The notes beneath the pieces are model-generated. The model searched no databases. It had not been told where the DNA came from and saw only the letters and a list, made by a program, of their open reading frames with translations. A program made the translations under genes and the position numbers. A stretch of 64,000 bases of DNA from Pegethrix bostrychoides GSE-TBD4-15B (GTDB taxonomy: Bacteria; Cyanobacteriota; Cyanobacteriia; Elainellales; Elainellaceae). Positions within the stretch are counted from its first letter, which is position 1; every line of letters starts with the position of its first letter. This document shows positions 1-64,000 of the stretch, piece after piece. The DNA lies in assembly GCA_019359155.1 (NCBI GenBank), contig JAHHHV010000071.1:1-64000 (forward strand). Reading direction: 5' to 3'.

Positions 1-120
1 TTGACTTAACCGGACAATATAGTTCTTGGGCATAGTGAGTGGTCACGATATCTCGAAAGGTTGACTGTGAATAACCGCTCTATTTTCCCTTAAACTCACA
101 ATTTTTAGCTTGACAGACTA

Positions 121-702
121 CTAGCTTCGCAGCTTCCAGATGCAGCTGGAGAGCAGATTGGTAGTGATATGCGCCACAATTGGCACGAGCAGATTGCCCG
201 TGAGAATCGCGCTATAGCCTAGTAGAGCGCCAATCACCGTCGCCCAAATCACGTATGACCACTGCTGACTGCCGCTAAAATGCAGGATGCCAAAGCAGAG
301 ACTAGAGATCGCCAAACCAAACCAGGTCAAGCCTAGAGCGGGCAGCATCACGCCCCGAAACAGCAGTTCCTCGCTCAAACCGGGCAGCAGCCCCAGCCAA
401 ATTAAGTCCGGCAGCGCCAGCGGCTTAATCACTAGCTCCAGATAATAGTCCGCGCTCTGACGATAGGCGCTCCAGATCTGATAGAGCAGGGAGCTTGCCG
501 CCGTAATTCCTAGTCCCAGCCCCGCGCCAGTCAGCGTCGCCGAACTGCTCCAATTCAGCGGCAGCATCTCGGTAGAGCTATCGAGAAATAGCCAGAGCCG
601 CGCACAGATCAACAGCAGCACTGCCGTCGCGGCCATCGCAATCAGGACTTGGAAGCGGGTTAGCGCTTCGACATTGGGGTTTGGATAGCTCGGTTCGGGC
701 AC
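121..702 (-). CDS. CPBP-family intramembrane protease
   Basis: 193-residue membrane protein of the CPBP (CAAX protease and bacteriocin-processing, Abi) family. The signature EELLFRG sits at residues 111-117 (Glu111, Glu112, Arg116). A second conserved block has His141 (FGILH) and a third has His178 and Asn182 (AHITTN), the expected metal and active-site positions. Several hydrophobic segments (about 17-40, 58-75, 95-110, 120-142, 150-185) place it in a membrane. Family members act in prenyl-protein-type processing or in handling small peptides; the substrate here cannot be read from sequence. It stands alone, with the next minus-strand gene ending 97 bases upstream. Confidence 0.9.
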   Translation of the reverse strand: MPEPSYPNPNVEALTRFQVLIAMAATAVLLLICARLWLFLDSSTEMLPLNWSSSATLTGAGLGLGITAASSLLYQIWSAYRQSADYYLELVIKPLALPDLIWLGLLPGLSEELLFRGVMLPALGLTWFGLAISSLCFGILHFSGSQQWSYVIWATVIGALLGYSAILTGNLLVPIVAHITTNLLSSCIWKLRS

Positions 703-753
703 GGTGGACGCATCACAGCAAGTTCGCTCTCAGTCTATCGTATTGTTCGTTGA

Positions 754-787
754 CGCAATTTACCTGCTGGCGCAATTTACCTGCTGG
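754..787. repeat. Perfect 17-bp tandem duplication
   Basis: The unit CGCAATTTACCTGCTGG occurs twice head to tail (754-770 and 771-787) in the spacer between the CPBP and DUF3326 genes. It is one of many short tandem duplications in spacers of this window. Confidence 0.95.
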
Positions 788-799
788 CGAACTTATCCG

Positions 800-1948
800 C
801 TAGCCCAATCTATTTGCTGAGGCTGCTTCTGGGTCGAGCAGCAGGGACGAATGGCTAGTCTGCGTGAGATGATGCAGCGACTGCCCTCTCAGCGCCTGAA
901 TCTGTGGCATATGCGGCGAGAGCGCTCCCGGATCAACGCCTGCCCGATGCGCCGCCAAAATGCCGACTGCTTCTAGGTAGGTGTCGGCTGCAGTCACCTG
1001 CATTCCCAGTTTTTGAGCAGTAACGTTGAGACGGGTAGCGTTGGCTCTCACCGTGATAATTTGCGTTTTGGACTGGCTAAGGCTGAGCGCGGCGCTGCCT
1101 CCACAGGCGGTTGCGGGCAAGATCAGCGCATCAATCTGATCCGCCCAGATATCCTGAGCCTGAGGCCGCTGGTGCCGCTGAATAAACTGCGGGGCTCGAC
1201 TCAGCCCCACCAGCACGCAGGGTAAAAACGTATGGCCGAGTTCTTCGGCGGCTGAACGCGGCGAAAGATCTGGATCAATCGGCAGCGGCAGCAGCGCTGG
1301 AGCATGAGCGCAGGGGATTTGAAAGTTTCGCACGACGAGATGACTAATCACGGCCTCGGCTCCGGCCAGCGGATCGACACCCTGCCCCTGGCGATATTGC
1401 TGTAGGGCTTCGCTGCCTGTGTCGTCGGGGAAGCGCACCACAACCGCAATTGCCTCAGCGCCAGCCGCTTTGAGCTTAGCGACAGCTCGCAGCAGGCTGT
1501 CTGGACGCTCGATTGTGCCCCAGGTTGCGCCAGAGGCAGCGGTGCGTAGCTCCACGCCCAGCGGCGCGTCAGTTGTCACATAGTCAGTGAGATGGAGTCC
1601 CAGCGTGGCGCGAGCCGCATCAGCCGCCTGAAGATGCCGCAGCTTGAGCTCTGGCTCAATCGCCTGATCGAGCAGCAGGCCAATTTTATTTTGCTGCACA
1701 GGCCGCAGTCCCCAGTCGCCTGCCGCCATTTGGTCAAGTCCGTAGCCTTCAACATAGAGAGCGTTGGGCAGCGGCCAGTAAAGCTGCGCGCCGTTCATGA
1801 CGTTGGGATGCGTTACCAGTCGGTCTACTACCTGTGAGAGAGCACGAGCCACCGGCATGGCATCGCCTGCGTAACCGCCGATTGCAGCTCCAACACCAGT
1901 TGGCACAATCAGCATTGCTGTATAGGGTCGATGAGTTGAAGAATTCAA
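800..1948 (-). CDS. DUF3326 family protein
   Basis: 382-residue soluble protein matching the DUF3326 family, which is typical of cyanobacteria and plants. The N-terminal VPTGVGAAIGGYAGDA block (about residues 15-30) and a TACGGSAALSLS block near residues 280-291 are glycine-rich and look like binding loops. No transmembrane segment or signal peptide is visible. Function is unknown for the family. The ATG start at 1948 is used because the Gly-rich N-terminal block follows it closely. Confidence 0.85.
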   Translation of the reverse strand: MNSSTHRPYTAMLIVPTGVGAAIGGYAGDAMPVARALSQVVDRLVTHPNVMNGAQLYWPLPNALYVEGYGLDQMAAGDWGLRPVQQNKIGLLLDQAIEPELKLRHLQAADAARATLGLHLTDYVTTDAPLGVELRTAASGATWGTIERPDSLLRAVAKLKAAGAEAIAVVVRFPDDTGSEALQQYRQGQGVDPLAGAEAVISHLVVRNFQIPCAHAPALLPLPIDPDLSPRSAAEELGHTFLPCVLVGLSRAPQFIQRHQRPQAQDIWADQIDALILPATACGGSAALSLSQSKTQIITVRANATRLNVTAQKLGMQVTAADTYLEAVGILAAHRAGVDPGALSPHMPQIQALRGQSLHHLTQTSHSSLLLDPEAASANRLG

Positions 1949-1974
1949 TGAGAACCTCAGATGTTCAAATGAAT

Positions 1975-2036
1975 CTAGCCAATCACATCGGGAACGCTTG
2001 CTTTAATCCAGCTAGCCAATCACGATAGGGAACGCT
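1975..2036. repeat. Imperfect direct repeat upstream of DUF3326 gene
   Basis: A unit beginning CTAGCCAATCAC and ending GGGAACGCT appears at 1975-1998 and again at 2012-2036, with one indel and a small substitution patch. It lies in the probable promoter region of the minus-strand DUF3326 gene, so it may be either a slippage duplication or a repeated binding site. Confidence 0.8.
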
Positions 2037-2130
2037 CCAGAGCAAGGATTTTGGCTAAACGTTGCAGGTCTTATCGTTACCTAAAACCGTCACTTAGACA
2101 AGTCCTAGGTTTATCTCGATCCATCTTGAT

Positions 2131-2331
2131 CTAGCGACTGGTCGGAACCAGCCGTAAATTCTGCTCTGTCGTCGTGACGACTGCTTCAACCTGCACCTTC
2201 TCGCAGCGGCTGGCTTCGACGATTGCCCAGCGCAGCGGCTCACCATATTGGCCAAGCTCCTTCAAAATAGCAGCCTGAAGCTGAGCAGGCGGTAGCCAAT
2301 CTAACTCGAACGTCAAAAAGTGAGTAAACAT
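2131..2331 (-). CDS. Small conserved hypothetical protein downstream of ferredoxin
   Basis: 66-residue acidic/hydrophobic protein beginning MFTHFLTFELDWLP. The open frame extends upstream to 2457 but that part overlaps the end of the ferredoxin gene in another frame and is low-complexity Ser/Arg-rich, so the ATG at 2331 is chosen. It follows the ferredoxin gene by 55 bases on the same strand and is probably co-transcribed. I do not recognise a functional family; the gene context suggests a ferredoxin-associated small protein, which is inference. Confidence 0.65.
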   Translation of the reverse strand: MFTHFLTFELDWLPPAQLQAAILKELGQYGEPLRWAIVEASRCEKVQVEAVVTTTEQNLRLVPTSR

Positions 2332-2386
2332 AGTGGCTCTTGGATAGATCTGTTCAGAACTCTCAGAACTAGACGAGATCCCAACT

Positions 2387-2722
2387 CTATTTCGCCTTGC
2401 CCTGCTGGAATTGACCAAACTGAAGCTGATAGACCTTGTCTTCTTGGTCAGCCTCAATTGTTAAGTCAGAGCGGGGATAGGAAACACAGAGCAGCGCGTA
2501 GCCTTGCGCCTGCAGGTCTGGGCTGACACCCATGCCATCGCTTTGATCGAGGCTACCCGCCAAAACCTGAGCGGCGCAGGTTGTGCAGACTCCAGCACTG
2601 CAAGAACAGGGTAGATCAAGTCCGGCTGCTTGGGCTGCCGCCAAAATGGTCTGGTCATCTGGAACAGAGAGACTGTGCGTCTTGCCTTGAAACTGCACCT
2701 CGACCTGATAGATAGTTGTCAT
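2387..2722 (-). CDS. Plant-type [2Fe-2S] ferredoxin
   Basis: 111-residue electron carrier of the plant/cyanobacterial [2Fe-2S] type. The cluster ligands are visible as Cys41, Cys46, Cys49 (C-x4-C-x2-C) and Cys79 in the LLCVSYP block; Cys39 is an additional non-ligand cysteine. The N-terminal beta-grasp (VEVQFQGKTHSLSVPDDQTILAA) is typical. Divergence from the photosynthetic PetF consensus (no FLDDDQ block before Cys79) suggests one of the alternative ferredoxins rather than the main photosystem I acceptor; that is inference. Confidence 0.93.
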   Translation of the reverse strand: MTTIYQVEVQFQGKTHSLSVPDDQTILAAAQAAGLDLPCSCSAGVCTTCAAQVLAGSLDQSDGMGVSPDLQAQGYALLCVSYPRSDLTIEADQEDKVYQLQFGQFQQGKAK

Positions 2723-2802
2723 AAAAATTAATGCGTCTAAACAGGCGACCCAGGATGATCCTGAGCCAGAGCAACAGCTTACCCTATAGTAAAACTCAGC
2801 GG

Positions 2803-2994
2803 TCAGGAATTGTTCGGGAAAGTTCGCTTAAATTCATCAATCAGGTCGTCGATTTCTTCAAGCGCTTGATTCACGTCGATTCGCAGCGTCCCCAAATTAG
2901 GCTGCTCTAAAAGCTGAATTAGTGACTCTCGCTTGCTTTCAATCGTTTTGAACCGTGCCTGCAAATCCTGAACATCGGGCAATGTATCGCTCAT
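2803..2994 (-). CDS. Small coiled-coil hypothetical protein
   Basis: 63-residue, strongly charged protein starting MSDTLPDVQDLQARFKTIESKRES. Predicted almost wholly helical, with a Leu/Ile heptad-like pattern through residues 8-58. It lies 80 bases upstream of the ferredoxin start on the same strand. No known domain recognised. Small size and simple composition make the call less certain than for its neighbours. Confidence 0.6.
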   Translation of the reverse strand: MSDTLPDVQDLQARFKTIESKRESLIQLLEQPNLGTLRIDVNQALEEIDDLIDEFKRTFPNNS

Positions 2995-3119
2995 GATGAC
3001 TTCCTAAGGGGTTTCTGTAGGGTTTTTGTGAACCTATAAGCGGCTATCGAAGGGGCTATTCCGGTGCGGAAAGACCAAGATAGTGAATAATTGTTAACTA
3101 TACGCTTACTCCATAAACC

Positions 3120-3689
3120 ATGTTACGCCAAACTTCTCTGGGAACGGTAGGACTGACAGTCGGCTCAATTCTAACGGTGGTTGGATTTGCTGCCTATTTC
3201 AGCGATCAGCCAACCCTCAACCTGATCGGTTTTTTCTACGGCATTCCGCTGCTGTTGGGCGGACTGGCGCTCAAATCTGCCGAGCTAGTGCCAACTCCTT
3301 ATTCCGAGCCGACCTCAGCAGAAGTACTGGCGCTGCGCGAACAGCAGGCCACCGAAACCCAAACGCAGGTTCGCAAAGACATTACGCGCTACCGCTATGG
3401 TCAAGAAGCGCATCTCGACAGCTCGCTCTCATTTTTAGGACTCAGCCCCACCGACGAAGAGCGTCCGGTGCTGGTGGGCTTGCGCGAAACGGCAGTGGCA
3501 GGCAGCTATGCGCTGGTGCTGGAGTTTGATTCGCCGCTGATTCCGCTGGAAACCTGGCAGAAGAAGCAGGACAAGCTAGATCGATTTTTTGGCGAAGGTG
3601 TGCAGGTGAAGCTAGCGCAGCCTGCCGAAGAACAGATTGAGGTGACGGTGATTGCAGCTCCAGCGCTAGCTACGGCTGAATCAGCGTAA
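3120..3689 (+). CDS. DUF2854 family membrane-anchored protein
   Basis: 189-residue protein of the DUF2854 family, found in cyanobacteria and plastids. Two N-terminal transmembrane segments (about residues 9-28 and 34-52) are followed by a soluble domain with the motif RYGQEAHLDSSLSFLGL near residues 92-108. Function not established. It converges on the DUF924 gene with only 9 bases between stop codons, and no clear terminator hairpin lies between them. Confidence 0.85.
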   Translation: MLRQTSLGTVGLTVGSILTVVGFAAYFSDQPTLNLIGFFYGIPLLLGGLALKSAELVPTPYSEPTSAEVLALREQQATETQTQVRKDITRYRYGQEAHLDSSLSFLGLSPTDEERPVLVGLRETAVAGSYALVLEFDSPLIPLETWQKKQDKLDRFFGEGVQVKLAQPAEEQIEVTVIAAPALATAESA

Positions 3690-3698
3690 AACTTGCGT

Positions 3699-4298
3699 TT
3701 AAAAGCGCGATCCGGGCTGCTGTAAAAACTCAGCTTCTTCGGCAGTTGTGTCGCGTCCCAAAATAGCATTGCGGTGCGGAAATCGCCCAAATTGCTTAAT
3801 CACGGCCTGATGCCGCTGGGCGTAGTCCCAGACATCAGACAGGGCTGGGGCTTGCTGGTAAAGCTGCTCAAATAGCTCTACCGAGCGAGTCTGGTCGGCT
3901 AGCTGCTCGCTATGCTCAAACGGTAGGTAGAGAAAAATTCGCTGCAAGGGAGTCAGCGCCTGATCAAAGCCTGCGGCCACGGCCTGCTGTGCTAAAGCGA
4001 GTGCCTGCGCGTCGGTAGCAAACGCCTGTGGACTATCCCGAAACATATTCCGCGAAAACTGGTCGAGTAGCAAAATCAACGCCAAGCAGCCCTCTGGTTT
4101 CTGCGACCAGTCTTTTAGCTGACCAGAAGCTGCCTGCTCGTGAAGCTGCCTGAACTGCTCTCGAATTGCTGCATCAAATTCAGGCTGCTTGCCGAACCAA
4201 AACCTGCGGCGCTCCTGATAGCTCGCTTCTCCCGCTTCACCAAACCAAAACCGCAGCACGGACTGGATAGCTACAGCCTGGATATCTGGTGCGGTCAC
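3699..4298 (-). CDS. DUF924 family protein
   Basis: 199-residue, all-helical soluble protein of the DUF924 family. Diagnostic blocks are FWFGEAGEASYQERRRFWFG near residues 17-36, LILLLDQFSRNMFRDSP in the middle and YLPFEHSEQLADQ further on. The family adopts a TPR-like fold of unknown function. The start is GTG at 4298 and overlaps the stop codon of the upstream gene (GTGA arrangement), indicating translational coupling. Confidence 0.88.
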   Translation of the reverse strand: MTAPDIQAVAIQSVLRFWFGEAGEASYQERRRFWFGKQPEFDAAIREQFRQLHEQAASGQLKDWSQKPEGCLALILLLDQFSRNMFRDSPQAFATDAQALALAQQAVAAGFDQALTPLQRIFLYLPFEHSEQLADQTRSVELFEQLYQQAPALSDVWDYAQRHQAVIKQFGRFPHRNAILGRDTTAEEAEFLQQPGSRF

Positions 4299-4678
4299 AG
4301 CGAGCTGCCTGCATCCTCACGCTCTGCGCCCTGACTGGTGTTGGGTGGCTGCACCTGCCCCGCCGGTGCTTCGCTCTGCTGCTGCAAGATCAGCGCCCGC
4401 TGCCGAGTGCGAAAATCAGAGGCTTCGGAACCAATACTTTCTTGCTGATCCTGGCTATATTCCGGCAGACTGCGAATATTGCCCAGCTGAGCGCGGTGCA
4501 TGATGTCAAAGAACGGGTCGCTGGTGTCATTCTGATTAGAAAGCGGATCTTCGGTACGGCGACGATTGACATCCAGCGGATCAATACCGTCAGCAATCGC
4601 AGGCGGAACCAGACTGACCAACGCGCCAGCAGCTAGCAGTCCGGCTGCAAACAGATGAAATTTAGATTGCGTTGCCAT
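4295..4678 (-). CDS. Exported small hypothetical protein
   Basis: 127-residue protein with a clear Sec signal peptide (residues 1-29: basic N-terminus, Ala/Leu-rich core, AIA-D cleavage region). The mature part is polar and Gln/Ser/Asp-rich, with the motif DPFFDIMHRAQLG. It probably resides in the periplasm or thylakoid lumen. It overlaps the DUF924 start by four bases on the same strand. No recognised domain; resembles small cyanobacterial exported proteins of unknown role. Confidence 0.7.
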   Translation of the reverse strand: MATQSKFHLFAAGLLAAGALVSLVPPAIADGIDPLDVNRRRTEDPLSNQNDTSDPFFDIMHRAQLGNIRSLPEYSQDQQESIGSEASDFRTRQRALILQQQSEAPAGQVQPPNTSQGAEREDAGSSL

Positions 4679-4835
4679 GTTTAGGACTCCTCAAAACTTG
4701 GGCTTAACGAACCGGATTTGATCTCTACAGGATTTTAGCGGCGATTACTTAGTTTCGGCCAATCTCTGGGCTAACTCTCAGCCAACTCTCTCTGAGAGAG
4801 AAATTCCCAGGCAAAAGTTCCTAGCTCAAGCTTCT

Positions 4836-5729
4836 CTAGATCAAAGCACGGCGCAGCATGGGTCGAATGCTCAACAGCGCCAGTCCGCTAAAGCCAACCA
4901 GCACCAGCAGCGCTGCCCCCATCGACACTGATCCAAACGGAGCCTGCATTACAATGCTGCTCAGCGCCCAGCTGCTATGGGTGTAGATATAGCGAATCGG
5001 CTCAATCGCGTAGCTGAGCGGGTTGAGACTGGCCACAATTTGCAGCCATTTTGGCATGAAGGACAGCGGGGCCAGCGCAGTGCTCGCAAACAGCAGCGGC
5101 AGATTGGTGACAAAAATCACGGCAATCAGCTCGATATGACCGGGCAGCGAAAAGGCCAGTCCCAGACTCAGCGCTGTCACGCCCAGCGTCAGCGTCAGCA
5201 CAATTAAGACCACCAGCAAGAGACCACTAAGGCTGGGCAACCCGGCTCCCAGAACAGCGCTCATGCCCAAAATCACCAGGGTCTGCACCAGGCTAAGGCT
5301 GGCGATGAAAATTGCGGAGGCCAGCACAATTGAGAAGCGCGAGGCCAGCGGAGCCACCAGCAGCCGATTCAGAAAGCCAAATTCGCGGTCAAACATCACC
5401 GGCAGTCCGGCATTCAGCGCTCCGCCAAAGGCCGTAAACACAATCACGCCTGCCGCTAAAAACTGACCGTAGTTCTGACTGCCGCCAAACAGCCCCTGCG
5501 GCATATTCTGAAACAGCGCTCCAAACAGCACCAGCCACATCACTGGCTGAATAATCCCAGCCAAGAGGGTCGAAGGGCGGCGCTGAAGCTGAATGAACAG
5601 GCGGCGAGTCAGCGCCAGTGTCTCCTGGACAAAATCGCTGAAGCCGCTAGAGGATGGCTGAATCCTGTTGTCCAACAAGCTGTCAGACAGGCGGTTTGGC
5701 GAGGATGAAGGGGTGACAGTTTGACTCAT
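4836..5729 (-). CDS. ABC-2 type transporter permease
   Basis: 297-residue ABC-2 permease of the DrrB/NodJ type. A polar N-terminus of about 35 residues precedes the amphipathic segment FVQETLALTRRLFIQLQRRP, then six hydrophobic spans including IIQPVMWLVLFGALF and the central NLPLLFASTALAPLSFMPKWLQ block before the last helices. Family members export drugs, lipids or polysaccharides together with a separate ATPase. No ATPase gene lies next to it, so the partner is encoded elsewhere. Confidence 0.9.
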   Translation of the reverse strand: MSQTVTPSSSPNRLSDSLLDNRIQPSSSGFSDFVQETLALTRRLFIQLQRRPSTLLAGIIQPVMWLVLFGALFQNMPQGLFGGSQNYGQFLAAGVIVFTAFGGALNAGLPVMFDREFGFLNRLLVAPLASRFSIVLASAIFIASLSLVQTLVILGMSAVLGAGLPSLSGLLLVVLIVLTLTLGVTALSLGLAFSLPGHIELIAVIFVTNLPLLFASTALAPLSFMPKWLQIVASLNPLSYAIEPIRYIYTHSSWALSSIVMQAPFGSVSMGAALLVLVGFSGLALLSIRPMLRRALI

Positions 5730-5841
5730 AGGTCAGGATTAACTCGGCGTAAAATAGCTAGAGGGTTTGCTTTTAGCCTAACGTATGTCAAGCAAGATCA
5801 GGCGCAGCTCCAGACTGTTTTGTTTGACCTGTTTCGTTGCA

Positions 5842-5880
5842 TTGGGACAGTGTATTCGGACAGTGTATTGGGACAGTTGA
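5842..5880. repeat. Three 13-bp tandem units upstream of cobE
   Basis: TTGGGACAGTGTA (5842-5854), TTCGGACAGTGTA (5855-5867) and TTGGGACAGTTGA (5868-5880) form three head-to-tail near-identical units ending 9 bases before the ATG of the CobE-like gene. The position over the leader and ribosome-binding region means they will be part of the 5' end of the message. Confidence 0.92.
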
Positions 5881-5889
5881 AATCACCAG

Positions 5890-6291
5890 ATGCAAAGCGA
5901 CTCCAGACTTTGGATCGGGCTAGGATTCCAGCGGGGCGCCTCACCTGCGCTAATTGCTGCCGCAATTCATCAGGTCTGCTTGGCGCATGGCTTCAACGAA
6001 GCGCTGATTATCGGCCTCGCCACACTAGATTCTAAAGCCGCCAGCCTGCTTGATCTCTGCGCCGAGCGGCAGTGGATGCTGCGGGGATTCTCTGCCCAGC
6101 AGCTGCGCGCTGTGCCGACTCCCAATCCAGCGGCTCAGGTCATGGCCACAGTCGCAACGCCCAGCGTCGCTGAAGCCGCAGCGATTCTAGCAGCAGGTTC
6201 GCCGCTCTGCCTTTGCAAGCAGATCATTCGGCAGTCTGGCGAACCTGCTGTCACTCTGGCAGTTGCCCAATCGCGACCCAATCGCCACTAG
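5890..6291 (+). CDS. CobE/CbiG C-terminal-like cobalamin biosynthesis protein
   Basis: 133-residue protein that matches the short CobE-type domain, equivalent to the C-terminal part of CbiG (cobalt-precorrin-5A hydrolase). The opening LWIGLGFQRGASPALIAAAI (about residues 7-26), the FNEALIIGLATLDSKAAS block and the ending CKQIIRQSGEPAVTLA are typical. Role: cobyrinic acid biosynthesis, precise reaction unsettled for the free-standing domain. It stands alone, away from any other cob/cbi gene in this window. No riboswitch is evident upstream. Confidence 0.85.
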   Translation: MQSDSRLWIGLGFQRGASPALIAAAIHQVCLAHGFNEALIIGLATLDSKAASLLDLCAERQWMLRGFSAQQLRAVPTPNPAAQVMATVATPSVAEAAAILAAGSPLCLCKQIIRQSGEPAVTLAVAQSRPNRH

Positions 6292-6368
6292 AAGCTTGAA
6301 GCCTGCGCCGTCTGAGTGGTTGAATGAAAGCAGTGATCTTTAATAATACGCAGACGGAGATATCTAGA

Positions 6369-6464
6369 ATGGGCGGAGCAATTATTTACTTGATCTGGAT
6401 TGGCACTTCATTTGGGCTGGCCATGGGGCTGTACTTCGGTTTACGAGCTGCCAAGGTGATCTAG
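6369..6464 (+). CDS. petL: Cytochrome b6f complex subunit PetL
   Basis: 31-residue single-helix membrane protein, too short for routine gene calling. It begins MGGAIIYLIWIGTSFG and ends GLYFGLRAAKVI. The C-terminal GLxFGLRxAK pattern is the PetL signature; PetL is a peripheral small subunit of the cytochrome b6f complex in thylakoids that stabilises the dimer. A Shine-Dalgarno-like GGAG at 6356-6359 lies ten bases before the ATG. It is followed by a hairpin at 6477-6500. Confidence 0.88.
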   Translation: MGGAIIYLIWIGTSFGLAMGLYFGLRAAKVI

Positions 6465-6470
6465 ATCTAT

Positions 6471-6500
6471 CAAAAAGGGCACAGATTAAATCTTGTGCCC
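6471..6500 (-). terminator. Rho-independent terminator of the radical SAM gene
   Basis: A GGGCACA / TGTGCCC stem extended by GAT/ATC, with one bulged base, a short loop and a T5 run on the minus-strand side (6472-6476). It lies just beyond the minus-strand radical SAM stop. The same hairpin could also shield the petL 3' end on the plus strand, although no T-run follows on that side. Confidence 0.8.
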
Positions 6501-6525
6501 AAGTTATTCAACTAATCTCAATCCG

Positions 6526-8100
6526 CTAGCGACTCAGCGCTTCTGCCTTAGCTGGAACCACCTGCCGATCTTGCTCTGCTCGATAGTCAGCGAGCTGTGC
6601 CTCAATCTGGGCGCGGACAATCTGACGGTACTCAATGAAATGCTCGGCGTGAGCGCAGACTGTGACGTAGTGATCCCAAACGCCAGGATTTTGTCGCAAA
6701 ATGCTGAAGAGCTGCTGCCAAAACTGCCAGCGCGTACTGCGCTTGCAGCCCTGCCGCCAGACGACAATTGCTAGCGCCCACAGGTCAGGGCGGCTGGGCA
6801 ACCGAAACGGTACGGCGCAAGTCGAAGGCGCAAGGTGCAAAAAGTGGCGGTAGGTGCGCGCTAAAAAGCGGCTGGGTTCGTAGAGCGTGCAGAAGGCGTG
6901 AACGTATTCCTGAGCAATCTCTTCGACCGGGCGCGTCGGCACAAAGTTCATCAGCGAAAACTGGTTGCCGTCGCTCTTGTTGTTATGTAGACGGCCTTCT
7001 TTTTCGAGCCGATGCCAGAGAGCGGTGTTGGGCAAAGCTTGCAGCAGGCCAAACACGGCGGTTGGGATCGCAGTTTTTTCGACAAACTCAATGATTCGGT
7101 CGCCTGCGCCCGTCCTCTCACCGTCAAAGCCAATGATGAAGCCAGCCATGATCCGCAGCCCCGCCCGGTTGATCTTATCGACCGACTCCTCCAGCGAGCT
7201 GCGCGTGTTCTGAAACTTCTTGGTGAGTTCCAGGCTGTCGGCGTCCGGGGTTTCGATGCCCAGAAACACCGCGTTGAAGTTGCAGGCCATCATCAGCTCT
7301 AGCAGCTCGTCGTCCTGCGCCAGATCCACCGAGGCCTCGGTGTTAAAGCTAAATGGATAGTCGTGCGCTGCCATCCAGCCCTTCAGCTCCTGCAAAAACA
7401 GCTTGACGTTACGCTTGTTGCCAATAAAGTTGTCGTCTACCATGAACACCGCTCGCCGCCAGCCCAGCTCGTAGAGGCAGTCCAGCTCTTTCAAAAGCTG
7501 CGCCGGGGTTTTGGTGCGCGGCTTGCGGCCATAGAGCACAATGATGTCGCAGAACTCGCACTGGAAGGGGCAACCCCGCGAGAACTGCACCGACATCGAA
7601 TCATAGGCATCCAGCTCCAGCAGGTCGTAGCGCGGCACGGGCGTGGTGGTCACGTCGGGTCTTTCACCGTCTTTGGCGCGAAACGTCCCGAAGGTCTGGC
7701 CTTGCTGCACCGCCTCGACAAACATCGGAATCGTGATTTCGCCTTCGTCCAAAACCAAATAGTCCGCCTCAACCACATCTTCAGGCACTGAGGTCGGGTA
7801 GGGGCCACCTACAGCCACCCGCTTGCCGCGCCGCTTGGCTTCATGGATCTGATCGAGCAGATCGGCCTTCTGGACAATCATCGCCGAGAGGATCACCAGA
7901 TCTGCCCAGTCCCATTCGGCTTCAGTCACTTCGCGCACATTATGGTCAACCAGCTTGTACTCCCATGCCTGGGGCAAGATGGCGGCGGCGGTGATCAAGC
8001 CCAGCGGCGGCAGCAGCACCTTGCGACCTACGAGATCGAGAATTTTCTCAAACGACCAGAACGTTTTGGGAAACAGGGGATAGAGCAGCAAAACCCGCAT
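6526..8100 (-). CDS. B12-binding radical SAM protein with DUF4070 C-terminus
   Basis: 524-residue enzyme. The N-terminal third is a cobalamin-binding Rossmann-like domain (MRVLLLYPLFPKTFWSFEK onward, with VAVGGPYPTSVPE). The radical SAM cluster motif is Cys177-x3-Cys181-x2-Cys184. The C-terminal part matches DUF4070. The ATG at 8100 is chosen because the conserved family start MRVLLLYP begins there; an upstream in-frame extension to 8223 is not family-like. The family includes many uncharacterised cyanobacterial paralogues; the sequence does not resemble the hopanoid methylase HpnP closely enough to name it. Confidence 0.9.
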   Translation of the reverse strand: MRVLLLYPLFPKTFWSFEKILDLVGRKVLLPPLGLITAAAILPQAWEYKLVDHNVREVTEAEWDWADLVILSAMIVQKADLLDQIHEAKRRGKRVAVGGPYPTSVPEDVVEADYLVLDEGEITIPMFVEAVQQGQTFGTFRAKDGERPDVTTTPVPRYDLLELDAYDSMSVQFSRGCPFQCEFCDIIVLYGRKPRTKTPAQLLKELDCLYELGWRRAVFMVDDNFIGNKRNVKLFLQELKGWMAAHDYPFSFNTEASVDLAQDDELLELMMACNFNAVFLGIETPDADSLELTKKFQNTRSSLEESVDKINRAGLRIMAGFIIGFDGERTGAGDRIIEFVEKTAIPTAVFGLLQALPNTALWHRLEKEGRLHNNKSDGNQFSLMNFVPTRPVEEIAQEYVHAFCTLYEPSRFLARTYRHFLHLAPSTCAVPFRLPSRPDLWALAIVVWRQGCKRSTRWQFWQQLFSILRQNPGVWDHYVTVCAHAEHFIEYRQIVRAQIEAQLADYRAEQDRQVVPAKAEALSR

Positions 8101-8265
8101 GAATTCACACCTCACAGTACGAAATGCTGAAGCGAAGACCGGAGGCAAAATGCCCCTCTCGCCCCAGTTATCTAGTTCAGCGTACCTTAAACCCAGGTGA
8201 CTGTGTAAATCTATGTAAAGCAAAGTGAAGTAAATCTGTATGAATCTGTATGAAACAGAGCCGCA

Positions 8266-11136
8266 CTAAACCTTCTCGACGCGGAACCGCTCCACCGAGG
8301 AGAGCAGATCGCGCGCCACGCCCACCTGGTTTTGCAGCGAACCCGAGACGCGCTGGGCTTCCTGAGAGGTTTCTTGCGCGGTCAGCTCTACCGACTGCAT
8401 CACCTGCGCCACGTTGCGCGAAGTCTCGGTCTGCTCCACCGTATCAGCCGTAATCGAACGCACCAGCACATCAATCCGGTTGGAGACCTGAATAATATCC
8501 TCCAGCGATCGCTTGGCCTGCTCAGCGAGCCGGGTGCCCTCAATCACCTGCTGCGTCCCTTCTTCCATCGCGGTCATCACCGAGCTAGTTTCACCCTGGA
8601 TTTGCAGCACGATCTGCTCAATCTCTTTAGAAGACTTGGCAGCTCGATCGGCCAACTGACGCACCTCGTCGGCCACAATTGCAAAGCCGCGACCCGCCTC
8701 ACCTGCTCTGGCCGCCTCAATGCTGGCGTTAAGAGCCAGCAGGTTGGTGCGCGAGGCAATCTGCGAAATCAGGGCGACAATCTTAGAAATCTCCTGGGAA
8801 GATTCGGCCAGTCGCTTCACCTTGCGGGTGGTTTCGGCCACCGTCTCGCGGATCTCTAGAATCCCAGATACCGTGCGCTCTACAGCCTCACCGCCCTTCA
8901 GCGCCGTGGCCGAAGCCGAACGCGCCACCTCTTCCGCTTCGCGAGCGCTTTCGGCCACCCGCTGAATCGAGTCAGTCATTACCTGCACTGAGTTGAGCGT
9001 CACGGCTAGCTCTTCAGCCTGACGTAGCGCGTCCGAGGAGAGCGAGCGGGCAAAAATCTCATTTTCGGTAGAGCTTTTGGTCACCTGGCGGGCGGCTAGC
9101 TTCACCTGCTGTACAATCTCGCGCAGGTTCTGAATCGTCAGGTTGAACGAGTCGGCAACTGCCCCCAGCACGTCGGCGGTGACTTCGGCCTGCACCGTCA
9201 GGTCGCCTCTGGCCGCGCCTTCCACATCGTCCAAGAGCCGGATTACCTGCCGCTGCAAGTCTTCTTTGGCCTGCTCCTGCTCCTCGGCCTTGCGCTGGGC
9301 TTCACTGGTGGTGGTCAAGATTACCCGCGTCATCTGGTTAAAGCCAGTCGCCAAACGGCCAAACTCGTCTTCTGAGTAAACGTTGGCGCGGACGCTGAGG
9401 TTGCCCTGTGACACCGCATCAAACTGAGCCTGCAAATCTGCTGCCGTGCGCTTGGCCTGTCGGGTGGCCACACCAGAGAGCACTAGCGCAGAGCCAAAGC
9501 TGGTGACCCCAGCCGTGGCACTCATCGCCAAACGGTTGACCGGAGCCACATCCCGCGCCGTCACCATGCTAATGGCTGCGACTGCCAGCATCGAAATCGT
9601 GCCGGTCACCCCGCCAATGATCCATTTTTTGGTCGCCAGCGGCGCGTTCTCCAGCGGAGCCGTCCAGCCCTGCTCAACGGACACCTCTGGATCGAGGCTG
9701 CGACTGTCGCCCTGCGTAAAGGTCGGCATCGGCTCCGCAGAATTGGCCAGCGGGAAGGCATCGTCTTCGCGCAGCAGCGAGGAATCGACTTCGCTAAAGT
9801 CAAAGCTGGAGGTGGTATTGGAAGTAGTGGAGATGGCGCTGGAGGTGCTGCCTAGCGATGGGCTAGTGAAGTCCACCGAGTTGTCGGAGAGATCAAAATC
9901 GGGCAGGCTACCCAGATCGTCAAATTCATCAAACTCATCAAGAAAGTCGACGCTGCTGCGTCCGCCAGAGGGTGGCGTATCTTCCAACGACGGCTCTTCG
10001 CTGGTGGAAAACTCGCGGTCGTCAGGCTGATCAAAGCTATAGCCGCTGCTGTTGGCGACGAAGGTATGGTCGTCGTCGTCATAGAAGTTTGCGCCGTAGG
10101 CGGTTGAAGAGCCAGCCTCATCAAACTGCTCGACCGAATACTGCTCAGCTGAGTAGGGCGGAGCTTCTGGATCATCATCCATCCCCATAAACAGCGTTTC
10201 GTCATCAGAAGCCTGCTGGCCAAACTGCCGCCGGAAAGAGGCGGTTGAGCTAGCAGGTTCGTTAGGACTCTGCGGCTCAAATTCATCGAGCGAGAAGGAA
10301 TCATCTGGGTCGCTGAGACTGGAAGCACCGTATGGATCTGAGCCAGCAGCTGAGCCATCTGCGGCGGGTGGAAACACATCGTCAAAGTCTTCGAGCGAAC
10401 TCGCTTCGCTGGCTGCAAAGGGGTTAGCGTATGACTCTAGCGAGCTGCTGTCCATGCCGCTTGAGCGAGTTGGTGTCGCAAACGGATTGCCGCCGCCGCT
10501 CAGCTCGCGCAGATCTTCACTGCTGTCCAGGTTGAGATCGGCAAAGTCTAGCTGATCATCGCCTAGGTCGTCAGGGTCTAAATCGCTGGAGCCTAAGCCT
10601 TCAAGCCCTAGGCCGCCGGAGGCGGAGCTTTGCCAATTTGGATCGCTGTTGGCAAACGGTGAAATCTGCGAGTCTACGGTGCTGGCAAAGTCTCTATCAA
10701 TATCGGCAAACTGATCGGCGAACTGGTCGCCAAACTGGCTCGCAGACTGATCCGCGAGCGGACTATCAAATGCGTCAAACTCGCTAGAGCCTGTGACCTG
10801 AGTCTGTTCTGGGCTGCTCTGACTATCGGGCATTGCGTCGCCAGCACCCTCGACAGCGGCGTTGAATTCTTCGGCATCAGCCAGCCCTTTGTTGGCGTAG
10901 TTGACGTATTCTTCGTCTGTGGTCAGGTTCAAGACAGACTGGTACTGCTCACGAGCCAAATCAAACTGCTGAAGCCCATAGCAATAGATATGGCCTCTCA
11001 GCAAGCAGACATTCGGGTCGGCAGAATGGCTCTCGGCCAGTCGGTCGATAATCGAAGCTGCTTCTTCATAGCTGCCGAGCATATAGGCTCTTTCGGCTTG
11101 CTTGTACTCGTCTGCAAATTTTGTACCTGATGCCAT
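8266..11136 (-). CDS. pilJ: Methyl-accepting chemotaxis protein of pilus taxis (PilJ/HmpD type)
   Basis: 956-residue transducer. Residues 1-90 form a TPR-like helical domain ([18 protein letters not shown]). About 400 residues (roughly 95-495) are an Asp/Ser-rich low-complexity linker with repeated NPFA and DEFD patterns. Two hydrophobic segments follow near 503-550, then HAMP-type regions (around 555-700) and the MCP signalling hairpin with the tip [19 protein letters not shown] near 810-825. The start at 11136 fits the family N-terminus [11 protein letters not shown] and has an AGGAG ribosome-binding site. It is last in the pilG-pilH-pilI-pilJ series. It transmits signals controlling type IV pilus motility or phototaxis. 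Confidence 0.92.
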
Positions 11137-11171
11137 GTCGCTTCTCCTGCCCATACGAGTATCCGAACTTG

Positions 11172-11201
11172 AGCGTTAATTAAACTAGCGTTAATTGAAC
11201 C
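11172..11201. repeat. 15-bp tandem duplication between pilI and pilJ
   Basis: AGCGTTAATTAAACT (11172-11186) and AGCGTTAATTGAACC (11187-11201) are adjacent near-identical units in the 75-base spacer upstream of pilJ. Confidence 0.85.
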
Positions 11202-11211
11202 TGTTTCATGG

Positions 11212-11742
11212 CTAAGCTGCCCAGCGAGCTGATCGCAGAATCGCAACTTGATCCAGCAGTCGCAAAAACCGATGAGTCTCCTGACCCGCTAGCCACTCGC
11301 CTCTCAGGAAAGGAGCCATGCCGTCTGGGACGCTGGTTGGCATTTGAATCTCCTCAATGTCCAGCCATGCCATGCCGACAATTCGGTCAACCGCTAGCCC
11401 CAGCATAATGTCTTGATCTTCAATAGCAATCACCGATATCTCAGCGCGATCGGTGCTCAGCGGTACGACCTCTCCTAAAAACTGCCCCAGATCTGCGACC
11501 CAAATCACTCGTCCTCGGACGTTGAGCGTGCCTAGCAGCAGCGGCGAAACGTTGGGAATAGGCGTGATTCGATCGGGAGGCGAGGAGAAGACTTCGCGAA
11601 TGCCGGAGGCGGGTAGGGCAAATTCTTCACCCGAAGTCAGAAAAAAACGCAGGTGCAGCTCACCTTCCGGACTGTCTAGCTGCTGCATTTCCGGCGCTTG
11701 ATCTTGCCCTATACCTGTTAAGAAATCTGGACTTCCGATCAT
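11212..11742 (-). CDS. pilI: CheW-like adaptor (PilI)
   Basis: 176-residue CheW-domain protein that would couple the PilJ receptor to a CheA-type kinase. The CheW fold is visible from residue about 25: LHLRFFLTSGEEFALPASGIREVF, then GTLNVRGRVIWVADLGQFLG and the terminal VDRIVGMAWLDIEEIQ block. ATG at 11742 begins MIGSPDFLTG. It lies upstream of pilJ on the same strand with a 75-base spacer, a standard gene order in cyanobacterial pilus taxis loci. Confidence 0.92.
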   Translation of the reverse strand: MIGSPDFLTGIGQDQAPEMQQLDSPEGELHLRFFLTSGEEFALPASGIREVFSSPPDRITPIPNVSPLLLGTLNVRGRVIWVADLGQFLGEVVPLSTDRAEISVIAIEDQDIMLGLAVDRIVGMAWLDIEEIQMPTSVPDGMAPFLRGEWLAGQETHRFLRLLDQVAILRSARWAA

Positions 11743-12063
11743 GTGGCTCGACCCAAGTTATGACACTGATGTGGCACAAGAAATTGTGGCACAGAGAACT
11801 GAATTCTCTACATTTTTAACCTACCCAAGCAAAAATATTTCGTATCTCTTAATTTATTGCTCCAGCTCAGCAAATTTTGCAACTATTCTGCATTTAGCCT
11901 TTCATTTAAGCTCAGATTATGCAATCTGGACTGTTTCTAAGTTGATTTCTAAGTTGATTTGACCCGATCTTGACTTGATTTTGGCTGAGTTTTAGCCTGA
12001 ATTTGACCCGGTTTCGACCTGCCAAGCCTGATTTGCCCTGAGCTTGCCCTGAGCTTGACAGTG
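11743..12063 (-). other. 321-bp spacer between pilH and pilI
   Basis: No convincing gene. It is AT-rich near pilI and contains two perfect tandem duplications: TTTCTAAGTTGA at 11934-11945/11946-11957 and TTGCCCTGAGC at 12033-12043/12044-12054. The part at 11958-12060 is a run of loosely repeated TTGACC/TTGACT-like words. An internal promoter for pilI-pilJ could lie here, but I cannot single one out. Confidence 0.6.
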
Positions 12064-12429
12064 CTAGCCTCGCAGCAGCTGCTTGACAGTTCCCACCAGT
12101 TCGGTCGGCTGAAATGGCTTGGCAATATAGGCATCTGCGCCCTGCTTCATGCCCCAATAGCGGTCAAATTCTTCGCCCTTTGAAGAACACATCACAATCG
12201 GCAAATGCTGAGTTTTGGGATCAGCCTTGAGGCGACGGCACACTTCATAGCCGTTCATTCGCGGCATCACAATATCGAGCACAATCAGGTCAGGTCGGTT
12301 GCCCTGAATCTGCTCTAACGCCTCAACCCCATCACTGACGCTGGTGACCTCTAAGCCGCTGCCTTTTAGCAAATCGGCGATCATCGTCCGTTGGGCTGGA
12401 CTGTCTTCAACAACCAAAATGGTACTCAT
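12064..12429 (-). CDS. pilH: CheY-like response regulator (PilH)
   Basis: 121-residue single-domain receiver. Acidic pocket Glu8-Asp9, phospho-acceptor Asp52 (LIVLDIVMP) and Lys104 (AKPF) are all present. The usual Thr/Ser switch region reads VMCSSKGEEFDRYWGMKQGADAY, the typical form of cyanobacterial PilH. The ATG at 12429 is preceded by AGGAC; an upstream in-frame extension of eight residues is not family-like. It acts with PilG in pilus-dependent motility signalling. Confidence 0.93.
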   Translation of the reverse strand: MSTILVVEDSPAQRTMIADLLKGSGLEVTSVSDGVEALEQIQGNRPDLIVLDIVMPRMNGYEVCRRLKADPKTQHLPIVMCSSKGEEFDRYWGMKQGADAYIAKPFQPTELVGTVKQLLRG

Positions 12430-12633
12430 AGTGCCTTGTCCTGCTAAATGCAAGCATTAATCGGTAAATAGCTCGGCTTGAACGCAGCTAGGCTGTGGGG
12501 CGCAGCTTGCTCATACTCTCTACCTACTATTAAAACTTGTTCAATCTAATCTGCATCTTTTTGGTCAATTTCTCTCTGGCTTCTGGCAGCCTCCTAGCAG
12601 CTTGATCTCTGTTCCAGCAGGCCCCTTTCTTTA

Positions 12634-12687
12634 TGAGCGCCTGCATCTGCAAGCCATCCGGATAGCTTGTGCAGATGCAGGCGCTCA
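12634..12687. repeat. 18-bp perfect inverted repeat covering the pilG stop codon
   Basis: Left arm 12634-12651 (TGAGCGCCTGCATCTGCA) is the exact reverse complement of the right arm 12670-12687. The 18-base centre can pair further (AGC with GCT around the palindrome ATCCGGAT). The pilG stop codon (12685-12687) is inside the right arm. No T-run follows on either strand, so it is not a classical terminator. It may be an mRNA-stabilising stem between pilG and pilH or a miniature palindromic element. Confidence 0.95.
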
Positions 12688-14004
12688 AATCGCGCTGTCT
12701 CGCTCAGTATCTCGCTCGTCATACAGCTCGTCTTCAATGGCTTCGGCGAGCAGCTGATCAGGCTTGGGGCGATCAGGGTCGCCGAGGCCAACATATCGCT
12801 CAATCAGCATCAGCAGTTCGCCTTCACCAAAAGGCTTCGTCAAATAGTCTGTTGCGCCCACCATGCGGGCTTTTACCCGGTCGATGAAGCCATCTTTGCC
12901 CGTCAGCATCACAATCGGCACGGCTCGAAAGGCCGTTGACTTTCGCAACATCGCGCAGATCTCATAGCCATCGAGCTCCGGCATGGTGATATCGCAGAGG
13001 ATCAAATCGGGCTTAAGCTGAAACACCAGGCTCAGCGCCTTCAGCGGATTGCTGATGCTGGTAACCTGATAGCCCCGCTGACTCAAAATCTGCTCCACCG
13101 CCTCACGCACCGTCGCGCCATCATCAATGCAGACGACACGCGGCGGATTTTCACCCGCCTGCCAGATCGCACCCGGTTCGCCGGGAAGACCCGGTTTGCT
13201 GGAAAGAATAGTCGGAGCCAGCAGATTTACGAAGCCCTGCCGCACGTAGGGATACACCGCTCTGGCGACAGAGACGACATCTCGATTCAGGTAGCGAGAC
13301 ATCTGGCGCAGCGAGGTTTTGCCATCTGCCCAGCGGTCGAGCGCTTCAAAACTGACTTCGCTTAGGGTTTTGCGGAGCTGAGCCGCATCGGCAATCGCCG
13401 GACATTGTTCGGGTGACTGAATGTGCGGATGAAACTGCTTCCACTCCTGCACCTGCTTCACAATCTGTGCGGTCAGCGGCGCAATTTCTAAGGTGATTAG
13501 CTGCGGGGTCAGCGCCGAGCCGAGCTCAAAAATAAACGAGCCTTGATGCAGACTTAATAGATCAAACAGCGTTTCCTGCACCATGCTCTGTAGAATGCTG
13601 CGTCCCTGCTCAGGCGTGAGCAGATGGCTCTCAAGGAGCGCCCAGAGATGACCATATTCAGGCGCATTCAGCGTGGCGATGGCTGAAATGCTGGTTGAGC
13701 TGAGCGCCTGATCTAGCTTGTAGCGCCGCAGGTGATCGCGCAGCCGCGAGAGGTTGACCGCGCCATCTCCGGCATAGCTACTGCTGCCTGCATAGATAAT
13801 TTGGCCGTTTAGAAAGAATACGAACCAGGACTGATCAGCACGCGAACCTCGGTGAAGCGAATGGCTAATGGAGTCTCGACCAGCACTAGCCACAAAGCTA
13901 TGGGCAAATCCATGGGCTTCCACAAACAGCTCGCCCGTGCGCTGACCCAACTCAATCAGCTGCAAAATACTCCGAATGTCAATTTCGTTGAGTTTGCCCT
14001 GCAT
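12685..14004 (-). CDS. pilG: PATAN-domain response regulator (PilG)
   Basis: 439-residue response regulator. The N-terminal DUF4388/PATAN domain begins MQGKLNEIDIRSILQLIELG and includes FFLNGQIIYAGSSSYAG; PATAN domains bind pilus ATPases or relay partners in cyanobacteria. A helical linker follows, and the C-terminal receiver (from about residue 305, RVVCIDDGATVREAVEQIL) keeps the double Asp, the phospho-Asp in LILCDITMPELDG and the Lys in LTKPF. The ATG at 14004 is chosen for family fit; a start at 14049 would add 15 residues. First gene of pilG-H-I-J. Confidence 0.92.
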   Translation of the reverse strand: MQGKLNEIDIRSILQLIELGQRTGELFVEAHGFAHSFVASAGRDSISHSLHRGSRADQSWFVFFLNGQIIYAGSSSYAGDGAVNLSRLRDHLRRYKLDQALSSTSISAIATLNAPEYGHLWALLESHLLTPEQGRSILQSMVQETLFDLLSLHQGSFIFELGSALTPQLITLEIAPLTAQIVKQVQEWKQFHPHIQSPEQCPAIADAAQLRKTLSEVSFEALDRWADGKTSLRQMSRYLNRDVVSVARAVYPYVRQGFVNLLAPTILSSKPGLPGEPGAIWQAGENPPRVVCIDDGATVREAVEQILSQRGYQVTSISNPLKALSLVFQLKPDLILCDITMPELDGYEICAMLRKSTAFRAVPIVMLTGKDGFIDRVKARMVGATDYLTKPFGEGELLMLIERYVGLGDPDRPKPDQLLAEAIEDELYDERDTERDSAI

Positions 14005-14642
14005 CTGGCTCCCGACAGCTCCTGAAAACAGTCTTCTCCAATTCCGCAAGCTGAAACCCTTGCGCGCTTCAAAAATCCTTTAGTCTGCCCTAAATCCTAA
14101 ACCTTCTCAGCAATGATCCAGCCAGTAACTTTAACACCCGCCAGAAGTTGTGCCAACTGTATTTCCACACTATAGCGTTCCCCATTTAAGCAGCCTGAAT
14201 CAGCCGGATCAACTCGGCTAGGAAGCCTTTTGCAGGTCTGCGGACTGAAATGAGATCTTGGTAAAGCCAGACCTGTTTCGGGCATCTTGAGCTGGGAGCA
14301 CGCTGCAATCTTTTCATTTTTTGTGCACTAATTTTTGTGCACTAAACCAGATTTAAGTCACATGCACCTAGAGGCTGCTGAGATACCATCAAGGGAGCGC
14401 TAGACTGATGATTCTGGGGGAAGATCTAGGGCTGAATCTTGACTCTGTGTCTAGAGACTATGCAGAGATTGGACATGCCATGTACATTTACAGTACGGGT
14501 GACAGAGAGGGGTTGCGGGACAAGGGGTGACAGGAATGGAACGGGTGAAGGTGAGTTCAGCCTTGAAATATCGGCCTTAAAATAGCAGTTGCGGCTGTCA
14601 CCTGTCGTGATTTGAGCATAGACACAGAAGGGGATTTTTGGC
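14005..14642. promoter_or_regulatory. 638-bp divergent control region between pilG and hmpF
   Basis: It separates the minus-strand pilGHIJ series from the plus-strand hmpF gene and must hold promoters for both. No convincing protein gene: short frames inside are not family-like. The only clear internal structure is a repeated TTTTGTGCACTA word at 14318-14344, roughly midway. A specific promoter cannot be assigned by eye. Confidence 0.65.
14318..14344. repeat. Repeated GTGCAC palindrome, candidate operator
   Basis: The word TTTTGTGCACTA occurs at 14319-14330 and 14333-14344, a 14-base period that places two GTGCAC palindromes in direct repeat. It lies near the middle of the divergent pilG/hmpF region. 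Either a regulator site or a slippage duplication. Confidence 0.6.
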
Positions 14643-16385
14643 GTGCTGTATCTAGCGGAAGTATTGAGAAAAGCCAGGGTGATCGGCAATAGCCGAGCCG
14701 AGTTGAAGCTGCTAGCCTGCCAGCGTTCTGAGCTGAGCTGGAGCGCGGTATCGGGCGAAGAAACGATTGCTGCGCCCGACGATCTGCACTACGGGGCTGG
14801 AACGCTAGTGATGGTAGAGCTATCGGCAGGCAAGCAGGTGCAGCGCCATGCTGAAGCTGGACGGCAGCTGGTCAGCATCCTGCAAAACTTTTCGCGGATT
14901 CAGGAAAAATCAAAAACGCAAGAGTCTGAAATTGAGCAGTGGAAGCAGTCGCTCACCTACCAGAGCCAGGAGCTAAATCGGCGCGAGCTGGAGATTGAGG
15001 CGGCTCAAGATCAGCTTCAGCAGATCGAAGAAGATTTAGAGCGGCTAGAGACAGAGCGCGCCGAAATTGAAGCCGCCCGCAGCGAAGTTGCCCAGCTCCG
15101 CGCAGAGTTTGAGCGCAAGAGTCAGGAGCTAGAAGGGGCTTGGGCGCAGCTGCGCGGCGAAACCAACCGCCTAGAAGAGCGGCAGTCTGAGCTTCAGCAA
15201 ATGAACGCTCTCGATGCCGAACAGGCTGATCATTTGCAGGCACTGCTCGACCAAATTGCAGCAGCCATGACATCCAGTGAGCCAATTCAGGCGCAGATTG
15301 ACGGCTCGCTTGGCACGATTCAGCAGCAGCAGGAGCAGCTCAATGGCCACTGGCAACAGCTTGAAGCCCAGCGGACTGCGGCGCAGCAAACCCAAAGTCA
15401 GACCGACGAGCAGGTGCAGGCGCTCCAAGAACGCTGGCTGGCCTATCAGCAGTCGCAAGCCGCGCTAGAGCAGCTGCGAGTTCAGCTTGAGGCCAAGCAG
15501 ACACAGCTCCAGCTTCAGCAGGCGCAGGCCGAGCAGCTCGCCCAGCAGATTCAGGCGCAGGTCAATCTGCGTCAGATGGTTTTGCAGCTGGCGGATGGGA
15601 CAGCATGTTTCGATTTCTCAGCTCTAGAGCAGATGCCGTTAGAGACCTTGAAATCGACGGTGCAGGAATTGGAGCAGGAGCTAGAAAAGCTGTCGCGGTT
15701 TGTCAGCAGCCAGGAAGAAGAGTTGATCTTGCAGCAGCAGGAAATTGACCAGCTGAGTCAACAGACCCAACAGGCGAGTGAATATGATCGCCTGCGGCTA
15801 GAGACAGAAATCGCCGACGAGCAGGATCGCTACCAGATGCTCAACAAAACCCTAGTTGGCCAGCGCCGCAGCCTGCAAGAGCGGCAGGTGACTCTGGATC
15901 AGCACCGAGCAGTCTTGGCCAAGCGGCAGGGCTTTCCGCTCCCGGACGATGAACCTAACGCCATTAACCTGGATCCAGTCCTTGCTCAAATTGACCAGCT
16001 CCATCAGCAGTACAGGGAGCAGCTTCAGGCGCTAGAGCAGCAGGTGCAGGCGCTCCAAGCTGAACTTGAGCCAGCTCAAGCTGAGGCAGCAAAGCAGAGC
16101 GAAGCCCAAGCGGCAGTCTGGAACGAGCTACATCAGCTTGAGCTACAGCTGCGAGTTCAGGTCGCGCAAGCCGCCGAACTCTGGGGCAAAGTGACCGCCT
16201 ATGAGGCAATTTTGCAGCCTGCCCAAGATACCCTAAACCTGCTGCGTCAGCAGACTGAGGCCGCGAATGAAGCCGTTGCTCAGCAGCAGCAGGCCATGCA
16301 GCCTCAGCAGCAAGCTGTCCAGGAAATGCGCGACCTGGTGCTGAAGCTCACGGCAGCTCAGACGCCAGAGCTAGCCGTGTCTTGA
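14643..16385 (+). CDS. hmpF: Pilus motility taxis protein HmpF
   Basis: 580-residue protein matching HmpF, a cyanobacterial protein needed for type IV pilus activity and polar accumulation of pili in Nostoc hormogonia. The family start MLYLAEV, followed by AELKLLACQR and GRQLVSILQNFSRIQEK, occupies residues 1-85. The rest is very long coiled coil rich in Gln, Glu and Leu (about 85-430 and 445-580) broken by a short Pro-containing linker near KRQGFPLPDDEP. The start is GTG at 14643. It is divergent from pilG and converges on tilS with four bases between stops. Confidence 0.9.
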   Translation: MLYLAEVLRKARVIGNSRAELKLLACQRSELSWSAVSGEETIAAPDDLHYGAGTLVMVELSAGKQVQRHAEAGRQLVSILQNFSRIQEKSKTQESEIEQWKQSLTYQSQELNRRELEIEAAQDQLQQIEEDLERLETERAEIEAARSEVAQLRAEFERKSQELEGAWAQLRGETNRLEERQSELQQMNALDAEQADHLQALLDQIAAAMTSSEPIQAQIDGSLGTIQQQQEQLNGHWQQLEAQRTAAQQTQSQTDEQVQALQERWLAYQQSQAALEQLRVQLEAKQTQLQLQQAQAEQLAQQIQAQVNLRQMVLQLADGTACFDFSALEQMPLETLKSTVQELEQELEKLSRFVSSQEEELILQQQEIDQLSQQTQQASEYDRLRLETEIADEQDRYQMLNKTLVGQRRSLQERQVTLDQHRAVLAKRQGFPLPDDEPNAINLDPVLAQIDQLHQQYREQLQALEQQVQALQAELEPAQAEAAKQSEAQAAVWNELHQLELQLRVQVAQAAELWGKVTAYEAILQPAQDTLNLLRQQTEAANEAVAQQQQAMQPQQQAVQEMRDLVLKLTAAQTPELAVS

Positions 16386-16389
16386 TGGA

Positions 16390-17376
16390 TCAGGTCAGAG
16401 CGCGCAGGAACAGCCAGTCGCCCTGCACCTGAGCGGCAGTGCCACCGGGTAGCGGCTCGCTAGCACTGCGGTTGGGAGCGTTTAGCAGCAGCAGACATTT
16501 TTCGATCTGCTCAAAGTTGGGGGCAACCGGTAGTGCTGCCTTTAAAAATCGCCGCATGACGCGACGCTGGAGCGACAAGGGAGTCTGACCTAAAATCCGG
16601 CGGTTGAGCCTGAGGCTTGTAGCGCTAATTTCCACCATTGCTTGCTGCCAAACCAGATCGGCAGCAGCTTCTAGATACTCAATATCGGCACGCAGCAGTT
16701 CAGCGGTCTGAGACAGAGCGCGTTCAACCTGAGGATTGTAGGTTTGGAGTTCTGGTATGAGCTGCTGCCGAATCCGATTTCGCCGATAGCGCAAATCTTG
16801 GTTGGTGCTGTCTTCCCAAATCTCCAGGCTAGCTTGTTGACAGAAGGCTGCGGTTTCAGCCCGCGTCACTTCCAGCAGCGGCCTCACAAGCTCAAGCGCC
16901 GAATTGAGCGAGCGTTGCCAGGAGAGCGCCTGTAACCCATCTGCCCCGCTGCCTCGGATCAGGTTGTGCAGCAGCGTTTCGGCGCGGTCGCTGGCAGTAT
17001 GCCCTGTCAGCAGGTGAGTGCAGGTGGCGGCGGCGGCCAGCTGACTCAACGCCTCATAGCGCCAGTCTCGGGCGGCAGCTTCGGTTTCGGGCAGCGGTGG
17101 GGCGGTCGCGAGATAGCAAGGCAAGCTGAGGCGCGCTGCAAGCCGCTGGACATAGTCAGCATTAGCATCAGCGTCAGGTCGCCAGCGGTGATTGCAATGC
17201 CCGACTGATAGCACCCAACCCCACTGCGGCTGTAGATCGAGCAGCAGCCGCAGCAGGCAGAGCGAGTCTTGACCGCCTGAGACGGCAACTAACAGATGTT
17301 TGCCTTGGGGTAGGAGGCGACGCTGCTTTAGGGTTTGGTGAATCCGGGCATGGAGCAATGTCCAATCGTTGGCCAT
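16390..17376 (-). CDS. tilS: tRNA(Ile)-lysidine synthase
   Basis: 328-residue N-type ATP pyrophosphatase that converts cytidine-34 of the CAU-anticodon isoleucine tRNA to lysidine. The PP-loop SGGQDS is at residues 33-38, with the GHCNHRWR and HLLTGHTASDRAETLL blocks following. The C-terminal substrate-binding extension found in longer bacterial TilS is short, as usual in cyanobacteria. Essential for correct AUA decoding. Confidence 0.95.
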   Translation of the reverse strand: MANDWTLLHARIHQTLKQRRLLPQGKHLLVAVSGGQDSLCLLRLLLDLQPQWGWVLSVGHCNHRWRPDADANADYVQRLAARLSLPCYLATAPPLPETEAAARDWRYEALSQLAAAATCTHLLTGHTASDRAETLLHNLIRGSGADGLQALSWQRSLNSALELVRPLLEVTRAETAAFCQQASLEIWEDSTNQDLRYRRNRIRQQLIPELQTYNPQVERALSQTAELLRADIEYLEAAADLVWQQAMVEISATSLRLNRRILGQTPLSLQRRVMRRFLKAALPVAPNFEQIEKCLLLLNAPNRSASEPLPGGTAAQVQGDWLFLRALT

Positions 17377-17392
17377 CGCGTTTTTCTAGCCG

Positions 17393-17920
17393 CTAATAAT
17401 CATCTGACTCCGGTAAATTGGGATTTCGCGGCAACAGATCGCTGAGGGGCGTGAGGGGTTCTCGACTGCGGCGGGGGGAGGGAATTTCACGGCCATAGTC
17501 TTTGGGGGCATCCTGGCCATACTCGTCACGGCTGTACTCGTCACGACTGTAGTACTCGTCACGGCCATATGCATCGCGGCCATACGCATCGCGCTCAAGC
17601 TCTTCATCGTAGCCGCTGTCTTGCGCTGAACGGCTCTCGCTCAGCAGCTTCGGCGCAGGCTCAGGACAAAACTCTAGCCGCAGCCGCACCCGACCGCGCT
17701 GCCAGCCCTGCCCATCAAACCGCAGCACCTCGCAGCCCTGTCCCCGCTCGTTAAACCAGCCCTCACGCTCATCTGACCATTCACGCTCCTGCTCGCTGAC
17801 TAGCTGCGCCAGCGCGTCTAGAAATTCGCTCACCTTGAAGGTGGGATTTGACATCAAGATTCGGCCTGAGCGCACGTACATTACTTCATCTTCACCGAGC
17901 AGTCCGTAATCGTTGTCCAT
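17393..17920 (-). CDS. KGK-domain protein with Arg-Asp-Glu-Tyr repeats
   Basis: 175-residue cyanobacterial protein. Residues 1-95 resemble the KGK domain family: TFKVSEFLDAL, GWFNERGQGCEVLRFDGQGW, then WQRGRVRLRLEFCPE, where the name-giving KGK triad reads RGR. Residues about 110-150 are short Tyr/Arg/Asp repeats (YGRD, YSRD). The domain's function is unknown. It lies 16 bases upstream of tilS on the same strand and may be co-transcribed with it. Confidence 0.75.
   Translation of the reverse strand: MDNDYGLLGEDEVMYVRSGRILMSNPTFKVSEFLDALAQLVSEQEREWSDEREGWFNERGQGCEVLRFDGQGWQRGRVRLRLEFCPEPAPKLLSESRSAQDSGYDEELERDAYGRDAYGRDEYYSRDEYSRDEYGQDAPKDYGREIPSPRRSREPLTPLSDLLPRNPNLPESDDY
17515..17593. repeat. 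Degenerate 15-18 bp tandem repeats in KGK-protein gene
   Basis: Units based on ACTCGTCACGG(CC/CT)(AT/GT) and the related GCATCGCGGCCATAC run head to tail within the coding region and produce the RDEY/GRDAY repeats. Copy number is expected to vary between strains. Confidence 0.85.
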
Positions 17921-18017
17921 GCGTGCCTGTCCTGATGTCTTTAGAGTTGAGCCTGTTTGAGTTAGCTGACGATTTTTTGCCTGCTAGTGTCTGTCCGCGA
18001 TTCTGCCTGCGGTTAGC

Positions 18018-19031
18018 CTACAAAAACCAGCCGTAGCTATGTAGCCCTTTGCCCAACAGGTTAACGCCGAGGTAGCAAATCCAGACCATTGTGAAACCAG
18101 TTGCTGCCAGAATAGCCGGACGGCGACCCTGCCAGCCGCGCGTAATTCGAGCGTGCAGATAGGCCGCAAACACCAGCCAAGTGATTAGCGCCCAGGTTTC
18201 TTTTGGATCCCAGCTCCAGTAAGATCCCCAGGCTTCGTTTGCCCAGACCGCACCCGCAATGATGCCAATCGTCAAGAGCGGAAAGCCTAGCCCAATCATC
18301 CGGTAGCTGATGTTATCAAGCGCCTCGGCCAAACTGAGTTTCTGGGGCGAGAGCTGAGGCACCGCCGTAGCGCTGACCGGCTTCAGCAGGGCAACTGTGC
18401 CGCCGGGGTTATTAACACTCAGGCGCTCTGCCTCAACCGCTTCTTCAGCCGCTTCCCCGGCACGATGGAGCTGATAGCGCGAGCTGCGGTAAGCCCCTGT
18501 CCCCACCGAACTTCCCTTCAGCTCAATATTTTGGCCGCTGGTTACCACCAGAAACGCCACCGCCAGCAGCGAACCAACCATCAGTGCCGCATAGCTCAAC
18601 AGCATAACGCTGACATGCATCATCAACCAGTTAGATTTGAGAGCAGGCACCAGCGGCTCGGCAGACTGCATCGGGGTAGGCAGGGTCAGGGCAGCAAAGG
18701 CCGTAATCGCCATCGCTACTGGAGCTGTGACCGCACCCACCAGCGGACTGCGGCTCATTGATTCCGCCAAAAAATGCATGGCGGTGATGCCCCAGGCAAT
18801 GAAAAATAGCGACTCATAGAGGTTGCTGAGTGGGAAATACCCTGCCTCCAGCCAGCGAGCACCTAGCAGGGCAGCAATTCCCAGATTGGCCATGCCCATG
18901 CCAGTTGTGCCAGCTAAGGTCAGGTAAGGAATTTTGGGAAAGGTAAGGCTCCCCCAATAAATCAGCATCGTCGCAAATAAAATGGCGAACGAGGCGTTGT
19001 CCAGCCAGTTTTGAAGGGCAACCAGATCCAT
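18018..19031 (-). CDS. ccsA: Cytochrome c biogenesis protein CcsA (CcsB/ResC family)
   Basis: 337-residue polytopic thylakoid protein of System II cytochrome c maturation, which delivers haem across the membrane with Ccs1. The tryptophan-rich haem-binding motif [18 protein letters not shown] is near residues 263-280, followed by [11 protein letters not shown] polar loop of about 55 residues (roughly 175-230) is inserted between helices, as in several cyanobacterial homologues. Its partner Ccs1 is not in the window. Confidence 0.93.
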
Positions 19032-19140
19032 GCAAGCTTCTCCAGTCCAATCGCAATCTCTCTACCTCTATCCTATCGATTCTTGACACTAGAATGTTGC
19101 AGAGCCAAGAATCGAAGCTCGGTAAGGCAGTTTCAATGCC

Positions 19141-19168
19141 AGTCTAGATGACAGTTAGTCTAGATGAC
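19141..19168. repeat. 12-bp direct duplication before the DUF3352 stop
   Basis: AGTCTAGATGAC at 19141-19152 and again at 19157-19168, in the spacer between the DUF3352 gene and ccsA. Confidence 0.85.
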
Positions 19169-19173
19169 GCGAA

Positions 19174-21003
19174 CTAGGGCGCAGGAGTCGCCTCAATTTG
19201 AGGAGCCGGCAGCGGCTTGGGGGCATCGCCTTTTCGCAGCAGGAGGCGTGTATCATAGCGTGTGGTGCGGCCATCTTGCAGCGCCGAGGTAACTCCAATC
19301 GCCCGAATTGCGCCTAGCAGGGTCTGAGTTTCAGTCGGTAACTGAGGCAGCGGCAGCTGGACATCTGGATTGATCAGCCGATCGAGCTCTAAAAAGAAAT
19401 GGCCGTTATTGGGCTTGAGATCAGCCGAAGCCGTCTGGCGGAAAAATATGTTGTCGTCGAGAGGTTTGGCCGGAGCAGGCAGGAGCGTACTGGCAAGATC
19501 GGTGCCGACTGTGATAAAGGCCACGTTGCCGTCCAGCCAGCCGTGGGTAATGTTCAGCGCCGTGAAGGGCGACACCCAGCTCGTCGCGGGCTTGCCGTCC
19601 ACCTGAGTTTCGCTGACCTGAAAGCTGTATCGGGTCTTAACCAGCTCGTCTAGTTGCTTAAAGGTCTGCTCTGCCGCCTTGCGGTCGGTCGTCTGAGTGA
19701 GCAGCATCAGTCCAGCTCTGGTGACGGTCTCGGATGCAGGGCTGGGAGCCGCAGTTGGTTCAGAGCCAGCAGGCTCAAGATTGGCAGGCTCAGGATTGGC
19801 AGGTGCTTTGGCAGGCGGGGCAGCAGGTTCAGAAACCAAGGCCAGCGCAAACTCACCGTCCATCCAGGGAATCATTTCTTGGTCGAGGTCGAGTCCGCTC
19901 AGGCTGTTAACTCCCCGCCGCAGGCTGTCAGCGTTGAACAGCTGACTCGACGCGGCGCCGGGATCATTCGCTTCAGCAGGCTGGCTAAAGGTCTGCCAAG
20001 ACTGCTTCAGATTGCCGCCGGAGACAGCCAGCAGCGTCGTACTGGGCAAGAGCTGAGTCATTCGTTCCGCTGCATTTTGCACCTTAAACCGCGTCTTGCG
20101 ATTTTGAGCCAGCCAGGAGACGCTCTGAAAGCGTAGCCCTTCGGCCTCTAAGCTCATCGTGGTGGCTAGCCCCTGATTCGGTTTGAGCAGGCTGAAGACC
20201 TGGGGCGGGATCGGCTGGCTGGTGTTGCTGCTCGTCAGCGCCGTTGCCGCAGGCAAATTGACATAGAGCTGCATAAACGGGCTGGTCGCGGACAGATGGC
20301 TGAGCGCCTGACTATAGCCCGGAGCCTGCGCCACTGAAGGCTTGCCCTTAAACGTATCAATCACCCGCTCAATGGCCTTGCCGTCATTGGCGGCAATCAC
20401 GAAGCGATTATCCAGCACCGTTGCAGCATAGGCTTTGGCCTGTTGGTCTAGCACTTCGCGGATTTTGACTCCCTTGTAGTCTCGATCCACCCAGTCCTGA
20501 CCCGCCGCCACCTGAGGCTGAGTCAGAATCGTCTGGGCTTTAGCCGGGTCAGCGATCGGCAGCACCAGCACCGTAGACTGTTCGCCAGCAGCGAGGCTAG
20601 CCGGGTCGTAGGGCTGAACCTTCGCGTCAGTGTCGCCCGCAGGCGGCAGCAGCACAACAGCCGTGACTTCGCTACCCACCCAAGGCTGAATATCACGCGG
20701 GTAGTTGAGGCCATTGCCAATCAGCAGCCGATCACGCAGCTTGGCCAGCTGTTTGTCGATCGCCGCCTGCGACTCAGGCGTGCCAAACCGCCGCAGCTGC
20801 TGCCACTGGCCTCTGTCGGTGGTGAACGACGCGACCACGGCGGCATCCTGCGGGATCACGTCAGCTCCAATGGGCATTCCCACCAGAGTTGGCCGCTTTT
20901 GCAGCAGGCTCCAGGCTACCATTCCGCCAATTGCAAAGCCAGCGGCGCTGCCGACGCTCAAGAGCAGTGCTGACTTACGCTGATACAGCAGTTTTTTGAC
21001 CAT
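19174..21003 (-). CDS. DUF3352 family membrane-anchored protein
   Basis: 609-residue protein with an N-terminal membrane anchor (residues about 11-33, LLLSVGSAAGFAIGGMVAWSLL) and a large exported domain of the DUF3352 family. Blocks such as VIPQDAAVVASFTTDRGQW and DWVDRDYKGVKIREV are typical. A Pro/Ala/Glu-rich insert (AKAPANPEPANLEPAGSEP) breaks the domain near residue 400. Function unknown; probably periplasmic or lumenal. Confidence 0.85.
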   Translation of the reverse strand: MVKKLLYQRKSALLLSVGSAAGFAIGGMVAWSLLQKRPTLVGMPIGADVIPQDAAVVASFTTDRGQWQQLRRFGTPESQAAIDKQLAKLRDRLLIGNGLNYPRDIQPWVGSEVTAVVLLPPAGDTDAKVQPYDPASLAAGEQSTVLVLPIADPAKAQTILTQPQVAAGQDWVDRDYKGVKIREVLDQQAKAYAATVLDNRFVIAANDGKAIERVIDTFKGKPSVAQAPGYSQALSHLSATSPFMQLYVNLPAATALTSSNTSQPIPPQVFSLLKPNQGLATTMSLEAEGLRFQSVSWLAQNRKTRFKVQNAAERMTQLLPSTTLLAVSGGNLKQSWQTFSQPAEANDPGAASSQLFNADSLRRGVNSLSGLDLDQEMIPWMDGEFALALVSEPAAPPAKAPANPEPANLEPAGSEPTAAPSPASETVTRAGLMLLTQTTDRKAAEQTFKQLDELVKTRYSFQVSETQVDGKPATSWVSPFTALNITHGWLDGNVAFITVGTDLASTLLPAPAKPLDDNIFFRQTASADLKPNNGHFFLELDRLINPDVQLPLPQLPTETQTLLGAIRAIGVTSALQDGRTTRYDTRLLLRKGDAPKPLPAPQIEATPAP

Positions 21004-21290
21004 GGGCCACCCCCTTCTACCGTGACGAATCCGGCGCGATGAATCCGGCCTGGAACAGTTTGAGCAATCTGGTTGAACGATCTAGTTAAGCAATCTGGGC
21101 GCAGCCAGATTAAACGCTAGAGAAATTGAACGCTAGAAAAACAGTAGAACCCTAGATATTTAGTCCAGAGCCAGACAAGTCTTAGAGTCAGATCAGACTA
21201 TAGACGATGATCTAACAATTGAACCGCCTGTCAATATTGAGTTTCAGGGAGAATAAAGCGATTCATCACAGGCTGTCGCAGAGCTGGCTG

Positions 21291-22340
21291 CTAGAGCAAT
21301 TTTGACCAGTTGGGATCTTGCTGCAGCTGCTTCAGCACCTGCTTAATATCCTGCGTCCGGTCTTTTCTGACAACTAGCGTCACGTTGCCATCGCGCACTA
21401 CGACGAGATCTTCTAGGCCAATCGTCACAATCAGCTCGGCTTGATCTGTAGCGTACAGCAGCGAACCCTGAGTATCTAGCCCGACATGCTGAGCCAGCTC
21501 GACGTTCGGACTCTCAGATTTGAGCAGGCGCTCAATCGCGTTCCAGTCGCCTAAATCGTCCCAGGGGAAGCTGACTGGCAGCACGTAGGCGCGGTCGGTT
21601 TTTTCCATCAGGGCGTAGTCAATGCTGAGCTTGGGCAGCTTGGGGTAGATTTCGGAGCCATACTGCCGCAGCGGCAGCAAAATTTCTGGCGCATGCTGCT
21701 CCAGTTCAGCCAGCAGCATTCCGGCTGGAAACACAAACATGCCGCCATTCCAGCTAAAGCGCCCGGTGGCCAAAAACTGCTCGGCAGTCGCCAAATCCGG
21801 CTTTTCGGTGAAGCGGCTGACGCGATAGCCATCAAGCCCAGCAAAGCTGCCAGCTCGCTCTCCTTGCTCAATATAGCCGTAGCCTATGGCGGGATAAACT
21901 GGCGCAATTCCCAGCGTAGCAATCCCTTGCTGCGTTACCGCCAGCGCTTCAGCGGCCTTGATCGTCTGCTCAAAGCCCTCCTGTTCGCCAATCCAGTGGT
22001 CAGCCGGGAAAAAGCCCACCACTGCATCTTCGCCGTGGCGACGGGCAATTTCTAGCGTCGCCCAGGCAACCGCCGGAGCTGTATCGCGCCCCTCAACTTC
22101 CACCAGCAGATTTTCGGCGGGCAAATCGGGCAGCTGCTCTTTCACGCCCACTTCTAAATGAGCTGCCGTAATCACCCATAGCCCTGACCAGCCTCCGGCC
22201 AGCTTCAGCAGGCGATCTGCCGTGGCTTGCAGCAGGCTACGGTCGCTGCCGTCTAGGTTCAAAAACTGCTTAGGGCGAAGTTTGCGGCTCAGCGGCCAAA
22301 ATCTCTCGCCCTTTCCACCAGCCAAAATTACGGGGATCAT
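21291..22340 (-). CDS. Mannose-1-phosphate guanylyltransferase
   Basis: 349-residue nucleotidyltransferase making GDP-mannose from mannose-1-phosphate and GTP. The nucleotide-binding signature LAGGKGERFWPLSRKLRPKQ is at residues 6-25, and the FVFPAGMLL and SIDYALMEKT blocks follow. It lacks the C-terminal isomerase domain of bifunctional enzymes. GDP-mannose feeds glycan and exopolysaccharide synthesis. Confidence 0.93.
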   Translation of the reverse strand: MIPVILAGGKGERFWPLSRKLRPKQFLNLDGSDRSLLQATADRLLKLAGGWSGLWVITAAHLEVGVKEQLPDLPAENLLVEVEGRDTAPAVAWATLEIARRHGEDAVVGFFPADHWIGEQEGFEQTIKAAEALAVTQQGIATLGIAPVYPAIGYGYIEQGERAGSFAGLDGYRVSRFTEKPDLATAEQFLATGRFSWNGGMFVFPAGMLLAELEQHAPEILLPLRQYGSEIYPKLPKLSIDYALMEKTDRAYVLPVSFPWDDLGDWNAIERLLKSESPNVELAQHVGLDTQGSLLYATDQAELIVTIGLEDLVVVRDGNVTLVVRKDRTQDIKQVLKQLQQDPNWSKLL

Positions 22341-22716
22341 GCGGTTAATTGCGGTTGTTATTCAAGGGTTTTGCAGCAATTCCGCCCCATCCTAGCAACT
22401 CTCATCAGCTAGGTCAGGAGGCTGACCGCATCTTCATCTAGGAGACTTGATCCGGCAGAGGAGTTCTAGAGAAGTTCCAGAGATGTGCCAGAAACGTAAC
22501 CGTGAGCCAAGCTTGTCTAAGATTTATGTCATTCTAGATAGACCTCTAGACCGTATCGAGACAAAATCTAGACAAACCATAAAATTCCGCTCACTCCTCC
22601 CAAGAGGGAAGGCATGCCAGCTAGGTTCAGGTTATAATCTGTCCAAATGTTAAATAAAGTTAAAGAACAAGATATCTGGGCAGGACTACAAGAACGTCGT
22701 TAGGGAGTGATCGGGC
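22341..22716. other. 376-bp divergent spacer upstream of the LCP gene
   Basis: Divergent promoter region between the guanylyltransferase (minus) and LCP gene (plus). A small hairpin GGTCAG/CTGACC lies at 22412-22427 and several TCTAGA/CTAGAC words are scattered through 22530-22580. AT-rich sequence at 22625-22675 is a plausible LCP promoter. No gene found. Confidence 0.5.
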
Positions 22717-24150
22717 GTGGATCAACGAGGGCAGGATTCGGAGCAGCCAGACCAGCAGCTTAGCGAACAGTCAAATACAGCAATCTCTACGGCTGAGACA
22801 CAGATTCGATCTCAGACTCAGGTGATCTCCTCAGCTTCATATCGCCAGCAGCCAGAGCACCGGCAGCTCGGCAAATGGCTCTTTCGTGGCTTTGCGCTGA
22901 GCCTGAGCGGCTTGGTTTCGGCAGTGGTGGGCGCTGGGCTGGTGCTGATGACTCCGCTGCCTGCTTCGATGACACCTGCTGGGAGCAAAGAGCCATTTTC
23001 GCTGGGCAATCTGTGGCGGCAAGGATTTCGCTATAAGATTACCCGTCCGGTGAATATTCTGGTGATGGGAATTGATCTGCCGCTGAATTTGCCGGACAAC
23101 CAGGTTGGCGATGATGTCTTTGCGGGTCGCAGCGATACGATGCTGCTGGTGCATCTAGAGCCGGACAGCAAAACTATCAGTATGCTGTCGATTCCGCGCG
23201 ATACCCGGGTTGATCTGCCTGAATTGGGGGTTGAGAAGATCAACTATGCCAATGCCGCAGGGGGGGCGAAGCTGGCGGCTCAGGTGGTCAGCCAGACGCT
23301 GAATGGAGTCAGCATTGACCGCTATCTGCGCGTCAGCACTGGAGCGTTTCGCGAGCTCGTCAATCTGGCTGGTGGCATTGAGGTCAACGTCCCCTACCGG
23401 ATGGAATATACCGACAACACGCAGAAGCTGAAGATCGACCTTCATCCCGGTCAGCAGACGCTCAACGGCGAGCAGGCTGAACAGTTTGCCCGCTTCCGAA
23501 ACGATGCAGATGGCGATATTGGTCGCGTCCAGCGTCAGCAGCAGGTGATTCGAGCGCTCAAGGAAAAGATTAGCAGTCCGGCTATGGTGACAAAACTACC
23601 GCAGGCGATTGAGCTGTTCCGGCAGTATGTTGATACCAACCTGACCGTTGAAGAAATGCTGGCGATTGCCGACTTGGGGCTAGAGCTAGACCAGGAAGGC
23701 TTCCAAATGGTGATGCTGCCTGGTCGGTTTAGTACCGCCGCCGAGTCAGTTGCCAGCTACTGGATTCTCGATCCGGTTGCCAAAGATTGGGTGATGCAGG
23801 AGCATTTTCAGGTCAGCTCAGTGGCTGCCATTACCCAAAAGAGCGACCCTAAAGATCTGCGGGTGGCGGTGCAAAACGCTTCCGGCAGCCTCGACTTAGG
23901 TAGCCAGATGGCTAGCTTCCTACGCGATCAGGGGTTTAACAATGTCTATGTGATTGAAGACTTACCAGAAGCGCAGCTCCAGACGCAGGTGATTGCCCAG
24001 AATGGCGATCTAGAAGCCGCCAAAATGCTGGGAGTAACGCTGGGCTTAGGTGAAGTTGTCCCTGCCTCAACGGGCGATCTCCAATCTGATGTCACCATCC
24101 GGATTGGTAGCGACTGGACGGCTCAGCCCCAGATTCAGAATAGCTATTGA
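22717..24150 (+). CDS. LCP-family (LytR-CpsA-Psr) glycopolymer ligase with LytR_C domain
   Basis: 477-residue membrane-anchored enzyme. A disordered cytoplasmic N-terminus precedes one transmembrane helix (about 56-78). The LCP catalytic domain shows VMGIDLP, DTMLLVHLEP, SIPRDTRVDLP and FARFRNDADGDIGRVQRQQQVI, including the conserved arginines and aspartates that bind polyprenyl pyrophosphate. The C-terminus carries a LytR_C-type domain (VAVQNASGSLDLGSQMASFL). Such proteins transfer glycopolymers from lipid carriers onto peptidoglycan. The start is GTG at 22717, with AGGGAG upstream. Confidence 0.92.
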   Translation: MDQRGQDSEQPDQQLSEQSNTAISTAETQIRSQTQVISSASYRQQPEHRQLGKWLFRGFALSLSGLVSAVVGAGLVLMTPLPASMTPAGSKEPFSLGNLWRQGFRYKITRPVNILVMGIDLPLNLPDNQVGDDVFAGRSDTMLLVHLEPDSKTISMLSIPRDTRVDLPELGVEKINYANAAGGAKLAAQVVSQTLNGVSIDRYLRVSTGAFRELVNLAGGIEVNVPYRMEYTDNTQKLKIDLHPGQQTLNGEQAEQFARFRNDADGDIGRVQRQQQVIRALKEKISSPAMVTKLPQAIELFRQYVDTNLTVEEMLAIADLGLELDQEGFQMVMLPGRFSTAAESVASYWILDPVAKDWVMQEHFQVSSVAAITQKSDPKDLRVAVQNASGSLDLGSQMASFLRDQGFNNVYVIEDLPEAQLQTQVIAQNGDLEAAKMLGVTLGLGEVVPASTGDLQSDVTIRIGSDWTAQPQIQNSY

Positions 24151-24220
24151 GCTGGGATTATAGATTGGACTGGGATTTATAGGTTGAGCCGAGAATAGAC
24201 TGAGTCGAGAACCAGAAATC

Positions 24221-24835
24221 ATGCATCAACAGCTCACGCGCGGACTCGCCGCTGAGGAAACGCCCAAAATCGCCTCTAGAATCGCCTCCAGAATCACCTC
24301 TGGAGTAGAGCGCTGGCTGCGCCGAATCCTCTACGGTATCCTGCTGCTGCTCTTGGCCTGCGGCTGGCTGATCCTCAGCGCTCCGGCAGCGGCTCTCCCG
24401 ATAGCTCTTCCCGCAGTCCTGCCCATAGACACCGTGAACTACAACAACGCCAATCTGAACAACCAGGACTTCTCCCATGCCAATCTGCGCGGCAAGGCTT
24501 TTGTAGCGGCTGAGATGCGCGGCATCAACCTCGAAGGAGCCGATTTGACCAACGCCATGTTGACCAAAGGCGTGATGCTGGAAGCCAATTTGCGGCAGGC
24601 GAATTTGTCTGGAGCGCTGGTCGATCGAGTGTTTTTGGTAGGCGCTGATTTGACCGATGCGATCTTGGAGGGGGCGACGCTGAGCCGTACCAGCCTCCAG
24701 GATGCCACAATCACCGGCGCTGATTTCACCGACGCAATTCTGGATCGCTATGAGCTTGCCCAGCTCTGTGAAAGGGCTGAGGGCGTGAATTCGGTCACGG
24801 GCGTATCGACGCGGGAGAGCTTGGGCTGTCGCTAA
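24221..24835 (+). CDS. Pentapeptide-repeat protein, lumenal type
   Basis: 204-residue protein: a charged N-terminus, a hydrophobic export segment (about 38-58, ILLLLLACGWLILSAPAAA) and roughly 20 A(N/D)Lxx pentapeptides from residue 74 to 170 forming a right-handed beta helix. The C-terminus LCERAEGVNSVTGVSTRESL is a conserved cap shared with the paralogue at 58117-58617 and with thylakoid-lumen pentapeptide proteins of plants. Residues 16-28 are encoded by a 12-bp triplication (24268-24303). Function unknown. Confidence 0.88.
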   Translation: MHQQLTRGLAAEETPKIASRIASRITSGVERWLRRILYGILLLLLACGWLILSAPAAALPIALPAVLPIDTVNYNNANLNNQDFSHANLRGKAFVAAEMRGINLEGADLTNAMLTKGVMLEANLRQANLSGALVDRVFLVGADLTDAILEGATLSRTSLQDATITGADFTDAILDRYELAQLCERAEGVNSVTGVSTRESLGCR

Positions 24836-24863
24836 TCTAGGCGCTAATCTGGGGCGCTAATCT
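24830..24863. repeat. CGCTAATCT tandem triplet at pentapeptide gene 3' end
   Basis: CGCTAATCT occurs at 24830, 24842 and 24855, spaced 12-13 bases apart; the first copy includes the stop codon of the pentapeptide gene. Confidence 0.85.
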
Positions 24864-24874
24864 AGCACCCCGGC

Positions 24875-25642
24875 TCAAACCGCAGGCAGCTCCGAGCCAA
24901 TCCAGCTCTGCACAGCTTCCCAGGCGATGAAGTCTTGTAACAGGGACGCATAGCCCGCGCTGTTGGGATGGAGTCCGTCTTGGGTGAGACGATCGCACCA
25001 CCAGGCTTCGCCCCGGTTGTGCCACTGCTCCAAAATATCTAAATAGGGAATCTGACGGGTTTGGCAGGCTAACTGGGTTGCGTCTCGGTAGCGCCGCTGA
25101 TCATCGTGATTGTAGTACAGGCAGTTGGAGAAAGGCATCTTGGCTTCGTCAATCGGAGTCATGCCGACGAACAGCACCGAGCAAAGCTGCTGCGACCGCT
25201 CTAGCAAAACTTCTAAATCGGTCTGGAACTCTTCAAACGCCGTAAAATTCTTGCCGTCGCGCCGCCCTAGTCGCGCCGAGTCGTTGAGTCCGACTGAGAG
25301 AATGATCACATCCGGGACGCGATGCCGCAGCTCGCCGCGATTACGAAACTCGCTTTCGATGCGCTGTGCCACCTGCCGCACCCGATCCCCCCGCACTCCC
25401 AAACTGTAGAGCGCATGGCTAGGGCTTTCAGGGGTCATCCAGTGCCGACGCAGTCGCTCTACCCAGCCGCCGCCTTCTGGATCGCCAAACCCATAGATTA
25501 AGCTGTCTCCCAGCGCCACAAAGCGGAGGGAAGCGGGTTGAGAGACGGTTATGGGATGGAGTGCGGTAGGGGATAGCAAATCATTTGGGGAAATTTGCGG
25601 ATTGGGTCGAACCGGAAGAGCTGGATTGCCGAGAGTTCGCAT
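24875..25642 (-). CDS. SGNH/GDSL-type hydrolase
   Basis: 255-residue esterase/lipase-fold protein. All four SGNH blocks are present: GDSLIYGFGD (catalytic Ser), GVRGDRV (Gly), SVGLNDSA (Asn) and DGLHPN (Asp-x-x-His). The ATG at 25642 is preferred over an in-frame TTG at 25651. Soluble, no signal peptide apparent. Substrate unknown; family members deacylate lipids, carbohydrates or thioesters. Confidence 0.88.
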   Translation of the reverse strand: MRTLGNPALPVRPNPQISPNDLLSPTALHPITVSQPASLRFVALGDSLIYGFGDPEGGGWVERLRRHWMTPESPSHALYSLGVRGDRVRQVAQRIESEFRNRGELRHRVPDVIILSVGLNDSARLGRRDGKNFTAFEEFQTDLEVLLERSQQLCSVLFVGMTPIDEAKMPFSNCLYYNHDDQRRYRDATQLACQTRQIPYLDILEQWHNRGEAWWCDRLTQDGLHPNSAGYASLLQDFIAWEAVQSWIGSELPAV

Positions 25643-25837
25643 GGGCAGCAAGTCAGAGTCGAGAGGACAGACAAACTGAAATAATTACGCCAGAGAATGC
25701 AGCATTGATCCAGCGCAGCCCCAGCTTAGCAATTCTTTGTAATAGCATACCGAAGATAGGTCGTCCAACCGCAGCAAGTTGATGAGAACTGGGTGAAGAT
25801 TTTTCTGAGCTAACTCTGGGCGTTCTACTCTGGGTTT

Positions 25838-26908
25838 CTATTCAAGCCGCCCTGCTAGCGCCTCCTCTGGCTGTGCCGGAAGAGAATCAGGCATTCGCAG
25901 CGTTTCAATCGTGCTTTTAATCGTGGCGGCAATCGGCATGGCCAGCACGACACCGATGAATCCAGCCACCCGTCCGCCAATCAGCAGCGCGATGATAATC
26001 CAGATTGGATTGAGTCCCGTAAAGTCGCCCCGGACTCGCGGCGCAATAATATTGTCTGTAATCTGCTGGAAAAACAGGCTGGCCAAGACCACCTGTACCG
26101 AAGGCACAAAGCCTTGCAGACCCAGCACCAGCAGGCTTACCAGGCTAATGCCAATCGCCGCCCCAAATAGCGGCACTACTTCCAGCAGGCCAATCACCAG
26201 CACAAACAGCAGCGCAAACTTGATCTGTAGGATCAAGAAAGTGGGCACTAAAAACAGCACCATCACCAGCGCTAGCAGCAGCTGACTTAGAAAAAACTGG
26301 TGAAACTGCTGGCGCAGCGACTGACTGAGCGCAATCGCAAACTTGGCAGGCAGCAAATTAATCACGCCCTTCCAGCAGCGCTCGCCGTAGAGCAGCATAT
26401 AAAAAGCCAGCACAATCAGCAGCACCGTCGCAAAAATCTGCCCCAGCGTATTGATCGCCAGCTCCGGCAAATCAGCCACAATCACCCGCGCCTGATTGTT
26501 GATCTGCTCGTTGATCTGATTTAGATCAAACGGCAAATTATGCTGATTGATAAAGCTTTGCAGCTGAATAATGTTGCGTCCACCTGCTTCCAGGAGGGCA
26601 GGCAACCCCTGCACCAGCTGCGTTGCCTGCTGCGTCACAATTGGAATCAGCGTGAATCCCAGCACCACCAGCGTCACCAAAAAGATGCAGAGCACCAGCA
26701 AGACCGCCTGCGTCCGGTTGGAGCCAAACCGCTCAAACAGCTTCACCAGATAGTCCAAAATCAGCGCCAGAATGATGCTGAGGATTGTGAAGGTGATCAC
26801 GCCCTCAAAATATTTGAAAAGCTGCCCTAGCACCCAAAAATTCAGCACAATTACCGGGCCGCTGAGTCCATACAGCAAATAGCGTCGCGTCAGTTCTGAG
26901 AGCTGCAT
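25838..26908 (-). CDS. AI-2E family transporter (PerM-like)
   Basis: 356-residue polytopic membrane protein of the AI-2E/UPF0118 family. Hydrophobic segments cluster at 12-75 and 150-330, separated by a soluble helical stretch (QATQLVQGLPALLEAGGRNI). The conserved block PRVRGDFTGLNPIWIIIALLIGG is near residues 287-309. The ATG at 26908 is used; an upstream TTG adds two residues. Members include exporters and Na+/H+ antiporter-like proteins; the substrate here cannot be set. Confidence 0.9.
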   Translation of the reverse strand: MQLSELTRRYLLYGLSGPVIVLNFWVLGQLFKYFEGVITFTILSIILALILDYLVKLFERFGSNRTQAVLLVLCIFLVTLVVLGFTLIPIVTQQATQLVQGLPALLEAGGRNIIQLQSFINQHNLPFDLNQINEQINNQARVIVADLPELAINTLGQIFATVLLIVLAFYMLLYGERCWKGVINLLPAKFAIALSQSLRQQFHQFFLSQLLLALVMVLFLVPTFLILQIKFALLFVLVIGLLEVVPLFGAAIGISLVSLLVLGLQGFVPSVQVVLASLFFQQITDNIIAPRVRGDFTGLNPIWIIIALLIGGRVAGFIGVVLAMPIAATIKSTIETLRMPDSLPAQPEEALAGRLE

Positions 26909-26992
26909 GGGCAAAAGGCGTTAAAAAGGCTGAGAAGCAGGGTCGCAGAACAGCAAGTTCACCAAAATCCAGAGAACATCCAGAGCCGAAAT

Positions 26993-28102
26993 TTAGCTCC
27001 AGCCTGAGTTTAGAACGGCGCGAATCGTCTCGGTATCTGCTTGATCGGTATCGGTGACGTTGCCAATTTGGCTGGGCAATACAAACCGGACTTTGCCAGA
27101 GCGCACTTTTTTATCAGACTGCAAGGCGACCAAAATCTGCTCAACCGCCGCCGGATTAGCCAGCGATTCGGGCAGGCAGGTCGGCAGTCCGGCAGCCTGA
27201 ATCACCTGCCGCTGACGGTCGGCCTCAGCCTGCGGCCAGAGTCCCAGCGCCACGGCAATCTGCCCTGCCGCCACCATGCCAATCGCCACCGCCTCGCCGT
27301 GATTCACCAGCCGATAGCCCGTCAGGCTCTCCACCGCATGACCCACCGTATGCCCATAGTTCAAAATTGCCCGTAGCCCCGCCTCTTTTTCATCCTGGCT
27401 GACCACATGTGCCTTGGCCTGACAGGAGCGCGTCAAAATCACCTGCATGAGTTCATCTGTGAGATAGCGCTGCTGATCGAGCCGGGGTGCGGCCTCTAGC
27501 TGCCCAAACAGCTCGGCATCCCAGATTACGCCGTATTTGATCACCTCAGCCATGCCAGCTCGAAACTCGCGCGGCGGCAGCGTTTTCAGCAGGGTCGGGT
27601 CGATCAAGACCAGACGCGGCTGATGGAATGCCCCAATCAGATTTTTGCCCTGCGGATGGTTGATGCCTGTCTTGCCGCCAATTGAGGCATCCACCATGGC
27701 CAGCAGCGAGGTGGGTAGCTGTACGAAGGCAATGCCGCGCAGCCAGGTCGCTGCCGCAAACCCCGACATATCGCCCACGATGCCGCCGCCCAGCGCTAGG
27801 ACTGTCGAGCTGCGCTCTAGCCGTGCCGCTAGCGCCGCATCGTAGATTTTTTGCAGCGTCGCGGGCGTTTTGTAGCGTTCACCAGCGGGCAGCAAGCAGG
27901 TGGCCACTTCAAAGCCCGCATCGGTTAAGGCAGTGACGGCCAGCTCGCCATAACGTCGGAAGATCATCGGGTTGGAGACCAGCAGCAGCTTTTTGCCGAG
28001 GTTTAGAGGCTGAAGCCAGTGGCCGAGCTGCGCCAGTCCGTCTGTGACAATTGCCACCTCGTAGGACTGTTGAGGTAAATCGACGGAGATGATGGATTTC
28101 AT
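26993..28102 (-). CDS. aroB: 3-dehydroquinate synthase
   Basis: 369-residue NAD-dependent enzyme converting DAHP to 3-dehydroquinate, second step of the shikimate pathway. The dinucleotide and metal region [21 protein letters not shown] is near residues 103-123, [20 protein letters not shown] follows, and metal-binding His residues occur in [12 protein letters not shown] and [10 protein letters not shown]. Full length for the family. Start ATG at 28102. Confidence 0.96.
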
Positions 28103-28478
28103 GCGGGGGAGGTTTTCGGCAAATTCAGGCGACTAGGTCTCAGGCGACTAGGTGGCTCTGTGTGACTGACTCTACTGTAATTGAACTTGCTTTTGATTGA
28201 ACTGGCTGGGCTGAACTAGGTATCGAGTCGATATGGAGCGTTTGATATGGAGCGTTTGGAGTTTCTTGTTTGACCGCTGTCCCAAATTCTAGAAAGCTAG
28301 TCATAATAGTGCCGAATGTCTAGCGCCGAACGCAGGTTCAGCTCATTAAATCAGGATTGCTTCTCGGATGAGAGCGGTTAATCTTGTAGTTAGGAATAGC
28401 TGGTATTCAGGAATTAGGTGCCTGCTCAGGCGCTAGAGCCTGCGACCCCAAGATTTATCTTCAGCCAGGAATGCAACG
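28103..28478. other. 376-bp divergent spacer between aroB and the giant-protein gene
   Basis: No gene is evident. It holds two tandem duplications: a 15-bp period repeat containing TCAGGCGACTAGGT (28125-28153) and a perfect 14-bp unit GATATGGAGCGTTT at 28230-28243 and 28244-28257. Promoters for aroB and for the plus-strand gene must lie here. Confidence 0.6.
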
Positions 28479-30779
28479 GTGACCCTTCAAAACGCAGATC
28501 AGAACGCAGAAATTCAAGCCTTGATTCACGGCATCGACGAGGTGTTGAGCAAAAACACGCCTCGCTTGCCCTGGGTGATGTCTAACGACGCGCTTCAGCA
28601 GCGACATGTACTAGAACAGGCACGACAGTATTTGGGATCATTGCAGCAGCAGCAGGTCAATCGGCAGCTGCAAGCTGGAATACCGCCTTCGCTACAGGCC
28701 AATCCAGCCAGTCCAGATGCCCAAGCTCCCGGTCAGGCTCCCGGTCAGGTTCCCAGTCCAGCCCCCAGTCCAGCCGGTCAGGCCTCAGCCGAGTCAGCTC
28801 AGCAGGTGTTGCAGGCCGTCTTGCAGGAGATGAACTACTGGCGGGTGAATATGCTTCAGCCGCTGCGGACTGAAATTGACTCGTTGCAGCGCCAGCGCGA
28901 GCTGCTGAGCCAAGAAGTGCGGCAGTTGGAAGGGCGGCAGCAGGCGCTTTCTGGCAGCTCAAGCCAAAACCAGCAGCTCATGGAGTTTTTGCAGGCGGCG
29001 ATGGGGCAGATGCAGGCGAATTTATCGGGGCAGGTGACGCAGATGATTGCCAATCTGCCTGCTCAGGCTGCCCTACCCGCCGCAAATCAAAATTTGCTGA
29101 GTTCGGCAGAGCGGGTCGCCCAAACTCAGCCCACTCAGGCGCTGACCCAGGTGCAGTCCGATCAGCTGATGCTGAAGCTCGACTCTACACTGCAAATTAT
29201 TTTTGAGTCGCTGAATCGCAATGTCCAGGCTTACCAGGAATCGATGGAGCAAGGGCTAGATCGAATGCATAATCTGGGGCAGCAGGGCGAGGCGATGTTC
29301 ACGTTTTTGGTGAATCGGCTGGCACAGCAGCTAGGGCGCGAGGCCACCTCGTTTCTGCAATCGGGTGCTGAGGTGGTCAATCCGACAGGCAATTCAGCTG
29401 GCAATTCAGCAGCCCAAAATGCTCCAACTAGCGCTTCAAATCGCACTCAGGGCGACGCGAGTTCAGATGCCGAATCGGTTGCTGCGTCAGCTGATTCACT
29501 GTTGGCTGATTCACCGTTCAAGGTTGCTGATTTTTTAAGCCAGGTGCCCGAACCGCGCTCGACAGCTTCGTTTGTGCCGGCAGTGCCCTTTAATCTGTCA
29601 GAGGAAGTGCTAGATATTGCCGGATTAGACTTGGCAGATCTGCCCGAAGATCCAGACAGCGAGCTGGCAGCGGAGATCAATCAGCTCGATTTAGCGACGA
29701 TTTCTGATCCAGAGCCTCATTCCACGCTTGATGCCGGAGAGCCATTTGACCTGTTCTCTGGTACTCAGCCGTTGCCTGCAACAGCCACAACAGATGGCTC
29801 AGCCCGCTTACCTGAGGCAAATCTCGCGACTGCCAGAGACGGTGGCAGTCGCGATCTCGAATCAGCGCTCGATCTACTCAATCAGCTCAGCGCCGAGATG
29901 CAGGCAGATGCGGCGCTAGGTGAGCTGGAGTCGTCAGCCTCAGGTGATTTGGCCGGAAATTTGGCCAGAGATTTGGCCGCAGATTTGGCGGCGGCTCCAG
30001 AACTGTCTAGAGAGCCAGAATTTATTGCTGCGCCTGACTCGCTCTATGATGATGCCTTCTACAGCAACCTGTTCCAACTCCCAGTAGCCAACCCAGATGC
30101 GGCTCTTGATCTAACTCCCGATCTAGCAGGAAGCATGACGCTGGAGCAAGCCTGGTTTGACGGCTTGGGCGATCCGGCACAGTCAGCCTCTCCGGTGAAC
30201 CCAGCATCTCAACCCGAGCCTCAATCCGCGATGCAAAGCCCTGTACCCGCGCCGAATTCTTCAGTTAGTCAGTCGCTTGACGCTTGGCGACTAGACCAGC
30301 AGGCTGTTGATCCGGCGCTACCCGCTCAACCTGCCATACCGCTGGCGACTGAAACGATTTTTGATCTGGCTGCCGACCTTGCGCCTGCCGCCGCTCCATC
30401 TGCGGGTAGCTTTGACCAAAGCCTGCAAGCGCTGATTCGCGACAGTGCGTTTGAGGCGATGCCCGTGAACGAAGCGCCAGACGCAGCCGAGGTTGATCTG
30501 GGCATGACGCTGGATGCACTGGCTCCGCTCGGTAGTCCAGTCGAGCCGCAGCCCCCAGTTCGATCTGAGCCGCCTGCTGTGACGATTGAAGGCTTGGAGG
30601 GACTGTTTGAAGATCTGCCCGATCTAACACCGAGTGATGCTAGTCCATCCCAGGAAAACCAGACTCAGGTTGAGGCAATGGCCGATCTGTTCTTGCAGGT
30701 TGGCGCTATTGATCCATCGACAGATACGTTGGTAGATCTAGATTCAGAACCCGAAACATCCGAAAAAAAAAACTTCTGA
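28479..30779 (+). CDS. Large acidic coiled-coil protein, probable N-terminal half of a split gene
   Basis: 766 residues. Residues 1-60 are helical (ALIHGIDEVLSKNTPRLPWVM), followed by a Pro/Ala/Gln linker, a coiled coil near 118-157 (MNYWRVNMLQPLRTEIDSL), and a helical block around 230-295. From about 300 to the end it is Asp/Glu/Ala/Pro-rich and disordered, punctuated by short hydrophobic motifs such as EGLFEDLPDL and MADLFLQVG. It ends four codons after entering a run of ten A bases (30763-30772). The frame one step back is open from there directly into the next reading frame, which has the same acidic composition. I do not recognise a named family. GTG start at 28479. Confidence 0.8.
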   Translation: MTLQNADQNAEIQALIHGIDEVLSKNTPRLPWVMSNDALQQRHVLEQARQYLGSLQQQQVNRQLQAGIPPSLQANPASPDAQAPGQAPGQVPSPAPSPAGQASAESAQQVLQAVLQEMNYWRVNMLQPLRTEIDSLQRQRELLSQEVRQLEGRQQALSGSSSQNQQLMEFLQAAMGQMQANLSGQVTQMIANLPAQAALPAANQNLLSSAERVAQTQPTQALTQVQSDQLMLKLDSTLQIIFESLNRNVQAYQESMEQGLDRMHNLGQQGEAMFTFLVNRLAQQLGREATSFLQSGAEVVNPTGNSAGNSAAQNAPTSASNRTQGDASSDAESVAASADSLLADSPFKVADFLSQVPEPRSTASFVPAVPFNLSEEVLDIAGLDLADLPEDPDSELAAEINQLDLATISDPEPHSTLDAGEPFDLFSGTQPLPATATTDGSARLPEANLATARDGGSRDLESALDLLNQLSAEMQADAALGELESSASGDLAGNLARDLAADLAAAPELSREPEFIAAPDSLYDDAFYSNLFQLPVANPDAALDLTPDLAGSMTLEQAWFDGLGDPAQSASPVNPASQPEPQSAMQSPVPAPNSSVSQSLDAWRLDQQAVDPALPAQPAIPLATETIFDLAADLAPAAAPSAGSFDQSLQALIRDSAFEAMPVNEAPDAAEVDLGMTLDALAPLGSPVEPQPPVRSEPPAVTIEGLEGLFEDLPDLTPSDASPSQENQTQVEAMADLFLQVGAIDPSTDTLVDLDSEPETSEKKNF
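30763..30772 (+). other. A10 homopolymer at the junction of the two halves
   Basis: Ten consecutive A bases. Reading one base back (ribosomal -1 shift) or adding one A by transcript slippage joins the upstream frame to KKLLSDPSADLLADEPLI and onward without a stop. This can equally be a homopolymer sequencing error or a recent mutation. Confidence 0.85.
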
Positions 30780-30799
30780 GTGACCCGTCAGCTGATCTC

Positions 30800-33493
30800 T
30801 TGGCTGACGAGCCGCTGATCACGGACTGGGTTGCGCCTGCGGGCACGCTGGCAGATTTGATTCAAGATCTCAGCTCAGGCTCTTCTGACGTTGTGAGAGA
30901 GACTGATCCAGAAGCTTTTCCAGCAGCCTTTCCAGAAATTTCATCTGGTGACTCTTTAGCGGCCTTCATGTCAGATTGGTCTGATGCTAATGTATCGTCA
31001 GAACCTCCTGCTGAAGCAGCACTCTCGGATTGGCTGCTGCCAGAAGTTCCTGAGCCAGAAATCACAGAGCCAGAAATCACAGAGCCAGAAACCGCCGAAT
31101 CAGACCGCTCATCAGAAACCGATGATTGGGCTGATTTACTTGAACTCAGTCCAGATTTGGTGATTGGCGCTGAGTTTGAGTCGGGATTTGAGCCCGTGAT
31201 TCCCTCAGAGTCAGATAGCAGTATTGACTTCGACCTGAGTTCCATTGACTTTGCGCTAGCCGATCCGGCTGCCCAAACGCTGGCTGACTTTACCGCCGAT
31301 CCATTCGATTTTGCAAGTCTTCCTAGCGCTGATGTCGCTGAGCCTGTTGCGGAACTTGCTGAGTTTGAACCTAAGCCTGAACTGGCTGTTGAATCTGAGC
31401 CTGAGCTGGAACCAGCTGTTGAACCAGCCCCAGTCGTCGAACCAGTCGTCGAATCTGAGCTTGTTGAGTATGTTGTAGAACCCGTTGCAGAACCTGAGCT
31501 GAGTGAGCCAGCAGCGTTAGAGTTGGCCGAGTTACAGCCCGTTGAATCACAGCCCGTTGCGCTATTAGCCCCAGACTCCAGCACCGACCTAGATGCTGAT
31601 ACCTTTGCCCAACTCGACCTGCTTTTGGCCGAGCCACCCGCCGCGATGCCGCCACAAGGCCGCTCAGCTGAATGGGCAATTGGGATTGATCTCGGCACAA
31701 CAGGCATCTCCGCTGTCCTGCTCAATCAAACTACGCATCAGCTCTATCCGATTTACTGGCAGGATGCCGCCGCCAAAAAGCAGTTCCGGCGCTCAACTAC
31801 CGTCATCGCCCAGCGGCCTTTCACTTGCCCCACCGCATCGCCGCTAGATACGCTCCGCAGCGATGCAGACTCGACGCTCAGCCTCAGCGACTGGAAGCCT
31901 TACTTAAATTTGGCCATTCCGCATCATTCGCCCCAGACTTCGCAGTGGGAGCCAGTGCTTCAGTGGTCTGAAGCTCAGACGCTCTCACTCCGCAGTCTCC
32001 AGGAAGTTTTGCAGCAGCTTTTGCTCAGCCTCACCCAGCCTGAATCGCTGACTTGTAGAGCACTGGGTCTAGAAGCCGCAGCGTTTCAGACCGTTTTATC
32101 TAACCTCTCCAGCGTCGTGGTGGGCTACCCCAGCAGTGCCTCAGACACCTACAGCTTCAACCTGCGCGAGGTGATTTTGCAGGTCGGCTTAGTGAGTCGG
32201 CCTGAGCAGATTGTGTTTGTCGAAGAAGCGATTGCGGCACTGCTCTCGGCACTGCCTGCGGCGAACGGCGAGCGATTGACCCTCTCCAATTCAGCCCAGG
32301 ACGGCAGCGGCCATTTACACAACGCTGACTGGCAGGGCTGCACGCTGGTTCTGACCGCCGGAGCCAGCCTCAGCGAACTACTCTTGGTGACGCTGCCAAC
32401 ACAGCTCCAAACCCTCACCCATACTGATTTCTATCTGCGCGGCTTGGCCTACGGCGGCGAAGGGCTAGACCAAGATACGATCTGCCAGCTGATCTATCCG
32501 ATGCTGGCCGTGCCGTCTGAGCCTGACGTCACCTCGCCCGTCCAGGCTGATTTTGAGACTGAGCTAACCATCCCCGCAGACCTGCTGGCCGGGTTAGCGC
32601 TGCCCGATGCTGCCGATCCGGCTCCCGGTATCCGCCCTCTGCTGCGGCAGCGACTGGTTGATTCGACCGCTGGCGAACATCTGCTCAACGCCGCCAGAGC
32701 GCTGAAAATCACGCTGCAATACCAGAGTCAGTGCAGTTTGCGCTTGGGCGACAGGCTGCTCAGCTTCGAGCGCTCAGACCTCACCAGCCGCGTCTTGCTG
32801 CCTTACGTGCAGCAGCTCAACCGCGACCTCAATGCTCTCTTGGCGCAGACCAACACCACTGCTGCCGCTGTCAACCAGGTAATCTGCACGGGTGGCACGG
32901 CCTCGCTGAACGCAGTCACCCGCTGGCTGCGCCAAAAGCTGCCCAACGCCACGATCATCCAGGATACCTATGCCCGCTCCAGCCTCAGCGCCCGCTTTGA
33001 CCACGGCATCTCTAGCTGTAGCCGCATTGCCTACGGCTTGGCCGCGCTGCCGCTACACCCTCAGGTGATTGACGAGTCTCGGCATCGCTACAGCGACTAC
33101 TTTTTGCTGAAGGCGCTGTTGCAGGTGATGTCACCCCAACCCCAACCGCTGGAGGCAATTTTGACGGGGCTAGAGCAGCAGGGCATTGACACCCAGCTCT
33201 GCCGCCTGCGGATTTTAGCGCTGCTGGAAGGCTACCTGCCGCCCGGGCTGGTGCCAAGTCCATCTGATCTGGCGCTATTGACTGCTGCATCTGCCGCAAA
33301 CCCAGACTATCAGGCAATTCAGCTTACGCCGCTGTTCTACAAGTCTGCGGATAAAGCCGAACGCAGCTATGCGGCTAATCGCGCCCAGTGGGACTATCTA
33401 CAACGCTATCTGGAAACTCTGCTAGCTGATACCGAGCAAAGGCTCAACCAACCGTTAGGACTGAATTTGCACGAAAATCTGGATATTGCTTGA
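30800..33493 (+). CDS. Hsp70/actin-like ATPase-fold protein, probable C-terminal half of a split gene
   Basis: 897 residues from a TTG at 30800, but the frame is open back to the A10 run and no good ribosome-binding site precedes the TTG. Residues 1-285 are acidic, repetitive and disordered (EPEIT repeats, ITDW and LSDW motifs). From about 292 an Hsp70-like nucleotide-binding domain begins: phosphate-1 loop AIGIDLGTTGISAVLLN, then VVVGYPSSASDTYSFNLREV, EEAIAALLSALP, LAYGGEGLDQDTICQLI and an adenosine motif VICTGGTASLNAVTRWLRQ near 694-712. The phosphate-2 loop, normally DxGGGT, reads LVLTAGASLSELLLV (about 516-530), so hydrolysis may be lost. No substrate-binding domain follows. Confidence 0.82.
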   Translation: MADEPLITDWVAPAGTLADLIQDLSSGSSDVVRETDPEAFPAAFPEISSGDSLAAFMSDWSDANVSSEPPAEAALSDWLLPEVPEPEITEPEITEPETAESDRSSETDDWADLLELSPDLVIGAEFESGFEPVIPSESDSSIDFDLSSIDFALADPAAQTLADFTADPFDFASLPSADVAEPVAELAEFEPKPELAVESEPELEPAVEPAPVVEPVVESELVEYVVEPVAEPELSEPAALELAELQPVESQPVALLAPDSSTDLDADTFAQLDLLLAEPPAAMPPQGRSAEWAIGIDLGTTGISAVLLNQTTHQLYPIYWQDAAAKKQFRRSTTVIAQRPFTCPTASPLDTLRSDADSTLSLSDWKPYLNLAIPHHSPQTSQWEPVLQWSEAQTLSLRSLQEVLQQLLLSLTQPESLTCRALGLEAAAFQTVLSNLSSVVVGYPSSASDTYSFNLREVILQVGLVSRPEQIVFVEEAIAALLSALPAANGERLTLSNSAQDGSGHLHNADWQGCTLVLTAGASLSELLLVTLPTQLQTLTHTDFYLRGLAYGGEGLDQDTICQLIYPMLAVPSEPDVTSPVQADFETELTIPADLLAGLALPDAADPAPGIRPLLRQRLVDSTAGEHLLNAARALKITLQYQSQCSLRLGDRLLSFERSDLTSRVLLPYVQQLNRDLNALLAQTNTTAAAVNQVICTGGTASLNAVTRWLRQKLPNATIIQDTYARSSLSARFDHGISSCSRIAYGLAALPLHPQVIDESRHRYSDYFLLKALLQVMSPQPQPLEAILTGLEQQGIDTQLCRLRILALLEGYLPPGLVPSPSDLALLTAASAANPDYQAIQLTPLFYKSADKAERSYAANRAQWDYLQRYLETLLADTEQRLNQPLGLNLHENLDIA

Positions 33494-33637
33494 CTGCGGG
33501 ATGAAAGCGAAAACGGCATCGAGGAACTGCCCGAACCTGCTGCACTGGCGCAGTCGGCCCTGAGCGAGCTGGAAGCGGCGATCGCAGAGCTTCAAAGCAT
33601 TCTGACAGAATTAGGGGAAGAGTTTGTTGAGTTATAA
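33494..33637 (+). other. In-frame coding-like extension after the TGA stop
   Basis: Immediately after the TGA that ends the Hsp70-like frame, the same frame stays open for 47 codons to TAA at 33635-33637. It encodes an amphipathic acidic helix (ENGIEELPEPAAL, then ALSELEAAIAELQSILTELG). This reads like a true protein end, so the TGA may be a recent nonsense mutation, an error or a read-through site. Confidence 0.55.
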
Positions 33638-33658
33638 GCAGGAGACGAGATCTGACAT

Positions 33659-33754
33659 ATGACAATTGAGCAAGCCATTTTAGAAAAGGTGCGATCATGC
33701 TCACCTGACAAGCAGCAGAAAATTCTGGACTTTGCCTCGAGTCGATACACCTGA
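33659..33754 (+). pseudogene. Truncated DUF2281-type antitoxin relic
   Basis: A 31-codon frame, MTIEQAILEKVRSCSPDKQQ then KILDFASSRYT, matches the conserved opening of DUF2281 antitoxins (MTIEQAxLEKLRxLPPxKQQEVLDF) and stops where the family continues for 40 or more residues. No toxin gene follows. A decayed toxin-antitoxin remnant. Confidence 0.6.
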
Positions 33755-33851
33755 GCGAGTTGAAATATGAGAGCAGCGCAGCCTTGACTCACACATTGCA
33801 AACAGCGCCGATTAAGATGTTGGAATGGACGTTTGTAAAACAGCCATCGAA

Positions 33852-33873
33852 ATCAGCCTAGCGCTAGGCTGAT
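33852..33873. repeat. 22-bp perfect palindrome
   Basis: The arms ATCAGCCTAGC and GCTAGGCTGAT meet without a spacer. It lies in the spacer downstream of ispG and may act as a cruciform, part of its transcription end, or the edge of a lost element. Confidence 0.9.
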
Positions 33874-33880
33874 CCAATTT

Positions 33881-33899
33881 AGTAGGCCTGTAGCCTACT
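33881..33899 (-). terminator. Hairpin downstream of ispG
   Basis: AGTAGGC / GCCTACT stem with a CTGTA loop, 12 bases past the ispG stop on the minus strand, followed by TAAATT. Only a short U-tract, so terminator strength is uncertain. Confidence 0.5.
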
Positions 33900-33910
33900 C
33901 TAATTACGGC

Positions 33911-35143
33911 TTAGTCTACCTGCGGCTCAACCCACTTGCCATCTGATTTGATCAGATTAATCAGCTCGATTACCCCTTGGTCTTCAGGCACTTTCTTGAT
34001 TTCTTCGCGTCCCCGGTAGAGGGAGATATAGCCAGGCTGCTTGCCGACGTAGCCATAGTCGGCATCTGCCATCTCGCCAGGGCCATTGACAATGCAGCCC
34101 ATAACGGCAATATTTAAGCCTGTCAGGTGGCTTGTGGCCTCGCGGACTTTATGTAGCACATCTTGCAGGTTAAACAGCGTCCGACCACAGGAAGGACAGG
34201 CGACATATTCGACCATCGTGCGGCGCAGCCCCAGCGCCTGCAAAATGCTGTAGCAGACCGGGATCTCTTTTTCAGGATCTTCAGTCAGCGAGACGCGGAT
34301 GGTGTCGCCAATCCCTTCGGCCAGCAACGTGCCAATTCCGGCAGTTGACTTGATGCGGCCATATTCGCCATCGCCCGCTTCTGTGACGCCCAAGTGCAGC
34401 GGATATTCCATACCGAGTGCGTCCATGCGCTGTACCATCAGCCGATTGGCGGCCAGCATCACAGGTACTTTGGATGCTTTGAGCGAAATTTCAATGTTGT
34501 AAAAGTCTAGCTCCTCGCAGAGCCGGATAAACTCCAGCGCTGATTCGACCATGCCTTCGGGAGTGTCACCATAGGTAAACAGCATGCGCTCAGCCAGCGA
34601 ACCGTGGTTGACCCCAATCCGTATTGATTTATTTTGGTCGCGTAGCGACAGCACCAGTGGCTTCAGTGTCTCGCGGATTTTGTTGCCAATCTCCTCAAAC
34701 TCGCTCTGCGTATACTCAGTCCGCTGCATGTCCGGCTTCTCAAACACATACAGACCCGGATTGATTCGCACATTATCGACATAGTGGGCGACTTCTAAAG
34801 CAATTTTGAGACCGTTGTGATGCACGTCAGCCACCAGCGGCACGGGTTGATAGGTAGCGTAGAGGCGGCGGCGGATCTCGTCCATCGCCTTGGCGTGCGC
34901 CAGACTGGGTACTGTTACCCGCACAATCTCGCAGCCAATTTCGTGCAGACGGCGAATCGCCGCGACCGACCCGGCAATGTCCAGCGTATCTTCGTTAATC
35001 ATCGACTGCACGGCCACTGGTTGCCCGCCGCCAATGGTGATGCTGCCGACCGGCACGGGGCGAGTTTTGCGGCGATGGATTGTGCCATCGGTCGATAGAC
35101 AGATCGAGGAGGCTGGCGTGACTGGATTGGGAAGAGTTTGCAT
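33911..35143 (-). CDS. ispG: (E)-4-hydroxy-3-methylbut-2-enyl diphosphate synthase
   Basis: 410-residue [4Fe-4S] enzyme of the MEP isoprenoid pathway, using ferredoxin as electron donor in cyanobacteria. N-terminal TIM-barrel blocks [21 protein letters not shown] and [14 protein letters not shown], and the cluster region with Cys in [14 protein letters not shown] and in [20 protein letters not shown], are present. Full length. ATG at 35143; the 368-base upstream spacer is divergent with rbp. Confidence 0.96.
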
Positions 35144-35511
35144 ATCCCGTCTCTTACTTGTTGCTTATACTTGATTGCTTAACTTGGGCTGAGTTTTAAG
35201 TAAAATTGGGTGATGATGTCAAATCACAGAACACCCAACTCTAAGAGTGCCATAATTTGGGGCAGTTGCGGGAGTCTCTACGATACAGCCTGTCAGTCCG
35301 TTAGAAAGACCAGTCCGTCAAGAGATAAAGCCCTCTACCGCTCTGGAAATAAGCCGGGTCGCAGCTCGTCAGAATGACCGATCGAAATTTCTGCTAGTAT
35401 TTAGATGTGCTAGCATTTTAGCAAAGGCTTATTTTCGGCCAGACATTCGTTTTAAACAGCGTTTCTCCGAATCTAAATCTCTGCACTTCTTAAGGATTCT
35501 GGAGAGTTTTC
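35144..35511. promoter_or_regulatory. 368-bp divergent region with long rbp leader
   Basis: Divergent region between ispG and the RNA-binding protein gene. AT-rich sequence with TGCTAG words at 35393-35430 precedes the rbp gene; cyanobacterial rbp genes are often cold-induced and have leader-dependent regulation, but no specific element is assigned here. No protein gene found. Confidence 0.5.
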
Positions 35512-35814
35512 ATGTCAATCTATGTCGGCAATCTGTCTTATCAAGTAACCGAAGACGACCTAACTCAAGCATTTGCTGAGTATGGCACGGTCAAGCGCGT
35601 ACAGCTTCCCACCGATCGCGAGACAGGCCGAATGCGCGGCTTCGGTTTTGTTGAGATGAATTCTGATGCCGAGGAAGATGCGGCAATTGCCGCCCTAGAT
35701 GGCGCTGAATGGATGGGTCGCGACCTGAAGGTAAATAAAGCAAAGCCCCGTGAAGACCGTGGTTCTTCAGGCGGCGGCTGGGGCGGCAATCAGGGTGGTT
35801 CCCGCCGCTACTAA
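35512..35814 (+). CDS. RRM-type RNA-binding protein (Rbp)
   Basis: 100-residue protein with one RNA-recognition motif: RNP2 IYVGNL at residues 3-8 and RNP1 RGFGFVEM at about 42-49, followed by a short glycine-rich tail (GGGWGGNQGG). Cyanobacterial Rbp proteins bind RNA, are often cold-responsive, and some help localise photosystem mRNAs to thylakoids. It is followed by rpsU, the usual arrangement for rbp genes of this group. Confidence 0.95.
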   Translation: MSIYVGNLSYQVTEDDLTQAFAEYGTVKRVQLPTDRETGRMRGFGFVEMNSDAEEDAAIAALDGAEWMGRDLKVNKAKPREDRGSSGGGWGGNQGGSRRY

Positions 35815-35825
35815 GCAAAATCTGA

Positions 35826-35890
35826 CTGACGCGATCAGCAATCTGCAGCAAGGGAAACCCCGCTGAAAGAGATGGGTGCTGTCGCGTCAG
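35826..35890 (+). promoter_or_regulatory. Long-range stem-loop between rbp and rpsU
   Basis: CTGACGCGA (35826-35834) pairs perfectly with TCGCGTCAG (35882-35890), enclosing a 47-base loop; CGGTTTTGTC follows. It begins 11 bases after the rbp stop and ends 51 bases before the rpsU start, so it may act as an attenuator or processing site that sets the rbp/rpsU ratio. Confidence 0.6.
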
Positions 35891-35941
35891 CGGTTTTGTC
35901 TATGGCAATATTAAGTTTTGATCATTTTGTGAGGAAATCAA

Positions 35942-36130
35942 ATGGCCCAAGTCATTCCTGGCGAAAACGAGGGCATAGAGTCCACTATTCGGCGGTTTAA
36001 GCGAGAAGTCTCCAAAGCTGGAATTTTCCCAGATATGCGGAAGCACCGCCATTTTGAAACCCCGATTGAGAAAGCCAAGCGCAAGATGCTGGCTAAGCAT
36101 AAGCAGAAAAAGCGGAAATTCCGGTTCTAG
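35942..36130 (+). CDS. rpsU: 30S ribosomal protein S21
   Basis: 62-residue basic protein of the small ribosomal subunit. It begins [20 protein letters not shown] and ends in a lysine/arginine-rich tail ([11 protein letters not shown]). GAGGAAAT just upstream is a good ribosome-binding site. Located directly downstream of rbp, from which it may be transcribed through the intervening stem-loop. Confidence 0.96.
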
Positions 36131-36258
36131 CTCTTGGTCTCTGCATCTCTTCTATGTTTATCGGTGTTTATCGGTGCTGATGGGCGAGATTGCTGACGGT
36201 CTAGGGGCGGCAACTCCAGATTTTAGTGCGGCTCACCTCAAATCCTTCTCGAAATTTT

Positions 36259-36585
36259 ATGAATATTAAAGAGCTTCTAAGTCGGTACGGTGCTGGACAG
36301 CGGGACTTTAAAAATCTGAATCTGATTGCAGCCAACCTCCGCAACCTGAATTTGAGCGGCATCAACTTGAGTGGAGCTAACCTAACGAAAGCTAACTTAA
36401 CCCGTACCAACCTCAGCCATGCTGATTTGAGTCAGGCAACGTTGGTGGGTGTTAACTTAACTGAAACTAATCTGACAAAGGCCAATCTCACGAGTGCCGA
36501 CTTGAGCGACACGAACCTTAGCCAGATTGATCTGAGCCAAACCTACATGCGTGGTGCAATTCTGCCAGCTCAAGCCAAGTCCTGA
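36259..36585 (+). CDS. Pentapeptide-repeat protein, cytoplasmic type
   Basis: 108-residue protein made almost wholly of pentapeptide repeats (A(N/D)LxxxNL) after a short N-terminus MNIKELLSRYGAGQRDFKNL. No signal peptide. The ATG at 36259 is chosen over an in-frame GTG at 36226. Its 3' end overlaps the convergent HAD gene by 16 bases. Role unknown. Confidence 0.85.
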   Translation: MNIKELLSRYGAGQRDFKNLNLIAANLRNLNLSGINLSGANLTKANLTRTNLSHADLSQATLVGVNLTETNLTKANLTSADLSDTNLSQIDLSQTYMRGAILPAQAKS

Positions 36586-37250
36586 CCGCGCCTGAGCCAA
36601 AACGCCGATATTCCAGCAGCCGTAGCGCCCAAATAGTCTTCCCTATAGCTATCGCCAATATGCCAAGCTACTGCTGGTGAGCAGTTATGTTTTGCAAGCG
36701 CCTGCTGGAAGATGAATGGCTCTGGCTTGGCCACTCCAGCTTCAGTTGAAATAGTAAAGCTGTCAAAATAGGACGTTAATTTCAGCGCTGCTAAGACGGC
36801 GTGAATGCGACTGTCAAAGTTAGAGATAACGCCCAAGGGTACTGCCTGCTGACGACAGTAATCTAAGAATTGAATCGTGTCGGGATAAACATACCAGGGT
36901 TCTGCGCTCTCAAAGTAAGCGTAAAGCTGACTGAAGAAAGTAGGGAAATCTGCGAACTCTGTGTATATCCCTGCTCTTTTGAAAGTATCTTCTGCCACCG
37001 CTTGCCACCAAGCATATTCATGTTGCGGTAAATCAGCGGAGAGCAGGTTTGGAAACGCCATCGAGGGTGCAGCTTTGAAGCTTGCATAGAACGCCTGATC
37101 CAATCGATCTGGCTCAAGTTCAACGTCAAAGCGGCGCGTCACGTTAAGATACATTTCACCTACGCTGCCCCTTACCCCAAACAGCGTCCCAACCGCATCT
37201 AGAAAAATTACCTGCGGCTTGGCAACCCGTGATTTAGCAAAGGATAGCAT
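36570..37250 (-). CDS. HAD-family hydrolase (subfamily IA)
   Basis: 226-residue phosphatase-fold protein. Motif I reads IFLDAVGTLFG, in which the second Asp of the usual DxD is replaced by Val (DAVGT), as in some HAD-IA groups. Motif II is GVISNFDSR, Lys lies in VAKPEPFIF and motif IV is WHIGDSYREDYLGA. The ATG at 37250 begins one base after the stop of the NDH-2 gene, suggesting coupling. An in-frame start at 37271 would overlap it. Substrate unknown. Confidence 0.88.
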   Translation of the reverse strand: MLSFAKSRVAKPQVIFLDAVGTLFGVRGSVGEMYLNVTRRFDVELEPDRLDQAFYASFKAAPSMAFPNLLSADLPQHEYAWWQAVAEDTFKRAGIYTEFADFPTFFSQLYAYFESAEPWYVYPDTIQFLDYCRQQAVPLGVISNFDSRIHAVLAALKLTSYFDSFTISTEAGVAKPEPFIFQQALAKHNCSPAVAWHIGDSYREDYLGATAAGISAFWLRRGQDLA

Positions 37251-37251
37251 A

Positions 37252-38442
37252 CTAGGGTAACAGCAACTCACGCACTGGCTGGATGATCCAGTTTAGTCCG
37301 ACCTTCAGCTGATGATCTAGAGTTGGCATCCGGTACAGATAGATCAACCGTCGCGCTACATGGGCAAATGGGCCGTCCAGCTTCAGCCCCAGTCCTGCCA
37401 GCGTCGCGTTGTCTTTGCCCAGAGTCATCATCTCGCCCAACGCCTGATAGCGGAAGGGCAGCAGCGGCTTTTGGGTAATGGTAGCCCAGAGGTTCCAGCC
37501 AGCATAGTCTGCCTCTTGAAAAGCAGCCTGCGCTGTTGAGGGCACTTTCTGCCCGTCAGCATCGATTGACTCCGCTAGATCACCCACCGCAAAAATTTCG
37601 GGGTGATCTAGCACCTGCAAGGTTGAACTAATCACCAGCTGATTGCGCTGATTGCGCTTGAGGGGCAGCTCTTGCACAATGGGAGAAACTCTGGTGCCCA
37701 CCGTCCAGAGCACGACATCAACCGGAATTTGATCCACCTGCTCTTTGTATTTCAGCTCCAGATCTTCAGCACCAATCCGCTCTACCTGCGTTTCGAGATC
37801 GATCCAGACGTTGAGTTTTTGCAGCGCCTGATCTGCGGTTTTGCGGTTAAAGTCCGGCGAGCTTCGCAAGATTTGAGCGGCTGCCTCAATGAGCCGGATC
37901 CGCCCCCGCTCGCCCAGTCGCTCGGCCAGCTTGCAGGCTAGCTCAACGCCGCTGTAGCCCGCTCCCACGACCGCTACCCGAATTTTGTCACGGTTAGACT
38001 GCTCCAGCATCCGCAGCTTTTCTTCAAGGCGATAGGCATCGGCTATGGTGCGAAACGGAATGGCATGTTCGGCAGCACCGGGCACCAGATCCAGCGGAGT
38101 CTCACCGCCCATCGCCAGCACCAGATAATCATAGGACAACTCGTCAGCAGTTTGGAGCCGCAGCTGCTTAGCTTCGAGATCGATCCCGGCCACTTCGGCC
38201 TGCACAAATTGAATGCCAGTATTGGCCAATAGCTCAATGTAGGGCGGCGCGATTTCCCAGGTTTCCAGTTCGCCCGTAAGCAGCTCGTAAAGCAGCGGCG
38301 AGAATAGGAATCGATCGCGCTGATCAATCAGGACAATTTCTGGCTTTTCAGCTTTGCTCCAGGGGAACTGGGTCAGCTTCAGGGCGGTGTAAAGCCCCCC
38401 AAAACCGCCGCCCAAAATGCAGATGCGAGGTTGATGCGTCAT
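37252..38442 (-). CDS. Type II NADH dehydrogenase-like FAD oxidoreductase
   Basis: 396-residue pyridine nucleotide-disulphide oxidoreductase family member. FAD-binding ILGGGFGGLYTALKL at residues 8-22, second dinucleotide fold VAVVGAGYSGVELACKLAE near 155-173 and the FAD-contact IFAVGDLAES near 290. The C-terminal region fits NDH-2 rather than soluble reductases. In cyanobacteria NDH-2 proteins oxidise NAD(P)H at the membrane and sense quinone redox state. Precedes the HAD gene in a two-gene unit. Confidence 0.92.
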   Translation of the reverse strand: MTHQPRICILGGGFGGLYTALKLTQFPWSKAEKPEIVLIDQRDRFLFSPLLYELLTGELETWEIAPPYIELLANTGIQFVQAEVAGIDLEAKQLRLQTADELSYDYLVLAMGGETPLDLVPGAAEHAIPFRTIADAYRLEEKLRMLEQSNRDKIRVAVVGAGYSGVELACKLAERLGERGRIRLIEAAAQILRSSPDFNRKTADQALQKLNVWIDLETQVERIGAEDLELKYKEQVDQIPVDVVLWTVGTRVSPIVQELPLKRNQRNQLVISSTLQVLDHPEIFAVGDLAESIDADGQKVPSTAQAAFQEADYAGWNLWATITQKPLLPFRYQALGEMMTLGKDNATLAGLGLKLDGPFAHVARRLIYLYRMPTLDHQLKVGLNWIIQPVRELLLP

Positions 38443-38700
38443 GGTTTGGTTCGGTTTAACGAATGCTGGGTTGGCTTATTTGAGTTGTCTTAACTTAACT
38501 TTAGCAAGACCACCTCAGAAGCGGGCAGTTCTAAAGGCCGAATTCTGAGGCATCTCCAGAGCTCTCCTGCAAAGCTCTCTTGCAACCGTCCCGAAACCTG
38601 TCTGCGACCGCTGCAAAAGATAATGGCGCTCAGTATGAGTCACTTCCGAACAGATTGGCGTCACGCAGATTCAGCAGGAAGATAGGCAGGAGGCAGCACA

Positions 38701-38796
38701 ATGGATTGGCTGTTAATTTGGGGCATGGCGCAGGCCGCAGGCTTTGTGTTTAAGCCGATTTTAGAATATATCTCCAGAGATTGCATTTTTAGATGA
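38701..38796 (+). pseudogene. N-terminal relic of a NACHT-type STAND protein
   Basis: A 31-codon frame, MDWLLIWGMAQAAGFVFKPI then LEYISRD, matches the typical start of cyanobacterial NACHT proteins (MxDWLxxWGxxQAxGFxFKPILExLAKD). It is then broken by a stop codon. A perfect Shine-Dalgarno AGGAGG (38688-38693) is still in place. The NTPase core is gone. Confidence 0.55.
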
Positions 38797-38839
38797 GCTA
38801 ACGCTGCTGGCGCGTCAAATTCGCATCTAGGCCGTGCAG

Positions 38840-38983
38840 ATGGTAGCGGCAATTTGGCTGCGGCCAGATGCGCTGAGCTGGCTACAATTTCAGGCCGGAC
38901 AGCATCCGGATGCCAATCTGCGTGAAGCGGCTCATCAAGCCTTGTCGCAGCTTCAGAAGCCGCTTATGATCGGCATGAGCTGA
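38840..38983 (+). pseudogene. HEAT-repeat-like C-terminal relic
   Basis: A 47-codon frame, with WLRPDALSWLQFQAGQHPDA then LREAAHQALSQL, resembles one HEAT repeat as found at the C-terminus of NACHT proteins. Lying 43 bases beyond the NACHT-start relic on the same strand, it is consistent with an internal deletion that removed most of one gene. Confidence 0.4.
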
Positions 38984-39079
38984 GCCGTTTTGAATTTGGG
39001 CACTGTAGATTAACTGTAGATTCGGCGAGATTAGACGCTACTTTTAGCGCAAGTTAAACACCAAGCTGCAACGAAACCT

Positions 39080-39574
39080 ATGACATTCACCACCCTGTTT
39101 GAGCAGTACCGCATTCCAATCATTTTGCTCATGCTGATTTCACCCTGGCTGGCTTGGGCGACCTGCTACTTGATTCCTGGCAAGCGCGAGGAGCCATTTG
39201 TGCTCAGCTTCAACTTGGCGCTGTCGGTGACGGGCATTCTTTGCTTAATCGGCTATCTCGCCTACGCCAGCAATACGGGCGGCTGGCAAAAGTTCGCTGA
39301 GCAGGCTGATGTCTTTTTGCTGCTGTCAGTGCCCTATCATTTCGGACTGTCTATTTGGCTTTCCAAGCTGCGTCTGCCGCTAGAGCAGATTCCAGCCTTT
39401 CGGTTTATGCAGGGACTGGTGATGATGGGTGGTGTCTATCTGGTTGTATCGTGGCTAGCCAGACGCATTTACATCGTGTTCTTTTCGTTTATCCCATTTC
39501 AATATTTTCTGGTGTTCCTAGCCGCGCTACTGATAGCTGCCTACATTGGATATGAGAAGGCATTTGGCGAATGA
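39080..39574 (+). CDS. Polytopic membrane protein of unknown function
   Basis: 164-residue, very hydrophobic protein with about five transmembrane segments (12-32, 45-65, 78-95, 110-128, 138-158). Polar positions are scarce; a charged loop GKREEP lies between the first two spans. No motif of a known transporter or enzyme is seen. Stands alone between the pseudogene spacer and ycf35. Confidence 0.75.
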   Translation: MTFTTLFEQYRIPIILLMLISPWLAWATCYLIPGKREEPFVLSFNLALSVTGILCLIGYLAYASNTGGWQKFAEQADVFLLLSVPYHFGLSIWLSKLRLPLEQIPAFRFMQGLVMMGGVYLVVSWLARRIYIVFFSFIPFQYFLVFLAALLIAAYIGYEKAFGE

Positions 39575-39675
39575 TCTTCATCTACCGTCATCGTAAGGAT
39601 TGTCACAGTAAAAGCCATCATTGCAAAAACGGCCAGAGAGAAACCCGAAGATTTAACCTCTGACCGCTTAAAGGG

Positions 39676-39706
39676 AGCGGACTGATCAAAGCTGAATCAG
39701 CCCGCT
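39676..39706 (-). terminator. Hairpin at the ycf35 3' end
   Basis: An 11-bp stem with one mismatch (AGCGG-A-CTGAT against ATCAG-C-CCGCT) and a 9-base loop, 10 bases past the ycf35 stop. On the minus strand it is followed by CCCTTTAAG, so the U-tract is weak. Confidence 0.5.
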
Positions 39707-39715
39707 GAAAGCAAA

Positions 39716-40069
39716 CTACTTTTGCAGAACCAGTTTCACATTGGCGTTTTGCAGGCCGGGACGCTTGACTTCAGCCATCGTCTTGTTAACCGCATACTTC
39801 TGGTTGATCGAGTTGATCAGCTCGGTCTGGTTGTGCTTTTTAGCCACGCCCCAGAGGTCAGCAATCAGGTCGAAAGAACCATCAGCATTGCGCGACCAGC
39901 CCAGATCATACTCGCCTTCCAGAACAGCCACGATGTCGGCACGAACGCGCTGACCGTTATAGCCACGGACATCAGCTTCGCTCTTGACGTTGATGCCCAG
40001 ATCCCGCAGGGAAGCCTTGAGGACTTCAGCATCAGAAACTTTGGTACGCAGGGTGCTAAAGTGAGACAT
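39716..40069 (-). CDS. ycf35: Ycf35 (DUF1257)
   Basis: 117-residue protein of the DUF1257/Ycf35 family, found in cyanobacteria and some plastids. Begins MSHFSTLRTKVSDAEVLKAS; the central YDLGWSRNADGSFDLIADLWG and the ending LQNANVKLVLQ are typical. An AGGAGGAATT sequence gives a strong ribosome-binding site. It lies 154 bases downstream of ycf46 on the same strand. Function is not established. Confidence 0.92.
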   Translation of the reverse strand: MSHFSTLRTKVSDAEVLKASLRDLGINVKSEADVRGYNGQRVRADIVAVLEGEYDLGWSRNADGSFDLIADLWGVAKKHNQTELINSINQKYAVNKTMAEVKRPGLQNANVKLVLQK

Positions 40070-40171
40070 TTGGGAATTCCTCCTGTAGAGAAGTTGAGAG
40101 AGACAACGTTTGAGATATGCCGCGCAGCCGAGCGGTTGGAATGCTGACTAAAACGGCTGGGTCTGTAAACT

Positions 40172-40213
40172 GCTAGCTGGGAGGCTAGCCTTTCCTCCTG
40201 TTGGGAGCAGGAG
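40172..40213 (-). promoter_or_regulatory. Two adjacent hairpins between ycf46 and ycf35
   Basis: GCTAGC/GCTAGC with a six-base loop (40172-40189) and CTCCTG/CAGGAG with a seven-base loop (40195-40213). Both lie just past the ycf46 stop and may partly terminate or process the message before ycf35. The CCTCC part is complementary to Shine-Dalgarno-type sequence. Confidence 0.45.
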
Positions 40214-40223
40214 TGAAAGCCTG

Positions 40224-41729
40224 TTAAAACTCCATCCGCTGGTATTCAGCGACGGAGGCAGCGGCAGGTCTGGCTCGCTGTCTAGCCCAATCTCTGAGGG
40301 CTGTGACCTGCTCACTCATGGTTTTGGAAAGCGGAAGGGTAGCCTTGATCGCGGCAATAATATCAAGCTGCGTAAACTCGCGATCCTGGGCAAACGCCTC
40401 ATACATGGCTGCTACTAGCCCTTGCTCTATCTCCGCTCCCGAAAAACCATCACAAATACTGACAAGCTGATCCAAATCAAATCGGCTGATGTCGCTACGC
40501 CGCTTTGAAAGGTGAATCGTAAAAATCTCCTTACGCTCTTCGGAATTTGGTAGATCCACAAAGAAAAGTTCGTCAAAACGACCCTTTCTTAAGAATTCGC
40601 CCGGCAGTCGCTCGACGCGGTTAGCGGTCGCCATCACGAACACAGGCGAGGTTTTTTCCTGCATCCAGGTCAGGAATGAGCCAAAGATACGGCTGGACGT
40701 ACCGCCATCTGAGTCTGCCGAACCGGTGCTGCCTGCAAAGGCTTTGTCAATCTCGTCGATAAACAGAATGGCAGGCGAGATTGATTCAGCAGTCTTGAGT
40801 GCATTGCGGAGGTTAGCCTCTGAGCGTCCGACCATTGAGCCGTCATATACACGACCCATATCCAGACGCATCAGGGGCAATCCCCAGAGCCTCGCCGTGG
40901 TCTTCGCAATCAATGACTTACCGCATCCCGGTACACCTAAAATTAGCATTCCCTTGGGCTGAGGTAAACCGTACTCACGAGCGCGTTCAGTAAATGCATT
41001 AGAGCGTTGCTTCAGCCAGTGCTTTAACTCTTCTAAACCACCTACCGAATCGATCGTTTCGTCCTCTTCAATATACTCCAGAATTCCGTTTCGGCGAATC
41101 AACTGCTTCTTTTCAGAAAGCACAATCTCTACTTCAGTTTCCGTCAGCTTGCCCGCCACAACCTGTGCCTTGCGGTAGACTTTTTCAGCCTCATCGCGAG
41201 TCAAACCCAAGGCCGCTTTCAGCAGCTTTTCGCGCGTCTCGGTCGTGGGTCGCCGCATCCGGTTCTGCTCAATCTGCTGCGTCAAAACCTGATTCAGCTC
41301 AGACATGTCGGGCAGCGCATAGTCGAGTACCGCCACCTCTTTTTCTAGCTCAATCGGCACTTCCAGCACCGGAGACATCAAAATAATCGTCTTATTGGCA
41401 TCTTTGAAGCTAGCAATCGCGTCTCGCAGCCAGCGCACGACATCTGGAGCCATCAGCGGGTGCAGATCTTTGAAGATGTAGATACCGGGTTCGCGCTGTC
41501 TAATTACCCACTCAATCGCGGGCTGGGGCGACACGGTGTTATGCTGCGTCACGTTGCGAGGCTGACCGTACTCTACGATTCCATGCGTCACTGTCCAAAT
41601 AAAGACACGGCGCTGGGGCTTGTTCTGGGCAATGGTTGCTACTGCCTGCTCAGCGCGCTCCTCTTCAGATGTAACGAGATAGATCAACGGATATTGAGCC
41701 TGGACGAGAATACTAAGCTCTTCTTGCAT
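40224..41729 (-). CDS. ycf46: AAA ATPase Ycf46
   Basis: 501-residue AAA+ protein of the Ycf46 family, conserved in cyanobacteria and red-lineage plastids and linked in Synechocystis to CO2 acquisition and photosynthesis. The N-terminal domain (about 1-215) is specific to the family (MQEELSILVQAQYPLIYLVT). The AAA module has Walker A GVPGCGKSL (near 265), Walker B ILFIDEIDKAF (near 324), sensor 1 FVMATANRVERLP and the arginine-finger region FLRKGRFDELFFVDLP. Upstream of ycf35. Confidence 0.95.
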   Translation of the reverse strand: MQEELSILVQAQYPLIYLVTSEEERAEQAVATIAQNKPQRRVFIWTVTHGIVEYGQPRNVTQHNTVSPQPAIEWVIRQREPGIYIFKDLHPLMAPDVVRWLRDAIASFKDANKTIILMSPVLEVPIELEKEVAVLDYALPDMSELNQVLTQQIEQNRMRRPTTETREKLLKAALGLTRDEAEKVYRKAQVVAGKLTETEVEIVLSEKKQLIRRNGILEYIEEDETIDSVGGLEELKHWLKQRSNAFTERAREYGLPQPKGMLILGVPGCGKSLIAKTTARLWGLPLMRLDMGRVYDGSMVGRSEANLRNALKTAESISPAILFIDEIDKAFAGSTGSADSDGGTSSRIFGSFLTWMQEKTSPVFVMATANRVERLPGEFLRKGRFDELFFVDLPNSEERKEIFTIHLSKRRSDISRFDLDQLVSICDGFSGAEIEQGLVAAMYEAFAQDREFTQLDIIAAIKATLPLSKTMSEQVTALRDWARQRARPAAASVAEYQRMEF

Positions 41730-41912
41730 GATCGTTAACCCAATTTAGAGACGGTGCAGCTGCTGCAATAACCCAATGGATCGATAGCTCGAACATTGCG
41801 ATGGCTAAAAGCAGCGAGAACAGCAGACTTAAGATATGTGAATAACTTACTGAAGTAACCCGAGTTAATTTACGGTGGTCTAGTCCAGAGCTAAGAAACT
41901 ATGATCTAGAAC

Positions 41913-42272
41913 CTAGCAAGGAACTAATTCACCCTCATCACGTTGGTCAAAACTTGGATAGTCAACGCTTAGACATTCGATCTGCGCTCGCTCAACTACA
42001 GAGTCCTCCTCAACGGCCGCTGAACCCTGAAGTGGAGTCATCTCACCATCTCGCAAGACTAGAGAACTTGTACAGCAGGGACAGCTATAGACACGATGTA
42101 CCTGCCCCTGTTCAGCTTCCCGATCCTCAACGGTTTCAGGATGCGTCAAATAAAACGTAATGGCTCGCTCTGCAAGTGACGACATCGGTTCTAGCTCAAC
42201 TGCTGAACGAACTTTCAGCTGCCTGTGAAGCTCTTGAGGAAGGTAGAGGGTAACTTTGTGCTTGTCTTGCAT
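41913..42272 (-). CDS. Ribbon-helix-helix protein with Cys motif
   Basis: 119-residue protein. Residues 6-45 form a ribbon-helix-helix-like segment (KVTLYLPQELHRQLKVRSAV then SSLAERAITFYLTHPE). A CPCC motif near residues 64-67 in YSCPCCTSSLVLRDGEMTPL resembles half of a zinc ribbon, with two more Cys toward the C-terminus. Probably DNA-binding. It is 183 bases upstream of ycf46 on the same strand, so it may regulate or be co-expressed with it; that is inference. Confidence 0.75.
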   Translation of the reverse strand: MQDKHKVTLYLPQELHRQLKVRSAVELEPMSSLAERAITFYLTHPETVEDREAEQGQVHRVYSCPCCTSSLVLRDGEMTPLQGSAAVEEDSVVERAQIECLSVDYPSFDQRDEGELVPC

Positions 42273-42424
42273 AGCGCGACTCGGTGGTTGTGACCCGGGT
42301 ATGAATGACAGAATAGTCTGATGAACCGAATGCTGTCAAGCCAGTAGACCGCTATGACAGCATTATTGTTACATTCGTTAACAACTGCCAGAATTTCTGC
42401 TCAGCTAGTCGCGGCTCTAGATGT

Positions 42425-43576
42425 TCAGACGGGCGTGCTGGAGTAAATCTGTCGTTGCTGGAGCACTTGATGATAGAGCTGTTCTAGCCGGGTGATGTTG
42501 CGGCTGAGCGTGTAGCGATCTAGGACACGCTGACGCGCTTTGCGACCTAGCAGCAGGGTCAGCTCAGCGTGATCCTGAAAAATTGGCAGGAGCGTCTGAA
42601 GCTGTGGTGCAACCCGATGTGTACCCAATACGATGCCCGCGCCAGCCTCTAAAACTTCGCCATCCGCCCCAGCATCCGTGGCAACGCAAGCCAATCCGCA
42701 GGCCATAGCCTCCAGCAGCGACAGCGACAGCCCTTCGACGAGCGATGGCAAAATAAAGACGTCTGAGCCGCGCAAAATCTGAATCCGCGCCTGTTCGTCT
42801 GCAACAAAGCCTCTCCAGATCACGCCAAGATCTTCACCGTAGGCGCTCATCAGCGAGGGCGTGAGCGGACCGCTGCCCACAATCACCAGCTTGCTGTCGC
42901 GCCCCATTTCAGCCTGCTTCCAAGCGCGCAGCAGCGACTCGACGTTTTTTTCCATGGCGACGCGACCTTGATAGACGAAGATCCGCTGCGCCTGCAAATC
43001 GGTTTTGAGCTTAGAGAGACCCGGCGAATATTTGTCAGGGTCAACACCGTTGGGAATCACGGCAATTCGGGCTTTGGGCACGCCAAATCGAATCAGCAGG
43101 TCTTGCTGGATCTGCGAGAAGACAATCACCCGGTCGTAGTTGGCTAGGAAGGGCGCATAAAACTGGTAGGTGAGCTGCTGCGTGCCAGAGGTGAGGTTGC
43201 GCGGCTTGCGGGCAAAGGCCGGGTGAAAGGTGGCCACTAGCGGAATATCTAGCTCTTCGCAAATTTCGGGCAGCAGAAAATCGAGCGGCGAAAGCGTCAG
43301 GGAGGCATGAACCAGATCGGGTTTGAGCTGGCGCAGTGCCTCAATCAGCACCTTGCTCGACTTAAACGACGGAATCGTATAAATCTGTGACTTGTAAAGA
43401 AACGGAATCGGCACTTCCTGGCAGTCGCGCCAAACCTGGGCGGCTGTGTCCTCTTCTTGAGCGAAGTGCAAAAAGCTGACCTGATAGCCTCGATCTAGGA
43501 GGGCATTTGTAACTTCTCGACCGTAGGTGACGTTACCGCAAAATGGAGATTTCTTGCCAAGCCAAGCGATATGCAT
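42425..43576 (-). CDS. GT4-family glycosyltransferase
   Basis: 383-residue GT-B fold enzyme. N-terminal acceptor domain (MHIAWLGKKSPFCGNVTYGRE), linker, then donor domain with IPNGVDPDKY, KLVIVGSGPL and the E-x7-E motif EGLSLSLLEAMACGLACVATD near 280-300. Retaining transfer of a nucleotide sugar to a lipid, glycan or small molecule. Neither donor nor acceptor can be read from sequence. Confidence 0.92.
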   Translation of the reverse strand: MHIAWLGKKSPFCGNVTYGREVTNALLDRGYQVSFLHFAQEEDTAAQVWRDCQEVPIPFLYKSQIYTIPSFKSSKVLIEALRQLKPDLVHASLTLSPLDFLLPEICEELDIPLVATFHPAFARKPRNLTSGTQQLTYQFYAPFLANYDRVIVFSQIQQDLLIRFGVPKARIAVIPNGVDPDKYSPGLSKLKTDLQAQRIFVYQGRVAMEKNVESLLRAWKQAEMGRDSKLVIVGSGPLTPSLMSAYGEDLGVIWRGFVADEQARIQILRGSDVFILPSLVEGLSLSLLEAMACGLACVATDAGADGEVLEAGAGIVLGTHRVAPQLQTLLPIFQDHAELTLLLGRKARQRVLDRYTLSRNITRLEQLYHQVLQQRQIYSSTPV

Positions 43577-43668
43577 TCAAGTTTAACGAAGAACGATGGT
43601 TAATCCAGCAGTCCAGACCGCCCAAAAGTCAAGTCAAGTTCAGGTCAAGCATTTAGAAGTTTATGGCG

Positions 43669-45264
43669 CTATTTTACTGGATTCTGGCCGCGAGAAATCG
43701 ACCAGGTGAGGATGCCCCCCCCCGTAGCTAGCACCGCCAGCCCCAAGAACACGGCCTGTAAGCCAAACCAGGTTTCGGCCATTCCAGCCAAGGCCAGCGG
43801 CAGGCTCAGCGCAATGTTAATGGCGTTGTTTTGCAGGCCAAACACCTTGCCGCGCATTGCTTCGGGCGTTTCTTCTTGAATGGCGGTCTGCATTGGCACG
43901 CCTGCAATTGCCGCAGAGGCTCCCAGGAAAATCAGCAGCGGCAGCGTCGGAAACAGATGGTGCGTAAAAAATGAGACGGCAGTCAGCGCCAGCGCCATGC
44001 CGGTTGAGCCGTAGAGGCTGAGCTGCGCCCGCGAGAAGCGCTGGCCAAACTGACCGACTAGAATTGCCCCAATCGCCATCCCGACTCCACCCGCCGCTAG
44101 CAAAAAGCCAAACTGTGTCGATTTAATTTCCGGCATGACTTCGGCCAGCCGCACCGCCAGCACCGCCAGAGCGGCAAAAATCGCGAACAAAATTACCTGA
44201 CAGATCAGCGCGGCGCGCACCTGCTTTTGCTGCCCCAGGTAGCGCAGCCCTTCCAGGATGTTTTGCCAGACATCTGGCATTTCTGCCTGTGGATCGACCT
44301 TCTTTTCGTGAGTTTTCAGCGACATCAGCAGCAGTCCGGCGATTACATAGCTGCCACCCACAACCAGCTCACGCCCTAGACCCGCGCTGAAGTGGAGCTG
44401 CGTGAGCAGCGGTGCGAACAGCCGATCGGCTAGCGCCAGCAGCGGCTCGCCCAGGGCAAAGCCGACAATCACCGAGGCCATCATCGTCATCGTGTAGAGC
44501 GAGTTGGCCGACAGCAGATGCCGCCGCTCGACAATCAGCGGAATCACGGCCTGCTCGGCGGGGGCAAAAAACTGGGTTAGGGTCGAAACCAAAAACGTGA
44601 TGCCCAGCACCACCCAAAAGCCAACCGGCTTACCGCCAGTAAACCAGTCCTGCGCCAGCCAAAGCCAGAGCGGCAGTCCCAGCACCAGCCCACCCCGAAG
44701 CAGATTGGTGGTCACCAGCACGGCTCGCTTATGCCAGTGGTCAACAAATACGCCGGCGACGGAGCCAAACAGCACCGCCGGAATCGTGAAGGCAATCATC
44801 AGCGTTGAAACCCAGCCGCTGATTGCTTGCCCTGCCGACTGAAAGCGGCTCTCAATCAGGGCAATCATCAGCACCAAATACACCTTGTCGGCAATTTGGG
44901 AAAAGACCTGACCGCTCCAGAGCGTCAGGAAGCTGCGGTTGCGAAGGACGGGCAGCAGCCCACGCTCTGGCTCTTCCGGGTCAGGGCTCTCAGTAGGCAG
45001 ACTGGTAGGAGGAGGAGGAGGGACTAAAGCCCCTCCCTGTGGCTCTGCATTAACAGCACCCGCTCTCAGCGGGTGCTGAATTTCTGAGAGATTCCATTCT
45101 GTAGCTTTACTGGTGATCTCGGTGAGACTCTCCTGATCTGATACGCCCTCTGACTGCATCGGATAGGCCAATGGCTCTGTTAACGGGTCTGCCAATCGCG
45201 GCCAGTCTAGTCCGGCTGCTAATTCGGTTGGGAGCTTCAGGTTTCGATCAAGCGGTCGCATCAT
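43669..45264 (-). CDS. MFS transporter with long N-terminal extension
   Basis: 531-residue major facilitator. The first 110 residues are cytoplasmic and low-complexity (Pro-rich PPPPPTSLP) and carry palindromic DNA. Twelve transmembrane helices follow from LLPVLRNRSFLTLWSGQVFSQ, with the MFS loop FVDHWHKRAVL between helices 2 and 3. Resembles cyanobacterial drug-efflux-like MFS proteins. Starts four bases before the recO stop, so it is the third gene of deoC-recO-MFS. Confidence 0.88.
   Translation of the reverse strand: MMRPLDRNLKLPTELAAGLDWPRLADPLTEPLAYPMQSEGVSDQESLTEITSKATEWNLSEIQHPLRAGAVNAEPQGGALVPPPPPTSLPTESPDPEEPERGLLPVLRNRSFLTLWSGQVFSQIADKVYLVLMIALIESRFQSAGQAISGWVSTLMIAFTIPAVLFGSVAGVFVDHWHKRAVLVTTNLLRGGLVLGLPLWLWLAQDWFTGGKPVGFWVVLGITFLVSTLTQFFAPAEQAVIPLIVERRHLLSANSLYTMTMMASVIVGFALGEPLLALADRLFAPLLTQLHFSAGLGRELVVGGSYVIAGLLLMSLKTHEKKVDPQAEMPDVWQNILEGLRYLGQQKQVRAALICQVILFAIFAALAVLAVRLAEVMPEIKSTQFGFLLAAGGVGMAIGAILVGQFGQRFSRAQLSLYGSTGMALALTAVSFFTHHLFPTLPLLIFLGASAAIAGVPMQTAIQEETPEAMRGKVFGLQNNAINIALSLPLALAGMAETWFGLQAVFLGLAVLATGGGILTWSISRGQNPVK
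45018..45078. repeat. Two palindromes inside the MFS N-terminal extension
   Basis: A near-palindrome GAGGGACTAAAGCCCCTC (45018-45035) and an 11-bp perfect inverted repeat CAGCACCCGCT / AGCGGGTGCTG with a three-base loop (45054-45078). Both lie in frame within the disordered part of the protein. They look like small palindromic elements tolerated inside a coding region. Confidence 0.8.
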
Positions 45265-45267
45265 GAT

Positions 45268-46185
45268 TTATGCAGGAGAGATAGTATCAACAGTCGTAAA
45301 GCAAACGTCAATCAGCGCCGATGATCGGATGGGTCGATCAAAATGATACTGGGCATAGTGCCTCAGCAGTCGCTCCAAGGTGAGCCAGTTTGTCTGATAG
45401 TCAGCGCCAAGCAGCCTAGAGTCGGCTGCGAGCAGCTCTGTCACTAGATCAGGTTCTGTTAATTTTTGCAGCAGATCGATTTCAGCAGCATTCAACGGCA
45501 GGAGGAGATTGGCCGTGCTGGGCAGCGGCTGGAGCGTGACTTGCTCTCGCTGGATCGGCTGAGCATCCAGAGCGCGGTAGTCGCCTGGTAAAGTCGCCAC
45601 CCGCAACCTAGGGCGAGGCTTAGGCTGCTTTTCAAGCTGATCTAGCCGTACCAGGCCGCCTGCCACCACGCTAAAGCCGATTTCGTCATCTGGCGAGATA
45701 GGCTTTAGCGTGATGCAGCAGTCCGTGAGCTGCGGCGTGAGTCCTGCTAGCGCCAGCATCTGAAAGGTGGCATGGGCTAGAGTCGCCAGCGTTGCTGCTG
45801 TCGGAAAGAGTTCTAGCCGCGTTAGATGAGCTTGCAGCAGACAAAGGAGTTCGGCCTGCGGCTGGTCGCTCAGCGCTTGAAACAGCGCCAGTTCGGCCAG
45901 ATATTGAGCCGCCGTTAGCTTGGCGAGATCCTGACTAATTTTGGGAAAAGACTGAAGGCTCTCCGCCTGGACAATTTTGTCGAGGCTACGGCCTTTGGCA
46001 ATCAACAGCTGGTTAACCACAAACAAGCTGCTGCGTCCGCCTAGACTAGAGCGATGTTTGCGGGCACCGGGCGCGACGGCTCGCAGCAGGCCATATTCGC
46101 TGCTTAAAATAGTTAGCAGCCGATCAGACTCTCCTAGCGGCGAGCTTTTGAGGTTAATTCCGGTCGCTTTGTAGGTTCTGCTCAT
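45268..46185 (-). CDS. recO: DNA repair protein RecO
   Basis: 305-residue RecFOR pathway protein that loads RecA on SSB-coated DNA. N-terminal OB-fold begins YKATGINLKSSPLGESDRLLTILS; the GARKHRSSLGGRSSLF block and the helical C-terminal region (DLAKLTAAQYLAELALFQAL) fit the family. The zinc-finger cysteines of some RecO proteins are mostly absent: DCCI near the middle is the only CC pair. Middle gene of a deoC-recO-MFS series. Confidence 0.93.
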   Translation of the reverse strand: MSRTYKATGINLKSSPLGESDRLLTILSSEYGLLRAVAPGARKHRSSLGGRSSLFVVNQLLIAKGRSLDKIVQAESLQSFPKISQDLAKLTAAQYLAELALFQALSDQPQAELLCLLQAHLTRLELFPTAATLATLAHATFQMLALAGLTPQLTDCCITLKPISPDDEIGFSVVAGGLVRLDQLEKQPKPRPRLRVATLPGDYRALDAQPIQREQVTLQPLPSTANLLLPLNAAEIDLLQKLTEPDLVTELLAADSRLLGADYQTNWLTLERLLRHYAQYHFDRPIRSSALIDVCFTTVDTISPA

Positions 46186-46220
46186 AGCCGGTGAACTCAG
46201 GCAGAGCGCAATCTGCTCAA

Positions 46221-46946
46221 CTAGGTGGTTTCCTCAGATTCTTCTGGCGCTTCTGGATCAGCTCCTGCTTCCAGAGTATCGCGTTGCCGGAGCAGATTGA
46301 CTCCGCTGGAGGTGCCTAAGCGAGTTGCGCCAGCCAGAATCAGCTCGTAGGCTCGTTTGACGGTGTGAATTCCGCCCGCTGCCTTGATGCCAATTCGGTC
46401 TTTGGCCACCGATTTCAGCAACTGCACATCTGCCACTGTTGCGCCGCCGCCCCAGCCCGTGTTGGTTTTGATCAGACCAATTCCGGCATCCATACAGACT
46501 TCCACCGCCAGCTGCTTTTCGGCATCGCTCAGCAGGTGAGTCTCTAGAACGGCTTTGACAGTCGGCAGCCCCAAATCACAAATGTCGGCCAGCTCGCGGT
46601 GCATCGCGTCTGTCTTGCCAGCTTTGAGCCAGCCCAAATTCACCATCACATCTAGCTCGGTGGCTCCGGCTTCGATCGCCTCCTGTGCCTCGTAGAGCTT
46701 GACAGCCGCAGTGGTTGCCCCAGCGGGAAAGCCGATTACGGCGCAGACTTTTGGTCGCTTGCCATGCAGCAACTCCACCGCCTGAGCCACATGGCTGGGG
46801 AAGAGGCAGACTGTGGCAAAGCCAAATCGCTCGGCTTCAGCGCACCACTGCGCCACCTGCTGATCGGTGGCAATCGGCGTGAGCAAGGAGTGATCAATCA
46901 AGGCGGCCAAATCGATATCCGAAATATCTAGAGAGCTGAGAGACAT
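46221..46946 (-). CDS. deoC: Deoxyribose-phosphate aldolase
   Basis: 241-residue class I aldolase cleaving 2-deoxyribose-5-phosphate to acetaldehyde and glyceraldehyde-3-phosphate. Blocks [48 protein letters not shown], the Schiff-base Lys in LIKTNTGWG and [13 protein letters not shown] are all present. A short acidic tail ([10 protein letters not shown]) follows the barrel. First gene of a unit with recO 35 bases downstream. Confidence 0.95.
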
Positions 46947-47146
46947 GGGTGAATTTAGCTGATAAATTTGGCGTAAATTAAGCTGGATTGGTACTCAACA
47001 ACACAGCTCACCGGGTCAGTTGCGCTACGCTGGAGTTAAAGAATTAATTTTTGTTGCATCCTCCGGTCACTATACCAATCGAGCGAGAGCGAATTGCCAG
47101 CAAAGCCCATACCAGAACAACCAACCTAGAACCCAGCGAGAGCCTT

Positions 47147-47344
47147 ATGACTTTACCCGCCGCTCAGCCCAGCCAGTTCTCTGAAGATGCGACTTGGAAT
47201 AGCCTTAAGCAGGTGATTGCCCAAAGCTCAGGGTTCCAGCGCTGGCTGGCGGAGCGGGCATCGCTGGGTCAGACTCAAAGCCTCCAGCTAGAGCAGTTGG
47301 TCAGCCGCTATCTAAGAGAAACTCTAGAAACGCTGGCTTACTAG
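47147..47344 (+). CDS. Small hypothetical protein
   Basis: 65-residue soluble protein starting MTLPAAQPSQFSEDATW and ending in an amphipathic helix (LQLEQLVSRYLRETLETLAY). The ATG at 47147 is chosen because the 32 residues encoded upstream in frame look non-coding. Resembles small helical cyanobacterial proteins of unknown function. Divergent from deoC. Confidence 0.65.
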   Translation: MTLPAAQPSQFSEDATWNSLKQVIAQSSGFQRWLAERASLGQTQSLQLEQLVSRYLRETLETLAY

Positions 47345-47404
47345 CAGCTTGCCGACTAGCGGCTTACTGAGCGCTGTCACCTGAGAATCAGCCAGTAGCG
47401 CCGA

Positions 47405-48001
47405 CTAGCGACTGTCAATCTGCTGCAGGAGCTGGCCGAGTCCGCCCTCTAAGACACCATCTACCTGGGACTGAATGCTGGCGATTTGCTGATAGGTGGA
47501 GACAGCTCGCCGCACGTTGATATCGACTTTTTGATTCGGATAGTTTTCTAGGAGTTCGACTAGGCTCACCTGCTGATCATCGGCAGTCGAGCTATTCAAC
47601 GCCGTGCGGAGAGCGGCTTTGTCGTCGCGCTTCGAGCTGTAAATATAGCGGCTCAACTCACCTAGCAGGGCATCTCCGGCTGGGCTGGACATAACCAAAT
47701 CGAAGCCACGCTGATTGGCATCAATCTGGCTGTTTAAAATTCTTTGCAGATCGGCAGGCTCTTGATCCGCCAGCCGTAGATAGCGCTTCAGTTGATCGGA
47801 CTGCTCTCCAGTTTCAGCGAACCGACTCAGATCTGCCATCGGCAGCGACCCCCGAAAAATGCCGTAGCGCAGCACGACTGTTTCGGCAGCGCTGGCAGCA
47901 GTCGGCCAGATGGCGCTCGTTGCCAAAACTGCTAGCGCGGCAAAGCTAGCGCGTTGCAGATGGTGGCTGAGCATTTTGGTAAGTCGGGCTGTTGTTTGCA
48001 T
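47405..48001 (-). CDS. DUF1400 domain protein (exported)
   Basis: 198-residue protein: Sec-type signal peptide (residues about 12-38, FAALAVLATSAIWPTAASAA) and a DUF1400 domain with VVLRYGIFRGSLPMADLSRFAETGE. In other cyanobacteria this domain precedes an alpha/beta hydrolase; here it stands alone, and no hydrolase catalytic motif is present. Probably periplasmic. It is eight bases downstream of the PPC-domain gene. Confidence 0.87.
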   Translation of the reverse strand: MQTTARLTKMLSHHLQRASFAALAVLATSAIWPTAASAAETVVLRYGIFRGSLPMADLSRFAETGEQSDQLKRYLRLADQEPADLQRILNSQIDANQRGFDLVMSSPAGDALLGELSRYIYSSKRDDKAALRTALNSSTADDQQVSLVELLENYPNQKVDINVRRAVSTYQQIASIQSQVDGVLEGGLGQLLQQIDSR

Positions 48002-48009
48002 AGTTCTAG

Positions 48010-48459
48010 TTATAGCGCAGCGCGAGCTGAGCAGGATTGATCTGGCTGGACTGGCAGGATTGTCAGCTCCCGAAAGCCAGTTGTTGGATCGGGTTCGCGC
48101 CGAAAGCTCAGCTGCGGCATCAGGCCAACTACCAGCTCAGCCGTGGTGTAGATCAAACAGCCTTTGAGCAGATGACCGCCGCTGGTTTGTCCGGCGGAGT
48201 CTGCAACTGCAAGATGGTAATGCGAGCCATACTTGGACATGACTCCCGTGAGCGAAATAATCTCGAAATGGCCGCTATAGACCGTCGCAGCGGATTGGTT
48301 GGCTTGGCGCAGCGTCACCTGGGTTAGGCTGCCGACACAGGTGAGAATACAGGCGGCTTCCAGATTTTGCTGCTGCACATAGGCATCTAGCTCGATTTTT
48401 AAATCTTGCTGGGGGGTGAGGCGCAGGGCTACGACTTGCAGAGATGAAGCAGTATGCAT
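48010..48459 (-). CDS. PPC/DUF296 domain protein
   Basis: 149-residue protein with a PCC/PPC (DUF296) domain, the fold found in plant AT-hook proteins and in free-standing bacterial proteins. Blocks are SLQVVALRLTPQQDLKIEL, AACILTCVGSLTQVTLRQAN, the His cluster SHYHLAVAD and GGHLLKGCLIYTTAELVVG. No DNA-binding segment is attached, so a metabolic or ligand-binding role is as likely as a regulatory one. Probably co-transcribed with the DUF1400 gene. Confidence 0.88.
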   Translation of the reverse strand: MHTASSLQVVALRLTPQQDLKIELDAYVQQQNLEAACILTCVGSLTQVTLRQANQSAATVYSGHFEIISLTGVMSKYGSHYHLAVADSAGQTSGGHLLKGCLIYTTAELVVGLMPQLSFRREPDPTTGFRELTILPVQPDQSCSARAAL

Positions 48460-48528
48460 GGCGAATTAGGGCGAATTAGAGCGATTGTTTCCTTTATTCT
48501 GAGAGAACCTGAATCTGGATGGCGATAG

Positions 48529-50340
48529 ATGCTTCGACTCCCGCGCTGGGCTGCACTGCTGCTGACTGCCGTTTTACTGACTGCTACTTTAATGCTGGCG
48601 CTAGCTGGCTGTAGTTTAGCTGGCTCTAATCTGCGGGCAGGTGGTTCCCAGCGAGTTTCTCAGCTGGTGCTGACGACGCTGCAAGACCCCAAAACCTTTA
48701 ACTATGCGCTGAACCAAGAGTTTCCCAGCATTTTTCTGTTTTGCTTTCGCGGACTCACCCAGCAGAAAGGCACAACTGGTGAAATCCAGCCTGATCTCGC
48801 CGAATCTTGGGAAATATCGCCTGACCAAACGCAGATTACCTTTACGCTGCGCCCCGATCTCAAGTGGTCGGACGGCGCACCGCTCACCGCTGACGATGTG
48901 GTGTTCACCTATGAAGACGTGATTTTTAACCCGAAAGTGCCCGCCGAATCTCAAGAAGTGCTGCGCTTGGGCAAAGACCGCCAGCTGCCGCAGGTGATCA
49001 AGCTAGACGAGCGGCGGGTGCAGTTTGTCTTAGCCGAACCGTTCGCGCCGTTTCTCTCGGCCACGTCCGGCCCGCCTACCGACATTGTAATTTTGCCCAA
49101 GCATAAGCTAGAGCAGTCGGTGCAGCAGCTGGACGCGAACGGTAACCCGCTGTTCCTCTCTACCTGGGGTAGCGATACCGACCCGGTAGAAATTGTGGTG
49201 AATGGCCCTTACCTGATTGAGCAATATCGCCCCAGCGAGCGGCTGATTTTCCGGCGCAACCCCAACTACTGGAACAGCGAGGCTGCCGCTCAGCCCGTCG
49301 AGCGGATTATCTGGCAGATTGCTGAATCTACCGACAGTCAGCTGCTGTCTTTCCGCTCTGGCGACCTAGATGCGATCGGAGATGTGCGTCCGCTGCGCCC
49401 CGAATATTTCGAGCTGCTGAAACGCGAGGAGGAACGTGGCAAGTTCAAAGTTTATAATGGTGGCACCTGGTCAGGGAATACGTTCATTACGTTTAACTTA
49501 AATCAGGCGCAGAACGCTCAGGGACAGCCCTTTGTCGATCCGATTAAGTCGCGCTGGTTCAACAGTCTAGCCTTTCGCCAAGCTGTCGCCCACGCCATTG
49601 ACCGCCGCCGGATGATCAACAATATCTACCGAGGTATCAGTGTCCCGCAAGATTCGCCGCTCTCTCTGCAAAGCCCCTATGCCCTGAAGCCAGAGCAGGG
49701 GCTACCTGTCTATGACTACAGCCTCGACAAAGCTCGCGCCCTGCTGCAATCGGCTGGATTCCAGTACAGCGCGGCGGGCAAATTGCTGGATGCAGATGGA
49801 AATCGGGTTGAGTTTACGCTGATTACTAACGCGGGCAACCGCATCCGCGAGGCGCTGGGCAGCCAAATCCGCGAAGACTTAGCCAAAATTGGCATGGAGG
49901 TCACCTTTAATCCGATTAACTTCAATACGCTAATTGGCAAAATTAGCGACACCCGCGACTGGGACTGCGTGCTGATTGGCTTTACGGGCGGGGTGGAGCC
50001 GCACGCCGGAGCAAATCTCTGGCTGAGTAGCGGCAGTTCGCATATGTTTAACCTCAGCCCACAGCCCGGACAGACAGAAATTACGGGCTGGGCAGCTTCT
50101 GACTGGGAGCAGGAGATTGATCAGGTGTTTCAAGCCGGGGCGCGTCAGTTTGATCTGGCTCAGCGTAAGCCGTTCTATGACCGATTTCAGGTGCTGGTGC
50201 AGGAGCAGCTGCCGGTGATTCATCTGGTGCAAGAAATTGCCCTGATGGCGGTACGAAACCGAGTCAAGGGCGTGCAGTACAACGGTCTGCCAAGCTGGGG
50301 GCTATGGAACGTGCAGGAGCTGCAAGTGGAAAACCCGTAG
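48529..50340 (+). CDS. Family 5 extracellular solute-binding lipoprotein
   Basis: 603-residue peptide/nickel-type binding protein. Lipoprotein signal peptide with lipobox LALAGC near residues 23-28. The SBP_bac_5 domain shows DLAESWEISPDQTQITFTLR, LKWSDGAPLTADDVVFTYED and FRQAVAHAIDRRRMINNIYRG. Such proteins deliver oligopeptides to an ABC importer from the periplasm. No permease or ATPase genes lie nearby, so the rest of the system is elsewhere. Confidence 0.92.
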   Translation: MLRLPRWAALLLTAVLLTATLMLALAGCSLAGSNLRAGGSQRVSQLVLTTLQDPKTFNYALNQEFPSIFLFCFRGLTQQKGTTGEIQPDLAESWEISPDQTQITFTLRPDLKWSDGAPLTADDVVFTYEDVIFNPKVPAESQEVLRLGKDRQLPQVIKLDERRVQFVLAEPFAPFLSATSGPPTDIVILPKHKLEQSVQQLDANGNPLFLSTWGSDTDPVEIVVNGPYLIEQYRPSERLIFRRNPNYWNSEAAAQPVERIIWQIAESTDSQLLSFRSGDLDAIGDVRPLRPEYFELLKREEERGKFKVYNGGTWSGNTFITFNLNQAQNAQGQPFVDPIKSRWFNSLAFRQAVAHAIDRRRMINNIYRGISVPQDSPLSLQSPYALKPEQGLPVYDYSLDKARALLQSAGFQYSAAGKLLDADGNRVEFTLITNAGNRIREALGSQIREDLAKIGMEVTFNPINFNTLIGKISDTRDWDCVLIGFTGGVEPHAGANLWLSSGSSHMFNLSPQPGQTEITGWAASDWEQEIDQVFQAGARQFDLAQRKPFYDRFQVLVQEQLPVIHLVQEIALMAVRNRVKGVQYNGLPSWGLWNVQELQVENP

Positions 50341-50344
50341 TGGG

Positions 50345-50388
50345 AGATCCATAGATCCATAAGCGATCAAAGATCCATAAGCGATCAA
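50345..50388. repeat. Perfect 18-bp tandem duplication
   Basis: AGATCCATAAGCGATCAA at 50353-50370 and 50371-50388, preceded by a partial third copy (AGATCCAT, 50345-50352). It fills most of the spacer after the solute-binding protein gene. Confidence 0.95.
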
Positions 50389-50502
50389 TTAGTGATCCAA
50401 GTAGCTATGACCTTATGGCTCAACCTCTCCCCTGCGGGAGAAGTGCTGTCTGGCACAAGCCTGATATTCTGCTGTGATATCCAAGATATCTTACGCACCT
50501 GC

Positions 50503-51789
50503 ATGTGGATTAGCTCACATATCTGGGATTTTCTGGTGGTGGGGCTGCTGCTGCTGGGCGTGACGCTGGGCTCAAGCTGGATTAACCGCCTGCCGCTCTC
50601 CTACTCCTTAATCTATTTGATCTTAGGGGTTGTGCTAGGGCCTTATGGCCTGAGAATTATTGACCTAGCGCTCGATGCCGAATTTCTAGAGCGCTTGACC
50701 GAGATCGCGGTGATTGTGTCGCTGTTCACCTGCGGCTTCAAAATGAATCGCCCGCTGACGCTGGGGGCTTGGGATTCGACGCTGCGGCTGATTGGTCTGC
50801 TAATGCCGTTCTCGATAGCCGCTGTTGCCCTGCTCGGCCATTTTGCGTTGGGATTTGGCTGGGGTGCGGCGATCTTGCTGGGCGCAATTTTGGCACCCAC
50901 TGACCCAGTGCTCGCCTCCGAGGTGCAGATCAATCACGCCGAAGACAAAAATGAGCTGCGCTTTGGCCTCACGTCCGAAGGCGGCTTAAACGATGCGCTG
51001 GCGTTCCCTTTCGTGTATTTTGGGCTGCACTGGCTGCAAGCGGGAAACGACTGGCAGAGCTGGTTTAAGTCCTGGGTGCTGGTGGATCTAGTCTGGGCGA
51101 TTGCTGCCGGGATTGCGGGCGGGGTTTTGGTCGCCAAAGCAATTAACTGGCTGAACTACTGCTCTCACAAAAGCGATGGCGTTGAGCCAGAGGTGGAAGA
51201 TCTGGTTGCGCTAGCCACGATTTTTCTCACCTATGCCTGCACCGAAATCATCAACGGCTATGGTTTTGTGGCCGTATTTGTAGCGGGGATCTGTGTTCGG
51301 CGCAGTCGTTCACTCATGCCTGAGGTGAAGCATTCACAGCTGCATTTTGTAGGGCTGTTGGAAAAGCTGCTAGAGGCTGGCACGATTTTACTGCTGGGGG
51401 TGCTGCTGCGGGCTGAGCCAATGCTGACCTATGCAGGTGCATCGTTGCTGACTGCCGGAACGCTAATTTTCCTGATTCGGCCTCTTGCCACCTGGATTAG
51501 CACCATTGGCGCTAACCTGCGTCCGACGACGCGCTGGCTGTTTGGCTGGTTTGGGATTCGCGGGATTGGCTCGCTCTACTACTTGTTCTATGCCCTCAGC
51601 GATGACATTCCTGTACAGGTCGGTACGCCTTTGAGCTGGATTGTGCTCTCCACGGTGGCGTTCTCAGTGCTGATTCACGGCATTACCACCACGCCGCTGA
51701 TGAACTGGTACAATCGCCGCTTTGGTCTAGAGAGCCGGATGGAGCCGGAAACGCTGGAGGCTGACATTTCCGCTGATCCAGAGGCTTGA
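50503..51789 (+). CDS. CPA1-type cation:proton antiporter
   Basis: 428-residue polytopic antiporter of the CPA1/NhaP kind. The conserved ion-site region GAILAPTDPVLASEVQI and the following LRFGLTSEGGLNDALAFPFVYFG are present, as is the later GWFGIRGIGSLYYLFYAL. The ATG at 50503 is preferred: the next 12 residues lead straight into the first helix, while the 37 extra in-frame residues upstream look untranslated. Probably exchanges Na+ or K+ for H+. Confidence 0.92.
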   Translation: MWISSHIWDFLVVGLLLLGVTLGSSWINRLPLSYSLIYLILGVVLGPYGLRIIDLALDAEFLERLTEIAVIVSLFTCGFKMNRPLTLGAWDSTLRLIGLLMPFSIAAVALLGHFALGFGWGAAILLGAILAPTDPVLASEVQINHAEDKNELRFGLTSEGGLNDALAFPFVYFGLHWLQAGNDWQSWFKSWVLVDLVWAIAAGIAGGVLVAKAINWLNYCSHKSDGVEPEVEDLVALATIFLTYACTEIINGYGFVAVFVAGICVRRSRSLMPEVKHSQLHFVGLLEKLLEAGTILLLGVLLRAEPMLTYAGASLLTAGTLIFLIRPLATWISTIGANLRPTTRWLFGWFGIRGIGSLYYLFYALSDDIPVQVGTPLSWIVLSTVAFSVLIHGITTTPLMNWYNRRFGLESRMEPETLEADISADPEA

Positions 51790-51851
51790 CCAGAGCCATT
51801 TACAGCTTTGGCCTGATGCTAGGCAGCTTCAGAGTCAGCCAGTTCACGCGC

Positions 51852-52139
51852 CTATTCAGCGGCCAGTTCAGCAGCCATTTGCTTCTCCAAGTCTTCCATA
51901 GCTTGAATTGCCAGCAAAAGCTGCTCTTCCTGCGCCTCAAATTCTGCTTCTGGGATTTCGCCCATATCAAAGGCCATCTGCAAGGCCAGCAGACGCTTAC
52001 CCAAGTTCTCTTGGCTCATCTCAGCGGTCGCCTGCTCCAGCACCTTGCCAGCAATCCAGCTAATGCCGCTAATTGGAGCCATCACCGGAGCCAGTAAAAC
52101 ATCAAAAATCATGGGTTCAACAAACTGGGAGAACGCCAT
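51852..52139 (-). CDS. gvpG: GvpG-family gas vesicle protein, isolated
   Basis: 95-residue helical protein matching GvpG. Signature blocks are LLAPVMAPISGISWIAGKVLEQATAE and LLALQMAFDMGEIPEAEFEAQEEQLLLAIQAME. GvpG is an accessory assembly protein in gas vesicle clusters, but no gvpA, gvpC, gvpF, gvpN or gvpK gene is in this window. It lies 20 bases downstream of queA. The Met at 52112 is an alternative start that fits the family N-terminus better; the longer form has a GGAATCC leader. Confidence 0.82.
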   Translation of the reverse strand: MAFSQFVEPMIFDVLLAPVMAPISGISWIAGKVLEQATAEMSQENLGKRLLALQMAFDMGEIPEAEFEAQEEQLLLAIQAMEDLEKQMAAELAAE

Positions 52140-52159
52140 TAGGATTCCCAGTCTGTCGG

Positions 52160-53287
52160 TTAAGTTTCCCGATGAGTCAGCTCAGCTCGCGCCTCTGGCA
52201 GCACCAGCATGGCATCCCCAAATGAGTAGAAGCGGTACCGCTCCTGAATTGCCAGCTGGTAAAGCGCCAGAAGTCGCTCGCGGCCAATCAGGGCGCTGAC
52301 CAGCATCAGCAGGCTCGACTTGGGCAGATGAAAATTGGTGATCAGGCCATCCACCACCTGCCACTGATAGCCGGGATAGATGTAAAGCATGGTTTTGCCG
52401 CAGTAGGGACGCAGTTCGCCAAGCTGGGCTGCGCCTTCTAGAGACCGGACAGAAGTTGTGCCGACCGCAAACACGCGACCGCCCCGCGCTTTGGTGACGG
52501 CAATTTTGGCAACTGTCTCCGGCGGAACTTCCACCCATTCGCCATGCATCTGATGCTCCAGGATGTTTTCGGCCTCAACCGGACGAAACGTGCCCACACC
52601 CACATGCAGCGTCACAAAAGCTTGCTCAACGCCCTTTTGTTTCAGCCGCTCTAGCAGCTCTGGCGTGAAGTGTAGCCCTGCCGTGGGAGCCGCCGCTGAA
52701 CCCGAATGCTCGGCGTAGACAGTCTGATATTGCTCTGGAGCAGCCTGCGACTCGGTAATGTAGGGCGGCAGCGGCAGCTCACCCAGGCGCGACATCAGTG
52801 ACAGCACCGACTCACCTTCTGGCGGCATAAATTGCAGCAATCGCCCGCCTGTCGCCTCATCCACCGACATCACAATCGCTGAGAGCAGCGGCTGGCCTGC
52901 CTCATCTTCGCCAAATTCAAGTCTGGCTCCGGGCTTCAGCCGCTTGCCCGGTTTAACCAGCGCTAGCCACCAGTCCGGAATCTGCTCCTCCAGCAGCAGA
53001 ATCTCGACTGGTGTGCCGTTGGACTTGCGACCATAGAGGCGAGCGGGCATGACGCGGGTGTTGTTAAGCACTAGCAAATCGCCAGGGCGCAGAATCTGCT
53101 CAAGGTCACAAAACTGGCGATGCTGGTGCTGAGTGGCTTCGACTACGAGCAGACGCGAGCTGTCTCTGGGAACAACCGGGTTTTGGGCAATCAGCGATTC
53201 GGGTAAAGGGTAGTTGTAATTTTCGAGTAATAGGTCTGGAGCAGCATCAGCGGGGAGCTGTGCTGTTAGGGCATCGAGGCTAGTCAT
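52160..53287 (-). CDS. queA: S-adenosylmethionine:tRNA ribosyltransferase-isomerase
   Basis: 375-residue enzyme that transfers the ribosyl group of SAM to preQ1-tRNA, giving epoxyqueuosine. Blocks [54 protein letters not shown] and [21 protein letters not shown] are present. The ATG at 53287 is chosen because the extra upstream residues are not family-like. Followed closely by gvpG. Confidence 0.96.
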
Positions 53288-53336
53288 TAGGAGTTTAGTA
53301 AAGCGCGAAGCTGAATGAGTGCGATTAAAATTGGGT

Positions 53337-53365
53337 GATGTTCCCCATGTCAGAGCGGGGACATC
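53337..53365 (-). promoter_or_regulatory. Hairpin in the queA leader
   Basis: GATG-TTCCCC pairs with GGGGA-CATC with one bulged base and a ten-base loop, 50 bases upstream of the queA start codon. It does not look like a preQ1 riboswitch, but a leader stem is a plausible control site. Confidence 0.45.
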
Positions 53366-53432
53366 TCCCCTAGTAGGATAACGAGATTTTGACGAAGATG
53401 AAAAGGTAAGCATTTGCTAGGACTATCCCTAC

Positions 53433-53822
53433 ATGGAGTATCTCTATTACCTCGCGAATGCCAGTCTAACGCTGAGGATTGTCGAGCACTTCCATGCGAT
53501 GCCCTGGCTACCAATTCGCTTCATCACGGTGATCCATCAGATTGATGGCTGGGTGGTCAAAGTCAAGTTTTCGCGGACGCTGGATCGGCAAGAAAATGGC
53601 GACTTCAAAGCCTTCCTCAACGAGCTAGGCATTCCCTACGAGCCGGAAATCCGGGTGCAGATGGCGCTCTGGGGGCTGGAAACCGGCCAGTCTCCTGTAG
53701 AGGTGATGCGGCGCTATCAGGTGGCAGTGGTCTCTCACGGCACACCCGATCGTACCGAGATCGAGGAGTTTCGTCGGCAGTTTGTGCAAGGCTTGGGCTA
53801 CTGCCCGGAAACGCTGGCCTAG
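53433..53822 (+). CDS. Conserved hypothetical protein
   Basis: 129-residue soluble alpha/beta protein beginning MEYLYYLANASLTLRIVEHF, with central GWVVKVKFSRTLDRQENGDFK and VQMALWGLETGQSPVEVMRR. No recognisable catalytic motif. Divergent from queA and followed by a strong terminator. Function unknown. Confidence 0.75.
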   Translation: MEYLYYLANASLTLRIVEHFHAMPWLPIRFITVIHQIDGWVVKVKFSRTLDRQENGDFKAFLNELGIPYEPEIRVQMALWGLETGQSPVEVMRRYQVAVVSHGTPDRTEIEEFRRQFVQGLGYCPETLA

Positions 53823-53874
53823 CGCAGCACATAGGCTCGACATACAAGTTTGGCAAGTTTGGGTGGTGAACGGA

Positions 53875-53899
53875 GGGCGCAGTCTATGCGCCCTTTTCT
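53875..53899 (+). terminator. Rho-independent terminator
   Basis: GGGCGCA / TGCGCCC stem with a GTCTA loop followed by TTTTCTC, 52 bases past the plus-strand stop. Good position and form for the conserved hypothetical gene. Confidence 0.85.
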
Positions 53900-53956
53900 C
53901 GTTTAAATACTCTTAAATACTCTCTTAGATACTCTCTAGACATTTTCGAGATATTT

Positions 53957-55291
53957 TTATAGGAACCCTGCCGACTCGTAGATCAAGCGCAAAACTGCCT
54001 TAATTTTTTGGCCATACTGCGGATCAATTGCCCAGCGTCCGCCCAAATCGGCCACCCGTGGAGCTACGCCCCGGCGCACAAACCCGAAGCGCGGATCGAC
54101 GCTCTCCTGCACCAGTGGTTCGGGGGTGGCGTAGGCTTTCAAATGCTGGATCTGCGCTCGCACGCCAATTCGGGCATCGCGGAAGCTGGCTCCTTCGGGC
54201 GCGTCGCCCAAGCCACCCAGTCCAGCAAAATTATATTGGCTGGGCTGGACGAGGCCGCTGAAGTGCAAAAAATCGGTTTCGACGCACATTTGGGCAAAGG
54301 CAATGTCGGCATTCACGCCCTCAATAGCGGCTTCCTCGCGGTAGAGTTTGGGTAGCTCGGTGAACTGGGCGAAACCTGCCGGGTTCTGGCTTTTGAGAAA
54401 CATAATCATCTGCACCTCAGAAGCTGTACCGCGTCCCATAATCTGGTCGAGCTGATCGGGATAGACCAGCAGATTTCGCAAAATCAGGGCGTGGTTTTCC
54501 TTGTCGGGCTGCACCGAAAGATTGTAGTCACGCAGGTCGATGGCGCGGAGGTAGACCAGATTGCGATAGCTGAGCCTACGGATTGCGGCAGTTTTCGGTA
54601 ACACCACGCCGAGCTGATCGACCAGATCCATCGGCACATAGAAATCGCCCTGCACAATGATGCCTTCGCCGTAGATGACTGCGCCGTTCAGATTCACATT
54701 AACCGACGGATAGGCAGGCACAGGCTGAAGCTGAGCAGCAGCGGTAATTGTGCGGCTCCAGAGCGCCAGCCCTTCGGCAATCCCCAGGCTGATTTCGGAG
54801 CGCTGGGTTTGCAAGATCTGGCGGTCGGTGGCGTTGCTCAAATAGCCCAATCTCAGCAGCATTGCCGGAATCTCAAGCTGGCGACAAAAGGCCGAGCTGC
54901 CGCCGGGACAGGCTGTATCGGCCTGAATGCCCTGACTCAAAAGCTGCGGGGCGCGACGCAGCAGAATTTGCAACAGCTGGTCGGCCTCGCTACGGCGCTG
55001 GTCGTTAGCAGCAATATACACTAGCGAACTGCCGCGCCGCTGCGGATTCTGGCTGAAGCTGAAGCCAAGCTGCATGGCTACATCATCGCGCTGAGCATGG
55101 CGGTTGATCCAGGCTAGCCCCTGCTCGGCGGTTAGCTCCGGCGGCACCAGCGCGGCTTCATACTGATTGGCGCGCAGATATTGCACCACCAGATCGCAGG
55201 CCAGGCTGATTTCGCCAGCGGTTGCGCCGCCATCTAGGCCAGAGCCAGACTGGATATTCCCGTAGGCAGGCGCGACAAAGACTCGTCCCAT
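53957..55291 (-). CDS. N-acetylmuramoyl-L-alanine amidase with C-terminal glucosaminidase domain
   Basis: 444-residue peptidoglycan hydrolase. The first ~185 residues resemble the zinc amidase_3 fold (VFVAPAYGNIQSGSGLDGG, FSFSQNPQRRGSSLVYI, LGYLSNATDRQIL). A central beta-rich segment (VIYGEGIIVQGDFYVPMDLVDQL) follows, and the C-terminus is a mannosyl-glycoprotein-type glucosaminidase (FAQMCVETDFLHFSGLVQPSQYNFAGLGGLGD). The start at 55291 is supported by GGAAGGAAC upstream. No classical signal peptide in the chosen form. Remodels cell walls. Confidence 0.85.
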   Translation of the reverse strand: MGRVFVAPAYGNIQSGSGLDGGATAGEISLACDLVVQYLRANQYEAALVPPELTAEQGLAWINRHAQRDDVAMQLGFSFSQNPQRRGSSLVYIAANDQRRSEADQLLQILLRRAPQLLSQGIQADTACPGGSSAFCRQLEIPAMLLRLGYLSNATDRQILQTQRSEISLGIAEGLALWSRTITAAAQLQPVPAYPSVNVNLNGAVIYGEGIIVQGDFYVPMDLVDQLGVVLPKTAAIRRLSYRNLVYLRAIDLRDYNLSVQPDKENHALILRNLLVYPDQLDQIMGRGTASEVQMIMFLKSQNPAGFAQFTELPKLYREEAAIEGVNADIAFAQMCVETDFLHFSGLVQPSQYNFAGLGGLGDAPEGASFRDARIGVRAQIQHLKAYATPEPLVQESVDPRFGFVRRGVAPRVADLGGRWAIDPQYGQKIKAVLRLIYESAGFL

Positions 55292-55501
55292 TTGTTCCTT
55301 CCCTAATCGATCGGCAAGCGGATCGAACTTCTGCAATTTGATCCTCTAAGGGATAGCAGCTTTCCGGCAAATTGGCGCAATTATTTTTAGATAGTTTCGA
55401 GCATTTTTTTGAGCGTGAACGCAAAACAAATGTGGCTAAACTGCCGCAGCTCGCTATATTCAGAGTGCCAATCCTAGCCCTATCGCCAGTACACTCTAGA
55501 T

Positions 55502-57442
55502 ATGGAAATCCCCCGCCTCCATCCCGACACGGTTGAAGCCGTCAAGCAGCGCGTCGATATTGTTGACGTGATTTCTGAGCATGTCGTGCTGCGGAAGCGG
55601 GGCAAAGATCATACCGGACTCTGCCCGTTCCACGAAGATAAGTCGCCCAGCTTCAGCGTCAGTCCCAGCAAGCAGCTCTACTACTGCTTTGGCTGCGGCG
55701 CGGGCGGTAACGGCATTAAGTTTTTGATGGAGATTGGCAAGCGCTCGTTTACCGACGTGGTGCTGGATCTAGCCAAGCGCTATCAGGTGACGGTGCAAAC
55801 CCTCGAACCCGCTCAGCGGCAGGAGCTTCAGCGGCAGCTCTCGCTGCGTGAACAGCTCTACGAGGTGCTGGCGCTCTCCAGCAAATTTTATGAGCACGCC
55901 CTGCGCCAGCCCGATGGCCAAAAGGCACTGAGCTATCTGCTAGAGCAGCGGCAGCTCGACGAGGCGACGATTCAGCAGTTTCAGCTGGGCTACGCACCCT
56001 CCGGCTGGCAGGTGCTCTACGGCTACTTAGTTGAGCAAAAGCGCTTCCCAGTTGAGCTAGTCGAGCAGGCGGGGCTGATTGTGCCGCGTCAGGAAGGTAA
56101 GGGTTACTATGACCGCTTTCGCGATCGGCTGATCATCCCAATTCACGACTTGCAGGGGCGGGTGATTGGCTTTGGCGGCAGAGCTTTGGGCGACGAGCAG
56201 CCGAAGTACCTCAACTCGCCGGAAACCGAGCTGTTTGACAAGGGCAAGACGCTGTTTGGGCTAGATCAGGCGCGAGCCGCGATTGCTAAGCAGGATCGGG
56301 CAGTCGTGGTGGAAGGCTATTTTGATGTGATTGCGCTCCATGCGGCAGGTATTACCAACGTGGTGGCCTCGCTGGGAACGGCGCTGAATGCGGCTCAAGT
56401 GCGGATGCTGCTGCGCTACAGCGAGTCCAAGCAGGTGGTACTGAACTTTGATGCGGATGCGGCAGGCAATAAAGCCGCCGAGCGAGCCATTGGCGAAGTG
56501 GCCGAGCTGGCCTATCAGGGTGAAGTGCAGCTGCGGGTGCTGAATCTGCCTGCGGGCAAAGACCCCGACGAATACCTGAAGATGCATACGGCGCAAGACT
56601 ACCGCGACCTGCTGTTTGACGCACCACTCTGGCTCGACTGGCAGATCCAGCAGATTTTGGCAATCACCGATCTCTCGCAGGCTGATCAGTTTCAGCAGGG
56701 CAGCCAGGAAGTCGCCAAGCTGTTGGGCAAGCTGCCCAACGCGACGCTGCGAACCCACTATATCCACCGCTGCGCCGAGCTGTTGAGCGACGGCAATCCT
56801 CGCATGGCGCTTCAGCTTGAGGCCGACCTGCGAACTCAGGTGCGGGGACAGCGCTGGCACGGGCGTTCGCAAAAATGGCAGCGTCCCGGCGATCGCTCGT
56901 TGCTGGAAGAGTCTGAAGTGCAGCTGTTGCGGCTCTATCTGCATGTACCTGAATACCGCATGCTGATCAAAAGCTCGCTGGAAGAGCGCGACCTCGACTT
57001 CAACCTATCCCACCACCGCCTGCTCTGGCAGCTAACGCTAGAAGTTGAGGCGGCTGAGCCAGCTGAGGCTAAGCAAGATCTGCTGTCGCTGCTCCAAGAT
57101 CGCTGCTTAGAGGCTGAGGGCTTTGGCTTTGTGCAGGGCCTGATGCAGCTCGACGAGAAAACCCAGCGTGATTTGCTGCGCGCCCCGCTGGTGGTGCGGA
57201 CGGCGATTGCCAGCATGGAGCGGGTGATGTGCGAAAAGCGACGGCGGCATTTTCTCGATCTCTGGAAGCAGACCGACTGTAGCGCTTCGCCGGATCTGGC
57301 TCAGTATTATCAGCAGCAAATCTATGCCGAAACGCAGCGAATTGAAGCCATCGACCAAGAGCAGCGGCAGGTGACGTTTGAAGATCTGGCGCAAATTCCC
57401 TGGGTGGGCGAGTTCCGAGATGCGCTCGGCATTTCGCAGTAG
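55502..57442 (+). CDS. dnaG: DNA primase
   Basis: 646-residue primase that makes RNA primers for replication. Zinc-finger CHC2 domain with CPFHEDKSPSF and YYCFGCGAGG at residues about 40-65, catalytic core with TOPRIM VVVEGYFDVIAL near 265 and FDADAAGNKAAERAIGE, then a C-terminal DnaB-interaction region. Full length. ATG at 55502. Confidence 0.96.
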   Translation: MEIPRLHPDTVEAVKQRVDIVDVISEHVVLRKRGKDHTGLCPFHEDKSPSFSVSPSKQLYYCFGCGAGGNGIKFLMEIGKRSFTDVVLDLAKRYQVTVQTLEPAQRQELQRQLSLREQLYEVLALSSKFYEHALRQPDGQKALSYLLEQRQLDEATIQQFQLGYAPSGWQVLYGYLVEQKRFPVELVEQAGLIVPRQEGKGYYDRFRDRLIIPIHDLQGRVIGFGGRALGDEQPKYLNSPETELFDKGKTLFGLDQARAAIAKQDRAVVVEGYFDVIALHAAGITNVVASLGTALNAAQVRMLLRYSESKQVVLNFDADAAGNKAAERAIGEVAELAYQGEVQLRVLNLPAGKDPDEYLKMHTAQDYRDLLFDAPLWLDWQIQQILAITDLSQADQFQQGSQEVAKLLGKLPNATLRTHYIHRCAELLSDGNPRMALQLEADLRTQVRGQRWHGRSQKWQRPGDRSLLEESEVQLLRLYLHVPEYRMLIKSSLEERDLDFNLSHHRLLWQLTLEVEAAEPAEAKQDLLSLLQDRCLEAEGFGFVQGLMQLDEKTQRDLLRAPLVVRTAIASMERVMCEKRRRHFLDLWKQTDCSASPDLAQYYQQQIYAETQRIEAIDQEQRQVTFEDLAQIPWVGEFRDALGISQ

Positions 57443-57588
57443 CGAGCAGGCAGAGATCAAGCAGCGAACGGCTGCTGTAGCGGGAATATTAGGGGCTGCT
57501 TCAGCCTAAAACTGCATATGTTCGTAGCTGTACTTTTCTATTGAGTCAATAGCAGAAGTACAGAATTTTGTTGCATTTACGGCCAGTA

Positions 57589-57619
57589 TTCCGGCCAATC
57601 TTCCGGCCAATCTTCCGGA
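57589..57619. repeat. 12-bp tandem repeat, 2.6 copies
   Basis: TTCCGGCCAATC at 57589-57600 and 57601-57612, followed by TTCCGGAC. It lies in the spacer between dnaG and the Tyr-Pro-Gly repeat gene. Confidence 0.9.
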
Positions 57620-57673
57620 CTGTCACACTTAGTCGCTGTAGCAGCCACCATCATCTACCTGAAACTTCCCTGT

Positions 57674-58090
57674 ATGTCACAACCGCAATTTTGCTGGGAG
57701 CAGTCTCTAGGCTGTAATAATAGCTACCAAACCCCAAGCTATTCCAACCCGAACTACGTAAATCCGGGCTACATTGATCCGGGCTACGTTGATCCGGGCT
57801 ATACCAATCCGGGCTATGCCAGTTCACCCGGCGTTCCACCTGCTCTATTCTTGGCGCTGCTGATTGGTATCGCCATCTCTGCGCTGCCCAAGAAGAAAAA
57901 AGAAGAGCCGAAAAAAACGCCGATTGAAAAGATGTTTGAGGCAATTGGCCAATATGAGTCGAGTCGAACTGACTCAGATATGCGCCGGACTCAATTTGAC
58001 TACAAGTTCAAAGACCCCTGCGTTGACGAATGTCCGCCCAAAAAGAAGGACGGCGATAAAAAAGACGACAAAGATGAGAAAAAAGATTAA
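57674..58090 (+). CDS. Small membrane protein with Tyr-x-(Asn/Asp)-Pro-Gly repeats
   Basis: 138-residue protein. Residues 23-48 hold five five-residue repeats of the form Y-x-(N/D)-P-(G/N), encoded by 15-bp units at 57740-57814. A single hydrophobic helix (PALFLALLIGIAISALP) follows, and the C-terminal half is very lysine-rich (KKKKEEPKKTP, KKDGDKKDDKDEKK) with two Cys in DPCVDECPP. The order suggests a repeat-bearing end facing outward and a basic cytoplasmic tail. Family unknown. Confidence 0.75.
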   Translation: MSQPQFCWEQSLGCNNSYQTPSYSNPNYVNPGYIDPGYVDPGYTNPGYASSPGVPPALFLALLIGIAISALPKKKKEEPKKTPIEKMFEAIGQYESSRTDSDMRRTQFDYKFKDPCVDECPPKKKDGDKKDDKDEKKD

Positions 58091-58116
58091 CCTGCCTACA
58101 AATCGGGCTGCTAGGC

Positions 58117-58617
58117 TCAATCGCAGTCTAACGACTCGCGGGTATCGCGCCCCGTTGTCGGGTTAACGCCCGTCGCTGACTCACAGAGCAGCTTCTGCAT
58201 ATCGTCGCGCATCAGGACATCGGTAAAATCCGCACCCTCTACCGCTGCGCCGTTAAACTTGACAGTGGCCGCAAATGCGCCTTCCAGAATGGCATTTTTC
58301 AAGTTGGCGTTCACCATCCGCGCCGAATCTAGCGTCGCATTGCTCAGATCCGCGTCTTCAAAGTTAGCGGCTTCCAGATTCGCGCCAAAAAACCGTACGC
58401 CGCGCAGATTGGAACCACTGAAGTCCGCGCCTTTCAAATTGGCTTTGGTAAATTCATCGTCGGTGAGGTCTTGATTTGAGAAATCTTCGCCCACCAAAAA
58501 CGCCCGGTTGTAGTCAGTAGCCGCAGCCGCAGGCATATAAAGCAGCAGCAGTACCGCGACTAGACAGACTAAGCGAGCCAAACCTAAGCAAGCCAAACCC
58601 TTATAACAGCGACGCAT
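58117..58617 (-). CDS. Pentapeptide-repeat protein, lumenal type (paralogue)
   Basis: 166-residue protein with a signal peptide (about residues 8-33, VAVLLLLYMPAAAA) and about 15 A(N/D)(L/F)xx repeats. The C-terminus LLCESATGVNPTTGRDTRES matches the cap of the protein at 24221-24835 (L-C-x3-A-x-G-V-N-x-x-T-G-x-x-T-R-E-S-L). The ATG at 58617 is preferred over an in-frame TTG. Resembles thylakoid-lumen pentapeptide proteins. Confidence 0.87.
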   Translation of the reverse strand: MRRCYKGLACLGLARLVCLVAVLLLLYMPAAAATDYNRAFLVGEDFSNQDLTDDEFTKANLKGADFSGSNLRGVRFFGANLEAANFEDADLSNATLDSARMVNANLKNAILEGAFAATVKFNGAAVEGADFTDVLMRDDMQKLLCESATGVNPTTGRDTRESLDCD

Positions 58618-58727
58618 AAAACATTCCAACTCTCAGCTGACTTTGATCCTACCTGAAGCTGGCCGTACCCAAGCGAATTCCTCGGTTTTGGGCAAGCTGA
58701 AGTTACTATTGCTGCAACTTTATTAAC

Positions 58728-59114
58728 GTGACTTCAGCTCAGCTCGGACAGCTCGCCGAAAATTTCGTGGCCGACTGGCTGCAACAGCAGAGCTGGCAGA
58801 TTCTCGCTCGCCGCTGGCGCTCAAGACGCGGCGAACTCGATCTGGTGGCGTTGCATCGGGGGTTGGGCGTAGCTTTTGTCGAAGTCAAGGCGCGCAGCCG
58901 GGGCAGTTGGGATGCAGAAGGCTTGCTGGCTATCACGCCAGCTAAACAGGCCAAGCTGCTGTTCACGGCTCAGATGTTTTTGGCAGCGCATCCGCAGCTG
59001 GCGCAGCTGCCCTGCCGCTTTGACGTGGCGTTGGTGAGTAGTCGGCCTGCAAATCAGCCTAGCTTGCTGCCTCATCTCAGGCTTCAGCATTACCTAATTG
59101 GCGCTTTTGAGTAG
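58728..59114 (+). CDS. YraN/UPF0102 family nuclease-like protein
   Basis: 128-residue protein of the YraN (UPF0102) family, with an endonuclease-like fold: RSRRGELDLVALHRGLGVAFVEVKARS carries the conserved Glu-x-Asp and Val-Glu-Val-Lys residues. Function in the cell is unresolved. The start is GTG at 58728. A bidirectional terminator follows. Confidence 0.9.
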   Translation: MTSAQLGQLAENFVADWLQQQSWQILARRWRSRRGELDLVALHRGLGVAFVEVKARSRGSWDAEGLLAITPAKQAKLLFTAQMFLAAHPQLAQLPCRFDVALVSSRPANQPSLLPHLRLQHYLIGAFE

Positions 59115-59141
59115 CTTAGGTAGCCCAGCCAGCAGCTCAGC

Positions 59142-59166
59142 AAAAAGGGGCATCTGCCCCAATTTT
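59142..59166. terminator. Bidirectional terminator between yraN and ebfC
   Basis: GGGGC-ATCT-GCCCC hairpin flanked by five A bases on the left and AATTTT on the right, so both strands carry a T-run. Serves the convergent yraN and ebfC genes. Confidence 0.85.
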
Positions 59167-59211
59167 GATAGACCCAGTTTTGATAGATTGATTTTAAAGT
59201 CTCAAAACCCT

Positions 59212-59559
59212 CTACATACCCGGCAAATTCAGGCCGTCAGTCAGCTCTTCCATCCGCTCGCGCATCGTGGCGGTAGATTTAGCGTAGGCATCTCTCATGG
59301 CTGCCTCAACGAGATCTGAGAGTACTTCCACGCCTTCGTTAATGGCCTCTGGCGCAATCTCGACCCGCCGAGGCTCTTGGTTGCCGCTCAGCACAATCTT
59401 CACCAAGCCGCCGCCCGACTCGCCCTGAATCTCCATTGCCTCTAGCTCTTCTTGCAGCTTCTTTGCGCCTTCTTGCACCTGCTGCGCTTTCTTAAACGCT
59501 TCGGTCAGCTCCTTCATTTTGCCGAGTCCGAAGCCAAAGCCTTGCCCTTGTTTTGACAT
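59212..59559 (-). CDS. YbaB/EbfC nucleoid-associated protein
   Basis: 115-residue DNA-binding protein of the YbaB/EbfC family. [22 protein letters not shown] opens a long helix and [23 protein letters not shown] forms the DNA-binding sheet. Third gene of murC-murB-ebfC on the minus strand, the usual cyanobacterial order. Confidence 0.94.
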
Positions 59560-59651
59560 ACGTTTTGCCGAGTGTAGTTCGCCTGTTATCTTAACAACGA
59601 TCGCCGCAGCGCGACAGTTTGGATCTGTTTAATCCTGAGCTGGGGCAAACA

Positions 59652-60752
59652 CTAGGCAAGCTGAAACTCGCCCAGCATCTTGACCTCTGGCTCTAGCCTC
59701 AGCGACCACTGCTGCTCAACTCGATTTTGGATATGTCGAATCAGCGCAAAAATATCGGCAGCTGTTGCGCCGCCGCAGTTGAGAATAAAGTTGGCATGAC
59801 GCTGGGCAATCTGTGCGCCGCCAATTTGATGGCCTTTCAAGCCAGCCTGTTCAATCAGCCAGCCCGCTTTATAAGGGATAGGGTTGCGGAAGACGCTGCC
59901 GCAGTTGGGCATGTTGTAGGGCTGAGTATTGCGGCGCTGGGTCATATGCACCATCGTGTCAGACATGACCTGCTCTGAGCGATAACCGGGCTGAAGTTGG
60001 AACGTCGCCTGAGTCACCAACCGTAGTGGCGTGGATGATGACGTAGCGGCTGCGGCTCCATGCACCTGCAAGGCTGAGGTGCGATAGGCAAAGTTAAGCT
60101 GCTCAGGCAGCAACAAATCGGTGCTGCCGTCGCCATATACCACCTCTGTATTCACCAGCACATCGGCAGTGCAGGCGGTATGAGCGCCAGCATTCATCAC
60201 GACTGCGCCGCCCACCGTTCCCGGAATGCCGACTGCCCATTCCAAGCCGCGCCAGCCGCGTTCAGCAACTCGCCAAGCCAGCTTCGTTAAGGGTTCTCCG
60301 GCAGCAACCGTGACTCGCCCCAGCTCTTCGTCAAACTCAGCCGCGCGCAGATGTCGCGTGCAGATTACCAGACCGGGCAACCCCCGATCGCTAATCAGCA
60401 AATTGCTGCCTGCCCCTAGCATTGTGATCGGGAGACCGCGCTGGTTTGCCCAGTCTAGGCTCGCCTGCAAGTCTTCCAGCCGACGCGGCGCAACGTAAAG
60501 TTCGGCAGGGCCACCCACCTTAAACGAAGTCAGCGAAGAGAGCGGCACCTGCGGCTTAATCATGCAGTCTGTACCCGGAATCCGGATGGGCTGGGGCTGC
60601 CGACCTAGGGCCATAAACCAGGTTGGAGCCGTATCGAGTGTTTCTAAAGCTGTGTCTAGCGCCGTGTCTAGAAAAGATCTGGTTTTCGTGGGATAGCCCG
60701 CTGCTGCGGGCGCAGGAGTCTGAATGCTGGGTGAATCTTGGGAGAGCGTCAT
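59652..60752 (-). CDS. murB: UDP-N-acetylenolpyruvoylglucosamine reductase
   Basis: 366-residue FAD enzyme reducing UDP-GlcNAc-enolpyruvate to UDP-MurNAc. Blocks LTSFKVGGPAELYV, TMLGAGSNLLISD and VGIPGTVGGAVVMNAGAH are present. The first ~60 residues are a variable extension with an ALDTALETLDTA repeat; internal Met starts at 47 or 63 are possible. Between murC and ebfC. Confidence 0.94.
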   Translation of the reverse strand: MTLSQDSPSIQTPAPAAAGYPTKTRSFLDTALDTALETLDTAPTWFMALGRQPQPIRIPGTDCMIKPQVPLSSLTSFKVGGPAELYVAPRRLEDLQASLDWANQRGLPITMLGAGSNLLISDRGLPGLVICTRHLRAAEFDEELGRVTVAAGEPLTKLAWRVAERGWRGLEWAVGIPGTVGGAVVMNAGAHTACTADVLVNTEVVYGDGSTDLLLPEQLNFAYRTSALQVHGAAAATSSSTPLRLVTQATFQLQPGYRSEQVMSDTMVHMTQRRNTQPYNMPNCGSVFRNPIPYKAGWLIEQAGLKGHQIGGAQIAQRHANFILNCGGATAADIFALIRHIQNRVEQQWSLRLEPEVKMLGEFQLA

Positions 60753-60825
60753 ATCATGATCAAAAGATAAATGGCTGGTCGTGAGGCAGGTCGTCAGACA
60801 AGTTCTGGGCAGGCTGCTCTGCGCG

Positions 60826-62265
60826 CTAGGTCGAGGCCAAACCCGATGCCATCACGGTCTGGCGAGTTTGCTCAACCTGCTGATAAAACGTCACAAGCTC
60901 TGGAATAATCCGGTTGAGGTTTCCGGCTCCCAGAAACAAAACCAAGTCACCGGGCATCAATGTCTCCATCAGGTAAGCCGAGACAGATTGCAGGGTCGAT
61001 TGGTAGACCACCTGAGCCTGATGCCTGCCAATCGCCTCCGCCAAATCTAAGCCGCTAATCTGCCCCAAGTCTGGCTCGCCTGCGCTGTAGATATCGGTGC
61101 TCAGCACCAGATCGGCATCGCCAAATGACTCGGCAAAGTCATCTAAAAAGGTGAGCGTGCGGCTATAGCGATGCGGCTGAAATACAGCCACGACCCGACG
61201 ATATTGGGAATTTGCGTCTTCTACCCGCAGCCGTGCAGCCGCTAGCGTCACCTGCACTTCGCTGGGATGATGAGCATAGTCATCAATGAACAAGATCTGA
61301 TTGGCCTCGCCCCGATGCTCAAATCGGCGACGCGCCCCCTCAAAGCCCGCTAGCCCTGCGGCAATCTGGCTAAACTCCAGACCCAGATGTCGCCCAACTG
61401 CCACTGCCGCCAGCGCGTTGCTTAAGTTGTGGGTTCCCAGCAGCTTGATTTTAAGCTGCCCCAGAGACTTACCCCGCTCCCAAATTTCGGCAACCGTGCC
61501 CGCTGCGCCATATTGAATCTGCTCTGCCCAGTAGTCGGCTCCAGCGTCAGGGCTGAGGCTATAGGTGAGGCTGGGCTGTAGCCCCCGCAGGGCAGGGCTA
61601 TCAATGCAGCCAATCAGCGTTTGGCACTGATTGGCAAAAGTCTGAAAAATATCGACCACCTGCTCCAAGCTGCTGTAGTGATCCGGGTGATCGAGTTCGA
61701 CATTGGTGATCACGCCAATTTGAGGCGCAAACTTAACCAGCGACCCGTCTGACTCGTCAGCTTCAGCCACCAAATACTCGCCCTGACCGACTTTGGCGTT
61801 GCCCTCCCAAGCCGTTACTTCGCCGCCGATCACAATCGTGGGGTCGAGTCCTGCCTGCCAGAGCATATAGCCAATCATGCTGCTGGTGGTGGTTTTGCCG
61901 TGGGTTCCGGCAACCGCAATCCCGTGGCTCTCCTGAATCAGCGCGGCTAACAGATCAGAGCGGTGCAAAATCGGACAGCCCAGCTCTAGCGCGGCTCGAT
62001 ATTCGGGGTTGGCGGTAGTGACCGCTGTAGAGCAGATGACCTGAGGTAAGACTGGTTTAAATGTCTCTAGGTTAGCCGCATCCTGGCTCCAGAAAATATG
62101 CGCCCCGTTCTCCTGCAAACGCTGCGTAATATGATTTAGGCAAAGATCCGACCCGTAAACCGGCAGTTGTTTCTGGGTTAATACATAGGCGAGAGCCGAC
62201 ATTCCAATCCCACCAATGCCGATGAAATGGAACGGTCTCCCGCTGAAATCGACAGAATTCAGCAT
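60826..62265 (-). CDS. murC: UDP-N-acetylmuramate--L-alanine ligase
   Basis: 479-residue Mur ligase adding the first amino acid of the peptidoglycan stem peptide. N-terminal HFIGIGGIGMSALAYVL, the ATP loop GTHGKTTTSSMIGYML and DDYAHHPSEVQVTL are present. ATG at 62265 with AGGAG upstream; an in-frame GTG one codon earlier is less likely. First of murC-murB-ebfC. Confidence 0.96.
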   Translation of the reverse strand: MLNSVDFSGRPFHFIGIGGIGMSALAYVLTQKQLPVYGSDLCLNHITQRLQENGAHIFWSQDAANLETFKPVLPQVICSTAVTTANPEYRAALELGCPILHRSDLLAALIQESHGIAVAGTHGKTTTSSMIGYMLWQAGLDPTIVIGGEVTAWEGNAKVGQGEYLVAEADESDGSLVKFAPQIGVITNVELDHPDHYSSLEQVVDIFQTFANQCQTLIGCIDSPALRGLQPSLTYSLSPDAGADYWAEQIQYGAAGTVAEIWERGKSLGQLKIKLLGTHNLSNALAAVAVGRHLGLEFSQIAAGLAGFEGARRRFEHRGEANQILFIDDYAHHPSEVQVTLAAARLRVEDANSQYRRVVAVFQPHRYSRTLTFLDDFAESFGDADLVLSTDIYSAGEPDLGQISGLDLAEAIGRHQAQVVYQSTLQSVSAYLMETLMPGDLVLFLGAGNLNRIIPELVTFYQQVEQTRQTVMASGLAST

Positions 62266-62691
62266 CACAGCTCCTTAGCACACACCACACCACATAACAG
62301 GCGATATCATAGCAAGAATTGCTTTTCGTACGATATATTCCCTCTCCAGAATCTGCAAATAGGCCTGAGCTGATTCGTCGATTGGAACGGATTAATCTTA
62401 CTCAGTATTTATAGAGATAGACCGTATTTTTTAACAGTCTCCGCACCAAAATACCAGGTTGTTTTGGATTCTACCGAATTCCTTCCAGAAATCCTAGATT
62501 TATTTGGCGAAATCAAACGCTAGCAGCTCAGGTCGCTGCACCCTCAGTCTCTCCCACCTCCAGATGGAACTCCAGTAGACCCCTAGCTACCTCACTTCAC
62601 GTTCAGGCTCAGCAATTCCAGAAATTTATCTACAAATTTGCCCAGAAATTTATCCAGAATCTTTCATAAGAGCCGTGTTCCACCGAAATTC
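62266..62691. other. 426-bp divergent spacer between murC and nadD
   Basis: Region between murC (minus) and nadD (plus). A short direct repeat CCAGAAATTTATC occurs at 62618-62630 and 62642-62654, close to the nadD start. Otherwise AT-rich, with no gene or clear hairpin found. Confidence 0.5.
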
Positions 62692-63369
62692 ATGGAATGC
62701 AAAAATTATGAAGTGCCAAAAATTGGGATTTTCGGCGGCACCTTCAATCCAGTCCACCTGGGACATTTACAGATTGCCGCAGCTGCTCTGGCCCAATTTC
62801 AGCTCCAGCAGGTACTCTGGTTCCCGATTCAAAATCCGGCTCACAAGTTGCAGCCAGCAAATTCTGCCTCGTTTGAGCAGCGGGTCGAAATGCTCCGGCT
62901 GGCGCTGGCCGATCAGGATGGGCTGGCTCATGCCGTCTCTTGCGCCCCCTCACGCGCCCCTTCTTACGCGATTGACATGTTTCAGTCCGTAGAAGCGCTG
63001 TATCCTCAGAGCCAGAGGTATTGGATTATCGGCCAAGATGCTCTGCTTAGCCTGCCGCGCTGGAAGGGGCGGCAACAGATAGCCGCAGGCTGCTGCTGGC
63101 TAGTCGCGCCCCGATCTGAGGTGATTCGCTCTCAGGCTAATCATCAGGCTAATCATCAGGCTCAGGCCGCAGCTATCTGTCAGCAAGTTGAGCAAGCCAT
63201 GCTAAAACAGGCCCTTCCAATCCGATGGCAGCTGATTCAAATGCCGCCGGTTCTGATTTCCTCTAGCTTGATCCGGCAGCGTCGTCAGCAGGCGTGTTCC
63301 ATCGGAGCGCTAGTGCCTGCTGCTGTTGAGCGTTATATTCTGGCTCATCAGCTCTACCCAGCTGATTGA
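62692..63369 (+). CDS. nadD: Nicotinate-nucleotide adenylyltransferase
   Basis: 225-residue nucleotidyltransferase making nicotinate adenine dinucleotide. The HxGH signature lies in FGGTFNPVHLGHLQIA near residues 12-27, and the family ISSSLIRQR block is close to the C-terminus. ATG at 62692 is used; a GTG at 62713 (VPKIGIFGG) would fit the typical family start more tightly. A 12-bp duplication (63133-63156) encodes QANHQANHQ. Last gene before gap2. Confidence 0.92.
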   Translation: MECKNYEVPKIGIFGGTFNPVHLGHLQIAAAALAQFQLQQVLWFPIQNPAHKLQPANSASFEQRVEMLRLALADQDGLAHAVSCAPSRAPSYAIDMFQSVEALYPQSQRYWIIGQDALLSLPRWKGRQQIAAGCCWLVAPRSEVIRSQANHQANHQAQAAAICQQVEQAMLKQALPIRWQLIQMPPVLISSSLIRQRRQQACSIGALVPAAVERYILAHQLYPAD

Positions 63370-63498
63370 GGAGCACGCGCTACATGTTTTGATTGTTTTG
63401 ATCCCCAAGCTGCAAACTAGGGCTTGAGAGGCATACCCTTAGGCGGTATGATGCAGAGTATTACTACCTATTTAGTATTACAACAGAGGCGAGACGCA

Positions 63499-64000
63499 GT
63501 GATTAGAGTCGCGATCAACGGGTTTGGACGCATCGGGCGTAACTTTTTAAGATGCTGGGCCACGAGAGAGAACAGTCAGTTTGAAGTGGTGGCGATCAAC
63601 GACACTTCTGATCCCAAAACCAACGCTCACCTTTTGAGCTATGACTCGATGTTGGGCAAGTTTGGCATCCCAGTCAGCGCCGACGACAACACGCTGACGG
63701 TCAACGGCAAAACAATTAAATGCACCTCAGATCGCAATCCACTCAACCTGCCCTGGAAAGCCTGGGACATCGACCTGATTATCGAGTCAACCGGCGTGTT
63801 TGTCTCTAAAGAGGGCGCTTCCAAGCATATCGAGGCAGGTGCTAAGAAGGTGTTGATTACGGCTCCTGGCAAGGGCGAGGACGGGACGTTTGTAGTCGGC
63901 GTGAATGAAGCTAATTATCGCCATGATCAGCATCACATTATCAGCAACGCCAGCTGTACTACCAACTGTCTGGCACCCATTGCTAAAGTCATTAACGACA
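63499..64000 (+). CDS. gap2: Glyceraldehyde-3-phosphate dehydrogenase, Gap2 type (partial, cut by window end)
   Basis: First 167 residues of the enzyme. [18 protein letters not shown] is the NAD(P)-binding loop and [12 protein letters not shown] contains the catalytic Cys. The segments [23 protein letters not shown] and [21 protein letters not shown] match Gap2, the anabolic form used in the Calvin cycle with NADPH or NADH. The start is GTG at 63499. The 3' end lies outside the window. Confidence 0.94.

Follow-up and report, generated by a model that had tools for sequence, protein, structure and literature searches.

A conserved run of nine to eleven A bases as a probable transcriptional slippage site in a cyanobacterial gene for a protein with an Hsp70-like domain

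Two large reading frames that meet at a run of ten A bases in Pegethrix bostrychoides GSE-TBD4-15B most probably belong to one cellular gene, in which the run would act as a site of programmed transcriptional slippage (transcriptional realignment, PTR). We put the probability of this reading, judged from the comparison of homologous sequences, at about 0.8. The window, i.e. the whole stretch of DNA that was analysed, is 64,000 nucleotides long (positions 1 to 64,000 of contig JAHHHV010000071.1) and contains the following features.

28479..30779, + strand: reading frame of the short form, GTG start, 766 amino acids; N-terminal coiled-coil domain, long acidic low-complexity linker, end EKKNF*
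28500..29078, + strand: conserved N-terminal helical (probably coiled-coil) domain; alignment and AF2 model, no Pfam family
30763..30772, + strand: A10, the putative slippery run
30777..30779, + strand: TGA closing the templated (unslipped) frame, four bases past the run
30781..30783, + strand: TGA closing the third frame (reached by transcripts that lack one A or carry two additional ones)
30773..33493, + strand: C-part, which needs one extra A; acidic linker and Hsp70-like domain, TGA at 33491-33493
31664..33490, + strand: Hsp70-fold (actin-like) nucleotide-binding domain with the phosphate-1 motif GIDLGTTG; AF2, Foldseek and alignment

The first-pass annotation had proposed that the A10 run joins two large frames into a protein of about 1,671 residues, and both the coordinates and the open frame were confirmed. 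The translation of the GTG frame ends in ...SEPETSEKKNF*. Shifted back by one step, the reading frame stays open across the run (30713 to 33493) and reads KKKLLSDPSADLLADEP...; with one A added, 765 and 906 codons give a single protein of 1,671 codons, in which the residues following the run are LLSDPSADLLADEP... instead of the C-terminus of the short form. The TTG at 30800, previously recorded as the only start of the second frame, is merely the first "start" codon of the C-part frame; in the window, the interval from the run to the C domain contains neither an ATG nor a GTG preceded by an SD-like site. Among the 39 two-frame loci described below, 24 have no ATG at all in this interval, and in only seven does an SD-like site accompany an ATG or GTG. 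On these grounds, initiation within the gene at TTG 30800 was rejected.

According to the proposed mechanism, RNA polymerase would slip on the run of 9-11 A and produce mRNAs with differing numbers of A. In the window the unslipped mRNA would give the 766-residue, N-only protein; one extra A (or 1+3n) would give the product of 1,671 residues that includes the Hsp70-like domain, and the other lengths would lead to a stop within a few codons. Slippage would instead supply the short form in those relatives whose templated frame is the productive one. The two forms could meet via their common coiled-coil N-part, so that the run would set the ratio of scaffold-only to nucleotide-binding subunits. 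We infer the occurrence and the efficiency of slippage as well as the assembly of both forms through the N-part, the assembly and the ratio by analogy with DnaX tau/gamma and TssM.

Homologues of the C-part (31664-33490) were sought first among 117 relatives and afterwards, with a profile, across 390 genomes of the class. The resulting sample consists of 101 loci with upstream DNA, the window included, in which the N- and C-domains were placed by profiles (labels: L, locus; G, genome; g, genus; f, family-level group, the window's family being f1). The length of the A-run in homologues had been suggested earlier as a check, and 69 of the 101 loci turned out to carry a run of 9, 10 or 11 A at the N/C junction (12, 50 and 7 loci, respectively), with neither A8 nor A12 among the 69. 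The run-bearing loci span 16 groups (f1, f3, f4, f6, f7, f9, f10, f11, f16, f18, f19, f20, f25, f28, f32 and f34). In all of them the run sits between the conserved coiled-coil N-part and the Hsp70-fold C-part, and its flanks have diverged. Both a homopolymer of about nine or more A or T in a transcribed gene, here A9, A10 or A11, and its retention among homologues against diverged flanks are characteristic of PTR sites.

The conservation of the run is far beyond chance, since the A10 at 30763-30772 is the sole A10 on both strands of the 5,724,334-base genome and is kept at the junction of the homologues, where it is often the only A10 of the respective genome too. Apart from the junction runs, the 1,026,064 bases of the first 81 loci contain only two stretches of at least nine A and three of at least nine T. 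Outside the run, lysine is encoded by 428 AAA and 359 AAG codons among 55,030 codons, which makes three consecutive AAA codons very unlikely to occur by chance. A 9-A run whose length is conserved among homologues has been considered very likely to reflect purposeful slippage (PMC1088944).

A frame that breaks at a lone A10, seen in one draft genome, is typical of an error, and further breaks in L052, L070, L091, L128 and L130, together with an assembly N in L035, would be in keeping with sequencing or assembly error or with a decayed gene. The same break is found, however, at the same A-run in independent genomes from many families. Several of the genomes that carry the run are single contigs (G011, G040, G053, G059, G126, G171, G206 and G280), so the frame breaks are not errors, and both halves of the gene are conserved across families. 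Sequencing error, which the first-pass annotation had kept as an alternative, is thus ruled out as a general explanation for a run that recurs in 69 loci; error or a pseudogene is rejected by the conservation of the run and of both halves, and we regard the probability of either as negligible.

The shift that is needed to reach the C-part is not the same in all loci: one additional A is required in 39 of the 69, none in 17 and one A fewer in 12. The remaining locus, L091, has a broken C domain and no shift class. The register of the run within the codons differs between loci, and on a tree of 78 C-domains (support by SH-aLRT only) at least 13 changes of the needed shift occurred without loss of the run. 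We note that L091 (G304), from a nearly closed genome, keeps its A10 but has a C domain broken by further stops; this copy seems to be decaying.

Orthologues that differ in the direction of the shift point to PTR, while those that do not differ point to programmed ribosomal frameshifting, PRF (PMC3711429). The variation among orthologues (+1/0/-1, 39/17/12) is therefore our reason for preferring PTR to a -1 ribosomal frameshift. In addition, the majority of loci in which one A must be added fits PTR, because insertions prevail when transcription slips in A-runs (PMC5574713). The alternative, i.e. that a -1 frameshift of the ribosome on A_AAA_AAC (30767-30773) joins the frames, is unlikely in our opinion. 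The heptamer does lie in the correct register in the window, 39 loci need exactly this direction, and ribosomes are known to slide on A-runs (PMC4363877). SD-like 4-mers are also mildly enriched upstream of the run, at 15/55 loci (27%) against 12% in the control, and these could assist ribosomal frameshifting. The conserved shift direction expected of PRF is nevertheless absent: the run is kept even by the 12 loci in which the shift goes the opposite way and by the 17 in which no shift is needed. Seven bases would be enough for the heptamer, yet the shortest junction run has nine. No conserved RNA structure was found near the run, including downstream of it (mean z -0.2 to -0.5), and the closure of the third frame in the +1 loci, described below, would serve no role in a -1 frameshift. 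A ribosomal contribution on top of PTR may still exist.

The variation in frame could also be read as phase variation, in which replication slippage in the run toggles the long form between cells and the genomes were sampled in different states. Homopolymers are a hypermutable type of sequence, "on" genomes (17) as well as "off" genomes occur, and the needed shift is mixed within three genera (g19, g80 and g90). On the other hand, the state is concordant in seven multi-species genera, i.e. g1 (5/5), g4, g5, g12, g70 (4/4), g89 and g45 (3/3). In g1 the runs are A10 and A11 and all five loci are +1, and in g12 they are A10 and A9 and both loci are +1, which means that changes in length have been compensated. 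Moreover, the loci that are "off by +1" outnumber those that are "on" by more than two to one, and the bias towards +1 matches insertion by RNA polymerase. We consider phase variation very improbable.

Substitutions between close species are consistent with the translation of the stretch past the run. Third codon positions are favoured in most pairs, most clearly between the window and L033 (77, 61 and 121 substitutions at the three codon positions), as expected if this stretch is translated in the C frame.

Transcriptional slippage would further be expected to go with early stops in the other frames, and these were found in all groups except f32. For the first set (55 loci), the distance from the run to the nearest alternative-frame stop averages 2.5 codons, compared to 7.6 codons for randomly chosen positions in the linker; for the further stop it is 10.8 compared to 39 codons (0 of 4,000 resamplings). 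With f32 excluded, the near stop always falls into a single frame, which is fixed with respect to the C-part (0 of 10,000 resamplings in each shift class). The closure of the third frame is significant in the +1 class only (29 of 10,000 resamplings, f32 excluded), which suggests that the need for one extra A is the older state. The Nostoc-like loci of f32 have their A10 in frame, and the other frames do not close unusually soon after it. Five loci of this group (L073, L074, L075, L079 and L082) keep an in-frame A10 (EKKKE) without close stops, and in their relatives the run is interrupted or lost; slippage may not be important in this group.

Taken together, the retention of the run within a narrow range of lengths, the mixed need for +1, 0 or -1 A and the closeness of the stops argue for the slippage that the first-pass annotation had suggested, with a short form of 766 residues and a full-length protein as its predicted products. 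We think it somewhat probable that the slippage site is as old as much of cyanobacterial diversity and sets the ratio of two proteoforms. Selection would then keep the A-run and the hidden stop rather than the frame, and orthologues would drift between a state in which slippage extends the protein and one in which slippage truncates it.

The run is absent in f13, f24, f21, f23 and part of f32, where the gene is mostly one fused frame (some loci end upstream at a contig edge). Its loss in f13, f24 and part of f32 means that it is not indispensable. In L099 and L100 the N- and C-parts are two separate genes with a gap between them, and the C-part has its own ATG. In f20, L113 retains an A9 (+1), and four other loci (L114, L116, L117 and L131) instead have AAGAAGGAATGA, with lysine codons AAG. 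At the junction of these four loci AAGAAGGA stands in place of the A-run, followed by an overlapping stop/start ATGA, i.e. the ATG of the C-part overlaps the stop of the N-part, and an SD-like AAGGA lies in front. The slippage site in f20 thus appears to have been exchanged for coupled translation (termination-reinitiation, AAGGA-ATGA).

Homologues in which the two parts are separate genes with their own starts had been named earlier as a case that would speak against the proposal. Such genes do exist, in the six loci just mentioned (L099, L100, L114, L116, L117 and L131), but the finding stands because all of them have lost the A-run. In the split and coupled lineages the N-only protein is made by ordinary means, and all six loci suggest that this protein is useful by itself. 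Jointly with the ancient origin of the slippage site, and with the same measured confidence, we propose that fused genes, split genes and termination-reinitiation are a series of natural replacements, each of which expresses this domain pair in its own manner.

The AF2 model of the C-part (pLDDT 87.5, pTM 0.90) is confident and shows an Hsp70-type nucleotide-binding fold; its top Foldseek match is the DnaK nucleotide-binding domain (NBD) 5oby, with an E-value of 6.1e-13. Sequence-based searches were less informative: solved structures gave only weak Sse1/DnaK matches, HSP70/HscA likewise matched weakly in the sequence library, and PilM (PF11104, PilM_2) was rejected at 24.8 bits against a curated cut-off of 27. 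The C-part shares the fold and the phosphate-1 motif with the Hsp70/DnaK NBD. It differs in having only about 14% identity, in its fusion to a coiled-coil N-part by way of an acidic linker, and in the loss of the phosphate-2 aspartate (DLGGGT) in nearly all members. In the alignment column at C-domain residue 231 this aspartate is present in 3 of 31 rows by inspection and is replaced by Ser, Thr, Asn or others in about 28 of 31; the window has TAGAS. The "ATPase-like domain" of the first-pass annotation is therefore borne out with respect to its Hsp70-like fold. Given that most members lack the phosphate-2 aspartate, however, ATP hydrolysis is doubtful, and the sequence suggests a nucleotide-binding, poorly hydrolysing protein. 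The AF2 model of the N-part is all-helical and of low confidence (pLDDT 69, pTM 0.31); the N-part is probably a coiled-coil, and no reliable Pfam family was found for it.

A divergent regulator of the Crp family (cNMP-binding and HTH_Crp_2 domains) adjoins the gene in 45 loci from 31 genera and 12 families, e.g. at 6706-7482 (+) in L046, and genes for DUF2232 (a membrane protein) and DBI_PRT (a cobalamin-type phosphoribosyltransferase) follow behind the regulator. The window's family f1 is without the Crp-family neighbour. As the window has aroB and ispG in place of the common neighbours, no firm functional inference can be drawn from them.

The mechanism of PTR is already known, and it is the gene that is newly proposed as a case. 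In Thermus thermophilus an A9 in dnaX gives rise to tau and gamma by PTR (PMC1088944, PMC5009743). The cyanobacterial gene resembles dnaX (A9 in Thermus, A10 in Chlorobi) in its 9-10 A, in two products per cellular gene (here predicted) and in nearby stops in the other frames (PMC1088944, PMC5009743, PMC3711429); in-frame and two-frame organisations likewise both occur among orthologues. Unlike in dnaX, the protein is an unrelated one, and the run lies inside a low-complexity linker, is found in many families and shows all three shift needs. In Citrobacter rodentium an A11 in tssM (tssM1) yields two length variants by PTR, both of which are required (PMC4256274). The poly-A directly before a stop and the combination of a short and a full form are similar to our case, but tssM encodes a different protein and the site has been described in Citrobacter and Yersinia, not class-wide. 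The PTR sites of IS-element orfA/orfB (A9; A8-A10 in Nostoc) also join overlapping frames at an A-run in varying directions (PMC1088944, PMC3711429); those are mobile elements, whereas the cyanobacterial gene is single-copy and resident.

To our knowledge, PTR has been confirmed in few bacterial genes that are resident, i.e. non-mobile. Our search, which had most subscription journals and the recoding-candidate databases outside its range, found neither a published report of this gene as a PTR case nor a named cyanobacterial PTR gene. The deep conservation of the site and its three frame states, together with the natural replacements, make the selective reason for slippage directly testable in laboratory cyanobacteria, and the finding draws attention to an uncharacterised Hsp70-like protein in many members of this group. 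Annotation pipelines are likely to label such genes as broken or split although they are probably intact.

Finally, we note that in the window the frame past the TGA at 33491 is open for 47 further codons (LRDESENGIEELPEPAALAQSALSELEAAIAELQSILTELGEEFVEL) up to a TAA (33494-33637, + strand). No homologue of this extension was found at the other loci (best match unrelated, E-value 2), and homologous proteins terminate near the position of this TGA. The open stretch is probably a remnant of another gene.
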